From: Octadecabacter ascidiaceicola
Lineage (GTDB): Bacteria; Pseudomonadota; Alphaproteobacteria; Rhodobacterales; Rhodobacteraceae
Assembly (NCBI RefSeq): GCF_900185015.1
Contig: NZ_FXYD01000003.1
Location: forward strand, 248,001 to 312,000
Reading direction: 5' to 3'
Length of the DNA stretch: 64,000 bases
Positions 1 through 64,000 of this stretch are shown one piece after another; the first letter of the stretch is position 1, and every line of letters begins with the position of its first letter. Both the position numbers and the translations under genes were made by a program. The notes below the pieces were generated by a model, which did no database searches, was not told the DNA's origin, and was given only the letters and a program-made list of their open reading frames with translations.

Positions 1-2
1 TC

Positions 3-530
3 CTGCTTGGCCCGCTTGAGCCCGGATTTTGGCCGTTCGTGACCGACCATCCAGATTTCAAAGGCGATGATCCGCTCGACAATTGGTCGAGCGCGGTGAT
101 TTCCACGTTGGCGGATAACCTGAACGCACAGGCCGTGTTTCCCTTCGGTGGGCCGCCCTTTCACCCATTCATTGCGTGGGCGCTGCGCAGTGGCGAAGTT
201 TGGACAAGCCCTGTCGGTTTGCTCGTCCACAAGGACGCGGGGCTTTTGGTGTCCTATCGCGGGGCGCTAGTGTTTGACTGTGAAATCCCACTACCTGCCC
301 CTGCGACAAGTCCCTGCGACAGCTGCACAGACAAGCCCTGCCTTACTGCCTGCCCCGTCTCAGCCCTTAGTCCTAGCGGTTACGATGTAGTTAGCTGTAA
401 GGCCCACATGGACGTTGATGAGACATGCCGCGTAGCCTGCCGCGTGCGCATGTCCTGCCCAGTCAGCCAATCCTACCACCGCGACCCCGCACAAACCGCA
501 TTCCACATGGAGGCCTTCCACCCGTCATGA
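3..530 (+). CDS. 4Fe-4S ferredoxin-like protein, 5' end outside window
   Basis: The frame is open back to the left edge and the residues before the first possible start (GTG at 39) still look like coding sequence, so the gene begins outside the window. The visible 175 codons hold a CxxCxxxxCxxxCP cluster-binding motif (around base 290-335) and a second Cys-rich stretch near the C-terminus, as in ferredoxin-type iron-sulfur proteins related to the C-terminal part of epoxyqueuosine reductase-like enzymes. The exact role is unknown. Its TGA overlaps the ATG of the next gene by four bases, so the two are translationally coupled. Confidence 0.75.
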   Translation: MLGPLEPGFWPFVTDHPDFKGDDPLDNWSSAVISTLADNLNAQAVFPFGGPPFHPFIAWALRSGEVWTSPVGLLVHKDAGLLVSYRGALVFDCEIPLPAPATSPCDSCTDKPCLTACPVSALSPSGYDVVSCKAHMDVDETCRVACRVRMSCPVSQSYHRDPAQTAFHMEAFHPS

Positions 531-1027
531 CAAAACGCTTGATCCTGATCCGCCACGCCAAGTCGAGCTGGGACGCCCCATTCGATGACCATGCACGCAC
601 ACTTAACGACCGCGGGCGCGAAGCCGCAATCACCATTGGCGGTTGGTTGCGCGAAAAAGGCTATCTGCCGGATACGATCTACAGCAGTGATGCGGCGCGC
701 ACGCAGGAGACAACGGAACGGCTTGTTGCCGCACTGGGCACGACGCCACCGGTCTCCTTCAAAGACAACATGTATCACGCGCCGCCAGCCACCCTGATGC
801 GTGTGCTTCAAAAGGCTGAAGGCGACACGGTTGCGCTTGTCGCTCATAACCCCGGCATTGCATACTTCGCGGAAGAGATTGTCGCGCAAAAGCCCGATCA
901 TCGTCGTTTCCTAGACTACCCAACTTGCGCAACACTGGTTTGTGACTTCCCAATAACGACTTGGGCCGACGCGGTCTCCCGGTCGGCCCAAGTGGTGGAT
1001 TTCGTCGTCCCGAAAGACCTAGTTTAG
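527..1027 (+). CDS. SixA-type histidine phosphatase
   Basis: This 166-residue protein opens with the [10 protein letters not shown] motif, whose His is the phospho-acceptor of the histidine phosphatase superfamily. It also has the second conserved His in LVAHNPG, and its length fits the SixA branch, which dephosphorylates phospho-histidine proteins. The ATG at 527 was chosen because it overlaps the preceding stop as ATGA; in-frame codons further upstream lie inside the neighbouring gene. Its TAG overlaps the stop of the convergent bztD by four bases. The substrate cannot be told from sequence. Confidence 0.85.
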
Positions 1028-1815
1028 TGACCTAGGATCTGGCTAAGGAACAATTGTGTGCGTTCTGATTGTGGGTTGTTGAAGAACTCTTCCGGCTCGT
1101 TCTGCTCAACGATTTGGCCGGCATCCATAAAGATAACGCGGTTTGCAACCTGACGGGCAAAGCCCATTTCGTGCGTTACGCAGATCATTGTCATGCCTTC
1201 TTCAGCGAGCTCAATCATCGTGTCGAGAACTTCCTTGATCATCTCAGGGTCAAGCGCGGAGGTTGGTTCATCAAACAACATGATACGCGGCTTCATGCAA
1301 AGCGAACGGGCAATCGCAACACGCTGCTGCTGACCACCGGACAATTGACCCGGATACTTCAAAGCCTGATCAGGGATTTTCACCTTCTCAAGGAAGTGCA
1401 TCGCGATTTCTTCGGCTTCTTTCTTTGGTGTTTTACGAACCCAGATAGGCGCCAACGTACAGTTTTCCAAAATCGTCAGATGCGGGAACAGGTTGAAGTG
1501 CTGGAAGCACATACCGACTTCTGAGCGGATCTTGTCGATGTTCTTGAGGTCAGAGGACAGCTCGGTGCCATCCACCATGATCGTGCCCGCTTGGTGTTCT
1601 TCCAGACGGTTGATGCAACGGATCAGCGTGGATTTACCGGACCCTGACGGGCCACAAACCACGATACGTTCGCCTTGGTTCACGGTCAGGTTGATGTCGC
1701 GCAGCACGTGGAATGTGCCGTACCACTTGTTCATATCGGTGATCTGGATTGCGACCTCGTCAGAGACCTTCATCGCTTCGCGATTGATCGCGCGTTCTGT
1801 TGTTGTGTCAGACAT
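1024..1815 (-). CDS. bztD: Acidic/amide amino-acid ABC transporter ATP-binding protein
   Basis: The 263-residue nucleotide-binding subunit energises uptake of glutamate, glutamine, aspartate and asparagine by the Bzt system. Walker A ([10 protein letters not shown], about residues 54-63), the ABC signature LSGGQQQR and Walker B ([12 protein letters not shown]) are all intact. The N-terminus has about 20 extra residues before the usual domain start. An AAGGAGA ribosome-binding site precedes the ATG, and only 11 bp separate it from bztC, so it is the last gene of a bztA-B-C-D operon. Confidence 0.93.
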
Positions 1816-1826
1816 TGATGGTCTCC

Positions 1827-4244
1827 TTAACGGTGCTCACGTTGAAGCTTTTTCTCGAGGTGTAGGGAATAACGGCCCATGCTGAAGCAGAAGATGAAGA
1901 ACAGCACGCCGATAAAGACGAAGAGTTCCCAATAGATGCCGTTCCAGTCCGTATCCGCACGGATGGCGCCAGCAAGGCCAATTGGGTCAAACAGACCGAT
2001 GAAGACCACCAGAACGGTGTCTTTAAACAGGCCGATAAAGGTGTTCACGATGCCCGGTATTGAGATTTTCATCGCTTGGGGCAGCACGATCAGCTGCATG
2101 GACTGCCAGTAAGACAGACCCAGCGAGTCCGCGCCTTCATACTGACCCGTCGGCAGCGCCGCGAGGCCACCGCGGATAACTTCCGCGATATAGGCAGCAG
2201 CAAACAGTGTCACCATGATGATAACCCGCAACAACAAGTCAAAGTTTGACCCCGGTGGCAGGAAGTAGTTGAGCAGCAAGGACGCTGTGATCAACCAAAC
2301 GATCAATGGTACGCCACGAATGACTTCGATGAAGGCCACACAAATCTTATTGACGAAGAACAAGTGTGACTGTCTGCCAAGCGCCAGCAAGATACCCAAT
2401 GGCAAGGACAGCACAATGCCCGCCACGCCAACGATCAGCGCCAGCATAAAGCCACCGATTTCGCGGCTATCAATGGGAGCAAGGCCAACGCGACCCAATT
2501 CAGCGTAGGTATCACGAACAGAAGCTTCGATGCTGAGTTCCTGATTCCGCGCATTGAGGTAGATCGACAACAAGCCGCGTTCTTCGTTTGTGGCATCTTC
2601 CGGCAGTTGATTGACGTTGATCATGTTGCGTTCTGGACATGGCTCCAGAAACGCTGGCAACCACCTCAATAACCAATGGGGCTTGCACACGATCTGTTCA
2701 CGGGCCGTTGCTGTAAGTTCACGCAATTGAGGCAAAGATGCCTCGCGCTCGTTCAACGACGCCAAAGCACTCATAAAGCCATTCGCTTCCGTCGCCTCCG
2801 ACGAAACGCGGAACACTTCCTGAGACAAACTAGATTCTTCGTTGCGAAGGGCCGTGAGACCCGCCATTTGGCTCACCAGCTTTGCTTGAGGCGCCTCCAG
2901 ATCATCTGCATTCGTCGCGACGATCTTTGCACGGATGGTTTCCAACGAAGATATGTTTGTGGAAAGCGCTGCCATCGCGGTTTCAACGTCTGCACGCAAA
3001 GCCGCCAAATCTGCCGCTGTCGTGGCCGTTGTTATGCTTCCTGCACGTTCAATCAAACCGGCAAGCGGATCGATAAGCTCGGCTTTGTCGACCATCGCGG
3101 AAACATCTTCCAGAATGGACGCGTCCTCTTGGGCCGCACTTGCGACCATTATTTCGGAAACTTCCGTCAGGTCAGCCGTATCCTCTTCAAGATCAGACAG
3201 AGCGCCAGACAGCAGAGACCCAATGTTGCCAATCAATGTATCAGCTGACGCAGCCGCGCGCTCAGCCTCAGCAATTGCCGCTTCACTGTCGGATGTCGCT
3301 GCTGGTGCGCGCCCCCATTCGGTCAGAATGTCCGAAAGGTCTTCGATACTTTCTTGCGCTGCATCCAGTTGTTCAAACGCAGCGGTTTTGGGTTCGATCT
3401 GTTGCTCAATCGCAAATTCACCAACGCGGATGCCCGCCATCTCGATGACCGTTGCATTTTTCTCTTCGAGCGCGGCGGCGATGTCCGCCGCTTTGTCTTC
3501 TCCCGCAGCTTCTAGTGCAGCGATTTCAGCGGGAAGTTCCGCTGTGCGTGCTTCTATTGCTGCAAGAGTTGTGTCGAAACGTCCAGCGCCGATGGACTTG
3601 TGCAAAGCATCACTGAGCGGCGACATTACGGCCCCCCACCAAAACAATGCAGCCGCCAACGCAAGAAGGTTTGCAACGATTGGTCCAGTAACTTTGCTGA
3701 GAATCTTGAGTACAATAAAGCCTGCGACAAAACCAAAAGCGGCGAAAATGGGTGTCCAAAATGATCCACCCCAAATCAACCAAACTGCAAGGAATGGGAA
3801 AGCGAGCGAAAACCACATCATTTTGCTTGGCACTTTGTCTGCAAAAAGTATCGGAGCGAGTGCAACGAACAGCAGAACGAAGGCCAATATTGGACGCCAG
3901 TACGCTTCTGGCGGGTAGAACCCGAACAAAAGTTGCAGCCAGCGATCCTCGATCACGGCCCAACACGCACCGTCATGACTTGTTTTGTAGAACGAAAACA
4001 GGACTTCGCGGCATTCCGTCAGCGAGCCCGCGTTCCAGACCCCGCCGAACGCCCAAGGCAAGATCGACGCGAGGACAATATAGATAACGTATATGGAAAT
4101 CGCGGTAAGGAAGATGTTCAACTTACTGGAAAACAGGTTCTCACGCATCCACTTGATTGCGCCTTTTTCACCTATCGGGGGTGACTTTTCTGGCAGCATT
4201 TTGTCGCGAACGTAGCCGACGCCGTGTGTGTTTGTATCGGTCAT
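1827..4244 (-). CDS. bztC: Amino-acid ABC transporter permease BztC with large coiled-coil insertion
   Basis: At 805 residues this is nearly twice the roughly 430 of Rhodobacter BztC. Residues 1-135 carry the normal N-terminal part (a membrane segment near 43-65, the ECR and GACWA motifs, and a segment near 116-135). Extra hydrophobic segments follow at about 143-212. A hydrophilic, Ala/Glu-rich stretch at about 222-585 then shows heptad-like coiled-coil character. The ordinary permease core resumes near residue 590, with the EAA-type loop (about 685-715) that contacts the ATPase. The frame is unbroken throughout, so the insertion is translated. One base separates it from bztB. The transport role follows from the core; the role of the insertion is unknown. 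Confidence 0.88.
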
Positions 4245-4245
4245 A

Positions 4246-5478
4246 TCAACGCTCCTGCAGCTGAGTGCGGTTGTTGTAGACGTTCATCACGCCCGAAATC
4301 GCAAGGCTAAGCGCCAAGTAGAAAGCCGCCATCAACAGAATGCCTTCCAACTCTCGCCCTGTTTGGTTGATCGTGATGCCACCCAATGTCGCGCGGACGT
4401 CCATGTAGCCGACCGCAATCGCCAGCGAGGAGTTCTTTGTCAGGTTCAGGTACTGCGAAATCAGCGGGGGAATGATCACTCGCATCGCCTGCGGCAGAAT
4501 AACCAGGTTCATCGTGCGATTAGGACGCAGGCCCAGCGCTGCTGCAGCTTCGGACTGACCTTTGGAAATCGCCAGAATACCTGAACGAACGATCTCGGCG
4601 ATGAATGCACCTGTATAAAGCGACAGAGCGATCCAGAGCGCGATCAGCGAGTTGCGAAGATGAATTCCGTCCGTGAAATTGAAGCCCTTGATATAAGGGA
4701 TCTGCAATTGCACGCCCATCAGGAACATCAAAACGCCAACTGGAACGACAAAAAGCCCAAGCTGCTGGTACCAGGTTGTGGGACGAATACCTGTGCTTTC
4801 CTGTATCGCATCTGCGCGTCGACGAACGAAGCGGATGGCAAAAATACTCGAGATTAGGACCGCAATAATGAGAAGCCAGTTCAGCAATGGGGATCCAAGG
4901 AGACCATTTTCAAACACGACGCCAGGCACATATACGCCGCGGTTCGTCACCGCGACGCTGTCACCCAAAAGCATGGAAGCATCGCCACCAACCTTGAAGT
5001 CGCGCGGTTGCGGCATGCTTTCGGTCATGATCGCGAAGATTGCGATAATCCAAAGCAACAATGGAACGTTACGGAAGCCCTCGACATAGACGGCCATCAG
5101 ACGGCTCACGACCCAGTTCTTGGAGAGACGTAGAACACCAACGAATACGCCGATGATTGTAGCCAAGATGCATCCGAGGAACGCAATTAGAAGCGTATTC
5201 AAGATGCCGACGATAGCGGCACGCAGGTGTGTAGACTGAGAGGTATACTCGATCAGTCGCTGGTTAATATCATAGCCCGCTGGCTGTGTCAGAAACCCGA
5301 AATTGAAATCTTTGCCCAAGGCGGACAGGTTTTGGATGGTATTGTTCACGAGCCAATACAGCCCCAATACGACCAAGATCATCGCTATGACTTGAATGGT
5401 GATCGAGCGGTACCGCGTATCATAGATAAGCTGGCTAAGCCGAAAGCTGGCCTTCGGAGGATCCGTAAGCGTCGTCAT
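4246..5478 (-). CDS. bztB: Amino-acid ABC transporter permease BztB
   Basis: This 410-residue integral membrane subunit forms the translocation path with BztC. Hydrophobic segments alternate along its length, and the C-terminal third has the EAA-type loop (GQSEAAAALGL and VILPQAMR). Its length is normal for BztB, in contrast to its enlarged partner. It follows bztA after a 143-bp gap that contains a strong hairpin, and is followed by bztC one base later. Confidence 0.92.
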   Translation of the reverse strand: MTTLTDPPKASFRLSQLIYDTRYRSITIQVIAMILVVLGLYWLVNNTIQNLSALGKDFNFGFLTQPAGYDINQRLIEYTSQSTHLRAAIVGILNTLLIAFLGCILATIIGVFVGVLRLSKNWVVSRLMAVYVEGFRNVPLLLWIIAIFAIMTESMPQPRDFKVGGDASMLLGDSVAVTNRGVYVPGVVFENGLLGSPLLNWLLIIAVLISSIFAIRFVRRRADAIQESTGIRPTTWYQQLGLFVVPVGVLMFLMGVQLQIPYIKGFNFTDGIHLRNSLIALWIALSLYTGAFIAEIVRSGILAISKGQSEAAAALGLRPNRTMNLVILPQAMRVIIPPLISQYLNLTKNSSLAIAVGYMDVRATLGGITINQTGRELEGILLMAAFYLALSLAISGVMNVYNNRTQLQER

Positions 5479-5579
5479 CCCTATACTCCCTGGTCCTAAT
5501 CATCTCTACGCCGGTTGATCCGACTGCACGTGAAATAGGAATTTTTTGGTATCGTTTTTGTATGCAAAAAGCATACGCG

Positions 5580-5609
5580 AAAGGGCGCGATCCGAAGATC
5601 GCGCCCTTT
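5580..5609 (-). terminator. Hairpin between bztA and bztB
   Basis: A 13-bp perfect stem with a four-base CGAA loop lies 12 bp after the bztA stop. There is no long T run after it in the transcript, so it is more likely a partial terminator or mRNA-stabilising element that keeps the binding protein in excess over the membrane subunits, a common arrangement in ABC transporter operons. Confidence 0.7.
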
Positions 5610-5621
5610 GCAGTGTAGTAT

Positions 5622-6638
5622 TTAGCGGAATGGTGGGGAGTAGATCAGACCACCTTCAGTCCACATAGCGTTCAAGCCACGTGCAAGACCGATTGGCGTG
5701 TTCTCACCAATGTTCTTTTCGAACAGCTCACCGTAGTTGCCGCCCGCCATGATAGCGTTCTTAGCCCAGTCAGCTTCGAGGCCGAGCATCGCGCCCAGTT
5801 CACCTTCAGTACCCAAGAGACGGTTGATCTCTGGGTTGTCGGTGCCAGCGGACAGTTCTGCAATGTTCGCAGATGTCACGCCGAGCTCTTCAGCTGTGAT
5901 CAGAGCGTTCAAAGACCAACGCGCAACGTCAGCCCATTCGTTGTCGCCGTGGCGAACAAGTGGACCGAGTGGCTCTTTGGAGATGATTTCTGGCAGCAGA
6001 ACGTGGTCGCCAGGTGCTTCGAATGTCGCACGTGTCGCAGCAAGGCCGGACGCGTCAGTTGTGTAAACGTCACATGCGCCAGCAAGGTACTGCTGCTGAG
6101 CTTCTGCGTTTGTTTCGATTGGCACTGGCTCATAGGAGATGTTGTTGGAACGGAAGAAGTCCGCCAAGTTCAGCTCTGTTGTTGTACCAGTCTGGATGCA
6201 GACTGTCGCGCCGTCGAGATCCTTAGCGGAAGAAACGCCGAGGTCACGTGGAACCATGAAGCCTTGGCCGTCATAGTAGTTAACGCCAACAAATTCGAAC
6301 TTCAGGTCGACGTCACGGGAGAATGTCCACGTTGTGTTACGTGCGAGGAAGTCGATTTCGCCAGATGCGAGCGCTGTGAAGCGAGTCTGACCTGTTGTTG
6401 GAACGAATTCCACAGCGTTTGGATCGCCGAGAACAGCAGCGGCAACAGCGCGACATACGCCTACGTCGAAACCTTCCCATACGCCGTTGGCGTCTGGGGC
6501 TGCGAAACCTACGAGTCCAGTTGTCACACCGCAGTTCAGGGTGCCGCGCGCCTTGACGTCGTCAAGTGTGCCAGCAGCAGCTGCACCAGCAGCAAGACCT
6601 GCAACGGTCAGTGCGCCGAGGAGTACTGAATTTTTCAT
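5622..6638 (-). CDS. bztA: Periplasmic glutamate/glutamine/aspartate/asparagine-binding protein
   Basis: This 338-residue solute-binding protein starts with a cleavable signal peptide (MKNSVLLGALTVAGLAAGAA, likely cut after an Ala-rich region). The mature part begins TLDDVKARGTLNCGV, as in the polar amino-acid binding family. It delivers substrate to BztBC. It is first in the operon, with an AGGAAGG ribosome-binding site before the ATG. Upstream is a 215-bp spacer with a perfect 16-bp palindrome. Confidence 0.94.
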   Translation of the reverse strand: MKNSVLLGALTVAGLAAGAAAAGTLDDVKARGTLNCGVTTGLVGFAAPDANGVWEGFDVGVCRAVAAAVLGDPNAVEFVPTTGQTRFTALASGEIDFLARNTTWTFSRDVDLKFEFVGVNYYDGQGFMVPRDLGVSSAKDLDGATVCIQTGTTTELNLADFFRSNNISYEPVPIETNAEAQQQYLAGACDVYTTDASGLAATRATFEAPGDHVLLPEIISKEPLGPLVRHGDNEWADVARWSLNALITAEELGVTSANIAELSAGTDNPEINRLLGTEGELGAMLGLEADWAKNAIMAGGNYGELFEKNIGENTPIGLARGLNAMWTEGGLIYSPPFR

Positions 6639-6686
6639 TTATATACCTTCCTGAGTTTCCCTGCGTGAGCCACAGGGTTTTTAGTT

Positions 6687-6702
6687 CTGTCCAATTGGAC
6701 AG
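6687..6702. promoter_or_regulatory. Perfect 16-bp palindrome upstream of bztA
   Basis: CTGTCCAATTGGACAG is fully self-complementary and sits 49 bp before the bztA start codon. It could be a dimeric regulator operator or a leader hairpin. No convincing sigma-70 promoter was found around it, and the rest of the 6639-6853 spacer shows nothing recognisable. Confidence 0.5.
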
Positions 6703-6853
6703 TGGCGATACGCGTGGGCGAGCCTACGCAATGGGGAGAGAGTGGAGGGATTCCTGCAAAGACGTCAAGGGGCCGACAGATATAAACGAACGAAATCGTC
6801 AGAACATTTGGATAGCCAGTACTCGTTTTGAAGTCGATTTGCCTGCGGAGGCC

Positions 6854-7561
6854 TTAGCTCGCCATTTGGTGGAAACGAGCTGCATGCATAAACGCGTTCT
6901 GTTTAATTTCAGCAACTTGTGCATCGTCATCGTCAACGCCCCACTGTTCGGCCTGCCAGTTCTCATCTAGGCGCGACAACTCCCAAGCATCTGACGCCGA
7001 CAAACGACGTTGCGTAACTGTGAGCGCCAACACCAATGATCCCGACATAGCGACGAGGTCATGCAATGCAGCGAGTTCAAACGATGTTGCAGCAAAAAGA
7101 GGCGAAGAGATCGCATTTAGAGCGGTTTCATCCTGTGTGACCGGCATTACCCCCTTCGTCGAAATCAATCGGGCTCCAAAAGCTTCATGCGCCCAATCCA
7201 AAAGCGGATCCCACATTTCAATTTGTCGTTCGACGAGTTCCGCGGGGGAATCGGCGCGATAGCAAAGCAAATCACTACCGCCGTACGCGGCGAGCATTGT
7301 CGCGACCTCTTCAAACTGAACCGAAACTTTGTCGATCGCGGCGTTCGCTGAACGCGTGAATGGCATAACATTCGGATCAATCTTTTCGTCAACCGCACGC
7401 CATTCCGCAGCGATAGCATCACCCATGTCGCGGCTTGGCACGACAAGAGGTGCTTTCGCAGGAGTTTTAACTGCTCGCGTATCAAGCTGAACGGCAAATC
7501 CGCCATCCTGCTCGACAACGTTCACATCGGTCCAAAACCGCTTTGCAACCCATTCGCTCAT
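6854..7561 (-). CDS. ATP12-family F1-ATPase assembly chaperone
   Basis: The 235-residue protein matches the ATP12 family, which binds the alpha subunit during assembly of the F1 part of ATP synthase. The N-terminal KRFWTDVNV and TRAVKTPAKAPL stretches, the EWRAVDEKIDP motif and the later PLLDWAHEAF region are family hallmarks. It lies 9 bp after the pseudouridine synthase gene, in a run rarA-crcB-rluC-atp12 that is common in Rhodobacteraceae, so co-transcription is likely. Confidence 0.88.
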   Translation of the reverse strand: MSEWVAKRFWTDVNVVEQDGGFAVQLDTRAVKTPAKAPLVVPSRDMGDAIAAEWRAVDEKIDPNVMPFTRSANAAIDKVSVQFEEVATMLAAYGGSDLLCYRADSPAELVERQIEMWDPLLDWAHEAFGARLISTKGVMPVTQDETALNAISSPLFAATSFELAALHDLVAMSGSLVLALTVTQRRLSASDAWELSRLDENWQAEQWGVDDDDAQVAEIKQNAFMHAARFHQMAS

Positions 7562-7570
7562 TTCATGACC

Positions 7571-8614
7571 TCACAACAAACCAGCGAAGGGATCATCGGG
7601 CGCATGGGATTCGGCCCAACCAAAGAAACCCCAAGATTTTTCCATGTGCGGCGGAAGCGATGCTTTGATCCACAACTCTTTGCCGGTTTCAGGGTGCTCA
7701 ATCCGCAAGGACCGCGCGTGCAGATGCAGCTTTCGGCCGATTTCTTCGCCCATACCTGCGCCCCAGCCGTCACCAGGGTTATCCTGCACGTTGGCGGTGC
7801 CGTACTTGCCATCGCCAATGATCGGGTGCCCGATTTCAGCCATATGCGCCCGTAACTGGTGCGTGCGCCCTGTAACGGGTGTCATTGCAACCCATGCTGT
7901 GCGGTCCGCCAAAGATGTCAGCACGGTGTAATCCGTATGCGCCCGTTTCGCGCCCGGCACCTTATCGACATCGCGTGGATGCACGCACTTCATACGTTCG
8001 TTGTCACCCTTAGCGCCGTGGCCGCCCTGCTTCACCAGTCCGTATTTGATCGAACCCAGCTTCGGAATCGGTACGCCAGCGACCAATGCCCAATAGATTT
8101 TCTCGGTGTTGCGGTGGCGGAAGGCTTCGGTCAGCGCCTTAGCGGCCATGCGTGTACGCGCAAGGATCAGAACGCCGGATGTGTCTTTGTCCAAACGGTG
8201 CACAAGACGTGGCTTTTCATCATAGCCGAACTTCAACGCCTCAGCGAAACCGTCAACGTGGCGTGTCTGCTTGCTACCGCCCTGCGTTGGCAAGCCAGCG
8301 GGCTTGTTCAACGCGATAACGTGGTCGTCTTTGTAGATCACGCAGCCTTGGATCAGTTCGATATCCGCCTTTTTCATATCACGCGGGCGGTTCTCGACCT
8401 GATCTGCATCAGGCAGCGGTGGAATGCGGATTTTCTGACCGACTTCAACGCGAGTGCTGGACTTTACGCGCCCGCCATCGACTCGGATCTCACCTTTCCG
8501 GCACATCTTTTCGATGCCGCCCTGCTGAAGGTGCGGAAAGCGGCGCTTCATCCAGCGATCAAGGCGCTGATCGCCTTCATCAGGGCCGATAGTCAAGTTT
8601 TGAACGCGGCTCAT
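7571..8614 (-). CDS. RluC/RluD-family 23S rRNA pseudouridine synthase
   Basis: This 347-residue enzyme isomerises uridines in RNA. It has an N-terminal S4-like RNA-binding domain (about residues 13-70, QQGGIEKMCRKGEIRVDGG) and the catalytic motif RLVHRLDKDTSGVLIL, whose first Asp is the nucleophile. The assignment to RluC (U955/2504/2580) rather than RluD is probable from the S4 domain and neighbours but not proven. It overlaps crcB by four bases. Confidence 0.88.
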   Translation of the reverse strand: MSRVQNLTIGPDEGDQRLDRWMKRRFPHLQQGGIEKMCRKGEIRVDGGRVKSSTRVEVGQKIRIPPLPDADQVENRPRDMKKADIELIQGCVIYKDDHVIALNKPAGLPTQGGSKQTRHVDGFAEALKFGYDEKPRLVHRLDKDTSGVLILARTRMAAKALTEAFRHRNTEKIYWALVAGVPIPKLGSIKYGLVKQGGHGAKGDNERMKCVHPRDVDKVPGAKRAHTDYTVLTSLADRTAWVAMTPVTGRTHQLRAHMAEIGHPIIGDGKYGTANVQDNPGDGWGAGMGEEIGRKLHLHARSLRIEHPETGKELWIKASLPPHMEKSWGFFGWAESHAPDDPFAGLL

Positions 8615-8985
8615 GCCAGCACTCCTCGCATGATTAGAATTCCCGCGACGAGTGCCGCGATAGATAGAACAACAGATAAAATAACATAGGTCGCTGCTTG
8701 GCCAATTTCGCCACGTTCAAACAAAGTGTACGCCTCAAGTGAGAACGCCGAGAATGTCGTGAAGCCACCCAAGATTCCCGTCATCAGGAACGGGTTCATA
8801 TGGCTCAGCATTTTTTGTCCGAGATAGACAACCGCCAGTCCCATCAAGAACGACCCGATTATGTTCACAGCCAAAACGCCAATCGGAAAGCCACCTTGCG
8901 AACGGAACAGGGCGACTCCCACGCCATAGCGGGCTGCAGCGCCGATGGCACCGCCAAGAGCGACTTGGAACACAGTTGGTATCAT
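8611..8985 (-). CDS. crcB: CrcB/Fluc fluoride channel
   Basis: The 124-residue protein has four hydrophobic segments and the motifs GGAIGAAARYG near the start, VNIIGSF and GGFTTFSAF, typical of the dual-topology fluoride exporters. The ATG at 8985 gives the usual family N-terminus (MIPTVFQVALGG); an upstream in-frame start would add seven untypical residues. Its end overlaps the rluC-type gene. No fluoride riboswitch is possible in the short gap before it. Confidence 0.9.
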   Translation of the reverse strand: MIPTVFQVALGGAIGAAARYGVGVALFRSQGGFPIGVLAVNIIGSFLMGLAVVYLGQKMLSHMNPFLMTGILGGFTTFSAFSLEAYTLFERGEIGQAATYVILSVVLSIAALVAGILIMRGVLA

Positions 8986-9015
8986 GGGCGCGTCATATGC
9001 TTTCACTGCAAAGAG

Positions 9016-10323
9016 TCAACCGTTGCGCTTGTTCCGCAGCTTGGCGAAGTAATCCACACGCTTCTTGAGATCACGTTCAAACCCGCGATCTACAGGCAGG
9101 TAATAGACACCGCGTTTCATCCCATCGGGGAAGTAGTTGGCACCGCTAAACCCGTCTTCTGCGTCATGGTCATAGGCGTACCCATCACCATACCCGATAT
9201 CCTTCATTAAGGACGTTGGCGCGTTTAGGATATGCTTAGGCGGCGGTTCTGATCCTGTCTGCGTTGCAGCGTTCATCGCCGCTTTGTACGCGACATAGAC
9301 TGCATTAGATTTCGGCGCGAGCGCGAGGTAGGTCAGCGCCTGAGCGAGGGCCAGTTCGCCTTCAGGGCTGCCAAGACGTTCGTAGGTTTGCCACGCCTGC
9401 AGGCAAACGTGTTGCGCCTGCGGGTCGGCCAAACCGATGTCCTCAACAGCCATGCGCGTAATCCGACGTGCGAGGAACCTTGGGTCCTCTCCCCCTTTCA
9501 ACATACGCGCAAACCAATAAAGCGCTGCATCAGGATCGGATCCGCGCACCGACTTATGAAGGGCTGAGATGAGGTTGTAGTGCTCGTCACCGGATTTATC
9601 GTAGCGTGCAGCGCGTTTCATCAAACGGGTCGTCAAGGCGTCTGTGTCGAGCTTGGTGTCCACCTTCCACGCTGCGACTTGTTCGATCAGGTTCAACAGC
9701 GCGCGCCCGTCTCCGTCTGCCATTTCCAACAGGTTCTCACGTGCGGGGCCATCCAATGGCAATTTACGCTCAAGTTCGGCCTCAGCGCGTTGCGCCATAC
9801 GCTCAAGGTCTGCGAGGGACAGGCGTTCAAGAACCAACACCTGCGAGCGGGAAAGGACCGCGGCATTCAACTCAAAGCTCGGGTTTTCGGTAGTTGCGCC
9901 GACAAGCAAGATAGTACCGTCTTCCATATGCGGCAGGAACCCGTCTTGCTGCGCTCTGTTGAAACGGTGGATTTCGTCGACGAACAACAAGGTGCCCTTG
10001 CCGTTCTGGCGGCGCATCTTGGCGGCCTCGAACACTTTGCGAAGCTCAGGAACGCCCGTAAATATCGCGCTGATCTGGATGAAATGCAGATCGGTTTCAT
10101 CCGCCAGCAGCCGCGCGATTGTCGTTTTGCCTACTCCGGGTGGACCCCAGAAGATCAAGGATGACAATGACCCGGAGGCGAGCATCACCCCAAGCGGCGC
10201 CTCTGGCCCAAGGACCTGATCCTGTCCGATGACTTCGCCCAAGTTGCGCGGGCGCAATCGGTCCGCCAATGGGCGGGGCGCTGTGTCGGGCGTTGCCACC
10301 CCAGAGTCGAAAAGATCAGCCAT
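9016..10323 (-). CDS. rarA: Replication-associated recombination protein A
   Basis: This 435-residue AAA+ ATPase of the RarA/MgsA/WRNIP1 family acts at stalled replication forks. Walker A is GPPGVGKTT and Walker B LLFVDEIHRFN, followed by the sensor-1 region and the C-terminal tetramerisation part (VYYLPVDRGFE). The N-terminus PRPLADRLRPRNLGEVIGQ is characteristic. It starts 38 bp downstream of the rplQ terminator and heads the rarA-crcB-rluC-atp12 run. Confidence 0.95.
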   Translation of the reverse strand: MADLFDSGVATPDTAPRPLADRLRPRNLGEVIGQDQVLGPEAPLGVMLASGSLSSLIFWGPPGVGKTTIARLLADETDLHFIQISAIFTGVPELRKVFEAAKMRRQNGKGTLLFVDEIHRFNRAQQDGFLPHMEDGTILLVGATTENPSFELNAAVLSRSQVLVLERLSLADLERMAQRAEAELERKLPLDGPARENLLEMADGDGRALLNLIEQVAAWKVDTKLDTDALTTRLMKRAARYDKSGDEHYNLISALHKSVRGSDPDAALYWFARMLKGGEDPRFLARRITRMAVEDIGLADPQAQHVCLQAWQTYERLGSPEGELALAQALTYLALAPKSNAVYVAYKAAMNAATQTGSEPPPKHILNAPTSLMKDIGYGDGYAYDHDAEDGFSGANYFPDGMKRGVYYLPVDRGFERDLKKRVDYFAKLRNKRNG

Positions 10324-10360
10324 AGGTCAAACTAGTGCGCGGATGCTGATGCCACAATGC

Positions 10361-10388
10361 AAAAGGCCCGCCTGAAACAGACGGGCCT
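10361..10388 (-). terminator. Intrinsic terminator after rplQ
   Basis: A GC-rich stem (AAGGCCCG paired with CGGGCCTT) is followed in the minus-strand transcript by a TTTTGC tail, 22 bp after the rplQ stop. It closes the rpsM-rpsK-rpoA-rplQ block. Confidence 0.85.
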
Positions 10389-10410
10389 TCGCTAATTCAA
10401 TTTGGGTCGC

Positions 10411-10830
10411 TTACGCTTCTGCTGCTTCTTCAGCTGCAACGCGGGCTTTGTCGCCTGCGCCTTTCGCGTCAACGTCACGGTCAACAAATTCGATGATCGC
10501 CATTGGCGCCATGTCACCGTAGCGGAAGCCGGCCTTCATTACGCGCACGTAACCACCTTGGCGGTCTTTATAGCGTGGGCCCAAGATGTCGAACAATTTC
10601 GCGACATACTTGTCTTGCTTAAGTTGTGCGTTTGCCTGACGACGTGCGTGCAGGTCGCCGCGTTTCGCCAATGTGATCATCTTTTCGATGATCGGACGCA
10701 GTTCTTTTGCTTTTGGCAATGTTGTTTTGATTTGCTCATGTTCGATGAGCGAGCCAGCCATGTTAGCCCACAAAGCCTTACGGTGTTCGTGGGTACGGTT
10801 TAGGCGGCGGTAACCTCGTGCGTGACGCAT
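10411..10830 (-). CDS. rplQ: 50S ribosomal protein L17
   Basis: The 139 residues start with the diagnostic [19 protein letters not shown]. The protein is about a dozen residues longer than E. coli L17 because of an Ala/Glu-rich tail. It is the last gene of the alpha operon, 133 bp after rpoA. That spacer contains a 7-bp GC stem at 10933-10952. Confidence 0.97.
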
Positions 10831-10932
10831 GTGTCTTCTCCAATAATGTGCCCTCTACGGGCTGTTTTGCTTTGTCTGGCACTCGATGCGTGTCGAGTAC
10901 TCTCATTGGGTCATATGACCAGGGTCGTTAGC

Positions 10933-10952
10933 GGGGGGCCATGTAGCCCCCC
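10933..10952. other. GC-rich hairpin between rpoA and rplQ
   Basis: GGGGGGC and GCCCCCC are separated by six bases. No T run follows in the transcript, so this is more likely an mRNA-processing or stability structure than a terminator. Confidence 0.5.
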
Positions 10953-10963
10953 AGCCGTATTCT

Positions 10964-11980
10964 TTAGAAAGAGTCTTCGAATTTCTTCGCAAGATCTTCG
11001 ATGTTGTCTGGTGGCCAGTCCTCAACGTCCATGCCGAGGTGCAGACCCATGCCTGACAGTACTTCTTTGATTTCGTTCAAAGACTTACGGCCAAAGTTCG
11101 GTGTACGCAGCATCTCTGCTTCGGTCTTCTGAATGAGATCGCCGATATAAACTATATTGTCGTTCTTCAGGCAGTTCGCGGAACGAACAGACAGCTCAAG
11201 CTCATCAACCTTCTTCAGCAGAAGTGGGTTGAATTCGAGGCCATCATCGTCGTTCGCAGCTTGTGCGGACTCAGGCTCATCGAAGTTCACGAAGATGGAC
11301 AGTTGGTCCTGCAGGATGCGTGCAGCGAATGCCACAGCGTCGTCCGGCGTGATGGAACCGTCTGTTTCGACCTTCATTGTCAGCTTGTCATAGTCCAGAA
11401 CCTGACCTTCACGAGTCGGCTGAACGTCATATGAGACTTTCTTGACAGGTGAGTAGATCGCGTCGATGGCCATCATGCCGATTGGCGCATCTTCTGGCTT
11501 GTTCTTGTCTGCTGCAACATATCCGTTACCGGTGTTCACAGTCAGTTCCATGTACAAGTCAGCGCCATCGTCGAGGTGACAAATGACGTGGTCTTTGTTC
11601 AGGATTTCGATGCCAGCGGATTCGGAAATATCACCCGCGGTAACAACGCCAGGACCCTTGGCTTGCACTTGCAAACGCTTAGGACCTTCAACTTCCATAC
11701 GGATCGCAACGCCTTTGAGGTTCAGAACAACGTCAGTGACGTCTTCGCGAACACCAGAGATGCTGGAGAATTCGTGCAGCACGTTATCGATCTGAACCGC
11801 AGTGATGGCAGCACCCTGAAGGGAGCTCATCAAAATGCGGCGCAATGCGTTACCGAGTGTCAGACCAAAGCCACGCTCAAGCGGTTCGGCAATCACTGTT
11901 GCCTGACGCGCAGGATCGTTGCCCGGTTTAACTTCCAATTGAGTTGGCTTAATCAACTCAGCCCAGTTCTTGTGGATCAT
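10964..11980 (-). CDS. rpoA: RNA polymerase alpha subunit
   Basis: At 338 residues it has the normal two-domain plan: an N-terminal assembly domain (about 1-230, with [16 protein letters not shown]) and a C-terminal DNA/activator-binding domain (about 250-320, [13 protein letters not shown]...YIGDL). The ATG at 11980 is preceded by GGAGGGA; an in-frame ATG 12 bases upstream lies on top of that ribosome-binding site and was rejected. It follows rpsK after 111 bp, a spacer that holds a nested stem around 12050-12075. Confidence 0.98.
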
Positions 11981-12091
11981 GTGTCCCTCCATTCTTGTCT
12001 GCCCTTCATGTCCAAAAAAGGCAAACGCCCGAGGTTAAAATGACGGATTGGGGCCGCAGACGAACTGCGAACCCCAAGGCGTTAGGATAGT

Positions 12092-12481
12092 TTAGACGCG
12101 GCGACGCTTTGGTGGGCGGCAGCCGTTGTGCGCCATTGGTGTCACGTCACGGATAGATGTGATGTTGAGACCAACAGCCGCCAATGCGCGCAATGCGGAT
12201 TCACGACCGGAACCAGGGCCCTGCACTTCGACTTCCAGCGTCTTAACGCCGTGTTCTTGTGCTTTCTTAGCCGCATCTTCAGCAGCCATCTGTGCTGCGT
12301 AAGGTGTGGACTTACGTGAGCCCTTGAAGCCCATTGTACCAGCAGAGGACCAAGAGATCGCATTGCCCTGTACGTCGGAAATCAGGATTTTTGTGTTGTT
12401 GAAAGAAGAATTCACGTGAGCAACGCCAGCGGCGATGTTCTTGGAGACCTTCTTTTTGGTGCGTTTAGGTTCGCGTGCCAT
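12092..12481 (-). CDS. rpsK: 30S ribosomal protein S11
   Basis: The 129-residue protein has the family core ([34 protein letters not shown]) and the C-terminal [11 protein letters not shown]. It lies on the platform of the 30S subunit, near the mRNA exit. It is 15 bp downstream of rpsM in the alpha operon. Confidence 0.98.
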
Positions 12482-12496
12482 TGTTAAAGCCCTCCC

Positions 12497-12865
12497 TTAT
12501 TTCTTCTTACCAGCAATGGCCTTTGCAGGGCCTTTGCGAGTACGTGCGTTTGTGGATGTACGCTGACCGCGAACGGGCAGGTTACGGCGGTGACGCAGGC
12601 CACGGTATGAACCAAGGTCCATTGCGCGCTTAACGTTCATCTGAACTTCGCGGCGCAGGTCGCCTTCTACGGTGTAGTTTGCGTCGATGTGCTCGCGGAT
12701 GGCGAGAATTTCGGCGTCGGACAGTTCGTTAACACGACGTGTGAGGTCAATGTTAACCGCTTCGCAAATAGCTTTTGCGGAGGTGTTACCGATTCCGGTG
12801 ATGTAGGTTAAGGCAATAACAGCCCGCTTTGCAGTCGGGATGTTTACGCCGGCAATACGTGCCAC
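12497..12865 (-). CDS. rpsM: 30S ribosomal protein S13
   Basis: The family starts at [10 protein letters not shown], so the GTG at 12865 is chosen, giving 122 residues; AAAAGGA lies eight bases before it. In-frame starts upstream would add about 17 residues with no counterpart in S13. The body has LTYITGIG and the head-contact region LPVRGQRT followed by a basic tail. First gene of the alpha block, with its own promoter about 150 bp upstream. Confidence 0.96.
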
Positions 12866-12987
12866 GTGTGCAATTCCTTTTCGTTGCGGGTCCGTCATTC
12901 CAGACCCTTTTTTCACAACGTAAGGCCGGAGCGTATTGCTGCCGACCTTAAGTCATATCGAGGTGTTTGGTGCGAGAGCGACTCACA

Positions 12988-13007
12988 CCGATCCCTATTG
13001 GGAACGG
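12988..13007 (-). other. Hairpin at the predicted 5' end of the rpsM transcript
   Basis: CCG-N-TCCC and GGGA-N-CGG form a seven-pair stem with one internal mismatch and a four-base loop. It begins at about +1 of the promoter at 13011-13039. Function is inferred: a 5'-terminal stem could protect the messenger or modulate initiation. Confidence 0.45.
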
Positions 13008-13010
13008 CGC

Positions 13011-13039
13011 TGTTTAGGAGGGATTGAGGAGTGGGTCAA
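13011..13039 (-). promoter_or_regulatory. Predicted sigma-70-type promoter for rpsM-rpsK-rpoA-rplQ
   Basis: On the minus strand TTGACC and TAAACA are separated by exactly 17 bp, with a C/T-rich tract just before the -10. The -10 lacks the final T, as in many alphaproteobacterial promoters. Start site expected near 13004. Confidence 0.65.
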
Positions 13040-13073
13040 GAGGGGCAAGAAACTTGTGCAAAACTTAGAGCCT

Positions 13074-13394
13074 TTAGCGCCCTGATGTCGATCCAAAAGA
13101 CTTCAAGATTGCAATGGTCACTCCGATCAAGAAGCCCATCGATAAAGCAAACACCAAATCCTCAACTGTTCGGGCGAACTCGATGCTCGGTGCAAATTCA
13201 CCCAGCCTATTAACAAGCAGTGTAACGCTTGGAATTAGGATCGTGCTCGCACCCACAAAAATGCCAATTCGTGTTGACCAGCTATTGCGATTCTGCAGCA
13301 CACTATTCGACAGCTTGTAGGATGAGAAGACGCCCACAAATAGCGTCAAAGCTAAACTAGCCCAATACACCAGCAATCTCAGCCGCGACTTCAT
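13074..13394 (-). CDS. Small hydrophobic protein, unknown
   Basis: The reading frame gives 106 residues with three hydrophobic segments (about 8-25, 44-61 and 82-99), suggesting an inner-membrane protein. It overlaps the end of adk by 38 bp; a GTG nine codons in would shorten the overlap. No family is recognised. It fills the spacer between adk and the rpsM promoter, whose -35 lies 34 bp past its stop. The overlap makes it less certain, but the segment pattern is not what an antisense shadow would give. Confidence 0.45.
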
Positions 13395-13938
13395 CCATCG
13401 TGCCTAGACCATCGACGCTGCTCAAATCACCCTTGGCGTGGTAGTAACCGATCAGTGGCGAGGTCTGCTTGTAGTAGGCCATGAGGCGAACTTTCAGGCT
13501 TTCTTCGTTATCGTCTGCGCGGGCTTCACCACCTGCCGCAACAGCATCGGCGGCGCGGCCAAGGATACGCTCAACAAGAACCTCGTCATTGACGGCCAGC
13601 TCGATCACATGATCCAGTTTCTGACCAAGTTCGGCCATGAGGGCACCCAATGCATCGGCCTGTGCCAACGTGCGCGGGAAACCGTCAAAGATAAAGCCAC
13701 CGTGGTCACCGCCCGCTTCGAGCTGTTCGCGGATCAAACCGATGACGATCTCATCAGTAACCAATTCTCCTCGGTCCATAACACCGGCAACCATGTTGCC
13801 CATTTCAGTGCCGGAAGTCCGTGCTGCACGCAGCATGTCACCAGTGGAAAGCTGCACCATGTTACGCTCATCAACGAGCTTTTGTGCTTGTGTGCCTTTA
13901 CCGGCACCTGGTGGTCCAAGAAGAATAATATTGATCAT
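13357..13938 (-). CDS. adk: Adenylate kinase, short form
   Basis: It converts ATP plus AMP to two ADP. The P-loop [10 protein letters not shown] is at about residues 7-16, the AMP-binding TGDMLRAA and DGFPRTLAQ motifs follow, and [11 protein letters not shown] closes the site. At 193 residues it lacks the long LID domain found in E. coli-type enzymes. It overlaps secY by four bases, so secY and adk are coupled. Confidence 0.95.
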
Positions 13939-15293
13939 TTGCGCTGCGGACTCCGCTTCTTGCCGCCGCGCTTACCGCGCAGCTGGGATTTTTCGATGAG
14001 GCCTTCGTACTGGTGTGCCAGCAGATGGCTTTGGATCTGTTGGATTGTGTCCATGCCGACACTCACAATAATCAGCACTGAGGTGCCACCAAAGTAGAAC
14101 GGGATGGAAAACTGGCTGCGCAGGATTTCAGGCAGCAAGCATACGAGCGCAAGGTAGGCAGACCCCAGAACCAAGATACGTGTCACAACGTAATCGAGAT
14201 ATTCCTGAGTGCGCTTACCAGGGCGAATACCGGGAACGAAACCGTTCTGGTTTTTCAGGTTGTCGGCAACTTCGTCCGTCTTGAACGCAACTTCACGGGT
14301 GTAGAAGAACGTGAAGAATACGATCATCGCCGTGAAGAACACGAAGTACAGCGGCTGACCGGGGCCAAAATACGCAAGGATCGTGGACATGATCGGGCCA
14401 GACGCCTCGCCGCCGGAGAATGTGGATAGCGTCGTTGGCAACAGCAGCAACGCGGATGCGAAAATCGCTGGAATAACACCGGCTGGGTTAACCTTGATCG
14501 GCAGGTGAGAAGACCCACCATCAAACACCTTCATACCGACCTGACGGCGCGGGTACTGAATGTGGATTTTACGCAGTGAACGTTCCATGAAGACCACGAA
14601 CGCAAGGATCGCGATGACCATCGCAAACACCCCGAGGATCAGACCCCAGTTGTTGGTTTCCTGACCTTGGGCAAGGAAGCCCGCCAGTGCGGCTGGAACT
14701 TCAGCGATAATGCCGACGAAGATGATCAACGAAATACCGTTACCGATGCCGCGTGCGGTGATCTGCTCACCCAGCCACATCAGGAACATTGTGCCACCAA
14801 CAAGCGTAATCACACAGGCGACTTGGAAATAAAGGCCCGGATCAGTGACAAGCCCGCCTGCTTCCAACGATTTCGCCATGCCGAATGCTTGGAACGTTGC
14901 GAGCACCACGGTGCCGTAACGAGTGTACTGGTTCAACTTCTTGCGGCCCTGTTCGCCCTCTTTCTTGAGGTTCTTCAGCGGCTCCCACATCGCGCCAAGC
15001 AGCTGCACGATAATAGACGCAGAGATGTAAGGCATGATGCCGAGTGCGAAAATGCCCATTCGGGACAATGCACCCCCCGTAAACATCGACAGGATGCCAC
15101 CGATACCAGCAGCGGCGTCATCCATGAACGCACGCAATTGGTCAGCGTCGATGCCCGGAACCGGAATATACGTCCCGATGCGGTAAACAATAAGGAGACC
15201 AAGCGTGAAAAAGATGCGCTGGCGCAATTCTTTGGCTTGGCCAAAGGCGCTCCAGCTTGTGTTCGCGGCCATTTGCTCTGCTGCTGATGCCAT
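13935..15293 (-). CDS. secY: Protein translocase subunit SecY
   Basis: This 452-residue protein is the channel of the Sec machinery, with ten predicted membrane segments. Recognisable stretches are [21 protein letters not shown] at the first segment, [11 protein letters not shown] and the cytoplasmic loop [14 protein letters not shown]. It partners SecE, encoded here at 58283-58477. It follows rplO after 135 bp, a spacer that holds a terminator-like hairpin. Confidence 0.97.
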
Positions 15294-15348
15294 TGAGTCG
15301 GTGCCTATCTATACAGGTGAACCACGTGGGCTCGATCTAATTATGAAA

Positions 15349-15381
15349 ACGCCGCCAGCGAGGGTGACCAAGCGGCGGCGT
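15349..15381 (-). terminator. Terminator-like hairpin between rplO and secY
   Basis: ACGCCGCC and GGCGGCGT form an eight-pair stem followed in the minus-strand transcript by TTTTCAT. A partial terminator here would lower secY-adk expression relative to rplO, or it could be an attenuator; which is unknown. Confidence 0.6.
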
Positions 15382-15428
15382 CTAAGTCGATTAACGATGT
15401 AGTGGGCGTTGCCGCCCCTCACAAGGTG

Positions 15429-15902
15429 TTATTCTGTCGCTGCCGCAGCTGTGACTGTCAGTTTACCGCCAGCTTTTTCGACTGCAGCAACCGCACCAGC
15501 TGATGCGCCAGTAACTTCGATGCTTACTTTCGCAGTGATATCGCCCTTTGCGAGAACGCGAATGCCGTCGAGCTTACGACGAACAAGACCGGACTCAACA
15601 AGTGAATCTTCGGTGATTGCTTTACCGTCGAGTTTCTTTTCATCGATGAACTTTTGGATCAGGCCAAGGTTGATAACTGCAAATTTCTTGCGGTTCGGCT
15701 TGTTGAAGCCGCGCTTTGGCAGGCGTTGGTACAATGGCATTTGACCACCTTCGTAGCCGCCAATAGCAACACCGGAACGGGATTTTTGACCTTTGATACC
15801 GCGGCCACCCATTTTACCGGTGCCGGAACCCGGGCCACGACCAACGCGCTTGCGTGGTTTCGTTGCACCTGGATTGTCGTGAAGTTCGTTTAGCTTAACC
15901 AT
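15429..15902 (-). CDS. rplO: 50S ribosomal protein L15
   Basis: The 157 residues carry the family N-terminus ([24 protein letters not shown]) and the KSRSG and GFEGGQMPL-like regions; the binding region is Gly/Lys rich. It heads the rplO-secY-adk block, separated from rpmD by 3.6 kb of unrelated genes, and has its own promoter 94 bp upstream. Confidence 0.97.
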
Positions 15903-15969
15903 GTCGCTGTCTCCTTGCCGGAAGACCTATCCCAGCGACGGAACAGGCACGCGGCGTTAAAATGAATCA

Positions 15970-15989
15970 GTGGTCACACATGTGGCCAC
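15970..15989 (-). other. Hairpin at the predicted start of the rplO transcript
   Basis: A near-perfect 20-base inverted repeat (GTGGTCACACATGTGGCCAC on the plus strand, one mismatched pair) begins at the position expected for +1 of the promoter at 15996-16024. It may be an RNA stem or a DNA operator. Confidence 0.5.
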
Positions 15990-15995
15990 CACCGG

Positions 15996-16024
15996 CATAT
16001 AGACGCGCAGGGTTTTCCGGTCAA
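15996..16024 (-). promoter_or_regulatory. Predicted promoter for rplO-secY-adk
   Basis: TTGACC and TATATG on the minus strand with a 17-bp spacer; start site expected near 15989. It lies between rplO and the divergent acyltransferase gene, so the split-off half of the spc operon does not depend on read-through from rpmD. Confidence 0.75.
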
Positions 16025-16103
16025 GCATTGCCGCCCAGAAACCAACTGGCAAAGGGGTATGTTCTCTGACACAGTGCATCCATTCTTTTCTTAGTTTCCG
16101 TTC

Positions 16104-17216
16104 GTGACGTTCTTGATGCCCTTTAACAAATCCCAAGATCCCGCGATCCCCACCTATTTCGGGTGGATTGACGCATTGCGTGGCCTTGCCGCGATTTGTA
16201 TCGCCGTTTTCCACTACACACGTTTCTACATGCCGAGTGCTGATGTTCCGGTCATTCCTGTCGCGGTTGAGGACGTTCCTTACACGGCATTCCTTTGGCC
16301 GGTCTATCTGTACGGAGAAGAGGCGGTTCGGCTGTTCTGGGTTATTTCTGGGTTCGTGTTCGCCCATGTCTATTGGTCACGGAACACCGATTTCAGGCAG
16401 TTTGCCGTGGCGCGATTTGCACGGCTGTATCCGCTGCATTTCGTGACCCTGATAATTGTCGCAGCCCTTCAAATCATCAGCCTAACGGGCACTGGGCATT
16501 GGCAAATTGTGGGTAACAACGATCTGAAACACTTCTTTCTTCAGGTTTTCATGTTGGACACCAGTTTGAGCCTATCGGACGGCAATAGCTTCAACGCCCC
16601 GATCTGGTCCGTATCTGCCGAAGTTTTCGTCTATATCCTGTTTTTCGCTACGCTACCGCTAACGAAACGCAATCCAGTAATAATGAGCCTACTGTTATCT
16701 GCAATTGCCTACGCAGCCCTAACAGTTCGCCCCGATGCGTTTATTATCGGGCAGTGGGTGTTTGTGTGTACGGTCTTCTTTTTTGCGGGCTCCGCATGTT
16801 TTGCTGCCTTTCGTGCATTCGGTGGGCGATCATCAAGGGTCGGACTTCTCTTAGCGGGACTTCTTGTCCTCGGATGGCTGGGATTTGAAAACCAGCAGCA
16901 CAATGTCTTGCTAATTACGATTTGTTGCAGTGTGGTTCTGGCAATGGCTTTGCTAGAAAGCCACTTTACAAAGACCGCCAACGTCATGCGGTTTCTGGGC
17001 GACATTAGCTATAGTCTCTACCTGGTTCACATACCGATCCAGATATTTGTGTTGCTTGTCGCGGACATGGTATTTGATGGGGATCGCAGTTTTGCAGCGA
17101 CCTATTGGGCGCTGCCCGTGTTTTTGGCTGCCAGTATTGGCACGGCGTATCTAACGAACCGATATTTTGAAAAGCCCGCAGCGCGATGGCTTCGACGCCG
17201 GTTCGCTAAGCGTTAA
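16104..17216 (+). CDS. Acyltransferase family 3 membrane protein
   Basis: This 370-residue protein with about ten hydrophobic segments begins with the family motif GWIDALRGLAAICIAVFHYTRF, whose His is proposed as catalytic, and ends with GDISYSLYLVHIPIQ. Members transfer acetyl or other acyl groups to surface sugars (OatA/NodX-like). The substrate is unknown. The start may be the GTG at 16104 or the ATG at 16116. It is one of few plus-strand genes here, convergent with ilvA (stops overlap by four bases). Confidence 0.85.
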   Translation: MTFLMPFNKSQDPAIPTYFGWIDALRGLAAICIAVFHYTRFYMPSADVPVIPVAVEDVPYTAFLWPVYLYGEEAVRLFWVISGFVFAHVYWSRNTDFRQFAVARFARLYPLHFVTLIIVAALQIISLTGTGHWQIVGNNDLKHFFLQVFMLDTSLSLSDGNSFNAPIWSVSAEVFVYILFFATLPLTKRNPVIMSLLLSAIAYAALTVRPDAFIIGQWVFVCTVFFFAGSACFAAFRAFGGRSSRVGLLLAGLLVLGWLGFENQQHNVLLITICCSVVLAMALLESHFTKTANVMRFLGDISYSLYLVHIPIQIFVLLVADMVFDGDRSFAATYWALPVFLAASIGTAYLTNRYFEKPAARWLRRRFAKR

Positions 17217-18442
17217 ACCCCACTGTCCGTCCTCACGTTGAAACCCTGCCCGCGTAAAGTTCCTACGATCGCCTCAATGTGGCCAATGTCACGCGCTTCG
17301 ATAACCACGTCCAACTCCGCCTGTTTCAGCGATACGGATTGCATCATGCGCTGGTGAATGACTTCGACAACGTTGGCACCCGTTTCCCCGATAATACGCG
17401 AAATGTCCGCGAGCTGCCCCGGAGTATCATCGATTTCGAATGTCAGCCGCGTAATGCGGCCATCACGAACCAACCCGCGCAGGATGAGCGTGGACAGCAA
17501 GCGGCTGTCGATGTTGCCGCCACAAATCACGAGGCCAATTTTTTTACCCTCATAGGGCGCAATATTCTTCTTTATCACGGCCAGGCCCGCGCCTGGCGCG
17601 CCCTCGGCAACCAACTTCTCAGCGGACAGCAGATCAAACACTGCATCTTCGATTTCTGCTTCCCCGGCGACGTCGACGCGATCTACCAACGTCTTAATGA
17701 TGTCTACGTTGGTTACCGAAGGGGCTTTTACGGCGATGCCTTCGGCGAGTGTGGCGCCGGCGAAGTTAGTACCTGCCCCGTCGAACTGCGCTTTAACGGC
17801 GTCAAAAATCTCAGCCTGTGCGCCGATGATCTGAACGTCCGGCTTCACGGACTTCGCAGCAACAGCCATCCCCGCGATCAGCCCACCACCGCCAACAGGA
17901 ACGACGATGACATCAAGGTCAGGCATGTCCTCTAACATTTCGAGGGCAACAGTTCCCTGCCCAGCCGCCACCACCGGATCATCGAACGGGTGAATGAACG
18001 TCAGCCCATCCTTTTCCGCTAGATCGAGCGTGAATTGCACCGAATCGTCAAACCCCCTGCCATGTTGGATGACAGCCGCGCCGAAATCTTCGGTGCGTTT
18101 GACTTTGTTGAACGGCGTGCCCTCGGGCATGACAATGGTGCTGGCAATACCAAGACGCGTTGCGTGATAGGCCACCCCTTGCGCGTGGTTACCCGCACTA
18201 CAGGCGATGACGCCAGCCTGTTTTTGCGCATCGGTCAGGGTCAACAATTTCGCCAACGCGCCACGTGCTTTGAACGCATTGGTGTGCTGCAGGTTCTCTA
18301 GCTTGAGATAGAGGTCGATCCCGAGCTGCATCGACAAACGGGTTGCGTGGATAGTCGGCGTGCGAATGGTCGCATCACGGATCGCGCTATAGGTTTGCTG
18401 GATCAGCTCAGGGGTCAGGGTCACACGGGCCATTGGGCGCAT
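17213..18442 (-). CDS. ilvA: Threonine ammonia-lyase with ACT domain
   Basis: It deaminates threonine to 2-oxobutyrate, the first step toward isoleucine. The PLP-lysine motif KLENLQHTNAFKARGA lies near residue 53, SAGNHAQGVA follows, and a Gly-rich phosphate loop VGGGGLIAG is at about 180. The C-terminal part (about 330-409, RLTFEIDDTPGQLADISRIIGETGANV) is an ACT domain. At 409 residues it resembles the single-ACT group; a serine/threonine catabolic role is possible. Downstream of ppk2 on the same strand. Confidence 0.92.
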   Translation of the reverse strand: MRPMARVTLTPELIQQTYSAIRDATIRTPTIHATRLSMQLGIDLYLKLENLQHTNAFKARGALAKLLTLTDAQKQAGVIACSAGNHAQGVAYHATRLGIASTIVMPEGTPFNKVKRTEDFGAAVIQHGRGFDDSVQFTLDLAEKDGLTFIHPFDDPVVAAGQGTVALEMLEDMPDLDVIVVPVGGGGLIAGMAVAAKSVKPDVQIIGAQAEIFDAVKAQFDGAGTNFAGATLAEGIAVKAPSVTNVDIIKTLVDRVDVAGEAEIEDAVFDLLSAEKLVAEGAPGAGLAVIKKNIAPYEGKKIGLVICGGNIDSRLLSTLILRGLVRDGRITRLTFEIDDTPGQLADISRIIGETGANVVEVIHQRMMQSVSLKQAELDVVIEARDIGHIEAIVGTLRGQGFNVRTDSGV

Positions 18443-18499
18443 CCTTTCGCGAAACGGTCCGTGGACTTTCGGTCGTCACCCTGCCCCTGTCAACGCGCG

Positions 18500-19360
18500 T
18501 TAAGCGCGCTTCTGGTCTGGGTGCAAAGATGTCGCCAGAATGTGGTCTGTCTGGTGTAAGACATGACTGGCCTGCCCGACGATTTTGTTGTCCGGTTGGC
18601 CAACAATCTTGGTGTCCTTTTCCGGGTATTCCAAACTCGCCAAGAAGTGGCGCATACACGCAAGGCGCGCGCGCTTCTTGTCGTCGGACTTGATCACAGT
18701 CCAAGGCGCATCGGCGGTGTCTGTGTAAAAGAACATCGCCTCTTTGGCTTCGGTGTAGTCTTCCCACTTATCGAGGCTGGCTTTGTCGATTGGGCTAAGC
18801 TTCCAACGCTTGAGCGGATCAGTTTCACGGGACTTAAACCGCTTGGCCTGCTCTTCCTGAGTAACCGAGAACCAGTACTTATAGAGCTTTACACCGGACC
18901 GTGTGAGCATGCGTTCAAACTCTGGTGTTTGGCGCATGAACTCGAGGTACTCGTGTGGCTCACAGAACCCCATGACCCGCTCAACGCCCGCACGGTTGTA
19001 CCATGAACGGTCATAGAGCACGATTTCACCAGAACTGGGGAGATGCTTGATGTAGCGTTGGAAAAACCACTGGCCGCGTTCTTCGTCAGTCGGTTTGTTC
19101 AGCGCCACGACGCGGGCGCTCCGCGGGTTCATATGTTCTGTGAACCGCTTGATCGCGCCACCCTTACCGGCCGCATCACGACCTTCAAAGAGCATGACGA
19201 ACCGCTGGCCCGTCTCGGCCGCCCAATGCTGCACTTTCAGGAGTTCAGCCTGAAGGTCGGCCTTTTGTTTCTCATACTCGCCGCGCTTCATGCGATCAGA
19301 GTATGGGTATTTGCCTTTTTCGAAACCGATGAGCGTCGCGCCGTTCGTTGTATCCGTCAT
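18500..19360 (-). CDS. ppk2: Polyphosphate kinase 2 (PPK2)
   Basis: PPK2 transfers phosphate between polyphosphate and nucleotides. Walker A (FEGRDAAGKGG) and Walker B-type (LYDRSWYNRAGVE) motifs and the lid lysine/arginine region (KPTDEERGQWFFQRY) are intact. The ATG at 19360 has AGAGG seven bases upstream, giving 286 residues; an earlier in-frame start lacks this. It follows the rpmD terminator and precedes ilvA by 57 bp. A link of nucleotide/polyphosphate balance to ribosomal genes is only contextual. Confidence 0.92.
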   Translation of the reverse strand: MTDTTNGATLIGFEKGKYPYSDRMKRGEYEKQKADLQAELLKVQHWAAETGQRFVMLFEGRDAAGKGGAIKRFTEHMNPRSARVVALNKPTDEERGQWFFQRYIKHLPSSGEIVLYDRSWYNRAGVERVMGFCEPHEYLEFMRQTPEFERMLTRSGVKLYKYWFSVTQEEQAKRFKSRETDPLKRWKLSPIDKASLDKWEDYTEAKEAMFFYTDTADAPWTVIKSDDKKRARLACMRHFLASLEYPEKDTKIVGQPDNKIVGQASHVLHQTDHILATSLHPDQKRA

Positions 19361-19446
19361 GTGAAGCCTCTTTTTGTTCACATACCGTTAAACACAAAGG
19401 CGAAAATCCGTCTCTGACTCAGATCAAACTAGACCTTTAAACAGCA

Positions 19447-19476
19447 AAACGCCCCACTCGTTAAAGCAGGGCGTTT
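19447..19476 (-). terminator. Intrinsic terminator after rpmD
   Basis: AAACGCCC and GGGCGTTT enclose a 14-base loop, and the minus-strand transcript continues TTTTGC. It ends the rpmC-to-rpmD block before ppk2. Confidence 0.8.
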
Positions 19477-19500
19477 CAAAAACTGGTACCGAAAGAAGGG

Positions 19501-19689
19501 TTAGCCCTTCTCTTCGATGATCTCCACCATGTGTGGGATCTTTGCGACCATGCCGCGAACGGAAGGTGTGTCTTCCAGTTCACGTGTTTTGTGCATTTTG
19601 TTCAGGCCAAGACCGATCAGCGTTTGCTTTTGGTCTGCAGCACGGCGGATCGGGGAGCCGATCTGTTTTACAACGATAGTTTTAGCCAT
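19501..19689 (-). CDS. rpmD: 50S ribosomal protein L30
   Basis: The 62-residue protein has the family pattern [25 protein letters not shown]. It is normally followed directly by rplO; here a terminator, ppk2, ilvA and an acyltransferase gene intervene. Two bases separate it from rpsE. Confidence 0.96.
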
Positions 19690-19691
19690 GA

Positions 19692-20258
19692 TTAGGCCTC
19701 CTCAACTTCAGCTGCTGGCGCGTCGTCGCGCTTAGGCAGGATGTCAGCAACTTTTTTGCCGCGACGCTGTGCAACAGAACGAGGGGATGCCTCTTTCTTC
19801 AGACCGTCGATTGTGGCGCGGATCATGTTGTATGGGTTCTGGGAACCGATGGATTTCGCAACAACGTCCTGAATGCCGAGCATTTCGAATACAGCACGCA
19901 TTGGACCACCAGCGATGATACCAGTACCTTGTGGCGCTGTACGCATAACGACTTTACCAGCGCCGTGGCGACCGTTCATGTCGTGGTGCAATGTGCGGCC
20001 TTCTTTAAGCTGAACGCGGATCATCTGGCGCTTAGCTTGTTCAGTGGCTTTACGGATCGCTTCAGGAACTTCCTTCGCTTTACCTTTGCCGAAACCGACG
20101 CGGCCTTTTTGGTCGCCGACAACTACGAGTGCGGCGAAACCAAAGCGCTTACCACCCTTAACGGTCTTGGACACACGGTTGATCGCGACAAGGCGATCCT
20201 GGAATTCTGGTGTTTCTTCGCGACGGTTGCCGCCACGGTTATTCTGTTCACGAGCCAT
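19692..20258 (-). CDS. rpsE: 30S ribosomal protein S5
   Basis: The 188 residues contain the N-terminal double-stranded RNA-binding region ([16 protein letters not shown]-like) and the C-terminal domain ([28 protein letters not shown]). The N-terminus has a short charged extension typical of alphaproteobacteria. S5 supports decoding accuracy. It follows rplR after 116 bp, a longer gap than elsewhere in this block. Confidence 0.98.
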
Positions 20259-20374
20259 GTGGCCCTCCTTGATTTGGGTGGCGCAGCAGCGCCGTTCATA
20301 TCAATCCTAGTGAGCGCGATGCCCCTGGATCATCGGAAGGGCCACACGTTGCCGTGCAGCCCTTCTCAAGTCGT

Positions 20375-20734
20375 TTAGATCTTCAAGCCACCTTCACGCG
20401 CAGCTTCGGCCAAGGCCTTCACTTTGCCGTGGAACAAGAAACCGCCACGGTCGAATTGGGCTTCGGTAACACCGGCCTTTTTCGCACGTTCTGCGATTGC
20501 TGCGCCAATTTTGGCAGCTGCTTCGAGGTTGTTCTTGCCAACCACACCCAAGGACTTCTCGAGAGAAGACGCAGAAGCGAGTGTCACGCCGTTTGCATCG
20601 TCGATCAGCTGAGCGCTGATGTTCTTGCTTGAGCGGTGTACGGACAGACGCGGCTGACCGTTGTTGACCTTGCGGAGTTTGTTCCGAACGCGCAGACGGC
20701 GTTTGATGAACAATTGACGTTTTGAATTTGCCAT
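20375..20734 (-). CDS. rplR: 50S ribosomal protein L18
   Basis: The 119-residue protein has [11 protein letters not shown] near the N-terminus, [10 protein letters not shown] and the C-terminal [24 protein letters not shown]. It binds 5S rRNA together with L5. Five bases after rplF. Confidence 0.97.
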
Positions 20735-20739
20735 CGTTC

Positions 20740-21270
20740 TTACCTCTTGCCTTCTTTGCGGAAGATATACTCGTCCACATATTTGATGCCTTTGCCTTTG
20801 TAAGGCTCAGGCTTACGCCATTCGCGGATGTTTGCGGCAACCTGACCAACTTGCTGTTGGTCGGAACCTTCCACGATGATGATCGTTGGCTTTGGAGCTG
20901 TGACAGTAACGCCAGCAGGTACTTCAAAGTCCACGTCGTGGGAATAACCGAGGTTCAGCTTCAGGACATTGCCCTGCATCTGAGCACGGTAACCAACGCC
21001 GTTGATCTCAAGCTCTTTTTTGAAGCCTTCAGTCACACCGGTCACAAGGTTCTGAACCTGTGTACGGGACATGCCCCACTGCTGACGCGCACGCTTGGAC
21101 TTGCCACGCGGCGTTACAGAAACGGCACCGTCTTCAACGGACAATGTAACGTCGTCTGTTGCTGTGAAGGAACGGGTGCCCTTAGGCCCCTTAACTTCGA
21201 CTGTTTGGCCGGACACAGAAGCAGTTACGCCATCTGGAAGACCGACTGGTTTTTTACCAATACGAGACAT
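20740..21270 (-). CDS. rplF: 50S ribosomal protein L6
   Basis: The start MSRIGKKPV at 21270 is the usual one, preceded by AGGAG; upstream in-frame codons run into rpsH. The 177-residue product has the repeated L6 fold and the C-terminal [12 protein letters not shown] motif that contacts the sarcin-ricin loop region. Confidence 0.98.
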
Positions 21271-21280
21271 CGTTTTCTCC

Positions 21281-21673
21281 TTAGAATACGGTGCAGAGCA
21301 CTTCGCCGCCAACATTGGCCGCACGTGCGTTTGCATCCGACATCACACCCTTAGGGGTGGAGACAATCGACACGCCGAGGCCCTGACGGACCTGTGGGAT
21401 GTCATTAGCGCCCATGTATACGCGACGGCCAGGTGTAGAAACCCGCTTCACTTCACGAATAACAGGAGTGCCCTCGTAGTACTTCAGGCTGATTTCAAAT
21501 GCCGGGTGGCCGTTGGCACCAGTCGTGGCTTCAAAGCCGCGAATGTAACCTTCGTCCGCCAGGACTTCGAGCACCCAACCACGCAGCTTGGAAGCGGGTG
21601 TTGCCACCACAGACTTACCGCGCATTTGGCCGTTACGGATGCGTGTCAGCATATCACCGATAGGATCGTTCAT
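21281..21673 (-). CDS. rpsH: 30S ribosomal protein S8
   Basis: The 130-residue protein begins [16 protein letters not shown] and ends with the [20 protein letters not shown] region. S8 binds helix 21 of 16S rRNA; in E. coli it also represses the spc operon by binding the rplE messenger. Whether that operates here was not examined. Confidence 0.98.
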
Positions 21674-21685
21674 AATATGTGCTCC

Positions 21686-21991
21686 TTACCAGCTAGACTT
21701 GACCATACCGGGAATTTCGCCATTGGAACCAAGGTCCCGCAGTGCGATCCGGCTGATCTTAAGCTTACGGTAGTACGCGTGCGGACGACCTGTGAGCTGG
21801 CAACGGTTGTGCAAACGAACTGGCGCGGAGTTGCGCGGCAGCTTGGCAAGCTTCAGACGAGCAGTGAACCGCTCTTCCATTGTCTTGCTGTCATCGTTTG
21901 CGATTGCTTTGAGTTCTGCGCGCTTAGCTGCGTACTTTTTGACGAGCTTTTCACGCTTAACTTCGCGGGCGATCATGGATTTCTTAGCCAT
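21686..21991 (-). CDS. rpsN: 30S ribosomal protein S14, zinc-independent form
   Basis: At 101 residues without CxxC pairs it is the long C-minus form. The C-terminal [24 protein letters not shown] region is diagnostic. Located between rpsH and rplE as usual. Confidence 0.98.
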
Positions 21992-22003
21992 ATTGTCTAT
22001 CCC

Positions 22004-22567
22004 TTAGCTGTTGAACGGCATGTTGAAATGCTTCAACAGCGCTTTTGCTTCTGCATCGTTGGCTGCAGTTGTGCAGATCACGATATCCATACCCCAAGCA
22101 ACGTCGACTTTATCGAAGTTGATTTCAGGGAAGACGATGTGTTCCTTCATGCCCATAGCGTAGTTGCCACGGCCATCGAACGACTTGCCAGAAATGCCGC
22201 GGAAGTCGCGGATACGTGGCATGGCGATCGTGGTAAGACGGTCAAGGAATTCAAACATACGGTCGCCACGAAGTGTAACCTTCGCGCCAAGTGGCATGTC
22301 TTCACGAACGCGGAAACCAGCGATGGATTTCTTTGCTTTAGTGATGACGGCCAACTGACCAGCGATCGCAGACAGATCTTCCTGTGCGGACTTAGCTTTC
22401 TTGGTGTCGTTCACAGCTTCGGAACCGCAGCCGATGTTCAGAACAATTTTGTCCAAACGTGGGGTCTGCATTGCGTTCTTGTACTTGAACTCTTCCATCA
22501 TGGCAGCACGGATGCTGTCATTGTACAGAGCTTTCAGACGGGGTGTGTAGTTTGCGTTATCAAGCAT
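22004..22567 (-). CDS. rplE: 50S ribosomal protein L5
   Basis: The 187 residues include [16 protein letters not shown] and [15 protein letters not shown], typical of L5, which anchors 5S rRNA in the central protuberance. Its ATG shares one base with the rplX stop (TAATG), indicating coupling. Confidence 0.98.
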
Positions 22568-22872
22568 TAGATCACATCCCCTGTTGTCTTGGCATAGCGC
22601 ACTTTCTTGTCGCCATCCATTTTGAAACCAACGCGTGTTGCTTTGCCGTTCTTGTCAGCGAACGCGAGGTTGCTGAGTTCGATTGGCATCGCCTTAGGTG
22701 TACGACCACCCTGCGTTGTCTGGGATTGCTTCACGTGGCGAACAGCGATGTTCACACCGTCTACAACTGCTTTGCCAGCCTTAGGGTCAACAGACGAAAT
22801 CTCGCCAGTTTTGCCTTTGTCTTTGCCAGCAAGCACGATGACCTTGTCACCTTTGCGGAGTTTAGCAGCCAT
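22567..22872 (-). CDS. rplX: 50S ribosomal protein L24
   Basis: Starting at [21 protein letters not shown], the KOW motif region near residues 8-28, the protein has 101 residues. An in-frame start seven codons earlier falls inside rplN and was not used. L24 initiates 50S assembly. Confidence 0.97.
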
Positions 22873-22873
22873 T

Positions 22874-23242
22874 TTACAGCACCTCCGGAGCAAGCGAGAT
22901 GATCTTCATGAAGTTCTTCGCGCGAAGCTCACGAACCACTGGCCCGAAGATACGGGTGCCAACAGGCTCGTTGCTTGTGTTTAGGATAACAGCAGCGTTG
23001 CTGTCAAAACGAATTGCCGTACCGTCATCACGACGGACTTCCTTACGTGTGCGTACGACGACGGCCTTACGGACGTCACCTTTCTTTACGCGACCACGTG
23101 GAATGGCCTCTTTCACCGATACGACGATGATATCGCCGACCGATGCGTAACGACGGTGGGAACCGCCGAGGACCTTAATGCACTGAACACGGCGAGCGCC
23201 GCTGTTGTCAGCCACATCAAGATTGGTCTGCATCTGGATCAT
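22874..23242 (-). CDS. rplN: 50S ribosomal protein L14
   Basis: The 122-residue protein begins [16 protein letters not shown] and contains [16 protein letters not shown] and the C-terminal [10 protein letters not shown]. It follows rpsQ after 78 bp, a spacer with short GC-rich repeats. Confidence 0.98.
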
Positions 23243-23320
23243 TTAGACTTCTCCCGACCTATAGGGTTTTCCCCGATTCTGACCGGGCCCCTAGGGTTTC
23301 GTTAAGTAGGTTGTGGCTGC

Positions 23321-23551
23321 TTACGCAGTGATCACTTCCCAGCGTTTGGTTTTAGACTTTGGTGCACATTCTTGAATGCGAACTGTGTCGCCTACGTTGA
23401 ATGTGTTGGCCTCATCGTGCGCCCGGTATTTTTTGGACTTACGAATTGTCTTCTTGAGAACTGGGTGTGTGAAACGACGTTCCACGGACACAGTTACGGT
23501 TTGTTCGTTCTGGTTGCTTGTGACAACACCGGACAGGATACGCTTAGGCAT
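23321..23551 (-). CDS. rpsQ: 30S ribosomal protein S17
   Basis: The 76-residue OB-fold protein shows [18 protein letters not shown] and the signature [18 protein letters not shown]. Three bases after rpmC. Confidence 0.97.
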
Positions 23552-23554
23552 CTA

Positions 23555-23764
23555 TTAAGCCTCCGTCTTGGCAGCATCAGCCGCTTTTTCGTTCAGAATG
23601 GTCAGTACACGGGCTGCATCACGCTTAACTGTGCGCATACGTGCTGTGTTTTCCATTGCACCTGTCGCCTGCTGAAAACGCAGGTTGAAGGACTCTTTTT
23701 TCAGGTTGGACAGCTCTTCACGAAGCTGGTCCGGGGTTTTATCCCGCAGTTCTTTCGCGTCCAT
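23555..23764 (-). CDS. rpmC: 50S ribosomal protein L29
   Basis: The 69 residues form the usual two-helix protein ([20 protein letters not shown]). Normally rplP directly precedes it; here 3 kb of unrelated genes separate the two, and rpmC leads its own block (AAAGGAG ribosome-binding site; promoter at 23857-23885). Confidence 0.97.
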
Positions 23765-23856
23765 TGGACGACTCCTTTTGCAACATCATCGGCGAGCGGT
23801 TCATACAGAGCGCACAAACGTAACCCGAATCTCCGATGGAGTGGGTAGATTGGGGG

Positions 23857-23885
23857 CGTATAGGGGGTGTTGGGTGGTGTGGCAA
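23857..23885 (-). promoter_or_regulatory. Predicted promoter for the rpmC-to-rpmD block
   Basis: TTGCCA and TATACG are 17 bp apart on the minus strand, the spacer ending in a run of C. A bulged stem (AGATTGGG with CCCGAATCT, 23824-23854) lies at about the start site, near 23850. It is placed 46 bp past the stop of the HEPN gene. Confidence 0.7.
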
Positions 23886-23931
23886 GGGGGTTATTCGACG
23901 ACGATAAATGCCAAACAACGATCTTGCAAAG

Positions 23932-24669
23932 CTAACAATCAACCCTCTCGGAACCATCTATGACCTCCGCCAGCATCGACATAATCACTAGTGCGTGCAC
24001 AGCATTCCTGTGAGATGCTGCTATCTGGCCATGTGCGTAAGTATTTCGGTAGAAAGCTCGTACACCTTGTAGCAACAGCATTGTGCCACGCTGGAAGTTC
24101 TTGTTGGTTTCCGTTTCCAAATTCGACATTACCTTGATCGTGGGTTGATCTATTCTCAGCGCCTTCCCGATCTCATCATTCTTATCATCTGTCGCGCCAG
24201 TCTTTTCTTTGAAAGTATCGCCAAGAATGATCGCGGCCTTAAGTACAAGCGCATGATAATCGGGCTCAGACATCGCCATCTCTCTATCCAATCGAGCTCG
24301 GAAATTTGTATGTAGATAATTTCCAATCTCACCAGAGATTTCACGTGGAGCCTGCGCCAAGACATATTGCTCCGCTTTTGCCATTATGTCTGGCAGATCG
24401 AATCCTGCCATGTCCAAGCAGTCGTGCATATGACAATAGCCTATATGCCGACTTAGATCCCCTAAACGGCTTTTAGGAAAATCCTCTGGTAATAGCTCTT
24501 TCAATGCAGCTAAGTCGCGCCTAAGTACCGTTTGGGCAGCTTCAAGCGTCCCCTTCGGCTCAGGTTCTTCGTATTGAGCGTCACGGAATGCAACAACAGC
24601 TTGTTCGGTCATTTGGCGACAAAGCTTTGATACCGCTACGAGCCACTCAGTTGGGTTACCTATATTCAT
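23932..24669 (-). CDS. HEPN-type protein of the TIGR02391/Ymh family (putative ribonuclease)
   Basis: The 245-residue protein ends with a segment (about 190-240) typical of the TIGR02391 family: LQGVRAFYRNTYAHG followed by a helix of small hydrophobic residues. RNTYAH fits the Rx4-6H motif of HEPN ribonucleases, with Arg and His both present. The N-terminal 150 residues are helical and charged, with no recognised domain. Family members are often reported near defence genes, but no partner is adjacent here. A possible promoter (TTGACG, 16-17 bp, GATAAC/ATAACA) lies about 30 bp upstream. It interrupts the S10 cluster between rplP and rpmC, and its function is not known. Confidence 0.65.
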   Translation of the reverse strand: MNIGNPTEWLVAVSKLCRQMTEQAVVAFRDAQYEEPEPKGTLEAAQTVLRRDLAALKELLPEDFPKSRLGDLSRHIGYCHMHDCLDMAGFDLPDIMAKAEQYVLAQAPREISGEIGNYLHTNFRARLDREMAMSEPDYHALVLKAAIILGDTFKEKTGATDDKNDEIGKALRIDQPTIKVMSNLETETNKNFQRGTMLLLQGVRAFYRNTYAHGQIAASHRNAVHALVIMSMLAEVIDGSERVDC

Positions 24670-24864
24670 TTCTTACCGTCACTATTAAAGTTTGTTATCG
24701 GAACTGTAGTGTAAACGTCAAAATTGGAACTCGCCTTAAAGTGGAAAGCGCCGCTGCTGGCAAGACCCTCAAGTCCGCTGATAGCGCTTCTACTAAACGC
24801 ACAATCATCCATCAAATTCGTGACGCTCTCGCCGCTTTTGTTCCAAAAGCAACTGCCGCGCACT

Positions 24865-24895
24865 GGTTGAATACCGCGAAGTGCGATATTCAACC
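24865..24895. repeat. 9-bp inverted repeat before the TIGR02466-type gene
   Basis: GGTTGAATA and TATTCAACC are separated by 13 bases and end three bases before the ATG at 24899. The structure would occlude the ribosome-binding region in RNA, or serve as an operator in DNA. Confidence 0.45.
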
Positions 24896-24898
24896 GAC

Positions 24899-25507
24899 AT
24901 GACAAACATCCGCTCCCTCTTCGCCACCCGCCTGTACCAATCCACGCTTGGCCCCTTTGACGCCGCTGAGCTGCGCGCCTCCTGCTATTCCATTGCCGAG
25001 GATGACGATGCGGGCAATGAGTGGTGTGAGGCCAATGATTTCCCCGGCTACACGTCCTATGCCTCGCTCACCGATCTACCGTGGCGGTTTCCGATCTTTC
25101 AGGCGGTTGTTGATCAGCTCGACAAACATGTCGCGGCCTTTGCCGAGGATTTGGAATTTGATCTCGATGACCGCAAGCTGGTGCTTGAGGATATCTGGAT
25201 CAACATTCTGCCCGAGGGCGGCATTCATACGTCCCACATCCACCCGCATTCAGTGATTTCCGGCACGACCTACGTGAAGATGCCCGAGGGCGCCTCTGCG
25301 CTAAAGCTAGAAGACCCGCGTGCGCAGATGATGATGGCCTCCCCGTCCCGCAAGAAAGACGCGCGTGAGGAGCTAAAGCAGTTCGTCTACGTCAAGCCCT
25401 CCGTTGGCGATGTGCTGCTCTGGGAAAGCTGGCTGCGCCATGAGGTCCCGATGAACATGTCCGAGGACGACCGCATTTCCGTAAGCTTTAATTACAAATG
25501 GGAATAG
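24899..25507 (+). CDS. Putative 2-oxoglutarate/Fe(II) oxygenase-like protein (TIGR02466 family)
   Basis: The 202-residue protein carries a central HIHPHSVISGTTYVKMPEG stretch and, 60 residues later, the WLRHEVPMN motif. These supply metal-binding His residues in a double-stranded beta-helix fold, as in the TIGR02466 family. Such proteins are common in marine bacteria and phages; the substrate is unknown. The start MTNIRSLF matches the family N-terminus; a start 18 bases earlier falls in the inverted repeat. Plus strand, divergent from the HEPN gene. Confidence 0.75.
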   Translation: MTNIRSLFATRLYQSTLGPFDAAELRASCYSIAEDDDAGNEWCEANDFPGYTSYASLTDLPWRFPIFQAVVDQLDKHVAAFAEDLEFDLDDRKLVLEDIWINILPEGGIHTSHIHPHSVISGTTYVKMPEGASALKLEDPRAQMMMASPSRKKDAREELKQFVYVKPSVGDVLLWESWLRHEVPMNMSEDDRISVSFNYKWE

Positions 25508-25583
25508 TTTTCCCGCGCCGTTGAAACCAACCGTCAACGATTAACCATCATACCCGCCCCTAACTCAGAAGGGGTGCGGTTTT

Positions 25584-26264
25584 ATGGTTCGGATATGGTT
25601 GGTGATTGTGATGGTTTGCTCGGCGCAGGCCGCCAGCGCGGAATTGAACTCCCTCTTCCCACGCACAGCTTCGGCCCCCGAAATCGCTACCCGCGCCAGC
25701 CTGTTCGTTGCCAATACTCAAACGGGTTTCTTTGCGCCCTCGCCCGAACCGACACTACCTACGCCGACAATGCAGGGGACAGGGGACGCCCCCGTCGACC
25801 ATCTCCTAAGCCTGATCGCCCGCGCTGAGGCTGGTTCGGCGGGCTACAACGCTGTTCAACATGGCGCCCGCGTAAAGCCCTCGCAGCTGCCGACCGCGAT
25901 GACATTGGGTGAGATTTATCAATGGATCGCGGAAACCCCGGGCCAACCCCATGCAATTGGGCGTTACCAGTTTATTCCGTCCACCCTGCGCCGCGTCGCC
26001 GCCGAACGCGGGTTTGGGCCGGAAACCCAATTTACCCCCGGCGTTCAGGATGCCTTGGCCGTTGTACTGCTCGAAGACGCAGGGCTGTCACGCTTCCAAG
26101 CTGGCGAGCTAGATCGACGCGGGTTTATGAACAACCTCGCGCGCATCTGGGCAGGCCTGCCCCTGCCAAACGGACGGTCCTATTATGAAGGTCATGCAGG
26201 GAACTCCGCGACGATGACTTGGGCGGCGTTTGATGGCGGAATGGCGCGAATTTGGGGAGGATGA
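25584..26264 (+). CDS. Secreted lysozyme-like muramidase candidate
   Basis: The 226-residue protein has a clear signal peptide (MVRIWLVIVMVCSAQAASA). After a Pro-rich linker, residues 72-215 resemble a lysozyme-like domain: LLSLIARAEAGSAGYNAV, where the Glu could be catalytic, then AIGRYQFIPSTLRRVA. This would place a peptidoglycan-cleaving enzyme in the periplasm. The final residues have no known motif. It follows the TIGR02466-type gene by 76 bp on the same strand. Confidence 0.6.
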   Translation: MVRIWLVIVMVCSAQAASAELNSLFPRTASAPEIATRASLFVANTQTGFFAPSPEPTLPTPTMQGTGDAPVDHLLSLIARAEAGSAGYNAVQHGARVKPSQLPTAMTLGEIYQWIAETPGQPHAIGRYQFIPSTLRRVAAERGFGPETQFTPGVQDALAVVLLEDAGLSRFQAGELDRRGFMNNLARIWAGLPLPNGRSYYEGHAGNSATMTWAAFDGGMARIWGG

Positions 26265-26322
26265 GGAAATCACGCCTTTCACGTGACTGTTCATTCGAAA
26301 CTGCATCCGAAACATTGGAGAG

Positions 26323-26676
26323 TTATTTCACGGCTCCGCAACTCTCACCATCTAGCTCGAATGCTTCAAAGATATAGCTCCCGACGACGCCACCGCTCTT
26401 TACGCGAACACCAATAAAGTCTGGGTCCAATTGCGGTCTTTGCTGAAGGACTGCCGGTACGACGTTAGACGAGAATTGATCGCATAGCTCTTTCAGCAAT
26501 TCGTCAGAGACATCGCGAATTCGCGTTCCACGGATTTCAAACTGCATTTCAATGCCTGTACCATGCGTTGAATGCACGGCAACGACCACATCAGAGAGCC
26601 TAACCTGAATTTCTTGTGCGATAACGGGTGTCGCAGCGAACCACAGTAATGCAGCGCGCGCATAACTCTTAAACAT
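26323..26676 (-). CDS. Exported protein of unknown function
   Basis: From the ATG at 26676 the product has 117 residues and a signal peptide ending APV-IAQ (residues 1-20). An earlier in-frame start would begin inside the rplP terminator and lose this signal, so it was rejected. The mature part is mixed alpha/beta with a possible disulphide pair (one Cys mid-protein, one near the C-terminus). No family recognised. Confidence 0.6.
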   Translation of the reverse strand: MFKSYARAALLWFAATPVIAQEIQVRLSDVVVAVHSTHGTGIEMQFEIRGTRIRDVSDELLKELCDQFSSNVVPAVLQQRPQLDPDFIGVRVKSGGVVGSYIFEAFELDGESCGAVK

Positions 26677-26735
26677 TTGCAGGCTTTCAATACGCCGAAT
26701 TTCAAAACTAGTTAGACTAATACCCAAAAAGTAAA

Positions 26736-26767
26736 AAGCCCCCGCCGATCTCTCAGCAGGGGCTTTC
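26736..26767 (-). terminator. Intrinsic terminator after rplP
   Basis: AAAGCCCC and GGGGCTTT close a 16-base loop, followed in the transcript by TTTTTACTTTTT. It lies 51 bp after the rplP stop and ends the rplB-to-rplP block. Confidence 0.85.
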
Positions 26768-26817
26768 AAGTTTTGGTCCGGTGTGGGCCCGCAAATTCGC
26801 TTAGCGAATGTCGCGGT

Positions 26818-27231
26818 TTACCAGTCTTCGCGAAGAACTGTGCGTGTTTTCACAGGCAGTTTCATTGCAGCGAGGCGCAGGGCTTCGCGGGCGATGTCTT
26901 CGGAGACACCATCGATTTCGAACATGATGCGGCCTGGCTTGACCTTACATGCCCAATAATCAACGGAACCTTTACCTTTACCCATACGAACTTCGACGGG
27001 CTTAGATGTGACAGGTACGTCCGGGAAGATGCGGATCCAAACACGACCTTGACGTTTCATGTGACGTGTCATCGCGCGGCGTGCAGCCTCGATCTGACGT
27101 GCAGTCACACGTTCCGGTGTAGTCGCCTTAAGCCCAAATGTGCCGAAGTTCAGGTCAGAGCCACCTTTGGCTTCGCCCTTGATGCGGCCTTTGTGCATCT
27201 TGCGGAATTTAGTGCGTTTTGGCTGAAGCAT
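26818..27231 (-). CDS. rplP: 50S ribosomal protein L16
   Basis: The 137-residue protein begins [16 protein letters not shown] and has [25 protein letters not shown] and RMGKGKGS. L16 contacts the A-site tRNA region. It ends with a terminator, instead of running on into rpmC. Confidence 0.98.
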
Positions 27232-27243
27232 TGTTCAATCCTC

Positions 27244-27960
27244 CTAGCGATCACGGCCACCAGGACGTGCGCCGCGCGGGGGCGGACCATCCTGAAGCTC
27301 TTGAAGTTTACGATCGTGCGCAGACGGATCGTGCTCCATGATTTCACCTTTGAAGATCCAAGTCTTGATCCCGATGATACCATAGGCAGTCTGTGCTTCG
27401 ACGTGTGCGTAATCGATGTCAGCACGAAGGGTGTGGAGTGGCACACGGCCCTCACGATACCATTCAGTACGCGCAATCTCTGCACCGCCAAGACGGCCAG
27501 CGAGGTTAACGCGGATACCGAGGGCACCCATACGCATTGCGTTCTGTACCGCACGCTTCATAGCGCGACGGAAAGAAACACGACGCTCGAGCTGCTGAGA
27601 AATGCTCTCACCAACCAAGACAGCGTCCAGCTCTGGCTTGCGAACTTCAACGATGTTGAGGTGCAATTCAGATTCTGTCAGCGCGGCAAGCTTTTGGCGA
27701 AGCGTTTCGATGTCCGCGCCTTTCTTACCGATGATGACGCCAGGACGTGCAGTGTGAATAGTCACGCGGCACTTCTTGTGCGGACGCTCGATGATGACGC
27801 GGCTAACGCCGGCTTGCTTACATTCTGTCTTGATGAAGTCCTTGATCTTAAGGTCTTCGAGCAGAAGGTTACCGTAGTCTTTCGTGTCAGCGTACCAGCG
27901 GCTGTCCCAGGTACGGTTGACCTGAAGACGCATGCCGATCGGGTTTACTTTGTTACCCAT
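27244..27960 (-). CDS. rpsC: 30S ribosomal protein S3
   Basis: The 238 residues include a KH domain (about 40-110, [22 protein letters not shown] region) and the C-terminal domain with [20 protein letters not shown]. It shares one base with rplV and precedes rplP by 12 bp. Confidence 0.98.
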
Positions 27961-28340
27961 TATGCTTGCTCCTCAACTTGGCGTACCAGGATTGTGATTT
28001 CAGCGAACGGCTTGACGATTTTACCGAAACGGCCACGCGCACGAGGGCGTCCACGCTTCATTGTCAAGTTTTTGCCCACATAGGCCTCAGCAACGATGAG
28101 TTCATCAACGTCGAGGTTGTGGTTGTTCTCTGCGTTAGCAATTGCGGACTGAAGGCATTTCTTCACGTCCAGCGCGATGCGCTTCTTGGAGAACGTCAGG
28201 TCCGTCAGGGCCTTGTCCACCTTTTTGCCGCGGATCATACCGGCCAACAGGTTAAGTTTCTGCGGGGACGTCTTCAGCATGCGCAGTTTTGCACGTGCTT
28301 CATTGTCTGCCACGCGGCGGGGATTTTTATCCTTGCTCAT
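27960..28340 (-). CDS. rplV: 50S ribosomal protein L22
   Basis: The 126-residue protein carries the L22 core [18 protein letters not shown]-like helix and the extended loop ending [15 protein letters not shown], which lines the exit tunnel. It starts 3 bp after rpsS. Confidence 0.98.
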
Positions 28341-28343
28341 GAC

Positions 28344-28622
28344 TTATTTCCGCTTCGCTTTTTTATCAGCCGCATGGCCATAATAGGTCCGCGTTGGTGA
28401 GTACTCACCAAACTTCTGACCGATCATGTCTTCGGTGATCGTGATTGGGATATGCTTACGGCCGTTGTAGACACCGAATGTCAAACCAACAAACTGTGGC
28501 AAGATTGTAGAACGACGGGACCAAATCTTGATAACGTCATTGCGGCCGGATTCCTTGGCAACTTCGGCTTTTTTAAGCACGTAGCTGTCAACGAATGGAC
28601 CTTTCCATACTGAACGAGCCAT
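28344..28622 (-). CDS. rpsS: 30S ribosomal protein S19
   Basis: The 92 residues start [12 protein letters not shown] and contain [22 protein letters not shown] and [13 protein letters not shown], all family hallmarks. Two bases after rplB. Confidence 0.98.
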
Positions 28623-28624
28623 TC

Positions 28625-29467
28625 TTAACGACCCTTCTTCTTGGCGTGGCGCGACCGGATAATCAGGCGGCTAGACGCTTTGTTCTTGTTGCGAGTTTTC
28701 GCACCCTTCGTTGGCTTACCCCAAGGAGTAACCGGGTGACGACCACCAGATGTGCGACCTTCACCACCACCGTGTGGGTGATCGATCGGGTTCATAACAA
28801 CACCACGAACAGATGGGCGCTTGCCATAGTGGCGCATACGGCCGGCTTTACCCATGTTCTGGTTGGAGTTGTCAGGGTTGGACACGGCACCAACGGTGGC
28901 CATGCATTCCTGACGCACGAGGCGCAATTCACCAGAGCTCAGACGGATCTGAGCGTAACCACCGTCACGACCTACGAACTGTGCGTAAGTACCAGCAGCA
29001 CGGGCGATCTGGCCGCCTTTGCCTGGCTTCATTTCGATGTTGTGAATGATTGTACCGATTGGCATGCCAGAGAACGGCATTGCGTTGCCCGGCTTGATGT
29101 CTGCCTTAGCAGAAGCAATGACCTTATCGCCAACAGCCAGACGCTGTGGTGCGATGATGTAGGCTTGCTCGCCATCTGTGTACTGAACGAGCGCGATGAA
29201 CGCGGTGCGGTTCGGGTCATATTCGATCCGAGCAACAACAGCTTCCATGTCGAGCTTGTTACGTTTGAAATCTACGATGCGGTAAAGGCGTTTTGCCCCA
29301 CCACCACGACGACGTGATGTGATCCGTCCGGTGTTGTTCCGTCCGCCCGATTTCGTCAGACCCTCTGTGAGGGCCTTAACTGGGCGACCTTTCCAAAGCT
29401 CCGAACGGTCAATCAGCACCAACCCACGTTGGCCAGGCGTCGTCGGTTTATACGACTTGAGTGCCAT
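28625..29467 (-). CDS. rplB: 50S ribosomal protein L2
   Basis: The 280-residue protein has the SH3-like core and the C-terminal [24 protein letters not shown] region, which sits by the peptidyl-transferase centre. It normally follows rplW; here a 2.3-kb insert separates them and rplB begins a new block with its own promoter at 29610-29638. Confidence 0.98.
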
Positions 29468-29574
29468 GTTTGCTACTTCCGTTTGCTTGGCGGACCGCAG
29501 ATGCGGCCCTGATGTATTAAGGCCCCCGTAGGTGCCCGACTAGGTTTTTGCCCGCTTCACGCGAACAACAACAA

Positions 29575-29596
29575 AGCCCCAGACGAATCTGGGGCT
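29575..29596 (-). terminator. Hairpin with T-rich tail just inside the rplB transcript
   Basis: AGCCCCAGA and TCTGGGGCT pair perfectly around a CGAA loop; the minus-strand RNA continues UUGUUGUUGUUCGC. It looks like the terminator of the HEPN gene upstream, yet it lies about 6-28 nt downstream of the predicted rplB start site. Confidence 0.7.
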
Positions 29597-29609
29597 GTGC
29601 CGATGGGGT

Positions 29610-29638
29610 CTGATAGGGGGGATGGGGGGATGGGTCAA
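29610..29638 (-). promoter_or_regulatory. Predicted promoter for the rplB-to-rplP block
   Basis: TTGACC and TATCAG are 17 bp apart with two C6 runs in the spacer. Start site expected near 29603. The -35 begins 17 bp after the stop of the Swt1-type HEPN gene. Confidence 0.7.
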
Positions 29639-29654
29639 GGGACTTGGTCGATTC

Positions 29655-30236
29655 CTAAGCTTGTTGCCGAAACCAATCTCGAAGCGATAGATGTAACCGC
29701 AGTTCTTCATCTTCCGCCAAAGGTGTACAATGAGCAATTGCAGCCCTCAGTGTGTTCAAGTTGTTAATTATGCGCTCAACAGCTTTGACATCTGTAAAGA
29801 TGTCCGCAAAGTCGTCCCAATTGGACATGATGATTTGTCCCAGTTCGCCGAAGTTGGTGTAGTCTAACATCTCGCTGGAACGTGGGGTTACTCCTGTAGC
29901 TCGTTCTTTCTTTCGATTGCTCTTGGCATTGTCCATGACTGGCTTCGGGACAATGCCCGCAACGTTCCACCAATCGTTGCCGTGTTTTTTCATGACGTCA
30001 GAGATCAACTCTCGGATCGAATTTTCTAAACTATAAAAAATCGTGTAATTCTTAGCCATGCGCTCAGCTTCGCTTCTAATTCTCAAAGAGAACTGTGGGT
30101 AAAAGCTGGTTTCAATATCTTTGTGGTCTTGATGGCTCGGACCTAGGTCGATTTCTAAGTTTTTCGAAACCTGCCTAATTCCGCTCTCAATGCTAAGATT
30201 ATTGAGCATGAAATATCGGACGCTATGTTCATCCAT
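29655..30236 (-). CDS. Swt1-type HEPN domain protein (putative ribonuclease)
   Basis: The 193-residue protein resembles the Swt1-like HEPN family. A helix FYSLENSIRELISDVMKKHG is followed by DWWN (about residues 65-92), then LDYTNFGELGQIIMSNW, and finally LNTLRAAIAHCTPL near residue 165, whose R-x4-H fits the HEPN ribonuclease motif. The segment is AT-richer than the flanking ribosomal genes. It starts one base after the DUF5343 gene (TAAGATG), so the two form a coupled pair. An RNA-targeting toxin, defence or stress role is inferred, not shown. Confidence 0.65.
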   Translation of the reverse strand: MDEHSVRYFMLNNLSIESGIRQVSKNLEIDLGPSHQDHKDIETSFYPQFSLRIRSEAERMAKNYTIFYSLENSIRELISDVMKKHGNDWWNVAGIVPKPVMDNAKSNRKKERATGVTPRSSEMLDYTNFGELGQIIMSNWDDFADIFTDVKAVERIINNLNTLRAAIAHCTPLAEDEELRLHLSLRDWFRQQA

Positions 30237-30237
30237 C

Positions 30238-30891
30238 TTATTGCTTCAGGATATTTGCATTAAGAGATTGGAATATAGCATCAAATACTTTGATGTCGTC
30301 GGTTTCTGGCAAATGGAGGTTGATAGAGTATGCCAAGGAGAGCGGCTGACCCGCAACTTGGTCAGCTTCCACACGGCCAGTTGGTGTTTCGATTCTGACC
30401 GGTGATTCAGGGATTTTTTGGTCGTCTTTAACGTCTTCAGTAACTGCTGCTTCATCAGGCAGTGCTTCGAAGTCAGCGTATTCCTTTAAGTTAAAGAATG
30501 TGAGTACTGTGTAGTTATCAGCGGAATTTCCCTTTTCCTTCCCAGAAATTTCGTTAACCATCTCAGCAATCTTAGGTTTGGGCAGGTCATAAGCATATTC
30601 ATTTCTATCAAAAATTTCTTTGTACCCGTGCCTAATGGCGCTAGCCATCGCTGTACCCATCGTGTCGTTATTTCTAAACTTTCGGTAGATTTCGGTCGGA
30701 CTACCGTCCTGCTCTATCATTCCAATCCTTTTTAGAAGCGGAATGACAGCCCTTGCACTACCGCCTTTCGCTCCAAGTTTAGTCTCTAGAAAGTCTTGAG
30801 TGAAACGTTCGGGTGTCCTAGCTTCGATGATCTTGTCTAAGACTGTTTTCACAGTCCCAGGTGAAGCGATATACGGTAACTTTGTAGACAA
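30238..30891 (-). CDS. DUF5343 family protein
   Basis: The N-terminal 120 residues match DUF5343: LPYIASPGTVKTVLDKIIEA, TPERFTQDFLETKLG, KGGSARAVIPLLKRIGMI and PTEIYRKFRN, a winged-helix-like arrangement. A charged linker and a short conserved-looking C-terminal domain (LSLAYSINLHLPET) follow. The TTG at 30891 is chosen because AGGAG lies seven bases before it and the family starts there; an earlier TTG would fall at the terminator. 217 residues. First gene of a two-gene unit with the HEPN protein. GC about 42% in sampled 60-base stretches, against about 55% in rplB, suggests acquisition. Confidence 0.75.
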   Translation of the reverse strand: MSTKLPYIASPGTVKTVLDKIIEARTPERFTQDFLETKLGAKGGSARAVIPLLKRIGMIEQDGSPTEIYRKFRNNDTMGTAMASAIRHGYKEIFDRNEYAYDLPKPKIAEMVNEISGKEKGNSADNYTVLTFFNLKEYADFEALPDEAAVTEDVKDDQKIPESPVRIETPTGRVEADQVAGQPLSLAYSINLHLPETDDIKVFDAIFQSLNANILKQ

Positions 30892-30919
30892 ACTAGCACT
30901 CCTCAAATCAATATATTCA

Positions 30920-30948
30920 AGAATAACAAGCTCACAAGCGATCTGCAA
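30920..30948 (-). promoter_or_regulatory. Predicted promoter of the DUF5343-HEPN pair
   Basis: TTGCAG and TATTCT with 17 bp between them. Unlike the ribosomal promoters here, the -10 ends in T. The start codon follows about 20 bp after the expected start site. Confidence 0.5.
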
Positions 30949-30970
30949 TCTTCGGTTGTACGCAAGCAAA

Positions 30971-31000
30971 AAGGCCCCGCAGTTTTCACTGCGGGGCCTT
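30971..31000 (-). terminator. Terminator preceding the DUF5343-HEPN pair
   Basis: A perfect 12-bp stem (AAGGCCCCGCAG with CTGCGGGGCCTT) followed by TTTTTGC in the minus-strand transcript. It stands just after the decayed rplW 3' end, as the terminator at 31703-31730 stands after intact rplW. Confidence 0.85.
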
Positions 31001-31028
31001 CCAAATTCTCAACTGTGAACTCTAACCC

Positions 31029-31125
31029 TTACAGGCCAGAGGATACGTCGATTGTGTTGCCCCCTTCGAGCGTCACGTAGGCATTCTTTACGTCTTTACG
31101 TCTTTACGCGTACCGAGCTGGCCGC
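31029..31125 (-). pseudogene. Duplicated, decayed 3' end of rplW
   Basis: About 100 bp align with the 3' end of the intact rplW (31756-31843), including the stop codon and a few bases beyond. An 8-bp tandem duplication (GTAAAGAC twice on the minus strand) breaks the frame. After it, the tail NAYVTLEGGNTIDVSSGL differs from the intact copy's [18 protein letters not shown] at three positions. Only the last third of the gene is present. Confidence 0.85.
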
Positions 31126-31203
31126 TCAACACTTGCGATACCCCGCACCTTTGCTTAAGACGCGTGAAGTTTAGTTCTCAACTCGGATATCGGGGGATAC
31201 GCC

Positions 31204-31677
31204 ATGCCTATGACGCAAGACGACCTACTCGCAGCACGCACCGCTTGGGGCGAAGAATTGCTCGCCATCGCAAAAGCCTTTGAGGACGGGGGCATTGATG
31301 CCGCGCGGGCCGTGGCAAACGGTGTTTTAGATGAAGCCTATGGATATGACCTTGGCCCCGTGTTGTTCAAACCCACGCTCAGCGGTGGGCCGCAGACGTT
31401 CCGCACCACCAAGGCGGGCGCGTTGTCCTATTTCGTGGCACATGACGACACCTACCCCAACGACACGGGCTTTGCGATACGACCGTGGCGCGATGTTCAG
31501 TATAAGGAAGCGGCCAGTTTCATTGAAGGCAACGTCGGCATGTGGATGGGCTCGGCGTTTTTCACCGATAAGGATGGCAACGTCACGCAGGCGGACAAGA
31601 CGTTCGGCTACAAAAAGGACGTGGACGGCAATGTGAAGGTCGTGCTGCACCACTCGTCCCTGCCCTACACGGCCTAA
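31204..31677 (+). CDS. SnoaL/NTF2-like protein, function unknown
   Basis: The 157-residue protein has a conserved-looking body (GALSYFVAHDD, GNVGMWMGSAFFTDKDGNVTQ, VKVVLHHSSLPY) that recalls cone-shaped NTF2/SnoaL-like proteins. Homologues have sometimes been labelled phosphoribosyl-AMP cyclohydrolase, but no such catalytic motif is seen here. No signal peptide. It is plus-strand, and bracketed by the rplW 3' duplication: decayed copy on one side, intact rplW and its terminator on the other. Confidence 0.6.
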   Translation: MPMTQDDLLAARTAWGEELLAIAKAFEDGGIDAARAVANGVLDEAYGYDLGPVLFKPTLSGGPQTFRTTKAGALSYFVAHDDTYPNDTGFAIRPWRDVQYKEAASFIEGNVGMWMGSAFFTDKDGNVTQADKTFGYKKDVDGNVKVVLHHSSLPYTA

Positions 31678-31702
31678 TACGCCGCACCAAACCGCAACGC
31701 AA

Positions 31703-31730
31703 AAGGCCCCCGCATTGCTGCGAGGGCCTT
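31703..31730 (-). terminator. Intrinsic terminator after rplW
   Basis: AAGGCCC-CGCA and TGCG-GGGCCTT pair with one mismatch around a TTGC loop, followed by TTTTGC in the transcript. Ends the rpsJ-rplC-rplD-rplW block. Confidence 0.8.
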
Positions 31731-31755
31731 TCTAATTCCAACGATGTCCTAAACC

Positions 31756-32052
31756 TTACAGGCCAGTGGATACGTCGATTGTGTTGCCTTCTTCGAGCGT
31801 CACATAGGCTTTCTTGACGTCTTTACGCGTACCAAGCTGGCCGCGGAAACGCTTTACTTTACCTTTAGTGATCGTCGTGTTGACCGCTTTGACCTTAACA
31901 CCAAAGAGAGCTTCAACAGCTTCTTTGATCATTGGCTTGTTGCTGTCGATTGCCACTTCGAAAACGACGGCGTTGTTTTCAGACGCCATTGTTGCTTTCT
32001 CGGTGATGATCGGCTTGCGGATCACATCGTAGTGTTCTGCTTTGGTGGTCAT
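31756..32052 (-). CDS. rplW: 50S ribosomal protein L23
   Basis: The 98-residue protein has the family core [11 protein letters not shown]-like start, [24 protein letters not shown] and [21 protein letters not shown]23 lies at the tunnel exit and docks trigger factor and SRP. Its start overlaps the rplD stop by four bases. Its 3' third is duplicated 0.7 kb away. Confidence 0.97.
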
Positions 32053-32666
32053 GCTAAACGAGCCTCCAGTGCTTCGACGCCAGCCTTGGTCAACACGAGT
32101 GTGTCGGACTTCAGGATGTCGTAGACGTTGGCACCCATGGATGGGAGCACGTCAATGGATGTGATGTTGCGCGCGGCAACAGCGAAGTTTTCGTTCACGG
32201 CGGCGTCGATCACGAGTGTACGCTTCCAACCCAATGCGCCGACCTGTTTGGCCAGTGCAGAAGTTTTCGCGTCCTTCATATCAACGGAGTCCACGATAAC
32301 CAGTTCACCTGCTGCTGCTTTAGCAGACAGCGCGTGACGAAGACCGAGTTTACGGAACTTCTTGGTCAGCTCGTGGCCGTGGCTGCGTGGTGTTGGACCT
32401 TTGTAGATACCACCACCGCGGAAGATAGGCGCAGAACGTGCACCGTGACGTGCGCCGCCGGTACCTTTCTGACGATAGATCTTCTTGGTAGAGTACTTAA
32501 CTTCGGACCGTGTTTTCACCTTGTGTGTGCCAGCCTGCGCGTTGTTGCGCTGCCAACGGACCACACGGTGGAGAATGTCCACGCGCGGCTCAAGACCAAA
32601 GATTGCGTCGTTAAGATCGACGGAACCAGCGGCTTTGCCATCAAGTTTGATTGCTTCAGCTTTCAT
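32049..32666 (-). CDS. rplD: 50S ribosomal protein L4
   Basis: From [10 protein letters not shown] the protein has 205 residues, with the tunnel-lining loop around [23 protein letters not shown]. The start overlaps the rplC stop by 11 bases. In E. coli L4 represses the S10 operon; the 33805-33995 leader shows no obvious copy of that structure. Confidence 0.96.
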
Positions 32667-33471
32667 CGGAGGAACCCCCATCTGCTTCTGCTGCGTCCAC
32701 AGCTGCCTGTTCGGCTTCTGCGGCTGCTGCTGCTTCTTCTGCGGCTGCAGCTTCGACTGCTGCGGCTTCTGCCAATTTCTCGGCTTCTTTCGCGGCGGAT
32801 GCCAATGCTGCTGGGTAGATCACGTTGTCAGACGCTGGCTTCTTAACCGCATCCTTGATTGTGACCCAGTTGCCTTTGGAGCCAGGTACGGCACCTTTAA
32901 CCATGATCAAACCACGATCCGCGTCTGTCTTAACGACAACGAGGTTCTGAGTTGTGATCTTGGCGGCACCCATGTGACCAGCCATTTTCTTGCCTTTGAA
33001 AACCTTACCGGGATCCTGACACTGACCAGTGGAACCGTGCGAGCGGTGAGAGATCGACACACCGTGTGTCGCCCGCAAACCACCAAAGTTCCAACGCTTC
33101 ATCGCACCGGCAAAACCTTTACCGATAGATGTGCCGGACACGTCAACGAATTGGCCTTCGAAGTAATGCGAAGCGATGATCTCTTCCCCAACAGGGATGA
33201 GGTTCTCTTCAGCAACGCGGAATTCTGCAACCTTACGCTTCGGTTCTACCTTTGCAGCTGCAAAGTGACCGCGCATGGCAGCAGATGTCCGCTTGGCTTT
33301 GGCTGTACCAGCACCGAGTTGAACAGCTGTGTAGCCATCCTTTTCAGCGGTACGCTGTGCCACAACCTGCAGGCTTTCGAGTTGTAGAACGGTGACAGGG
33401 ATCTGACGGCCGTCCTCTTGAAAAAGGCGGGTCATGCCAACCTTTTTAGCGATTACACCAGAGCGCAACAT
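32656..33471 (-). CDS. rplC: 50S ribosomal protein L3 with Ala/Glu-rich tail
   Basis: Residues 1-215 are normal L3 ([18 protein letters not shown] near the N-terminus, [18 protein letters not shown] mid-protein). Residues 220-271 form an added low-complexity tail of Ala and Glu ending GGSSDES, making it about 60 residues longer than E. coli L3. Such tails occur in this group of bacteria; the role is unknown. Confidence 0.95.
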
Positions 33472-33483
33472 ATCATTCGCTCC

Positions 33484-33795
33484 TTATACTTTGATCTCGA
33501 CGTCAACGCCGGCAGCGAGGTCGAGCTTCATCAGCGCGTCCACAGTCTGTGGTGTTGGGTCGACGATATCCAGCAGACGTTTGTGCGTGCGGATTTCGAA
33601 TTGATCGCGGGATTTCTTATCGATGTGCGGTCCACGAAGAACTGTGAACTTTTCGATTTTGTTTGGAAGCGGGATTGGACCCCGGACCGATGCACCTGTC
33701 CGCTTGGCTGTGTTGACGATTTCCTGTGTGGACGCATCCAGCACACGGTAGTCAAACGCCTTGAGACGGATGCGAATATTCTGGCTAGCTGCCAT
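33484..33795 (-). CDS. rpsJ: 30S ribosomal protein S10
   Basis: The 103-residue protein has [16 protein letters not shown] and [29 protein letters not shown]. The start is taken at MAASQ; an ATG two codons upstream is equally possible because no strong ribosome-binding site separates them. First gene of the S10 block. S10 is also NusE, a partner of NusB and NusG in antitermination. Confidence 0.96.
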
Positions 33796-33883
33796 GTTCA
33801 TCACCCATACTTTGGGGCTTAGATCGGAGAGGACGACCCACGCTCATCGCAGGCCCTCATCGCGTCTTTTAGTCCAACGGAAA

Positions 33884-33904
33884 AGGCGCGACCGAGTCGC
33901 GCCT
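33884..33904 (-). terminator. Hairpin with T tail just inside the rpsJ transcript
   Basis: A nine-pair stem (AGGCGCGAC with GTCGCGCCT) with a three-base loop and TTTTCC after it in the minus-strand RNA. It can serve as the NicO-gene terminator, but it lies about 7-27 nt downstream of the predicted rpsJ start site. Confidence 0.65.
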
Positions 33905-33917
33905 GTTGGATGTGGGG

Positions 33918-33946
33918 CTTTTAGGGGAGAACCGTGATCCGGACAA
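33918..33946 (-). promoter_or_regulatory. Possible promoter for the rpsJ block
   Basis: TTGTCC and TAAAAG with a 17-bp spacer ending in C4. Weaker match than the other block promoters; start site would be near 33911. Confidence 0.45.
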
Positions 33947-33995
33947 GCTTTAATTTAATGCTGTTTCCGGTTGCCGACAACTCCCGCATCGTCCT

Positions 33996-34901
33996 TCAAA
34001 TCAATGGCAACAGCAACTGGAACGACAAAAGGGCAATCACGGCCCCAGCAAGGATTTCAGCGCCTATCAGTAACAGCGCCGTACTACGGGCGGATGCCGC
34101 CTGCGCAAGGGTACTTTCGCGGGCTCCAACTGCGGCGGCAGCAACAATTGCTGTGAGGCCAGCAGTGCCCAGCCCCATAACGATCACGCCGACGATGCCG
34201 ACCCAGTACAGCCCCAGCGCATAGGTCAGGATCAACAAGAACACGGCTCCGGTACAGGGGCGGATCGCGATGACCGCGACGACTGCAACAACATCGCGCC
34301 AAGACCGAACATTCGCGGCTTGTTCAACAGTTGGGGCGTGAGCGTGGCCGCAGGTATTGCATACGCCGTCGTCACCGTGGTCGTGGTCATGCGTTGTCGC
34401 GGCGCGGCGCAATCGAACTGCTTTGCGAAGGCCACGAGAGACCAGCCAGATACCAACACCTGCTATCATCGCATAGCTAAGCGGCGCCATTGTGCGATCC
34501 GCAAGCGCCGTTAATTGCTCACGCCCCCACCCCAGCAGCGCCAATGCAATAGAGACCAGCACAATCGCAAACAACGCCTGCGCGATGGAGGATAGGGCGG
34601 CCAACCCCGCCAAACGCGCGGCGGTTACACGTACGCCAAACCCGTAGCCTCCGATGACAAGTTTACCGTGGCCTGGCCCTGCGGCGTGGACAAACCCATA
34701 CGCCAGACACATCCCCCATAAACCAGCCAGCGCACCCCATTCGCCTGCCCGCAACGCACGCAGACTTCGCGCCATTGCATTCTGGGCATCCCGTTGTGTT
34801 TCTGCGGCCCACCGTCCGACGACGTCGGTGCCACCGTACATCCACAGCCAAATCGCAAGCGCCACGACCAGTGCCAGAAATGCAACCGCTATCCAGCGCA
34901 T
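33996..34901 (-). CDS. NicO/RcnA-type nickel-cobalt transporter
   Basis: The 301-residue membrane protein has the motif HAAGPGHGK (near residue 72) and a second IRPCTGAVFLLILTYA motif, typical of the NicO superfamily. A His-rich cytoplasmic loop (HDHDHGDDGVCNTCGHAHA, near 190) is likely to bind metal. Uptake or efflux cannot be decided; RcnA members export Ni/Co. It overlaps the DUF1007 gene by 13 bp, a pairing that is common and suggests a joint metal system. Confidence 0.85.
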   Translation of the reverse strand: MRWIAVAFLALVVALAIWLWMYGGTDVVGRWAAETQRDAQNAMARSLRALRAGEWGALAGLWGMCLAYGFVHAAGPGHGKLVIGGYGFGVRVTAARLAGLAALSSIAQALFAIVLVSIALALLGWGREQLTALADRTMAPLSYAMIAGVGIWLVSRGLRKAVRLRRAATTHDHDHGDDGVCNTCGHAHAPTVEQAANVRSWRDVVAVVAVIAIRPCTGAVFLLILTYALGLYWVGIVGVIVMGLGTAGLTAIVAAAAVGARESTLAQAASARSTALLLIGAEILAGAVIALLSFQLLLPLI

Positions 34902-35530
34902 GTTATTGTAATTGTTTCTGCAAAACTGATTCCAACTTCAGGGAAATCTTCCTCTGGTCCGACATCAGACGCAGGGCGACCATACAGTAGCTCATCCACC
35001 AGCGAATATGCGGCGTTCAAATCTGGTTCTACCACGGATGCAGTGCAATCGTCGCGGCCTTCAATTTTGACCGGACCGTTTAAAGAATAGGACACATAAT
35101 AGAACGGATCATACACCTGCACCGTTAGAGGCGCACTCGGGTCGGGCAATGCTGCAATCGGGCGCGTGTGGGTTTCGCGGATGATGCCACTTTCCATTAC
35201 CACGCCATGTTGCGTCCGGCCCGACAACGTCGCAGCACGCCCGTTCTGGCTCACTTCTAAGTCACCATTGTAATCTTCAGGCCACGCTGCGATCGCCTCC
35301 ACAAGGATCGCTTGTTCCTCTGCGCTCAACACCAGGTCGCCGTCTGCATCGATGCCAAGGTCTGTGGTCAATAGCAGGGAAAAATATTCGTCGTATTCCC
35401 AATCCAGTCGCACAGCGACCGGTGTGTCGGTGTCGTAAACGACTGTTACACCGACGCTGACAAAGATATGCGGGTGCGCCGTTGCCGTGGCGGCGAAGAA
35501 AACTAGTGACGTGAACAGCAGTCTAATCAT
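34889..35530 (-). CDS. DUF1007 periplasmic protein
   Basis: From the ATG at 35530 the 213-residue protein has a signal peptide (MIRLLFTSLVFFAATATA) followed at once by HPHIFVSV, the DUF1007 hallmark with metal-binding-type His residues. The start 48 bases upstream would put this signal internal and was rejected. It partners the NicO transporter gene with which it overlaps; probable metal delivery or sensing. Confidence 0.85.
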   Translation of the reverse strand: MIRLLFTSLVFFAATATAHPHIFVSVGVTVVYDTDTPVAVRLDWEYDEYFSLLLTTDLGIDADGDLVLSAEEQAILVEAIAAWPEDYNGDLEVSQNGRAATLSGRTQHGVVMESGIIRETHTRPIAALPDPSAPLTVQVYDPFYYVSYSLNGPVKIEGRDDCTASVVEPDLNAAYSLVDELLYGRPASDVGPEEDFPEVGISFAETITITCAG

Positions 35531-35655
35531 GTCAGAGGGATACGGTATCCATCGGGGCATCGCAATGAACACACGCATCTGGCGCCAGCCGATTGGCAGG
35601 CGTTGGCCGATATTCGCTGAAAGTGCAGCGCGCGTCGTCGATCACCGCCTATTGC

Positions 35656-35718
35656 TCACATGTGGAACAGGTTGCCGACGCTATAGGCTAACCCTGCAGC
35701 TGCACCACCGATCAACAT
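35656..35718 (-). pseudogene. Possible remnant of a VIT1/CCC1-type transporter C-terminus
   Basis: Twenty codons read MLIGGAAAGLAYSVGNLFHM and stop. The pattern resembles the final glycine-zipper membrane helix of VIT-family iron/manganese transporters. No upstream body remains in frame. A very short match, so weak. The rest of 35531-35806 shows nothing recognisable. Confidence 0.25.
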
Positions 35719-35808
35719 TGTGTCACCAGCGGATCCCCTTCAGGTTTAGTTAAACTCATCACCAAAGGGGCCGCATTGAGGTGGATCAAGCATGAGCGGA
35801 AACACAAA

Positions 35809-35836
35809 AAGGCCCTCGCATTTCTGCGAGGGCCTT
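35809..35836 (-). terminator. Intrinsic terminator after the first tuf gene
   Basis: AAGGCCCTCGCA and TGCGAGGGCCTT form a 12-bp stem with a TTTC loop, followed by TTTTTGTG. Closes the str block. Confidence 0.85.
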
Positions 35837-35923
35837 CTTTGTTTGTGGACCGTTAGCGTTCATCCGCTCTCGCGACCTTTCTTACAGAAAGGCGCTGTCG
35901 CGGCTGCGCGCTGGTTTCAAAAA

Positions 35924-37099
35924 TTAAGCGATAATTTTTGAAACGACACCAGCGCCGACTGTGCGGCCGCCTTCGCGGATCGCAAAGCGCAGGCCGTCTT
36001 CCATCGCGATGGGTGCGATCAGCTCAACCTCGAACTTCAGGTTGTCGCCTGGCATAACCATTTCAGTGCCTTCTGGCAGCTGAACTGTGCCCGTAACGTC
36101 TGTTGTACGGAAGTAGAACTGTGGACGGTAGTTCGCGAAGAATGGTGTGTGACGACCGCCTTCTTCTTTCGTGAGGATATAGGCCTCAGCTTCGAACTTC
36201 GTGTGTGGCGTAACAGAACCTGGCTTACACAGGATCTGACCACGCTCAACGCCGTCACGGTCAACACCACGCAAAAGCGCACCGATGTTGTCGCCAGCTT
36301 CACCGGAATCCAGCAGCTTGCGGAACATTTCAACACCAGTACATGTTGTTTTTGTGGTGTCGCGGATACCAACGATTTCGATTTCGTCGCCAACGTTGAT
36401 CACGCCACGCTCAACACGGCCAGTTACAACTGTACCACGACCAGAGATCGAGAACACGTCCTCAACTGGCATCAGGAACGGCTGGTCAACAGCACGTGCA
36501 GGTGTCGGGATGTATGTGTCGACAGCTTCCATCAGCTTAACGATGGAGTCTTTACCGATCGCGTCATCACGCTCTTCCATAGCTGCAAGCGCGGAACCTG
36601 GGATCACTGGAATGTCGTCGCCTGGGTACTCGTAAGAGGACAGAAGCTCACGGATTTCCATTTCAACCAGTTCGAGCAACTCTTCGTCGTCAACCTGGTC
36701 AACTTTGTTCATGTAAACAACCATATACGGAATACCAACCTGACGGCCGAGCAGGATGTGCTCGCGTGTCTGTGGCATTGGGCCGTCTGCTGCGTTCACA
36801 ACCAGGATCGCGCCGTCCATTTGGGCAGCACCCGTGATCATGTTTTTCACGTAGTCAGCGTGACCTGGGCAGTCAACATGTGCGTAGTGACGTGCTTCAG
36901 TCTCGTACTCAACGTGCGCAGTGGAGATCGTGATACCACGTGCTTTTTCTTCCGGCGCGCCGTCAATCTGGTCGTACGCTTGGAAATCACCGAAATACTT
37001 CGTGATCGCCGCTGTCAATGTCGTCTTGCCGTGGTCAACGTGGCCAATTGTGCCGATGTTAACGTGCGGTTTATTACGTTCAAACTTTTCCTTAGCCAT
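35924..37099 (-). CDS. tuf: Elongation factor Tu, copy 1
   Basis: The 391-residue GTPase brings aminoacyl-tRNA to the ribosome. G1 (GHVDHGKTT), G3 (DCPGHADY) and G4 (NKVDQ) motifs are intact. The ATG at 37099 follows AAGGAGG by six bases; an in-frame start 13 codons upstream has no family support. Last gene of rpsL-rpsG-fusA-tuf. Its protein is identical to copy 2 at 61629-62804. Confidence 0.97.
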
Positions 37100-37156
37100 G
37101 ATGGCCTCCTTAATAAGAGCGGGTGGGCTGACGCCCACCCTAAGATTTGTGTTGAT

Positions 37157-39274
37157 TTAGGCGAATTTCGCCTGAATTTCTTCAGAGATGTTGCTTGGTA
37201 CCGGATCGTAATGGTCGAACTGCATCGAGAATTGCGCGCGGCCCGAAGACATGGAACGCAATGTGTTGATATAGCCGAACATGTTCGCCAGTGGCACCAT
37301 TGCTTCGATTGCAATAGCGTGGCCACGTGTATCTTGACCCTGAACCTGACCCCGACGGGATGTCAGGTCACCGATGATACCACCTGTGTATTCGTCAGGC
37401 GTGATCACTTCGACCTTCATGATAGGCTCGAGCAATTTCGCCCCAGCTTTACGCATACCTTCACGCATACACATACGTGCAGCGATTTCGAATGCCATGA
37501 TGGATGAGTCAACGTCGTGGAACTTACCGTCAAGCAGCTGAACCTTGAAGTCGATCACAGGGAATCCAGCCAAAGGACCGTTGTCCATAACGGACAAGAT
37601 GCCTTTTTCGACGCCTGGGATGTATTCCTTTGGAACAGCACCACCAACAATCTTGGATTCGAAGGAGTACCCTTCGCCAGCTTCGGTCGGAGAAATGAGC
37701 ATTTTCACTTCGCCGTACTGACCGGAACCACCAGACTGTTTCTTGTGCGTGTAAGTGTGCTCAACTTCGTGACCAATGGTCTCGCGGTAAGCAACTTGTG
37801 GTGCACCGATGTTCGCTTCGACTTTGAACTCACGCTTCATGCGGTCAACAAGGATGTCGAGGTGAAGTTCGCCCATACCCTTCATGATGGTCTGACCTGA
37901 TTCCAGATCAGTTTCCACGCGGAAGGATGGATCCTCGGCTGAGAGACGCTGGAGCGCGATGCCCATTTTCTCTTGGTCGCCTTTTGTTTTCGGCTCAACG
38001 GCGATCTCGATCACAGGATCAGGGAACGTCATTGTTTCGAGAACAACAGGTTCATTTGGAGCACAAAGTGTATCACCAGTTGTGGTGCCCTTGAGACCAC
38101 CCAACGCGATGATGTCACCAGCGAATGCTTCTTCGATTTCTTCACGGTCGTTGGAGTGCATCATCATCATACGGCCAACGCGCTCTTTGTTACCCTTGGT
38201 AGAGTTGAGCAGGTTGTCACCCTTGTTCAGGGTACCAGAGTAGATACGTGTGAAGGTCAGCGAGCCAACAAACGGGTCGTTCATGATTTTGAACGCAAGA
38301 CCAGAGAACGCCATTGAATCGTCAGCACGACGGGCAATGTCACGAACTTCGTCTTCATCGCCCGGCTTAAAGCCCATGTAGTCAACCACGTCGAGCGGGC
38401 TCGGCAGGTAGTCTACAACAGCGTTAAGAAGTGGCTGAACGCCTTTGTTCTTGAACGCAGAGCCGCCAAGGACAGGAACGAAAGACAAAGACAAACATGC
38501 CTTACGGATCAGAACGCGCAAAGCAGCTACGTCTGGCTCAGTGCCTTCGAGGTAGGCTTCCATTGCGTCGTCGTCCTGCTCAACAGCAGCTTCAACGAGC
38601 TTTTCACGCCATTCAGCGGCCACATCAGCAAGATCAGCGCGAATAGGCGCTTTGATCCATGATGCACCAAGGTCTTCACCCTGCCACAGCCATTCTTCCA
38701 TCGTCACGAGGTCAACAAGACCTTCAAGCTCTGTTTCCGCACCAATCGGGAACGCAACTGGCAGCGCGCGCGCACCAGTACGGTCTTCGATCTGACGAAC
38801 ACAGTTGAAGAAGTCAGCGCCGATTTTGTCCATCTTGTTGACGAAAACCATGCGTGGAACTTTGTAGCGGTCAGCCTGACGCCAAACAGTTTCAGTCTGT
38901 GGTTCAACACCAGCGTTGGCGTCGAGAACACAAACAGCGCCATCGAGAACAGCCAAGGAACGTTCAACTTCGATTGTGAAGTCAACGTGGCCTGGTGTGT
39001 CGATGATGTTCATGCGGTGCTTAGGAGAGTCGGCTTCTGTGCCGTTCTCAGTGCGCTCCCAGAATGTCGTCGTCGCAGCGGAAGTAATTGTAATACCCCG
39101 TTCCTGCTCTTGCTCCATCCAGTCCATAGTCGCAGCGCCATCGTGCACTTCGCCAATGTTGTGGGATTTACCTGTGTAGTACAGGATGCGCTCGGAACAT
39201 GTGGTTTTGCCCGCATCAATGTGAGCAATAATACCAAAGTTCCGGTACAGTTCGAGGGGATAATCGCGTGCCAT
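37157..39274 (-). CDS. fusA: Elongation factor G
   Basis: The 705-residue translocase has G1 [13 protein letters not shown]3 DTPGHVDF and G4 NKMDKIG, then domains II to V, with the domain IV loop [11 protein letters not shown]. It is a housekeeping copy by position, between rpsG and tuf. An AGGAAG ribosome-binding site lies before the ATG. Confidence 0.98.
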
Positions 39275-39289
39275 GTTAGGTGCTTCCTC

Positions 39290-39760
39290 TTACCAGCGGT
39301 AGTGGCTGAATGCTTTGTTAGCATCGGCCATCTTGTGTGTGTCTTCGCGTTTCTTAACGGCTGTGCCGCGGCCTTGAACCGCATCCACGAGCTCGCCTGC
39401 AAGACGCTCTTCCATTGTCTTTTCGTTGCGCTTTTTCGCAGCAGCGATCAACCAACGAATAGCCAATGCCTCACGGCGCTCAGGGCGAACTTCGACAGGT
39501 ACCTGGTAGGTAGCACCACCGACACGGCGCGAGCGTACTTCGAGGTTTGGTTTGATGTTTTCAAGTGACTCATGGAAGACCTCGAGTGGGGACTTCTTGA
39601 GTTTGTCTTCAATGCGGTCAAAGGCATTGTAGACGATGCGTTCAGCGACGGATTTTTTACCATCGATCATCAAGTTGTTCATAAACTTGGAAAGAACCTT
39701 ATCACCGAACTTTGCATCGGGAAGGATCTGGCGCTTTTCAGCGGCGTGACGACGTGACAT
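39290..39760 (-). CDS. rpsG: 30S ribosomal protein S7
   Basis: The 156-residue protein starts [20 protein letters not shown] and includes the [26 protein letters not shown] hairpin region in the body. S7 nucleates assembly of the 30S head. Twelve bases after rpsL. Confidence 0.98.
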
Positions 39761-39772
39761 ATGCTGTTTCCC

Positions 39773-40144
39773 TTACTTCGGCTTCTTGGCGCCGTATTTC
39801 GAACGACGCTGCTTACGGTCTTTAACGCCTTGGGTATCCAGAACACCGCGCAGGATGTGGTAACGGACACCCGGAAGGTCTTTTACACGACCGCCGCGGA
39901 TCAGAACCACAGAGTGTTCCTGAAGGTTGTGGCTTTCACCGCCGATGTACGAAATAACTTCGAACCCGTTTGTCAGGCGCACTTTGGCAACCTTACGCAT
40001 CGCGGAGTTCGGCTTTTTCGGTGTCGTTGTATAAACCCGAGTGCAAACGCCGCGCTTTTGCGGGTTGCCTTCAAGGTGGAGTGATTTTGACACTCGACGT
40101 TTTGGCTGCCGGGGTTTCCGGATCAACTGCTGAATTGTTGGCAT
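39773..40144 (-). CDS. rpsL: 30S ribosomal protein S12
   Basis: The 123 residues start [13 protein letters not shown]. The decoding-site loops [10 protein letters not shown] (with the Lys corresponding to K43) and [10 protein letters not shown] (K88) have the usual residues, so no streptomycin-resistance change is seen. First gene of the str block with a leader of about 215 nt. Confidence 0.98.
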
Positions 40145-40217
40145 TAGGTTTTGTCCTACTTCCTACACATGTGTAGCGAACCGTGTGGCCCGCCGATTTA
40201 AATTCTCAAGCGCCTCT

Positions 40218-40274
40218 TGCGTCCAAAAAGCGCAAAAAACCCGCTGGCGTAGCCTTACCGGAGCTACGGAGCGG
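40218..40274 (-). terminator. Terminator-like structure in the str-operon leader
   Basis: CCGCT-N2-CGTAGC and GCTACG-N-AGCGG form an 11-pair stem at 40241-40274. In the minus-strand RNA it is followed by GGGUUUUUUGCGCUUUUU. It lies between the promoter (40368-40396) and rpsL, about 87-120 nt from the expected start. It therefore looks like an attenuator, though no antiterminator was identified. Confidence 0.65.
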
Positions 40275-40367
40275 TTGGGTTACAGAGGATCGGACCAATA
40301 GTAGGTCGGATCTTGACCACGACGATTATGATACCGAGCAGCAGACATAGCTGTGCCAAGTCCGCGC

Positions 40368-40396
40368 TCTATAGGATGACTCGTTTTTAGTGTCAA
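40368..40396 (-). promoter_or_regulatory. Predicted promoter of the str block
   Basis: A consensus TTGACA, a 17-bp spacer and TATAGA on the minus strand; the start site is expected near 40361. The -35 lies seven bases past the stop of the DMT gene. Confidence 0.85.
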
Positions 40397-40402
40397 CAGC
40401 GC

Positions 40403-41305
40403 CTATCGGACGCGTAAACCCATGGTCGGTTTGCTTGCTGTCGCGCGTTCTCTGTAAATTGTGAAAAGGCCCGTCGCCACAACGATGGCGGCCCCAACCA
40501 TTGTCCAGAAATCGGGCCATTCATCAAAGAGCACAAACCCGAGGATCAGCGCCACAATGAGGGATGTATAGCGGAACGGTGCAACGAACCCAATCTCGCC
40601 CAAACGCATGCCTGCGACCGCTGAAATGTACCCTGCCATAAGACACAAAGCAGCCCCAAGGAGAAGCAGCGTTTCCCCCAGATTTGGCATGACCCATGTC
40701 TCACGTTCGATATAGGACCCAGCGCCTGCCATCAGTGTCACACCAATGGCCGCCGCAAGCGCCACACGGCTAGACGGGATCGCCTTGGACAGTTTTCGCG
40801 CAGCTAGGTCTCGAAACGTCACCGCGATGACTGCCGCGACCCCGTAAAGAGCGTAAATGCTAAACCCTTCGGCTTCGGGACGGATAATGATCGCAACGCC
40901 AACGAAGCCAATCAAGATCGCAACAATCCGACGCCACCCAACGGGCTCACCCAGAAATACGGCGGCGGCCAAAGTCACGGTTAGCGGCAAGGCTTGCAAA
41001 ATGGCGGATAGGTTTGCGATTGGAATGCTAAACAGTGCGGTAAGGAAGAAAACCGTCCCAACTGCTTCGGCCAATGTACGCAACGCAGTCAGCAGCCGAT
41101 CTTTCGGGTCAGGCTTATAGTGCAAATGACCCCAGATCGCCGCTAGGATAAATAGCCCGATCGTGATCAGCACACCGCGCATGAAAATTTGCTGAAAGAA
41201 CGGCAGGTTCGGCGCGGCAAGCTTCATCAGCGCATCGTTCACCGTGAACGCCGCCATCGAAACCATAATAAGAAGCGCTGCGCGCATGTTGTCGGAAAGG
41301 ACCAT
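40403..41305 (-). CDS. DMT-superfamily (EamA) transporter
   Basis: The 300-residue protein has ten hydrophobic segments in two repeated EamA halves (first half ending near WRRIVAILIGFVGVAIII, second with the VAPFRYTSLIVALILGFVLFDEWPD stretch). Such proteins export metabolites; the substrate is unknown. The ATG at 41305 fits the family start (SDNMRAALLIMVSMAAFTVND); a GTG at 41338 is an alternative. It fills the gap between rpoC and the str promoter. Confidence 0.85.
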   Translation of the reverse strand: MVLSDNMRAALLIMVSMAAFTVNDALMKLAAPNLPFFQQIFMRGVLITIGLFILAAIWGHLHYKPDPKDRLLTALRTLAEAVGTVFFLTALFSIPIANLSAILQALPLTVTLAAAVFLGEPVGWRRIVAILIGFVGVAIIIRPEAEGFSIYALYGVAAVIAVTFRDLAARKLSKAIPSSRVALAAAIGVTLMAGAGSYIERETWVMPNLGETLLLLGAALCLMAGYISAVAGMRLGEIGFVAPFRYTSLIVALILGFVLFDEWPDFWTMVGAAIVVATGLFTIYRERATASKPTMGLRVR

Positions 41306-41379
41306 GAAGCGGGTGTGGCACAGCTTGCTTGCCTTCACCAGAGGTCACCGGTTTCAGCGCTTCAATTCCTCTAACGAAA

Positions 41380-41408
41380 AAGGCCCCGCTGTTTCCAGCG
41401 AGGCCCTT
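41380..41408 (-). terminator. Intrinsic terminator after rpoC
   Basis: AGGGCCTCGCT and AGCGGGGCCT pair with a mismatch around a short loop, followed by TTTTTCG in the transcript, 22 bp past the rpoC stop. Confidence 0.8.
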
Positions 41409-41429
41409 CCCAATTTCTAAACGTCGATC

Positions 41430-45683
<4,254 letters not shown>

Positions 45684-45719
45684 ATCGATACCTTTTCAGT
45701 ATGGCGGGAGGGGGGGAGG

Positions 45720-45744
45720 CACAGACTTTCATCGAAAGTCTGTG
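45720..45744. other. Hairpin 2 between rpoB and rpoC
   Basis: CACAGACTTTC and GAAAGTCTGTG pair perfectly (11 bp) around ATC. In the minus-strand RNA it is the distal of two stems and is followed by a C-rich run before the rpoC ribosome-binding site. Confidence 0.8.
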
Positions 45745-45747
45745 TTC

Positions 45748-45766
45748 AAAGTCTCGGGGAGACTTT
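45748..45766. other. Hairpin 1 between rpoB and rpoC
   Basis: AAAGTCTC and GAGACTTT pair (8 bp) around GGG, starting one base after the rpoB stop codon. It shares the AAAGTCT core with hairpin 2, so the arms could also pair alternatively. Confidence 0.8.
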
Positions 45767-45767
45767 G

Positions 45768-49919
<4,152 letters not shown>

Positions 49920-50041
49920 CTTTCAAATTCTCACCGGCGCACGAACAGTTGGGCGACTGCACGGGCGACCATACGAGACGACAAAATGAGGTCCATTCTC
50001 GCCACGCGACCCACTGCGCAGCTCTCGACCCCGTATCCTGC

Positions 50042-50079
50042 CTTGGAAAACACCCCGATAAATCGGGAGGTTTTCCAAG
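50042..50079. other. Long hairpin in the rpoB leader
   Basis: Two 18-base arms pair at 16 positions (one two-base internal mismatch) around a two-base loop. No T run follows in the rpoB-sense strand, so it is not an intrinsic terminator; it may be an RNA structure controlling rpoB expression. Confidence 0.7.
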
Positions 50080-50106
50080 AAAGGCCTGCTCACAACGTTT
50101 TGCCTT

Positions 50107-50135
50107 CCCCCTGAAAACAAACGATTTTTCGGGGG
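50107..50135. other. Second hairpin in the rpoB leader
   Basis: CCCCC-T-GAAAA and TTTTC-GGGGG pair over ten bases with a one-base bulge and an eight-base loop. Upstream of the longer hairpin in the predicted leader. Confidence 0.55.
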
Positions 50136-50202
50136 TGTGATAGGCTCCATGCTACAAGACAGAAAGAGCGGCCCCGAATCAATCGAAGCCGCGTGAAACT
50201 GC

Positions 50203-50231
50203 TAAATAGGATGTGAACACACGAATGACAA
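50203..50231 (-). promoter_or_regulatory. Predicted promoter of rpoB-rpoC
   Basis: TTGTCA and TATTTA with a 17-bp spacer on the minus strand; the start site is expected near 50196, giving a leader of about 275 nt. A 5-bp GCGGC/GCCGC stem (50168-50192) lies close to the 5' end. Confidence 0.7.
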
Positions 50232-50322
50232 GGGGGCGCAACACCACCCTTGATCGGAAAATGCAGGACCTTCCGGAACCCCAACCTTCCGCGAAAGCGC
50301 CGCTAGGGTCAAGGAAAACCGC

Positions 50323-50377
50323 GTATGGGGCGGATATGGGTCCAGTATGGGTCTGATATGGTTACAATCCGGTTACG
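50323..50377. repeat. Array of 11-bp RTATGG units upstream of rpoB
   Basis: TATGG occurs at 50324, 50335, 50346 and 50357, exactly 11 bp apart, with the preceding base alternating G, A, G, A. A fifth, degenerate unit (TCCGG at 50368) keeps the phase. It lies roughly 130-180 bp upstream of the predicted rpoB start site and 75-125 bp before the divergent BrnA-like gene. Likely a helically phased protein-binding array. Confidence 0.8.
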
Positions 50378-50449
50378 ACCCCGCACGGCGGGTTTGAACG
50401 TCCTTAATCCATTGAGAACACGCTGCTTTCACCGAATTAGGAGGTGAAA

Positions 50450-50953
50450 ATGCGTGAAGCGGACCCAGAACAGATGAGCAAGGCTGACCTCAAACATTGG
50501 GGGTTCGGCGTCGATGCGATCAAGATGATCGAATACGAATTGATGGGATACCTCCATGAAACCAGAGCCCTGCCCCGCGACTGGGACAACATCTGGGAGG
50601 ATCAGGACAAACGCGACCCGAAGCGGGTGAAGGTGACGATCTCTTTGGATGATGACGTGGTGAAATTCTTCAAAGGGTTGGGACCGGGCTATCAGCCCCG
50701 CATCAATCGTGTGTTGCGGGCGTTCATGCATTTTCGGTTGGCGAAGATCATCGAAGGGCCGGACACGATGGATTACATCTTGCGGCCCAACGAGGTGCTA
50801 GAGAAAGCGCGAACGCGGCCTGAGTGGGGCGATACGGACCGCAAGATGGAGGACGCGGCTGTGCCAAAAAAGGCGGGTAAGCCGCGCAAACGGGTACTGA
50901 AAGGGACGGAACGTCCGTGGGTGGATGATCCTTTGAGGCCGAAGGGGCGGTGA
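50450..50953 (+). CDS. BrnA-like protein without a BrnT partner
   Basis: Residues 60-100 (KRVKVTISLDDDVVKFFKGLGPGYQPRINRVLRAFM, shown by its ends KRVKVTISLDDD and GYQPRINRVLRAFM) match the BrnA antitoxin family, a ribbon-helix-helix DNA-binding fold. The protein is long for BrnA (167 residues), with a 55-residue N-terminal part and a basic C-terminal tail. AGGAGG lies five bases before the ATG. No BrnT-like toxin gene is visible on either side. It is divergent from rpoB. Confidence 0.7.
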   Translation: MREADPEQMSKADLKHWGFGVDAIKMIEYELMGYLHETRALPRDWDNIWEDQDKRDPKRVKVTISLDDDVVKFFKGLGPGYQPRINRVLRAFMHFRLAKIIEGPDTMDYILRPNEVLEKARTRPEWGDTDRKMEDAAVPKKAGKPRKRVLKGTERPWVDDPLRPKGR

Positions 50954-51316
50954 GAGAACCTTGGCACGGGACGCAGGCGTTCTCATGTTTGAATCTGGTC
51001 CAGATCGCAGCCGCGTATCTTCTGACCTATTATCTGCCCCTTGCTCCCAGCGCTTCGTTTCGGGGTTACTGTGGGTAGTTGGACTATTGGCCCCCTCCAT
51101 GCCCAAACATCAGCTCTGCGCTATCGAAGACGACATAGCATTCGGTCAATTGGACAATCTGAAAAGGAACCAGCAAGCATTCTTGTTTCAAGTGCGTCAG
51201 GCCGCTTAGCGCCTGCGTCAGAGCACCACGGTCGCTTAACAACTTTGTTGCACACTATCAGCCGCAAGTCTTTGCGAACCCGTAGAGGTAAAACGCTGCG
51301 TAAGAAAAGTCGGTCA

Positions 51317-51679
51317 CTACAGGGAAATGGATCGCACAGCGTGCTCTACAGCGGCTTTCGTTTGTTCCAGATCTTCTGCGGCAATCGCAAGTGACAAATA
51401 AAGCTTACCCGGCGACTTGAATATCCTGTGCTGGCGCAGCGTTGCATTGTAGGTCGCATTCCGTGCGGGAACATCATGCTTGGCGGAGCGATAATCACGA
51501 CACTGGCTGGACGTGAAAAAGATATCGAACAAGGTCTCATCTCCGCAGAGATGGTGGCGAATACCGGCGGCATCGAGAGCGCTGCTTTGCAAGTCCTGTA
51601 TGGGAGCGAAAAAGGCCGTGAGGCTTTGTGGAATTATGTGTAGACGAAAAACGTCGCCATCAAACTGAAAGGTTAAGAC
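51317..51679 (-). pseudogene. Remnant of a class-III aminotransferase (glutamate-1-semialdehyde aminotransferase-like)
   Basis: The last about 120 residues of the family can be followed: GDETLFDIFFTS, DYRSAKHDV, NATYNATLRQHRIFKSPGK and YLSLAIAAEDLEQTKAAVEHA, ending at a TAG. The catalytic and PLP-binding parts are absent: the frame has no family sequence upstream and the muconolactone-type gene starts there on the other strand. The rest of 50954-51316 shows nothing recognisable. Confidence 0.5.
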
Positions 51680-52060
51680 ATGAGTGCATTTGACGAAGAT
51701 CTTTTTCTGAAAGGCTTGGAACAACGCAAAGCCACGCTAGGCGCTGAGTACGTTGAAAAAAACCTTGCCGCCGCCGATGATTTCACCCGCCCCTTTCAGG
51801 AAGCAATGACTGCATGGTGTTGGGGCTTTGGCTGGGGCGATGGTGTGATCGACGCCAAGACGCGTTCGATGATGAACCTTTCGATGATCGGCGCATTGGG
51901 CAAAATGCACGAGTGGGAAATCCATTGCCGTGGCGCGATTAACAATGGTGTCACCCAAGAGGAAATTCGCGCAATTATTCATATCATCGGCATTTATTGC
52001 GGCGTTCCCCAAGCGCTGGAGTGCTTTCGTGTTGCACGAAAAGTGCTCGAAGAGGCCTGA
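51680..52060 (+). CDS. Carboxymuconolactone decarboxylase-family protein
   Basis: The 126-residue protein has the family pattern TRSMMNLSMIGALGKMHEWEIHCRGAINNG followed by GVTQEEIRAIIHIIGIYCGVPQALE (quoted here as its conserved ends). It is the single-domain type and lacks the CxxC of the AhpD peroxidase branch, so a gamma-carboxymuconolactone decarboxylase-like reaction is more likely than peroxidase activity. Isolated from any aromatic pathway genes. Confidence 0.85.
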   Translation: MSAFDEDLFLKGLEQRKATLGAEYVEKNLAAADDFTRPFQEAMTAWCWGFGWGDGVIDAKTRSMMNLSMIGALGKMHEWEIHCRGAINNGVTQEEIRAIIHIIGIYCGVPQALECFRVARKVLEEA

Positions 52061-52178
52061 CGCTAAGGCATCGGATCAATTCTGCGTCTCCAAATCGAAT
52101 TCACAGAATAGGTTCACAGCCTCCGTTCGCTGCAGGGTGGGGCAAGGTCCAGTTGGTCCGGACACCCTTTCCAAACAA

Positions 52179-52207
52179 AAACGGCGGCCCCTAAGGAGCC
52201 GCCGTTT
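52179..52207 (-). terminator. Intrinsic terminator after rplL
   Basis: AAACGGCGGC and GCCGCCGTTT form a perfect 10-bp stem with a nine-base loop, followed by TTTG in the transcript. It separates rplJ-rplL from rpoB. Confidence 0.85.
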
Positions 52208-52231
52208 CCGTAATCAAAAGATTGAAGTGGC

Positions 52232-52606
52232 TTAAGCCAGTTCAACTTCTGCGCCAGCTGCTTCCAGCTTCGCTTTAACGTCTTCAGCTTCAGCTTTATC
52301 AACGCCTTCTTTGATTTTGCCGCCAGCTTCAACGAGGTCTTTAGCTTCTTTCAGGCCAAGACCTGTGATGCCGCGAACTTCTTTGATCACGTTGATTTTG
52401 GATGCGCCAGCGTTCTTGAGAACGACGTCGAATTCAGTCTTCTCAGCAACGTCGCCGCCTGCGTCGCCAGCTGCGCCAGCAACCATTACTGCGCCACCGG
52501 CAGCTGGTTCGATGCCATACTCGTCTTTGAGGATGGTTTTCAGTTCTTGTGCTTCGAGAAGGGTAAGACCTACGATCTCTTCAGCAAGTTTTTTCAGATC
52601 AGCCAT
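52232..52606 (-). CDS. rplL: 50S ribosomal protein L7/L12
   Basis: The 124-residue protein begins [19 protein letters not shown], has an Ala/Gly hinge near residues 40-52 and the C-terminal factor-binding domain ([27 protein letters not shown]). The ATG at 52606 has GGAAAAG just upstream; a start four codons earlier would overlap it. Forms the stalk with L10. Confidence 0.98.
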
Positions 52607-52675
52607 TTGCTTTTCCATTTCTAAGTTTGTGTTCCAACGACAGGGGAATTCCCTACGTCAGCCATTCAAGTTGCT

Positions 52676-53188
52676 TCAGGCAGCTTTCTCTTCAATTGTT
52701 GAGAGAACGCTTGCGATGTTGGAAGCAGGCGCGCCAATTGCGCCGGCGATGTTGGAGGCAGGTGCACCGATGCAGCCCACGATGGAAGCAATAAGCTCCT
52801 CACGGGATGGCATTTCGGACACTGCTTTAACACCAGCGACGTCAAGTGCCGTCTCACCCATAGCACCACCAAGGATAACGAGCTTTTCGTTATCTTTAGC
52901 GAAACCCTGAGCAACCTTGGCCGCAGCCACAGGATCCTCAGAAAAGGTCAGAACGGTCATGCCTGTCAGGTGATCAGCGATGCTTTCGCATGGCTTACCT
53001 TCGAGGGCAATTTTGGCGAGCTTGTTTTTGGCAACGCGTACAGATGCGTCGACTTCACGTGCACGGGCACGCAGGTCTTGCATCTCAGCAACTGTCAGGC
53101 CTTCGTAGTGGGCAACCACAACGACGCCAGAGCTTTCGAAAATTTGGCCGAGATCCTCGACCAATTGTTCTTTCTGGGCTCTATCCAC
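52676..53188 (-). CDS. rplJ: 50S ribosomal protein L10
   Basis: The 170-residue protein starts at a GTG preceded by GGAG eight bases away (GTG read as Met, then [17 protein letters not shown]). It has [16 protein letters not shown] and KNKLAKIAL of the rRNA-binding part and a C-terminal helix for L7/L12. In bacteria L10 with L12 binds its own leader; stems at 53302-53317 and 53477-53498 are candidate parts of that. Confidence 0.97.
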
Positions 53189-53301
53189 AGTTTCACTCCA
53201 AATATGGGGCTTGGGAAGTATTCCGGCCCCGGCTCAAGTTTGCCTGACCCTTGCGAGCCAGACGTAGAAGTCCTCGAATAACGGGGGTGAGCCGAGTGCA
53301 A

Positions 53302-53317
53302 CTGAGGAGATCCTCAG
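53302..53317. other. Hairpin in the rplJ leader
   Basis: CTGAGGA and TCCTCAG pair over seven bases with a two-base loop, 114 bp before rplJ. Possibly part of the L10-L12 autoregulatory leader. No promoter could be assigned in 53189-53516. Confidence 0.5.
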
Positions 53318-53476
53318 GTAAATTCGGTCGATCCCGCCTCAGGCAGGAATTATGGCTAGGCCACCCACCGTCTCGGACGAAACAAATTGCGCACGACGAA
53401 TCGCACGCTGGTTTGCAAGGGATCATCTAGAGAGGTTCGGCGGTTTTGTGAAGGGGGGAGTTCAGCGAAGTGCCGT

Positions 53477-53498
53477 TTCCCACATAGAACTGTGGGAA
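53477..53498. other. Hairpin between MYG1-type gene and rplJ region
   Basis: TTCCCACA and TGTGGGAA pair (8 bp) with a six-base loop, 18 bp past the MYG1-type gene's stop... on its upstream side for rplJ transcription. No T run follows; a processing or stability element is possible. Confidence 0.45.
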
Positions 53499-53516
53499 GC
53501 CAGCGACGTGGCCCTT

Positions 53517-54434
53517 CTATTGGGCTTCTTTCACCGCGATCTGTGCCATTTCCATGATCGCGTCCCGTGAATCGGCGACAGCGATGAAACGTGCGTTATG
53601 GCAGAACTTCGCGCCCTTAACGCCGCAGGCTGCTTCGAGTGCTTCATCGGTTAGGCCAGCCCATGACGCTGGCAGATCAGCGCGTTGATCAAAGGTATCA
53701 CCAGAAAGCTTGATGCCGCCCAAGGTCCAGTCTTCACCACGTGGAACCACGACGAAAAGGATGTGATCCGCTTCCGCGTCATCGAGCGCTGAACGGAACG
53801 GCATGCCCATCGGAAGTTCGAGGATGGGTGACGTGCCTGCATCCGCGATTGCCTTGTCCACGATCTGACGTGACCGGAACTTCGCGGCGAGATTGCGGAT
53901 TTGGGCCTCGACAAAGCTGCGCGCGATCGGCAATGCGGACATAAAGGCGTCATCGTCTGCCGTGGGCGATGCATCATCAAAGACGGGTTTCAAGCTGCCC
54001 AAAAGCGACGGCAAGGTCAGCACCGACAATGGCCCGGCAACAGAAGGTTCCATCGCGCCGTTATCGAGCAGGTCAATCGGCAGGACGAACTTGGTATCAA
54101 ACTTGTGGTGGATGGCCTCGATATCGTCCGCGGGGACATCCATCGATTCCAGATAAGCACGCCCATAATGCGCCCAGATTAGGCCGAACGAGCTGTACGG
54201 CTGATCATCGCTGCGCATGGGACCGGGGCGTTGATGGTGGTCGAAAATCTGTGCCTCGGCATCATAGGCACCGCCAACGTCGTAGATGATTTTTTCACCC
54301 GCCGGCGCGATCATCGTTTTGTCCCGTGTACGGACAATCTCCGCATCGGGGAACAGCCGTGTGAGAACCACGGAGGACAACAGCTCGTCAGCGTGAAAGC
54401 CACCGGAATGGGTGACAAGGTGGGTGATCGTCAT
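53517..54434 (-). CDS. MYG1-family protein (DHH-like phosphoesterase fold)
   Basis: The 305-residue protein begins THLVTHSGGFHADELLSSVVL and has YDVGGAYD and FDHHQ, the metal-ligand motifs of the MYG1/UPF0160 family. Eukaryotic MYG1 is a 3'-5' RNA exonuclease; bacterial members are assumed to act on nucleic acid. The key His and Asp residues are present. It occupies the gap between rplA and rplJ, 25 bp after the rplA terminator. Confidence 0.85.
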   Translation of the reverse strand: MTITHLVTHSGGFHADELLSSVVLTRLFPDAEIVRTRDKTMIAPAGEKIIYDVGGAYDAEAQIFDHHQRPGPMRSDDQPYSSFGLIWAHYGRAYLESMDVPADDIEAIHHKFDTKFVLPIDLLDNGAMEPSVAGPLSVLTLPSLLGSLKPVFDDASPTADDDAFMSALPIARSFVEAQIRNLAAKFRSRQIVDKAIADAGTSPILELPMGMPFRSALDDAEADHILFVVVPRGEDWTLGGIKLSGDTFDQRADLPASWAGLTDEALEAACGVKGAKFCHNARFIAVADSRDAIMEMAQIAVKEAQ

Positions 54435-54459
54435 AGGGGGCTCCGAGGAATGAAAGACG

Positions 54460-54485
54460 AAAGGCGCCCCATCAGGAGCGCCTTT
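54460..54485 (-). terminator. Intrinsic terminator after rplA
   Basis: AAAGGCGC and GCGCCTTT pair around a ten-base loop, followed in the transcript by TCGTC. The T run is short, so read-through into the MYG1-type gene is likely. Confidence 0.65.
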
Positions 54486-54518
54486 GTATTTGTTTGCTTG
54501 GTAGAGAAGCGCGTTCTC

Positions 54519-55217
54519 TTAGTTACCAGTCGCGTTGTCGACGTTCAGTGTAACGCTTGGGCCCATTGTAGAAGTCAAAGAGATCTTCTTCATGTATGTG
54601 CCTTTGGAGCCAGCAGGCTTTGCCTTTTGAACTGCGCCAACGAATGCCAGAACGTTTTCTTCCAGCTTTGCCGCTGTGAAGGACGCTTTGCCAAGACCAG
54701 CGTGAACCACACCAGCTTTTTCGACTTTGAACTGAACTTCGCCGCCTTTAGCAGCTTCAACAGCGTCTTTGACGTCCATTGTCACTGTGCCGATTTTCGG
54801 GTTCGGCATCAGGTTGCGTGGGCCAAGGACCTTACCAAGACGACCAACGATTGGCATCATGTCAGGTGTCGCGATGCAGCGATCGAATTCGATCTTGCCG
54901 GACTGAACTGTTTCCATCAGGTCTTCTGCGCCAACGATGTCCGCACCAGCGGCTTTGGCTTCGTCAGCCTTGTCGCCACGTGCGAAGACTGCGACGCGCA
55001 TTGTTTTGCCTGTGCCGTTTGGCAGGGCAACTTTGCCGCGAACCATTTGGTCGGCGTGACGTGGGTCTACACCCAGAACAACAGCGATTTCGATTGTCTC
55101 GTCGAACTTCGCCTTAGCGTTGTCCTTAACGAGAGCCACGGCCTCAGCCACTGTGACGTCTGCTTTGCCAGCGAATGCTTCGCGAGCGGCGGTTGTGCGT
55201 TTTCCGAGCTTTGCCAT
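54519..55217 (-). CDS. rplA: 50S ribosomal protein L1
   Basis: The 232 residues include [25 protein letters not shown] and the [12 protein letters not shown] core. L1 forms the mobile stalk at the E site and represses rplK-rplA in E. coli. It follows rplK after one base. Confidence 0.98.
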
Positions 55218-55218
55218 G

Positions 55219-55644
55219 TTACTTAACCTCGATGCCCATAGAGCGTGCAGAGCCCATGATGATTTTCATTGCGCCTTCGATGTCGTTTGCGTTGAGGTCC
55301 TTCATTTTGGCCTCAGCGATCTCACGAACCTGCTTGGACGTCACAGTGCCGACAACTTCGCGGGAAGGAGTCTTGGCGCCGGACTTAACCTTGGCGGCCT
55401 TCTTTAGGAAATAGGACGCTGGTGGCGTCTTGATGTCCATGGAGAAGGATTTGTCTTGGTAATATGTAATCACGGTCGGGCAAGGCGCACCTGGCTCGAG
55501 GTCTGCTGTCTTAGCGTTGAACGCCTTACAGAATTCCATGATGTTGATACCGCGTTGACCCAGTGCAGGGCCGACAGGTGGGGATGGGTTGGCTTGACCT
55601 GCAGGAACCTGCAGCTTCATTGTGCCAGCGACTTTTTTAGCCAT
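55219..55644 (-). CDS. rplK: 50S ribosomal protein L11
   Basis: The 141-residue protein begins [32 protein letters not shown] (quoted start [16 protein letters not shown]), the thiostrepton-site domain, and ends [16 protein letters not shown]11 activates RelA in stringent response. It heads the rplK-rplA block; the spacer to the GT87 gene is 453 bp and holds a promoter, two short palindromes and a repeat array. Confidence 0.98.
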
Positions 55645-55710
55645 TTGGCTTCTCCTTTTGTCCGGTCACAAGACGCGTTCTTGTAACCTATGTGGATGTG
55701 GTCTGGTTTG

Positions 55711-55724
55711 GCGCACGCGTGCGC
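55711..55724. other. 14-bp palindrome in the rplK leader
   Basis: GCGCACGCGTGCGC is fully self-complementary. In the predicted leader it is too compact for a normal hairpin, so a protein-binding site is as likely as an RNA structure. Confidence 0.4.
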
Positions 55725-55742
55725 TTTGCCTCCCACATGGAA

Positions 55743-55758
55743 TGTCGGGTGTCCGACA
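55743..55758 (-). other. Hairpin at the predicted 5' end of the rplK transcript
   Basis: TGTCGG and CCGACA pair over six bases around a four-base loop, beginning at about +2 of the promoter at 55766-55794. Confidence 0.5.
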
Positions 55759-55765
55759 AGCCGCT

Positions 55766-55794
55766 CCTTTAGCTGGGGTTGGCGATTCTTGCAA
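55766..55794 (-). promoter_or_regulatory. Possible promoter of rplK-rplA
   Basis: TTGCAA and TAAAGG with a 17-bp spacer; start near 55759. The -10 is weak, in line with the other block promoters that lack a terminal T. Confidence 0.5.
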
Positions 55795-55920
55795 GAGTGG
55801 AGACCGGTTGAAAGACGCTGGCCTGCTGTATGACGCCAATTAGTTAACGCGAAAATCCGTGGCGTCGCCCACACAAGCGCGAATCGAAGGCTAGCGCCCG
55901 TGTTTGCAGGATTTTGAATC

Positions 55921-55964
55921 GTATGGAAACCATATGGAATGCACTCGGAAACCGTATGGATCTG
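55921..55964. repeat. Array of 11-bp RTATGG units upstream of rplK
   Basis: TATGG occurs at 55922, 55933 and 55955; the fourth position (55944) holds CTCGG in phase. Spacing is 11 bp throughout, and the preceding base is G, A, A, G. It lies about 163-200 bp upstream of the predicted rplK start site. Same unit and period as the array at 50323-50377. Confidence 0.75.
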
Positions 55965-56097
55965 GTAAGATAAATTGTAGGGTTCACACAGCGTGCGGTG
56001 GAGGTCTGTTAAGGTTTAGAAGATATTAGCGATTGGAGTTTCGCGAATGTCTGCACTGTGTCCCGATTATTGATTACATGGGCTAAGCACCGCCAAC

Positions 56098-57354
56098 TCA
56101 TCGGCCGCCGCGCCTTACCGCCAACCAAAACGCCAGCCCCAAGACTGCCATTAAGCTCGTTCCAACAATTTGAAATAGATTGGGACCGGAGTATGCTGAT
56201 CCGGTCGTAAACGGCTCCATCGCAGGTAAGAAAAACAGCGCGCTTCCGATTGCAATGTAAAGGCCTAGTCGTCCTAGTTTCAAAGGCAGTGTGCCCACAA
56301 ACACTAACGCAGTCATGTAGCTGTAACACCAGCTAAGAGGACTTAATATTGCGAACAAGATGGCCACAACGGGTATCACAAGTGCTTCATCTTTGTGCCG
56401 TGCCGCTAACCAGAACGCAGCGCCCAATGCTGCTAGTTGTGCGAAACCAGACATGACGAGCCATAGCGGTGTTTTGGCAATTGCACCCCAAAATTCAGAT
56501 CCGTCGACAGAGCGTGGCTGCCGCACTTCTGTCAAATACTCGAGCAGGAATATCCGCGCGAAAACGCTGTCAAAAGAGAAGGTGAAATTATTCACGATAA
56601 CGGATTTGGAAACGACGCTGACTAATTTAAGGTATTCTACATGAATGTCCCAGCCCACGAGCAAGATGGACAATCCTCCAAGTAAAGCACCCGCAACCAC
56701 AAAGGTCGCAAGGGCTCCCCACTGTTTGCGGGCAAGCAAAATAACAATAAACAACAGCGGGTAGAGTTTGATCGCCGCGGCAAGGGCGAGAATGCCTCCC
56801 GCTGATTTGAAGTGGCCGAAATGTGCGCGTTCAAATGCCCAGACGACTAAGAAACTCACGATGATCTGCGGCTGGTTCTCTTCGATGGCGATACCGACGG
56901 GGAACGTAAAGGCAAGTGCCGCGTAGGTCAGCGCGATGAATCCAAACAGAACGGTTCCTTTGAGATCACACATCTTTGCGGCGAGGTAGATTGAGCCAAT
57001 GATCAATCCCTGATGGACTATTGTCATTACGGCATCGAAGGTTTCAAAGTTTGTGACCTGAGTCAGCCAAGACGCGAGTTTTGCCCAGATTGGCGGGTAG
57101 AGGTATGGAAATATACGCGCTGATGGGTCGGTTTCTGACACATAGCCCCACCAATCTGACGGGGTGGTCATGTCAAACATTTCGGCGTTGGCGGGGTATA
57201 TCTGGTCAAGCCGTTCCATCGACAAGAACTCGCCGGCAAGCCAGAAAGCGTATAGATCTGCGGACTGGGCGCCGAGCGCCCGATGAATCACCGAAAAGGT
57301 TAGAAACGCGATAGCTGTCACGCAAATAATATTAAGAAGTGCAGGTCTCGTCAT
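56098..57354 (-). CDS. GT87-family (DUF2029) membrane glycosyltransferase
   Basis: The 418-residue protein has about ten hydrophobic segments and the GT-C-type layout: a first loop with DLYAFWLAGEFL (its acidic residue may be catalytic), PYLYPPIWA, and NQPQIIVSFL. GT87 members are polyprenyl-phosphate-sugar-dependent mannosyl-type transferases acting in the membrane. Substrate unknown. It sits between the rplK upstream region and nusG, on the same strand. Confidence 0.8.
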   Translation of the reverse strand: MTRPALLNIICVTAIAFLTFSVIHRALGAQSADLYAFWLAGEFLSMERLDQIYPANAEMFDMTTPSDWWGYVSETDPSARIFPYLYPPIWAKLASWLTQVTNFETFDAVMTIVHQGLIIGSIYLAAKMCDLKGTVLFGFIALTYAALAFTFPVGIAIEENQPQIIVSFLVVWAFERAHFGHFKSAGGILALAAAIKLYPLLFIVILLARKQWGALATFVVAGALLGGLSILLVGWDIHVEYLKLVSVVSKSVIVNNFTFSFDSVFARIFLLEYLTEVRQPRSVDGSEFWGAIAKTPLWLVMSGFAQLAALGAAFWLAARHKDEALVIPVVAILFAILSPLSWCYSYMTALVFVGTLPLKLGRLGLYIAIGSALFFLPAMEPFTTGSAYSGPNLFQIVGTSLMAVLGLAFWLAVRRGGR

Positions 57355-57554
57355 TGCGTGCTCCGTTAAGATTCATGTTGTATAGGCAACAATTCTGGCA
57401 ACTATAAGGAGAGCCCGTGGAGTTGGGTTAACCATCTATCGCCACCAACCTTGAAGGCCGCAAAGCTGCCCGTGGTGTTGACTAAGCCAATGTCTGCTTT
57501 GTCCAGCATTGCGGACTTTGCGTCGGATGCAGACTACGGCCCTCTCAACGAAAA

Positions 57555-57577
57555 ACGCCGCACTGAATAGAGCGGCG
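57555..57577 (-). terminator. Intrinsic terminator after nusG
   Basis: GCGCCGC and GCGGCGT pair over six bases around an internal loop, followed by TTTTTCG in the minus-strand transcript, 25 bp past the nusG stop. The remainder of 57355-57554 holds nothing recognisable. Confidence 0.8.
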
Positions 57578-57601
57578 CTTTGGTATTCTGACAGGCAGCG
57601 T

Positions 57602-58135
57602 TTAGCTCTGCTTGGTGACCTGTGTGAACTCAAGCTCGACAGGTGTTTCGCGACCAAAGATTGACACGGTAACCTTGAGGCGCTGGTTCTCGTCGTCGAC
57701 TTCTTCGACCAAGCCGTCGAAGTCTTCGAACGGGCCGTCGTTGACCTTGATCTTCTCGCCGATCTCGAAGTGGATGAGCGTACGTGGCGCTTCTTGGCCT
57801 TCTTCAACGCGGCCGAGGATCTGTTGAACTTCGGCGTCGCGCATTGGCATTGGGCGCCCCTGTGGGCCCAAGAAACCAGTGACGCGGTTGATGGAGTTGA
57901 TCAGGTGGTAACCTTCATCGGACATTTCCATGTGCACGAGAACGTAGCCCGGCATAAAGCGGCGTTCGGCAGTTACTTTCTTGCCGCGGCGTATTTCAAT
58001 GACTTCTTCGGTCGGAACCAAGACTTCGGTGATCTGGTCTGCCAAGCCCTGCTCTTCGGCAGTTGTGCGAATGGTTTCTGCAATCTTCTTTTCGAAGTTC
58101 GACAACACGGAAACCGAATACCAACGCTGTGCCAT
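57602..58135 (-). CDS. nusG: Transcription termination/antitermination factor NusG
   Basis: The 177-residue protein has the NGN domain (RWYSVSVLSNFEKKIAETI and FMPGYVLVHMEMSDE) and the C-terminal KOW domain (GEKIKVNDGPFEDFDGLVEEV). It couples RNA polymerase to Rho or to the ribosome via S10, which is encoded at 33484-33795. Separated from secE by 147 bp with a terminator-like hairpin. Confidence 0.97.
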   Translation of the reverse strand: MAQRWYSVSVLSNFEKKIAETIRTTAEEQGLADQITEVLVPTEEVIEIRRGKKVTAERRFMPGYVLVHMEMSDEGYHLINSINRVTGFLGPQGRPMPMRDAEVQQILGRVEEGQEAPRTLIHFEIGEKIKVNDGPFEDFDGLVEEVDDENQRLKVTVSIFGRETPVELEFTQVTKQS

Positions 58136-58191
58136 TTTATCTGTCCTTCTCGATCGAATTGGGCCCGTTGAAGAGTCCCGGAAATAAAAGC

Positions 58192-58217
58192 GGCGTGCAA
58201 CTCATCCGTTGCACGCC
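58192..58217 (-). terminator. Terminator-like hairpin between secE and nusG
   Basis: GGCGTGCAAC and GTTGCACGCC pair perfectly over ten bases around a six-base loop, and the minus-strand RNA continues GCUUUUAUUUCC. A strong candidate for partial termination between two normally co-expressed genes. Confidence 0.7.
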
Positions 58218-58282
58218 ATCTAAACTTGGAGATTCTTTACCGCGCACGGCGCAACACTTCAAGGGGTTGCGGTGCGTATCGC

Positions 58283-58477
58283 TTAGAATGCGTTCAACAC
58301 ACCATCAAGGCCGAGGCGGATGATCATATCCACCAGCGTAAAGAACAGCGCCATCACAGCCGCCATGATGAGAACCATGATCGTGGTCAGCGTGACCTCG
58401 CGGCGGGACGGCCAGACAACTTTGCCCACTTCGGAGCGGACCTGCTGGAGAAACTGCACTGGGTTGGTTCTGGCCAT
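58283..58477 (-). CDS. secE: Preprotein translocase subunit SecE
   Basis: The single-membrane-segment SecE type with 64 residues: ARTNPVQFLQQVRSEVGKVVWPSRREV, then a hydrophobic segment (about 33-55). The ATG at 58477 gives the family N-terminus; upstream in-frame codons run into the sulfotransferase gene. It partners SecY (13935-15293). Confidence 0.94.
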   Translation of the reverse strand: MARTNPVQFLQQVRSEVGKVVWPSRREVTLTTIMVLIMAAVMALFFTLVDMIIRLGLDGVLNAF

Positions 58478-58545
58478 GATCTGTCCTTTGGTGAAAATGC
58501 CATACGTATAACTGGATTGGCAGGTAACTGTGTTAGCGCCGTATT

Positions 58546-59478
58546 TCAACCCTGCTTTGGATGGTTGGGGCGTTGCAGGAGCGTTACGCCCTCCATCGCT
58601 TCGATCTGCGCCATTTGTGCATCGTAGACCGCTTCGGATTCCGCCAATGTAGAAGCTGCGTAAAGCTTGAAGGGCTTGTTGGTCTCGTTAATCGGGAAAA
58701 GATCCCGTGCGGTTCCGGCGAGTTTTTCGGTGCGCCCCTCTTGCGCCCAAGCCAAAGTTTGGCGCACCGCAGCGGCAGATAGACCTTGGTGAACGCGGCC
58801 ATCCTTAATCTTCTCGATTTTGCCACCCATTTTCCAACGCAGCATCTTGCGCATAATCAATCGCAGCGTCGCGTCGTAGTCCTCTTGTCGCCAGACATAG
58901 ATTTCCCCCACTCCCGGAATCGCGCGAAGGCGGATGACATAGTCTGCCCAGTCAACTTGGCGCCAATCGTTACGGGCGCGAAAGGTGCGCGGGCCGATGT
59001 AGGCGCCGCCAAACAGCGTCTGACTATACGCCGAGGCCATGAATGCGGCCGGATTTCGAACAGCAAGGAACAGTTCGACCTTGACTGGGGCCACGGCCTC
59101 TACGAACTCTTCAATCTTTTCGGAAGCCGTTGAATACAAAGGAAAGCTGACGCGACCCTCAGGGCCACGTAAAACGCCCACAAAATTTTCTTCCGAAAAA
59201 ACAAGCCGCGAGGCGCCTTTGGCAAGAAACGCCAACTGATCCTGTGCATTGCGCCGTGGAATTGCACTGCCTGAACCTTTCAGGCCAAACATCGAATGCA
59301 AACTGCGACCCTTCAGTCGTAGATACCACGGCCCATAGGCGGCAAAACCCTCGTCGATCAGCAGCTTTCGATTATGTTTCAGCACCTTTTGTAGGTGTGT
59401 AGATGCCGTCTTATGCGCACCGATATGCAAGGCGATGGATTTCGGTAAAGATGGCAACTTCGTCTCCCGTTTAGTCAC
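58546..59478 (-). CDS. Sulfotransferase-like protein
   Basis: The 310-residue protein has an N-terminal P-loop-like ALHIGAHKTASTHLQ motif that fits the PAPS 5'-phosphate-binding loop, and AVRNPAAFMASAYSQ, which fits the 3'-phosphate-binding Arg/Ser motif. It probably sulfates a surface carbohydrate or small molecule; substrate unknown. It lies between tRNA-Trp and secE, which are usually adjacent or closely linked. Confidence 0.75.
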   Translation of the reverse strand: MTKRETKLPSLPKSIALHIGAHKTASTHLQKVLKHNRKLLIDEGFAAYGPWYLRLKGRSLHSMFGLKGSGSAIPRRNAQDQLAFLAKGASRLVFSEENFVGVLRGPEGRVSFPLYSTASEKIEEFVEAVAPVKVELFLAVRNPAAFMASAYSQTLFGGAYIGPRTFRARNDWRQVDWADYVIRLRAIPGVGEIYVWRQEDYDATLRLIMRKMLRWKMGGKIEKIKDGRVHQGLSAAAVRQTLAWAQEGRTEKLAGTARDLFPINETNKPFKLYAASTLAESEAVYDAQMAQIEAMEGVTLLQRPNHPKQG

Positions 59479-59508
59479 GTAGCAAACGCTTGGCTACGTC
59501 GGGTGGCT

Positions 59509-59584
59509 TGGCAGGGGCTGAGGGGCTCGAACCCACGACCTACGGTTTTGGAGACCGTCGCTCTACCAACTGAGCTAAACCCCT
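59509..59584 (-). tRNA. trpT: tRNA-Trp (CCA anticodon)
   Basis: The 76-nt cloverleaf is complete. The 5' end AGGGGTT pairs with AGCCCCT in the acceptor stem, the anticodon stem ACGGT/ACCGT flanks loop CTCCAAA with anticodon CCA, the T loop GTTCGAGC is present, discriminator G and the CCA end are encoded. First element of tRNA-Trp-secE-nusG. Confidence 0.97.
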
Positions 59585-59596
59585 AAGCCGAGCGAT

Positions 59597-59625
59597 GATG
59601 TAGCGAGGGCAGCACTGCTTGGCAA
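59597..59625 (-). promoter_or_regulatory. Predicted promoter of tRNA-Trp
   Basis: TTGCCA and TACATC with a 17-bp spacer; start near 59590, a few bases before the tRNA. The -35 lies 13 bp after the stop of the upstream membrane-protein gene. Confidence 0.65.
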
Positions 59626-59638
59626 GGCAGAAACCGCT

Positions 59639-60736
59639 CTATTCCTCACGCTTTGATGTCTCGCTTGATTTCAAACCGCTGCGCACGCCGAAAGATTGTT
59701 TAATAATTTCGTCGGCCGTTTTGAAACGGAATGCAGAACCGCCCCCGGGGAATACGCTTTTGTATTCGGGTTCGGCAGGCTTGGCGTCGTCCTTTTCACG
59801 CTTTGACTTCCCTCTACCCGCCATCTCATGTGCCGGTGTTTGTGGCTTTACCATTCGGCTTGCCTTGCCTGACGCATCTGTGTTGCGGGGCTGCGGCTGA
59901 AATGTCCCCCACGGCGACGCAGCGGGTGCTTCATCTGGCAGCCCGATGTTTTGGTTCGCTTGGGCGGCCTGCTTTTCGGCCTGCACCTCGCGACCAGACT
60001 TTTGCGACTGGTGTTCGGACGCTTTACTTTTGGCGCTGCGGGATATGAGAAGCTTCGAAACACCTAAGATCGCAAGAACCCCCGCCAATCCCCCCAGAAC
60101 CGAAACCATTCCAAACGTCTTTTCGGCGGCGTCATGAAGCGCGTCGGCGCGATTGCCCAAGAAAGGTTTAATCACAACCAGTTCCGGCGACCCTGGCAGG
60201 TTCATCACGGACAATTCCGCCTCGATCGCGCTTAACCAGTCGCGGCTACGGCTCAGCGTTCCGTTCACGTTCACCGCGATGCGGTCACCGTTGCCTTGGG
60301 CCTCAAGCTGGCTTTGCAGGCGTGGTAGCTCGCTCGGTCTGACAGCAAGCACGGCCTTAACTTCGCGGCCTTGATCGTCGGCCAGTAGGATAAACCCACG
60401 CTCCAAGCCGATTGGGTCGAATTCCCCTTGCGGCAGAGCGCTGAAGTACAGGCCGCTGACATGCACTTCGTCGTTACTATAAACGTCGGTATCTCTGTTC
60501 CATTTTGACAGCGGTGTGGGGTCAGGCACGCTTTCGCTGGCTTGATACTCTGCCTCAATAACATTGAAGCGATAGTTTTCGTATTCTTGGTAGGCGAGAT
60601 ATCCAACCCACGCCGCCAAACCGATATACACGATCCACGGCAAGCGGAATATCCATCGGATGTACCACGGGTACAGAAAGAGTTTTACGATCCCGAAGAC
60701 AATTCGAAACGGCAGGGTAAGAATACTGGAAGTCAT
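59639..60736 (-). CDS. Membrane-anchored protein of unknown function
   Basis: The 365-residue protein begins with an N-terminal hydrophobic region (about 12-50, with aromatic clusters FLYPWYIRWIFRLPWIVYIG), a soluble domain of about 160 residues, a second membrane segment (about 205-225) and a long charged, low-complexity C-terminal tail. The start at 60736 overlaps the acetyltransferase stop by four bases; an earlier start was rejected because it lies within that gene. No family recognised. It is co-transcribed with the acetyltransferase gene. Confidence 0.7.
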   Translation of the reverse strand: MTSSILTLPFRIVFGIVKLFLYPWYIRWIFRLPWIVYIGLAAWVGYLAYQEYENYRFNVIEAEYQASESVPDPTPLSKWNRDTDVYSNDEVHVSGLYFSALPQGEFDPIGLERGFILLADDQGREVKAVLAVRPSELPRLQSQLEAQGNGDRIAVNVNGTLSRSRDWLSAIEAELSVMNLPGSPELVVIKPFLGNRADALHDAAEKTFGMVSVLGGLAGVLAILGVSKLLISRSAKSKASEHQSQKSGREVQAEKQAAQANQNIGLPDEAPAASPWGTFQPQPRNTDASGKASRMVKPQTPAHEMAGRGKSKREKDDAKPAEPEYKSVFPGGGSAFRFKTADEIIKQSFGVRSGLKSSETSKREE

Positions 60737-61404
60737 AGATGCGGTCCTGCGGCCTTTCGCAAAGCGTTCAAATCTGCACCGCAAATCGCGGCTTCTGAAG
60801 ACACTACCGCGTCAATTGGCCAATGCCACCATTGGATTTCGAGAAGGGCCGCGATTGTTGCGTCATCAAAACGGCGGCGCACAGGTTTGGCAGGGTTCCC
60901 TGCAAGGATTGTGTAGGGGGGATGCTTGCCCGAAACGACGGCTTTTGCCCCGACAATGCAACCCGTCCCGATGTTCACCCCCGGCAGAATGGTCGCGCCC
61001 TGCCCGATCCAGACATCGTGACCAATGATCGTATCTGGCCCCGCGTCAGGCATCGACGGGCGGTTGCGATCCATGTCGAGGAACACCGAGAACGGAAAGC
61101 TGCTAAAGCCATCGTATCGGTGGTTGGCTGACGATGTAATGAAGGTCACTCCGTCGGCGATCTGGCAAAATTTCCCGATCGTCAGGGTCTCGGGGCTTTG
61201 GGGGAACAAGTAGGGAGCAAGATGGAAGGCCCAGTTTTCTGGTGGGGAGTGGGCGCTGGCGTAGGTGTATTCGCCCACGTTCATATTGGGATGAACTACG
61301 GCTGATTTCAGAAAAACCGTGCCTTTGTGAACGGTTCCGTCCGGCAGGATCACAGGGTGCAGAGTGTCAAATGATGGGAAGTCGCGTGGGGGAAGTGGGG
61401 GCAT
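60733..61404 (-). CDS. CatB-like hexapeptide O-acetyltransferase
   Basis: The 223-residue protein shows the left-handed beta-helix pattern (TIGKFCQIADGVTFITSSANHRYD, IGHDVWIGQGATILPGVNIGTGCIVGAKAVVSG; quoted in part) of the XAT/CatB family, with the catalytic-type His in SANHRYDG. These acetylate drugs or sugars; with a glycosyltransferase and a sulfotransferase nearby, a surface-sugar role is plausible but unproven. Upstream is 100 bp to the tuf terminator. Confidence 0.8.
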   Translation of the reverse strand: MPPLPPRDFPSFDTLHPVILPDGTVHKGTVFLKSAVVHPNMNVGEYTYASAHSPPENWAFHLAPYLFPQSPETLTIGKFCQIADGVTFITSSANHRYDGFSSFPFSVFLDMDRNRPSMPDAGPDTIIGHDVWIGQGATILPGVNIGTGCIVGAKAVVSGKHPPYTILAGNPAKPVRRRFDDATIAALLEIQWWHWPIDAVVSSEAAICGADLNALRKAAGPHL

Positions 61405-61513
61405 AATGGGCCTCCTTTGGTCTCATGTTGGAAGGGAACAGGGATCAAAGGTGGGTAATCATCGAAGCCTCCATTGGTTGAGAGGAAGGTTACGAGGGAA
61501 GTTCAAAAAAGAA

Positions 61514-61541
61514 AAGGCCCTCGCATTTCGGCGAGGGCCTT
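61514..61541 (-). terminator. Intrinsic terminator after the second tuf gene
   Basis: The same stem as after copy 1, with one change in the loop-side arm (GGCGAGGGCCTT), followed by TTTTCTTTTTT in the transcript. Confidence 0.85.
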
Positions 61542-61628
61542 CTTTGTTTGTGGACCGTTAGCGTTCATCCGCTCTCGCGACCTTTCTTACAGAAAGGCGC
61601 TGTCGCGGCTGCGCGCTGGTCTCAAAAA

Positions 61629-62804
61629 TTAAGCGATAATTTTTGAAACCACACCAGCGCCGACTGTGCGGCCGCCTTCGCGGATCGCAAAGCGCAGGCC
61701 GTCTTCCATCGCGATGGGTGCGATCAGTTCAACTTCGAACTTCAGGTTGTCGCCTGGCATAACCATTTCAGTGCCTTCTGGCAGCTGAACTGTGCCCGTA
61801 ACGTCTGTTGTACGGAAGTAGAACTGTGGACGGTAGTTCGCGAAGAATGGTGTGTGACGACCGCCTTCTTCTTTCGTCAGAATGTAGGCCTCGGCTTCGA
61901 ACTTCGTGTGTGGCGTAACAGACCCTGGCTTACACAGGATCTGACCACGCTCAACGCCGTCACGGTCAACACCACGCAAAAGCGCACCGATGTTGTCGCC
62001 AGCTTCACCGGAATCCAGCAGCTTGCGGAACATTTCAACACCAGTACATGTTGTTTTTGTGGTGTCGCGGATACCAACGATTTCGATTTCGTCGCCAACG
62101 TTGATCACGCCACGCTCAACACGGCCAGTTACAACTGTACCACGACCAGAGATCGAGAACACGTCCTCAACTGGCATCAGGAACGGCTGGTCAACAGCAC
62201 GTGCAGGTGTCGGGATGTATGTGTCGACAGCTTCCATCAGCTTAACGATGGAGTCTTTACCGATCGCGTCATCACGCTCTTCCATAGCTGCAAGCGCGGA
62301 ACCTGGGATCACTGGAATGTCGTCGCCTGGGTACTCGTAAGAGGACAGAAGCTCACGGATTTCCATTTCAACCAGTTCGAGCAACTCTTCGTCGTCAACC
62401 TGGTCAACTTTGTTCATGTAAACAACCATATATGGGATGCCAACCTGACGACCGAGCAGGATGTGCTCGCGTGTCTGTGGCATTGGGCCGTCTGCTGCGT
62501 TCACAACCAGGATCGCGCCGTCCATTTGGGCAGCACCCGTGATCATGTTTTTCACGTAGTCAGCGTGACCTGGGCAGTCAACATGTGCGTAGTGACGTGC
62601 TTCAGTCTCGTACTCAACGTGCGCAGTGGAGATCGTGATACCACGTGCTTTTTCTTCCGGCGCGCCGTCAATCTGGTCGTACGCTTGGAAATCACCGAAA
62701 TACTTCGTGATCGCCGCTGTCAATGTCGTCTTGCCGTGGTCAACGTGGCCAATTGTGCCGATGTTAACGTGCGGTTTATTACGTTCAAACTTTTCCTTAG
62801 CCAT
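61629..62804 (-). CDS. tuf: Elongation factor Tu, copy 2
   Basis: The product is identical to copy 1 (391 residues). Unlike copy 1 it is a single-gene unit with its own promoter, and lies in the tuf-tRNA-Trp-secE-nusG neighbourhood, with two unrelated genes inserted before tRNA-Trp. Its translation start lacks the AAGGAGG of copy 1; GGCGCCTCGATC precedes the ATG. Confidence 0.97.
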
Positions 62805-62827
62805 GATCGAGGCGCCTTGTCATTCGG

Positions 62828-62843
62828 GGGCTGTTATTAGCCC
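62828..62843 (-). other. Short hairpin in the tuf2 leader
   Basis: GGGCT and AGCCC pair around a six-base loop, about 11 nt from the predicted start site. Confidence 0.4.
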
Positions 62844-62860
62844 TGTTCAACATCGCGGGC

Positions 62861-62889
62861 GATGTATTGCGGAATGGCGCAAAGATCAA
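62861..62889 (-). promoter_or_regulatory. Predicted promoter of tuf2
   Basis: TTGATC and TACATC with a 17-bp spacer on the minus strand; the start site is expected near 62854. The -35 is seven bases past the stop of the lipoprotein gene. Confidence 0.6.
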
Positions 62890-62895
62890 GAGAAA

Positions 62896-63573
62896 TTAAG
62901 GCAAGCCGATCGTGCCTTGTGGATTGGTGCTCGCAAGTGAATCCGCTGGTGGTACCTGTTCTGGCGCCACAAGTTCAGGGTTGTCTTCAAGTACGTTACC
63001 GATGCGGATCGTGTCATCCGCTTCTAACACTTCAGGCGTGCCGCCGAACCAGTCGGCGTTTTCGCGCATTGTACGCTCAATTGCGCGCGCCGCGTTGAAG
63101 GATAGACCCTCCATTTGTTCGTCCGCGGAACGGGTGAAGCCAGACCCAAGGAGCGGAATTGTGCAGCAAGGTTCGAACACGGTGATTTGGATGGCTTCAT
63201 CGTTGAGCTTTGTCTGGGTTGAATCCTCAAAGAAATTCACGCTGAAAATCAGCACGGATTTCGGGGAATAGATCAGCGGCACACCTGGGTAGGCCAGAAC
63301 ATAGCCTTCAACCGCGATGCCGACGTGGTAGTATTTGTCGCCAAAAAAACGCGCCTCGCCGAGGCGGTCGGCAACAGCGGTGGTCATCGTTGCCTGCCAT
63401 TCGTCATCCGTAACTGTACGTGAGAACGGGCCTTGGGCCGGTTCATTTACAACGGCGATGTTGTGACCAAGGCGGAACGCGCCAATTGCTTCGGGTGTTT
63501 CGGTCAGATCATCGCGGACACCGCCACAGGCGGTCAGCAGCGCCAAGCCCAATAAAGCCACAAGAATTCGCAT
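62896..63573 (-). CDS. Lipoprotein of unknown function
   Basis: From the ATG at 63573 the 225-residue protein has a lipoprotein signal peptide (MRILVALLGLALLTAC, lipobox LTAC). The mature part has no recognised domain but includes a moderately conserved-looking beta-rich stretch (KYYHVGIAVEGYVLAYPGVP) and an acidic C-terminus. The upstream in-frame start would bury the signal. It ends seven bases before the tuf2 promoter. Confidence 0.75.
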   Translation of the reverse strand: MRILVALLGLALLTACGGVRDDLTETPEAIGAFRLGHNIAVVNEPAQGPFSRTVTDDEWQATMTTAVADRLGEARFFGDKYYHVGIAVEGYVLAYPGVPLIYSPKSVLIFSVNFFEDSTQTKLNDEAIQITVFEPCCTIPLLGSGFTRSADEQMEGLSFNAARAIERTMRENADWFGGTPEVLEADDTIRIGNVLEDNPELVAPEQVPPADSLASTNPQGTIGLP

Positions 63574-63674
63574 GTCGTTCCCCCATTTGATCCCCAAACC
63601 TAGCGCAGCGGATGCAGGGCTGCAATCTGTCGCTCTTGGTGCAAGTTTAAACGGCAGAACAATGTCTTGTCGAC

Positions 63675-64000
63675 TTAGGTGAATGTATTATCCCGCGGGA
63701 AACCGCGCGGCGCCATGCGCCCAGCGCCTGCACGTTTTGCTGTCCATTCGCCGAGCTCGGTTTCCGTACGCGTCCGCCCTGCGGGGTCAAGCCAGCTGAG
63801 GCCTTCCTCAAGGGTGAATGTCGTTGCATCGGACAAGCCGCCGTCTTTGTACTTCTGCAAACGCACGCCTTTGCCGCGACCCATTTCGGGGAGTTCGTCC
63901 AACGGGAACAGCAGCACTTTGCGGTTCTCGCCGACGCAGGCGATATGATCGCCTTTGACGTCAGAGCAGACCTGCGCACGTACGTCGCCTTTGACGTTGA
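63675..64000 (-). CDS. parC: DNA topoisomerase IV subunit A, 3' end
   Basis: The gene runs off the right edge; the visible 108 codons are the C-terminal end. They show the blade-like repeats of the DNA-wrapping domain (DHIACVGENRKVLLFPLDELPEMGRGKGVRLQKYKDG, quoted as VLLFPLDELPEMGRGKGV) typical of ParC. ParC with ParE decatenates daughter chromosomes. The stop is followed by a 100-bp spacer to the lipoprotein gene with nothing recognisable. Confidence 0.9.
   Translation of the reverse strand, partial: NVKGDVRAQVCSDVKGDHIACVGENRKVLLFPLDELPEMGRGKGVRLQKYKDGGLSDATTFTLEEGLSWLDPAGRTRTETELGEWTAKRAGAGRMAPRGFPRDNTFT

Follow-up and report, generated by a model that had tools for sequence, protein, structure and literature searches.

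What reads a row of four TATGG units, set exactly 11 bp apart, in the gap between rpoB and a divergent gene with a BrnA domain? We analysed this array in a 64,000-nucleotide stretch of the Octadecabacter ascidiaceicola genome, hereafter the window, and compared it with related genomes. The features of the window that are named below are:

50323 to 50361, plus strand: four-unit array with an 11-bp period, (RTATGGN5)x3 + RTATGG, seen in 0 of 100 shuffles and conserved in place in relatives
50362 to 50377, plus strand: fifth unit, in phase but weak (TCCGG at 50368), found as a shifted four-unit match with 2 mismatches
50450 to 50953, plus strand: orphan BrnA-domain (ribbon-helix-helix, RHH) gene, 167 amino acids, ATG at 50450, Pfam PF14384; the proposed reader of the array
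55922 to 55959, plus strand: second four-unit array, degenerate (3 mismatches, CTCGG as its third unit), in the intergenic stretch before rplK
45768 to 49919, minus strand: rpoB, identified by translation; a neighbour outside the array system
49938 to 50031, minus strand: Rhodo-rpoB leader RNA (Rfam RF03074), between rpoB and the array; outside the array system
29470 to 29537, minus strand: L2-Alphaproteobacteria ribosomal protein leader (Rfam)

The TATGG units start at 50324, 50335, 50346 and 50357 of the plus strand, in exact 11-bp steps and preceded in turn by G, A, G and A, just as the initial annotation had described them. TRF recovered the same array, which is the sole site in the window where any pentamer occurs at least three times at period 11. 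Even with up to three mismatches allowed, the four-unit pattern had no match across 100 dinucleotide shuffles of the window, so the possibility that such arrays are equally frequent in random sequence found no backing. The fifth unit that had been proposed does keep the phase, but its sequence is weak. The array had also been placed 130–180 bp upstream of the rpoB start; the actual distance is about 405 bp, rpoB lying on the minus strand. To the ATG of the divergent BrnA-domain gene, which has AGGAGG immediately 5' of it, the distance is 89–126 bp. A search of the whole window with Rfam at gathering scores returned only a tRNA-Trp, the Rhodo-rpoB leader and the L2 leader, and none of these at the array. 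The second array lies only 5.6 kb away from the first, and the 95 bp round it align at 73% to the middle of a region of genome G085 (L235) that is centred on an array. Measured in 8-kb steps, the GC skew of the window is negative over 1–48000 and positive over 48001–64000, which puts a skew switch near rpoB.

The product of the BrnA-domain gene matches PF14384 above the cut-off (E-value of 1.7e-13). All 11 members of an alignment of BrnA-domain proteins (A2) match this family at E ≤0.001, and we take PF14384 to have the RHH fold. A structure model built from 11 sequences was poor (pLDDT 46, pTM 0.27), while a search of PDB sequences with the protein profile and a search of NCBIfam each gave 0 matches up to an E-value of 1. 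In a sample of 296 genomes of the window's family, 39 matched the protein at E < 1e-15 and 109 at E 0.001; as only 39 match at the stricter threshold, the gene appears to be missing or unrecognisable in most genomes of the family. A class-wide sample of 389 genomes yielded 12 with matches at E 1e-10, four of them in the window's family, and the matches in the other eight covered only 42–55 positions round the RHH core. Long protein matches are thus confined to the window's family in the two samples searched.

Ten relatives were found by protein (L049–L058), from Octadecabacter, which belongs to the Rhodobacterales, from Pseudooctadecabacter and Alterinioella, and from other Rhodobacteraceae. 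The BrnA-domain gene adjoins rpoB in L049–L052, and the array is conserved in that intergenic region; a loss of the units from close relatives, which would have spoken against a functional site, was looked for and not seen. The gene lies away from rpoB in L053–L058, yet an array with an 11-bp period still precedes it. Its units there are TATTG in part of L053 and L054, GTACAC in L055 and L056 and TATGGCTGGCG in L057, with a looser GTACACCCCCC array in L058. Across the sequences compared, the array accompanies the BrnA-domain gene, not rpoB.

We examined 44 orthologs, in most of which the array starts about 100–140 bp 5' of the start codon. An automatic rule placed 33 of them in two classes, TATGG (n = 12) and RTRCAC-like (n = 21), and left 11 unclassed. 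Four of the latter score at least 16 as other units, namely TATAG in L066, GTCTT in L103 and L104 and an ATGCG-type unit in L087. A clear upstream array was missing in seven of the 44 orthologs. The window's own genome (G000) has a second BrnA-domain paralog (L072, G000:C2:1010951-1011433) that is 74% identical and has GTACAC units upstream. The ortholog of G014 was matched in two pieces (L071 and L075) and looks interrupted; RTRCAC arrays are nonetheless present.

The upstream unit and the protein were found to vary together. Directly before the VT of the predicted DNA-contacting beta strand stands K in 12 of 12 TATGG-class and R in 21 of 21 RTRCAC-class orthologs, an agreement that holds in all 33 classifiable orthologs. 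In the window's protein the strand reads KRVKVTISLD and holds the K of the TATGG class. RHH proteins lay this beta strand into the major groove. L066, with TATAG units, has A before VT, and in L103 and L104, with GTCTT units, the VT is replaced by VN. A tree of 43 orthologs was built with the residue columns excluded, and on it unit and residue each change six times; L071 is counted among the 33 but is not in the tree. Unit and residue agree in all five independent pairs on well-supported (starred) branches, five pairs being too few for a sign test to reach 0.05. This comparison strongly supports the arrays as sites that the neighbouring BrnA-domain protein would bind. The cooperative protein site on one face of the helix that the initial annotation had suggested is by far the best reading of the pattern, since core and 11-bp phase are kept amid varying spacers and the unit changes in step with a protein residue. 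A response regulator of the OmpR/PhoB type or a BldC-like reader, ideas that came from the 11-bp period, were dropped once unit and BrnA residue proved to co-vary.

Arrays of this kind recur elsewhere in the window's own genome and in relatives. In G000, the exact three-unit TATGG pattern matches 28 times at 14 places, against 2 matches for the reversed pattern, and inclusion of degenerate arrays brings the number of places to 18. G016 has four exact TATGG units at 35 places. The three-unit TATGG pattern occurs in 12 of 61 genomes (own and relatives), 10 of the 12 being in the genus, while RTRCAC arrays were found in 17 of 35 and TATRG arrays in 5 of 16 genomes searched. At up to three mismatches the reversed control rises to 15 matches (7 + 8) against 32 forward, and G013, G015 and G016 give high control counts too, likely because GGTATGG units also contain GGTAT at an 11-bp period, an explanation that does not extend to G014. 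The cleaner searches are the exact one in G000 and those for RTRCAC and TATRG. G014 itself has five reversed-pattern matches (GGTAT units, 11 bp) and none forward.

Judged by these matches, the genome-wide unit is mostly the one that precedes the species' own BrnA-domain gene. All eight genomes of the genus with a TATGG-type ortholog hold at least six four-unit TATGG matches (≤2 mismatches), and all seven with an RTRCAC-type ortholog hold 4–11 three-unit RTRCAC matches. Outside the genus, the TATGG-type genomes G085, G102, G132 and G294 have 11–152 TATRG matches, with 0 RTRCAC arrays in the first three. Eight RTRCAC-type genomes outside the genus were searched, and four of these are poor in exact three-unit arrays (0 in G227, G083 and G210, 1 in G029). 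Arrays for which no matching ortholog was found occur in G018 (TATGG) and in G001, G017 and G010 (RTRCAC), all less than 90% complete. Single or double stray matches for which no matching ortholog was found occur in G002, G009, G023, G024 and G031. G000 also has seven three-unit RTRCAC matches at six places; with its two paralogs and arrays of either kind, this genome seems to carry two such systems side by side.

What the protein would do at so many places is the second question that the locus raises. It could simply regulate transcription globally, at a few dozen target promoters, so that the spread of arrays is its regulon, but on the evidence of array placement we consider this unlikely. 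The array before its own gene does stand at operator distance, and 116 of 123 arrays in regions of 10–20 kb, with genes called by a simple script, are not wholly within a called gene. The gaps that hold them, however, are tandem, convergent and divergent alike, and divergent gaps are under-represented: they hold 16 of these 116 arrays but make up 261 of the 1073 gaps of at least 45 bp in the same regions. A four-unit array even lies within the valS coding sequence and is kept there in two genomes (L040 in G000, L133 in G016), its in-frame translation being about HTGPIPDPYPTHI. The majority gene strand equals the array strand in only 44 of 122 regions, an agreement so low that orientation by transcription was rejected. 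Mean spacing is 93 kb in G016, 78 kb in G011, where the list takes in places with mismatches, and 84 kb in G228. These distances are more regular than chance would give (p = 0.0006, 0.0001 and 0.012, respectively), which speaks against a regulon; evenness beyond chance was not found in the other two of the five genomes, G000 (p = 0.15) and G085 (p = 0.97).

Polar replication-fork barriers or valves, resembling Tus-Ter or RTP but set along both arms, would make use of several dimers in a row and of an orientation along the leading strand as given by GC skew; we regard this reading as quite improbable. Of 120 regions from six genomes in which the comparison could be made, 113 have the array on the G-rich strand. 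The regions came from 14 of 14 places in G000, 14 of 14 in G085, 35 of 35 in G016, 20 of about 45 in G228 and 20 of about 40 in G011, and from 20 among the matches listed in G102. One G228 region with arrays on both strands (L179) was left out, leaving 19. The skew was averaged over genes of both strands, and in two G000 regions one of the strands carried too little coding sequence for this, leaving 120 of 122. Because a G-rich motif drifts to the G-rich strand by composition, we set these counts against a first-order composition model for each region. Seen against expected, the numbers were 35/35 and 31.1 in G016, 20/20 and 16.1 in G102, 19/20 and 16.1 in G011, 11/14 and 11.9 in G000, and 10/14 and 10.0 in G085. 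Composition accounts for most of the strand bias in these five TATGG genomes; the preference beyond it is weak in G016 (P = 0.011) and G102 (P = 0.012) and was not found in G011 (P = 0.063), G000 (P = 0.86) or G085 (P = 0.63). In G228, where the arrays are C-rich, 18 of 19 lie on the G-rich strand against 3.8 expected (P < 0.00001); C-rich units also occur in G005, G014, G192 and G316. Only in G228, then, is polarity clear.

Diverging neighbour arrays, minus then plus, enclose parS or end less than 15 kb from it in six of eight genomes (G000, G005, G011, G014, G016 and G085, the pair being absent from G002 and G228), which would suit a fork barrier, although the pattern is post hoc, weak and not rare by chance. 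Against a barrier, the sites run along the whole arms rather than round the terminus, and 4 of 14 G085 arrays oppose the local skew. The skew switch of G085, at about 0.35–0.45 Mb, does not coincide with its parS at 3.24 Mb. The same genome has a 1.38-Mb stretch (652–2031 kb) with no arrays among the matches listed, and at coarse sampling this stretch holds the cumulative GC-skew maximum.

A short unit in tandem, found in many intergenic gaps and differing between clades as the units of repeat families do, could also be a functionless dispersed tandem repeat or a mobile element that stands beside the BrnA-domain gene by chance. STRR- and REP-like are the names of comparable repeats. This is a highly improbable reading, as unit and protein residue change together, three genomes space their arrays evenly, and both the anatomy and the places of the arrays are conserved. 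When arrays from six genomes are aligned, the information is concentrated in four units. Their left boundary is abrupt; the right one is less so in G102 and G228, and in G228 a fifth, inverted-looking unit comes after it. When one mismatch is allowed, 73 of the 123 arrays have four units, 37 have five, 11 have three and two have six, with five-unit arrays the commonest in G102. The unit cores are kept while the spacer bases vary, and for this reason simple tandem-repeat slippage was rejected. At 13 of the 14 G000 arrays, a G016 array lies at the same place as judged by flanking open frames (12 by blastn). Places are likewise common with G016 for 12 of 20 sampled G011 arrays and for 8 of 14 G085 arrays. 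The sampled G228 arrays, with different units, have only 2 of 20 places in common with G016. One of these is clear, in the gap beside a gene read as rpoA (L164 in G228, L162 in G016), where different units occupy the same place; the other (L176 and L140) is less certain, with an offset of 813 bp by blastn.

Least credible of all is a local regulatory site for rpoB, because the array, although it lies in the intergenic region between rpoB and the BrnA-domain gene and is conserved there in L049–L052, is 405 bp from rpoB and beyond the Rhodo-rpoB leader, goes with the BrnA-domain gene where that gene is elsewhere and recurs at 14 places in the genome, and we rejected both this reading and the tie to rpoB that had been drawn initially.

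We conclude that the arrays are probably the sites of an antitoxin-derived protein that regulates its own gene and marks or organises the chromosome. Dimers of the orphan BrnA-domain RHH protein would bind side by side, one per 11-bp unit and all on the same helical face, as a rule four to an array. The array 89–126 bp before its own start codon would give autoregulation, and the protein would also read the matching arrays elsewhere on the chromosome. The antitoxin would in this way have become a factor for segregation or nucleoid organisation and not a controller of a gene set. Chromosome marking or organising is the most likely role for arrays that are mostly intergenic, without bias to promoters, conserved in place, evenly spaced in three of five genomes and independent of gene direction. 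The array strand, which in G228 follows the G-rich strand clearly beyond composition, also counts towards this reading. We infer binding, autoregulation and a chromosomal role from the comparison of arrays, of their conserved places and of unit and protein.

More tentatively, at what we judge close to an even balance, the orphan BrnA protein may constitute a chromosome-polarity system of the Rhodobacterales. Its arrays would be oriented, mostly of four units and about 80–90 kb apart along the chromosome arms. An exchange of the K/R type in the RHH beta strand would have switched its code about six times, and the full complement of sites would have been rewritten with it, in at least one case at an unchanged place. 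If true, this would add a chromosome-marking system to the alphaproteobacteria and a case in which part of a toxin-antitoxin pair was domesticated for chromosome biology. It would also provide an unusually clean natural record of a protein and its sites switching recognition together (TATGG with K, RTRCAC with R), a record that makes the RHH recognition code directly testable, with related genomes that lack gene and arrays as ready-made controls.

The window's protein has the Pfam BrnA_antitoxin domain in common with the antitoxin of the BrnTA type II toxin-antitoxin system. BrnT (PF04365, E 0.001) had no match in G000 and 10 more of the 15 genomes searched. The four BrnT matches in these 15 genomes lie away from the array-linked gene, and those of G008, G085 and G192 stand beside a separate weak BrnA match. 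In open-licence PMC literature, no description of the array or the protein was found among the matches listed (titles and starts of abstracts), and no paper was found that joins BrnA with Rhodobacter, chromosome and DNA-binding.

Other proteins that read dispersed chromosomal sites offer closer comparisons. MatP is an RHH protein, and its matS sites are 13-bp palindromes. In Escherichia coli, MatP and matS are described as a system of dispersed chromosomal sites in chromosome organisation (PMC5441646). Unlike MatP/matS, which belong to the Ter domain, the arrays run along the whole chromosome and mostly lie on the G-rich strand. KOPS, the sites of FtsK, are described as pointing, in each arm, from the origin towards the terminus (PMC2680272); they are 8-bp motifs read by FtsK gamma, whereas the arrays are about 38–50 bp long and tied to a separate RHH gene.

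CdbA of Myxococcus xanthus is an RHH protein with genome-wide sites, for which the published account gives a direct-repeat motif with two contacts one helical turn apart and, in nine genes tested, little effect on transcription (PMC7156744). CdbA is also reported to have 569 peaks and moderate specificity, to bind c-di-GMP and to be essential; in contrast, there are tens of strict arrays here, and the gene was not found in most of the family genomes sampled. SegB of the Sulfolobales (SegAB), likewise an RHH protein, is reported to have sites upstream of its own gene as well as 39 ChIP peaks and 46 motif sites chromosome-wide, and is linked to chromosome organisation and segregation (PMC12284271). 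The combination of a site before the own gene with dispersed chromosomal sites recurs here, the sites being predicted ones. The SegB sites described are 13-bp palindromes, 83.7% of them inside genes, and the partner SegA is ParA-like (PMC12284271), while the arrays are direct repeats, mostly intergenic and linked to a BrnA-type RHH protein. SegB and CdbA show, by these accounts, that chromosomes can be organised by RHH proteins whose dispersed sites number from tens to hundreds. The predicted sites of the BrnA-domain protein are dispersed and lie mostly outside promoters.
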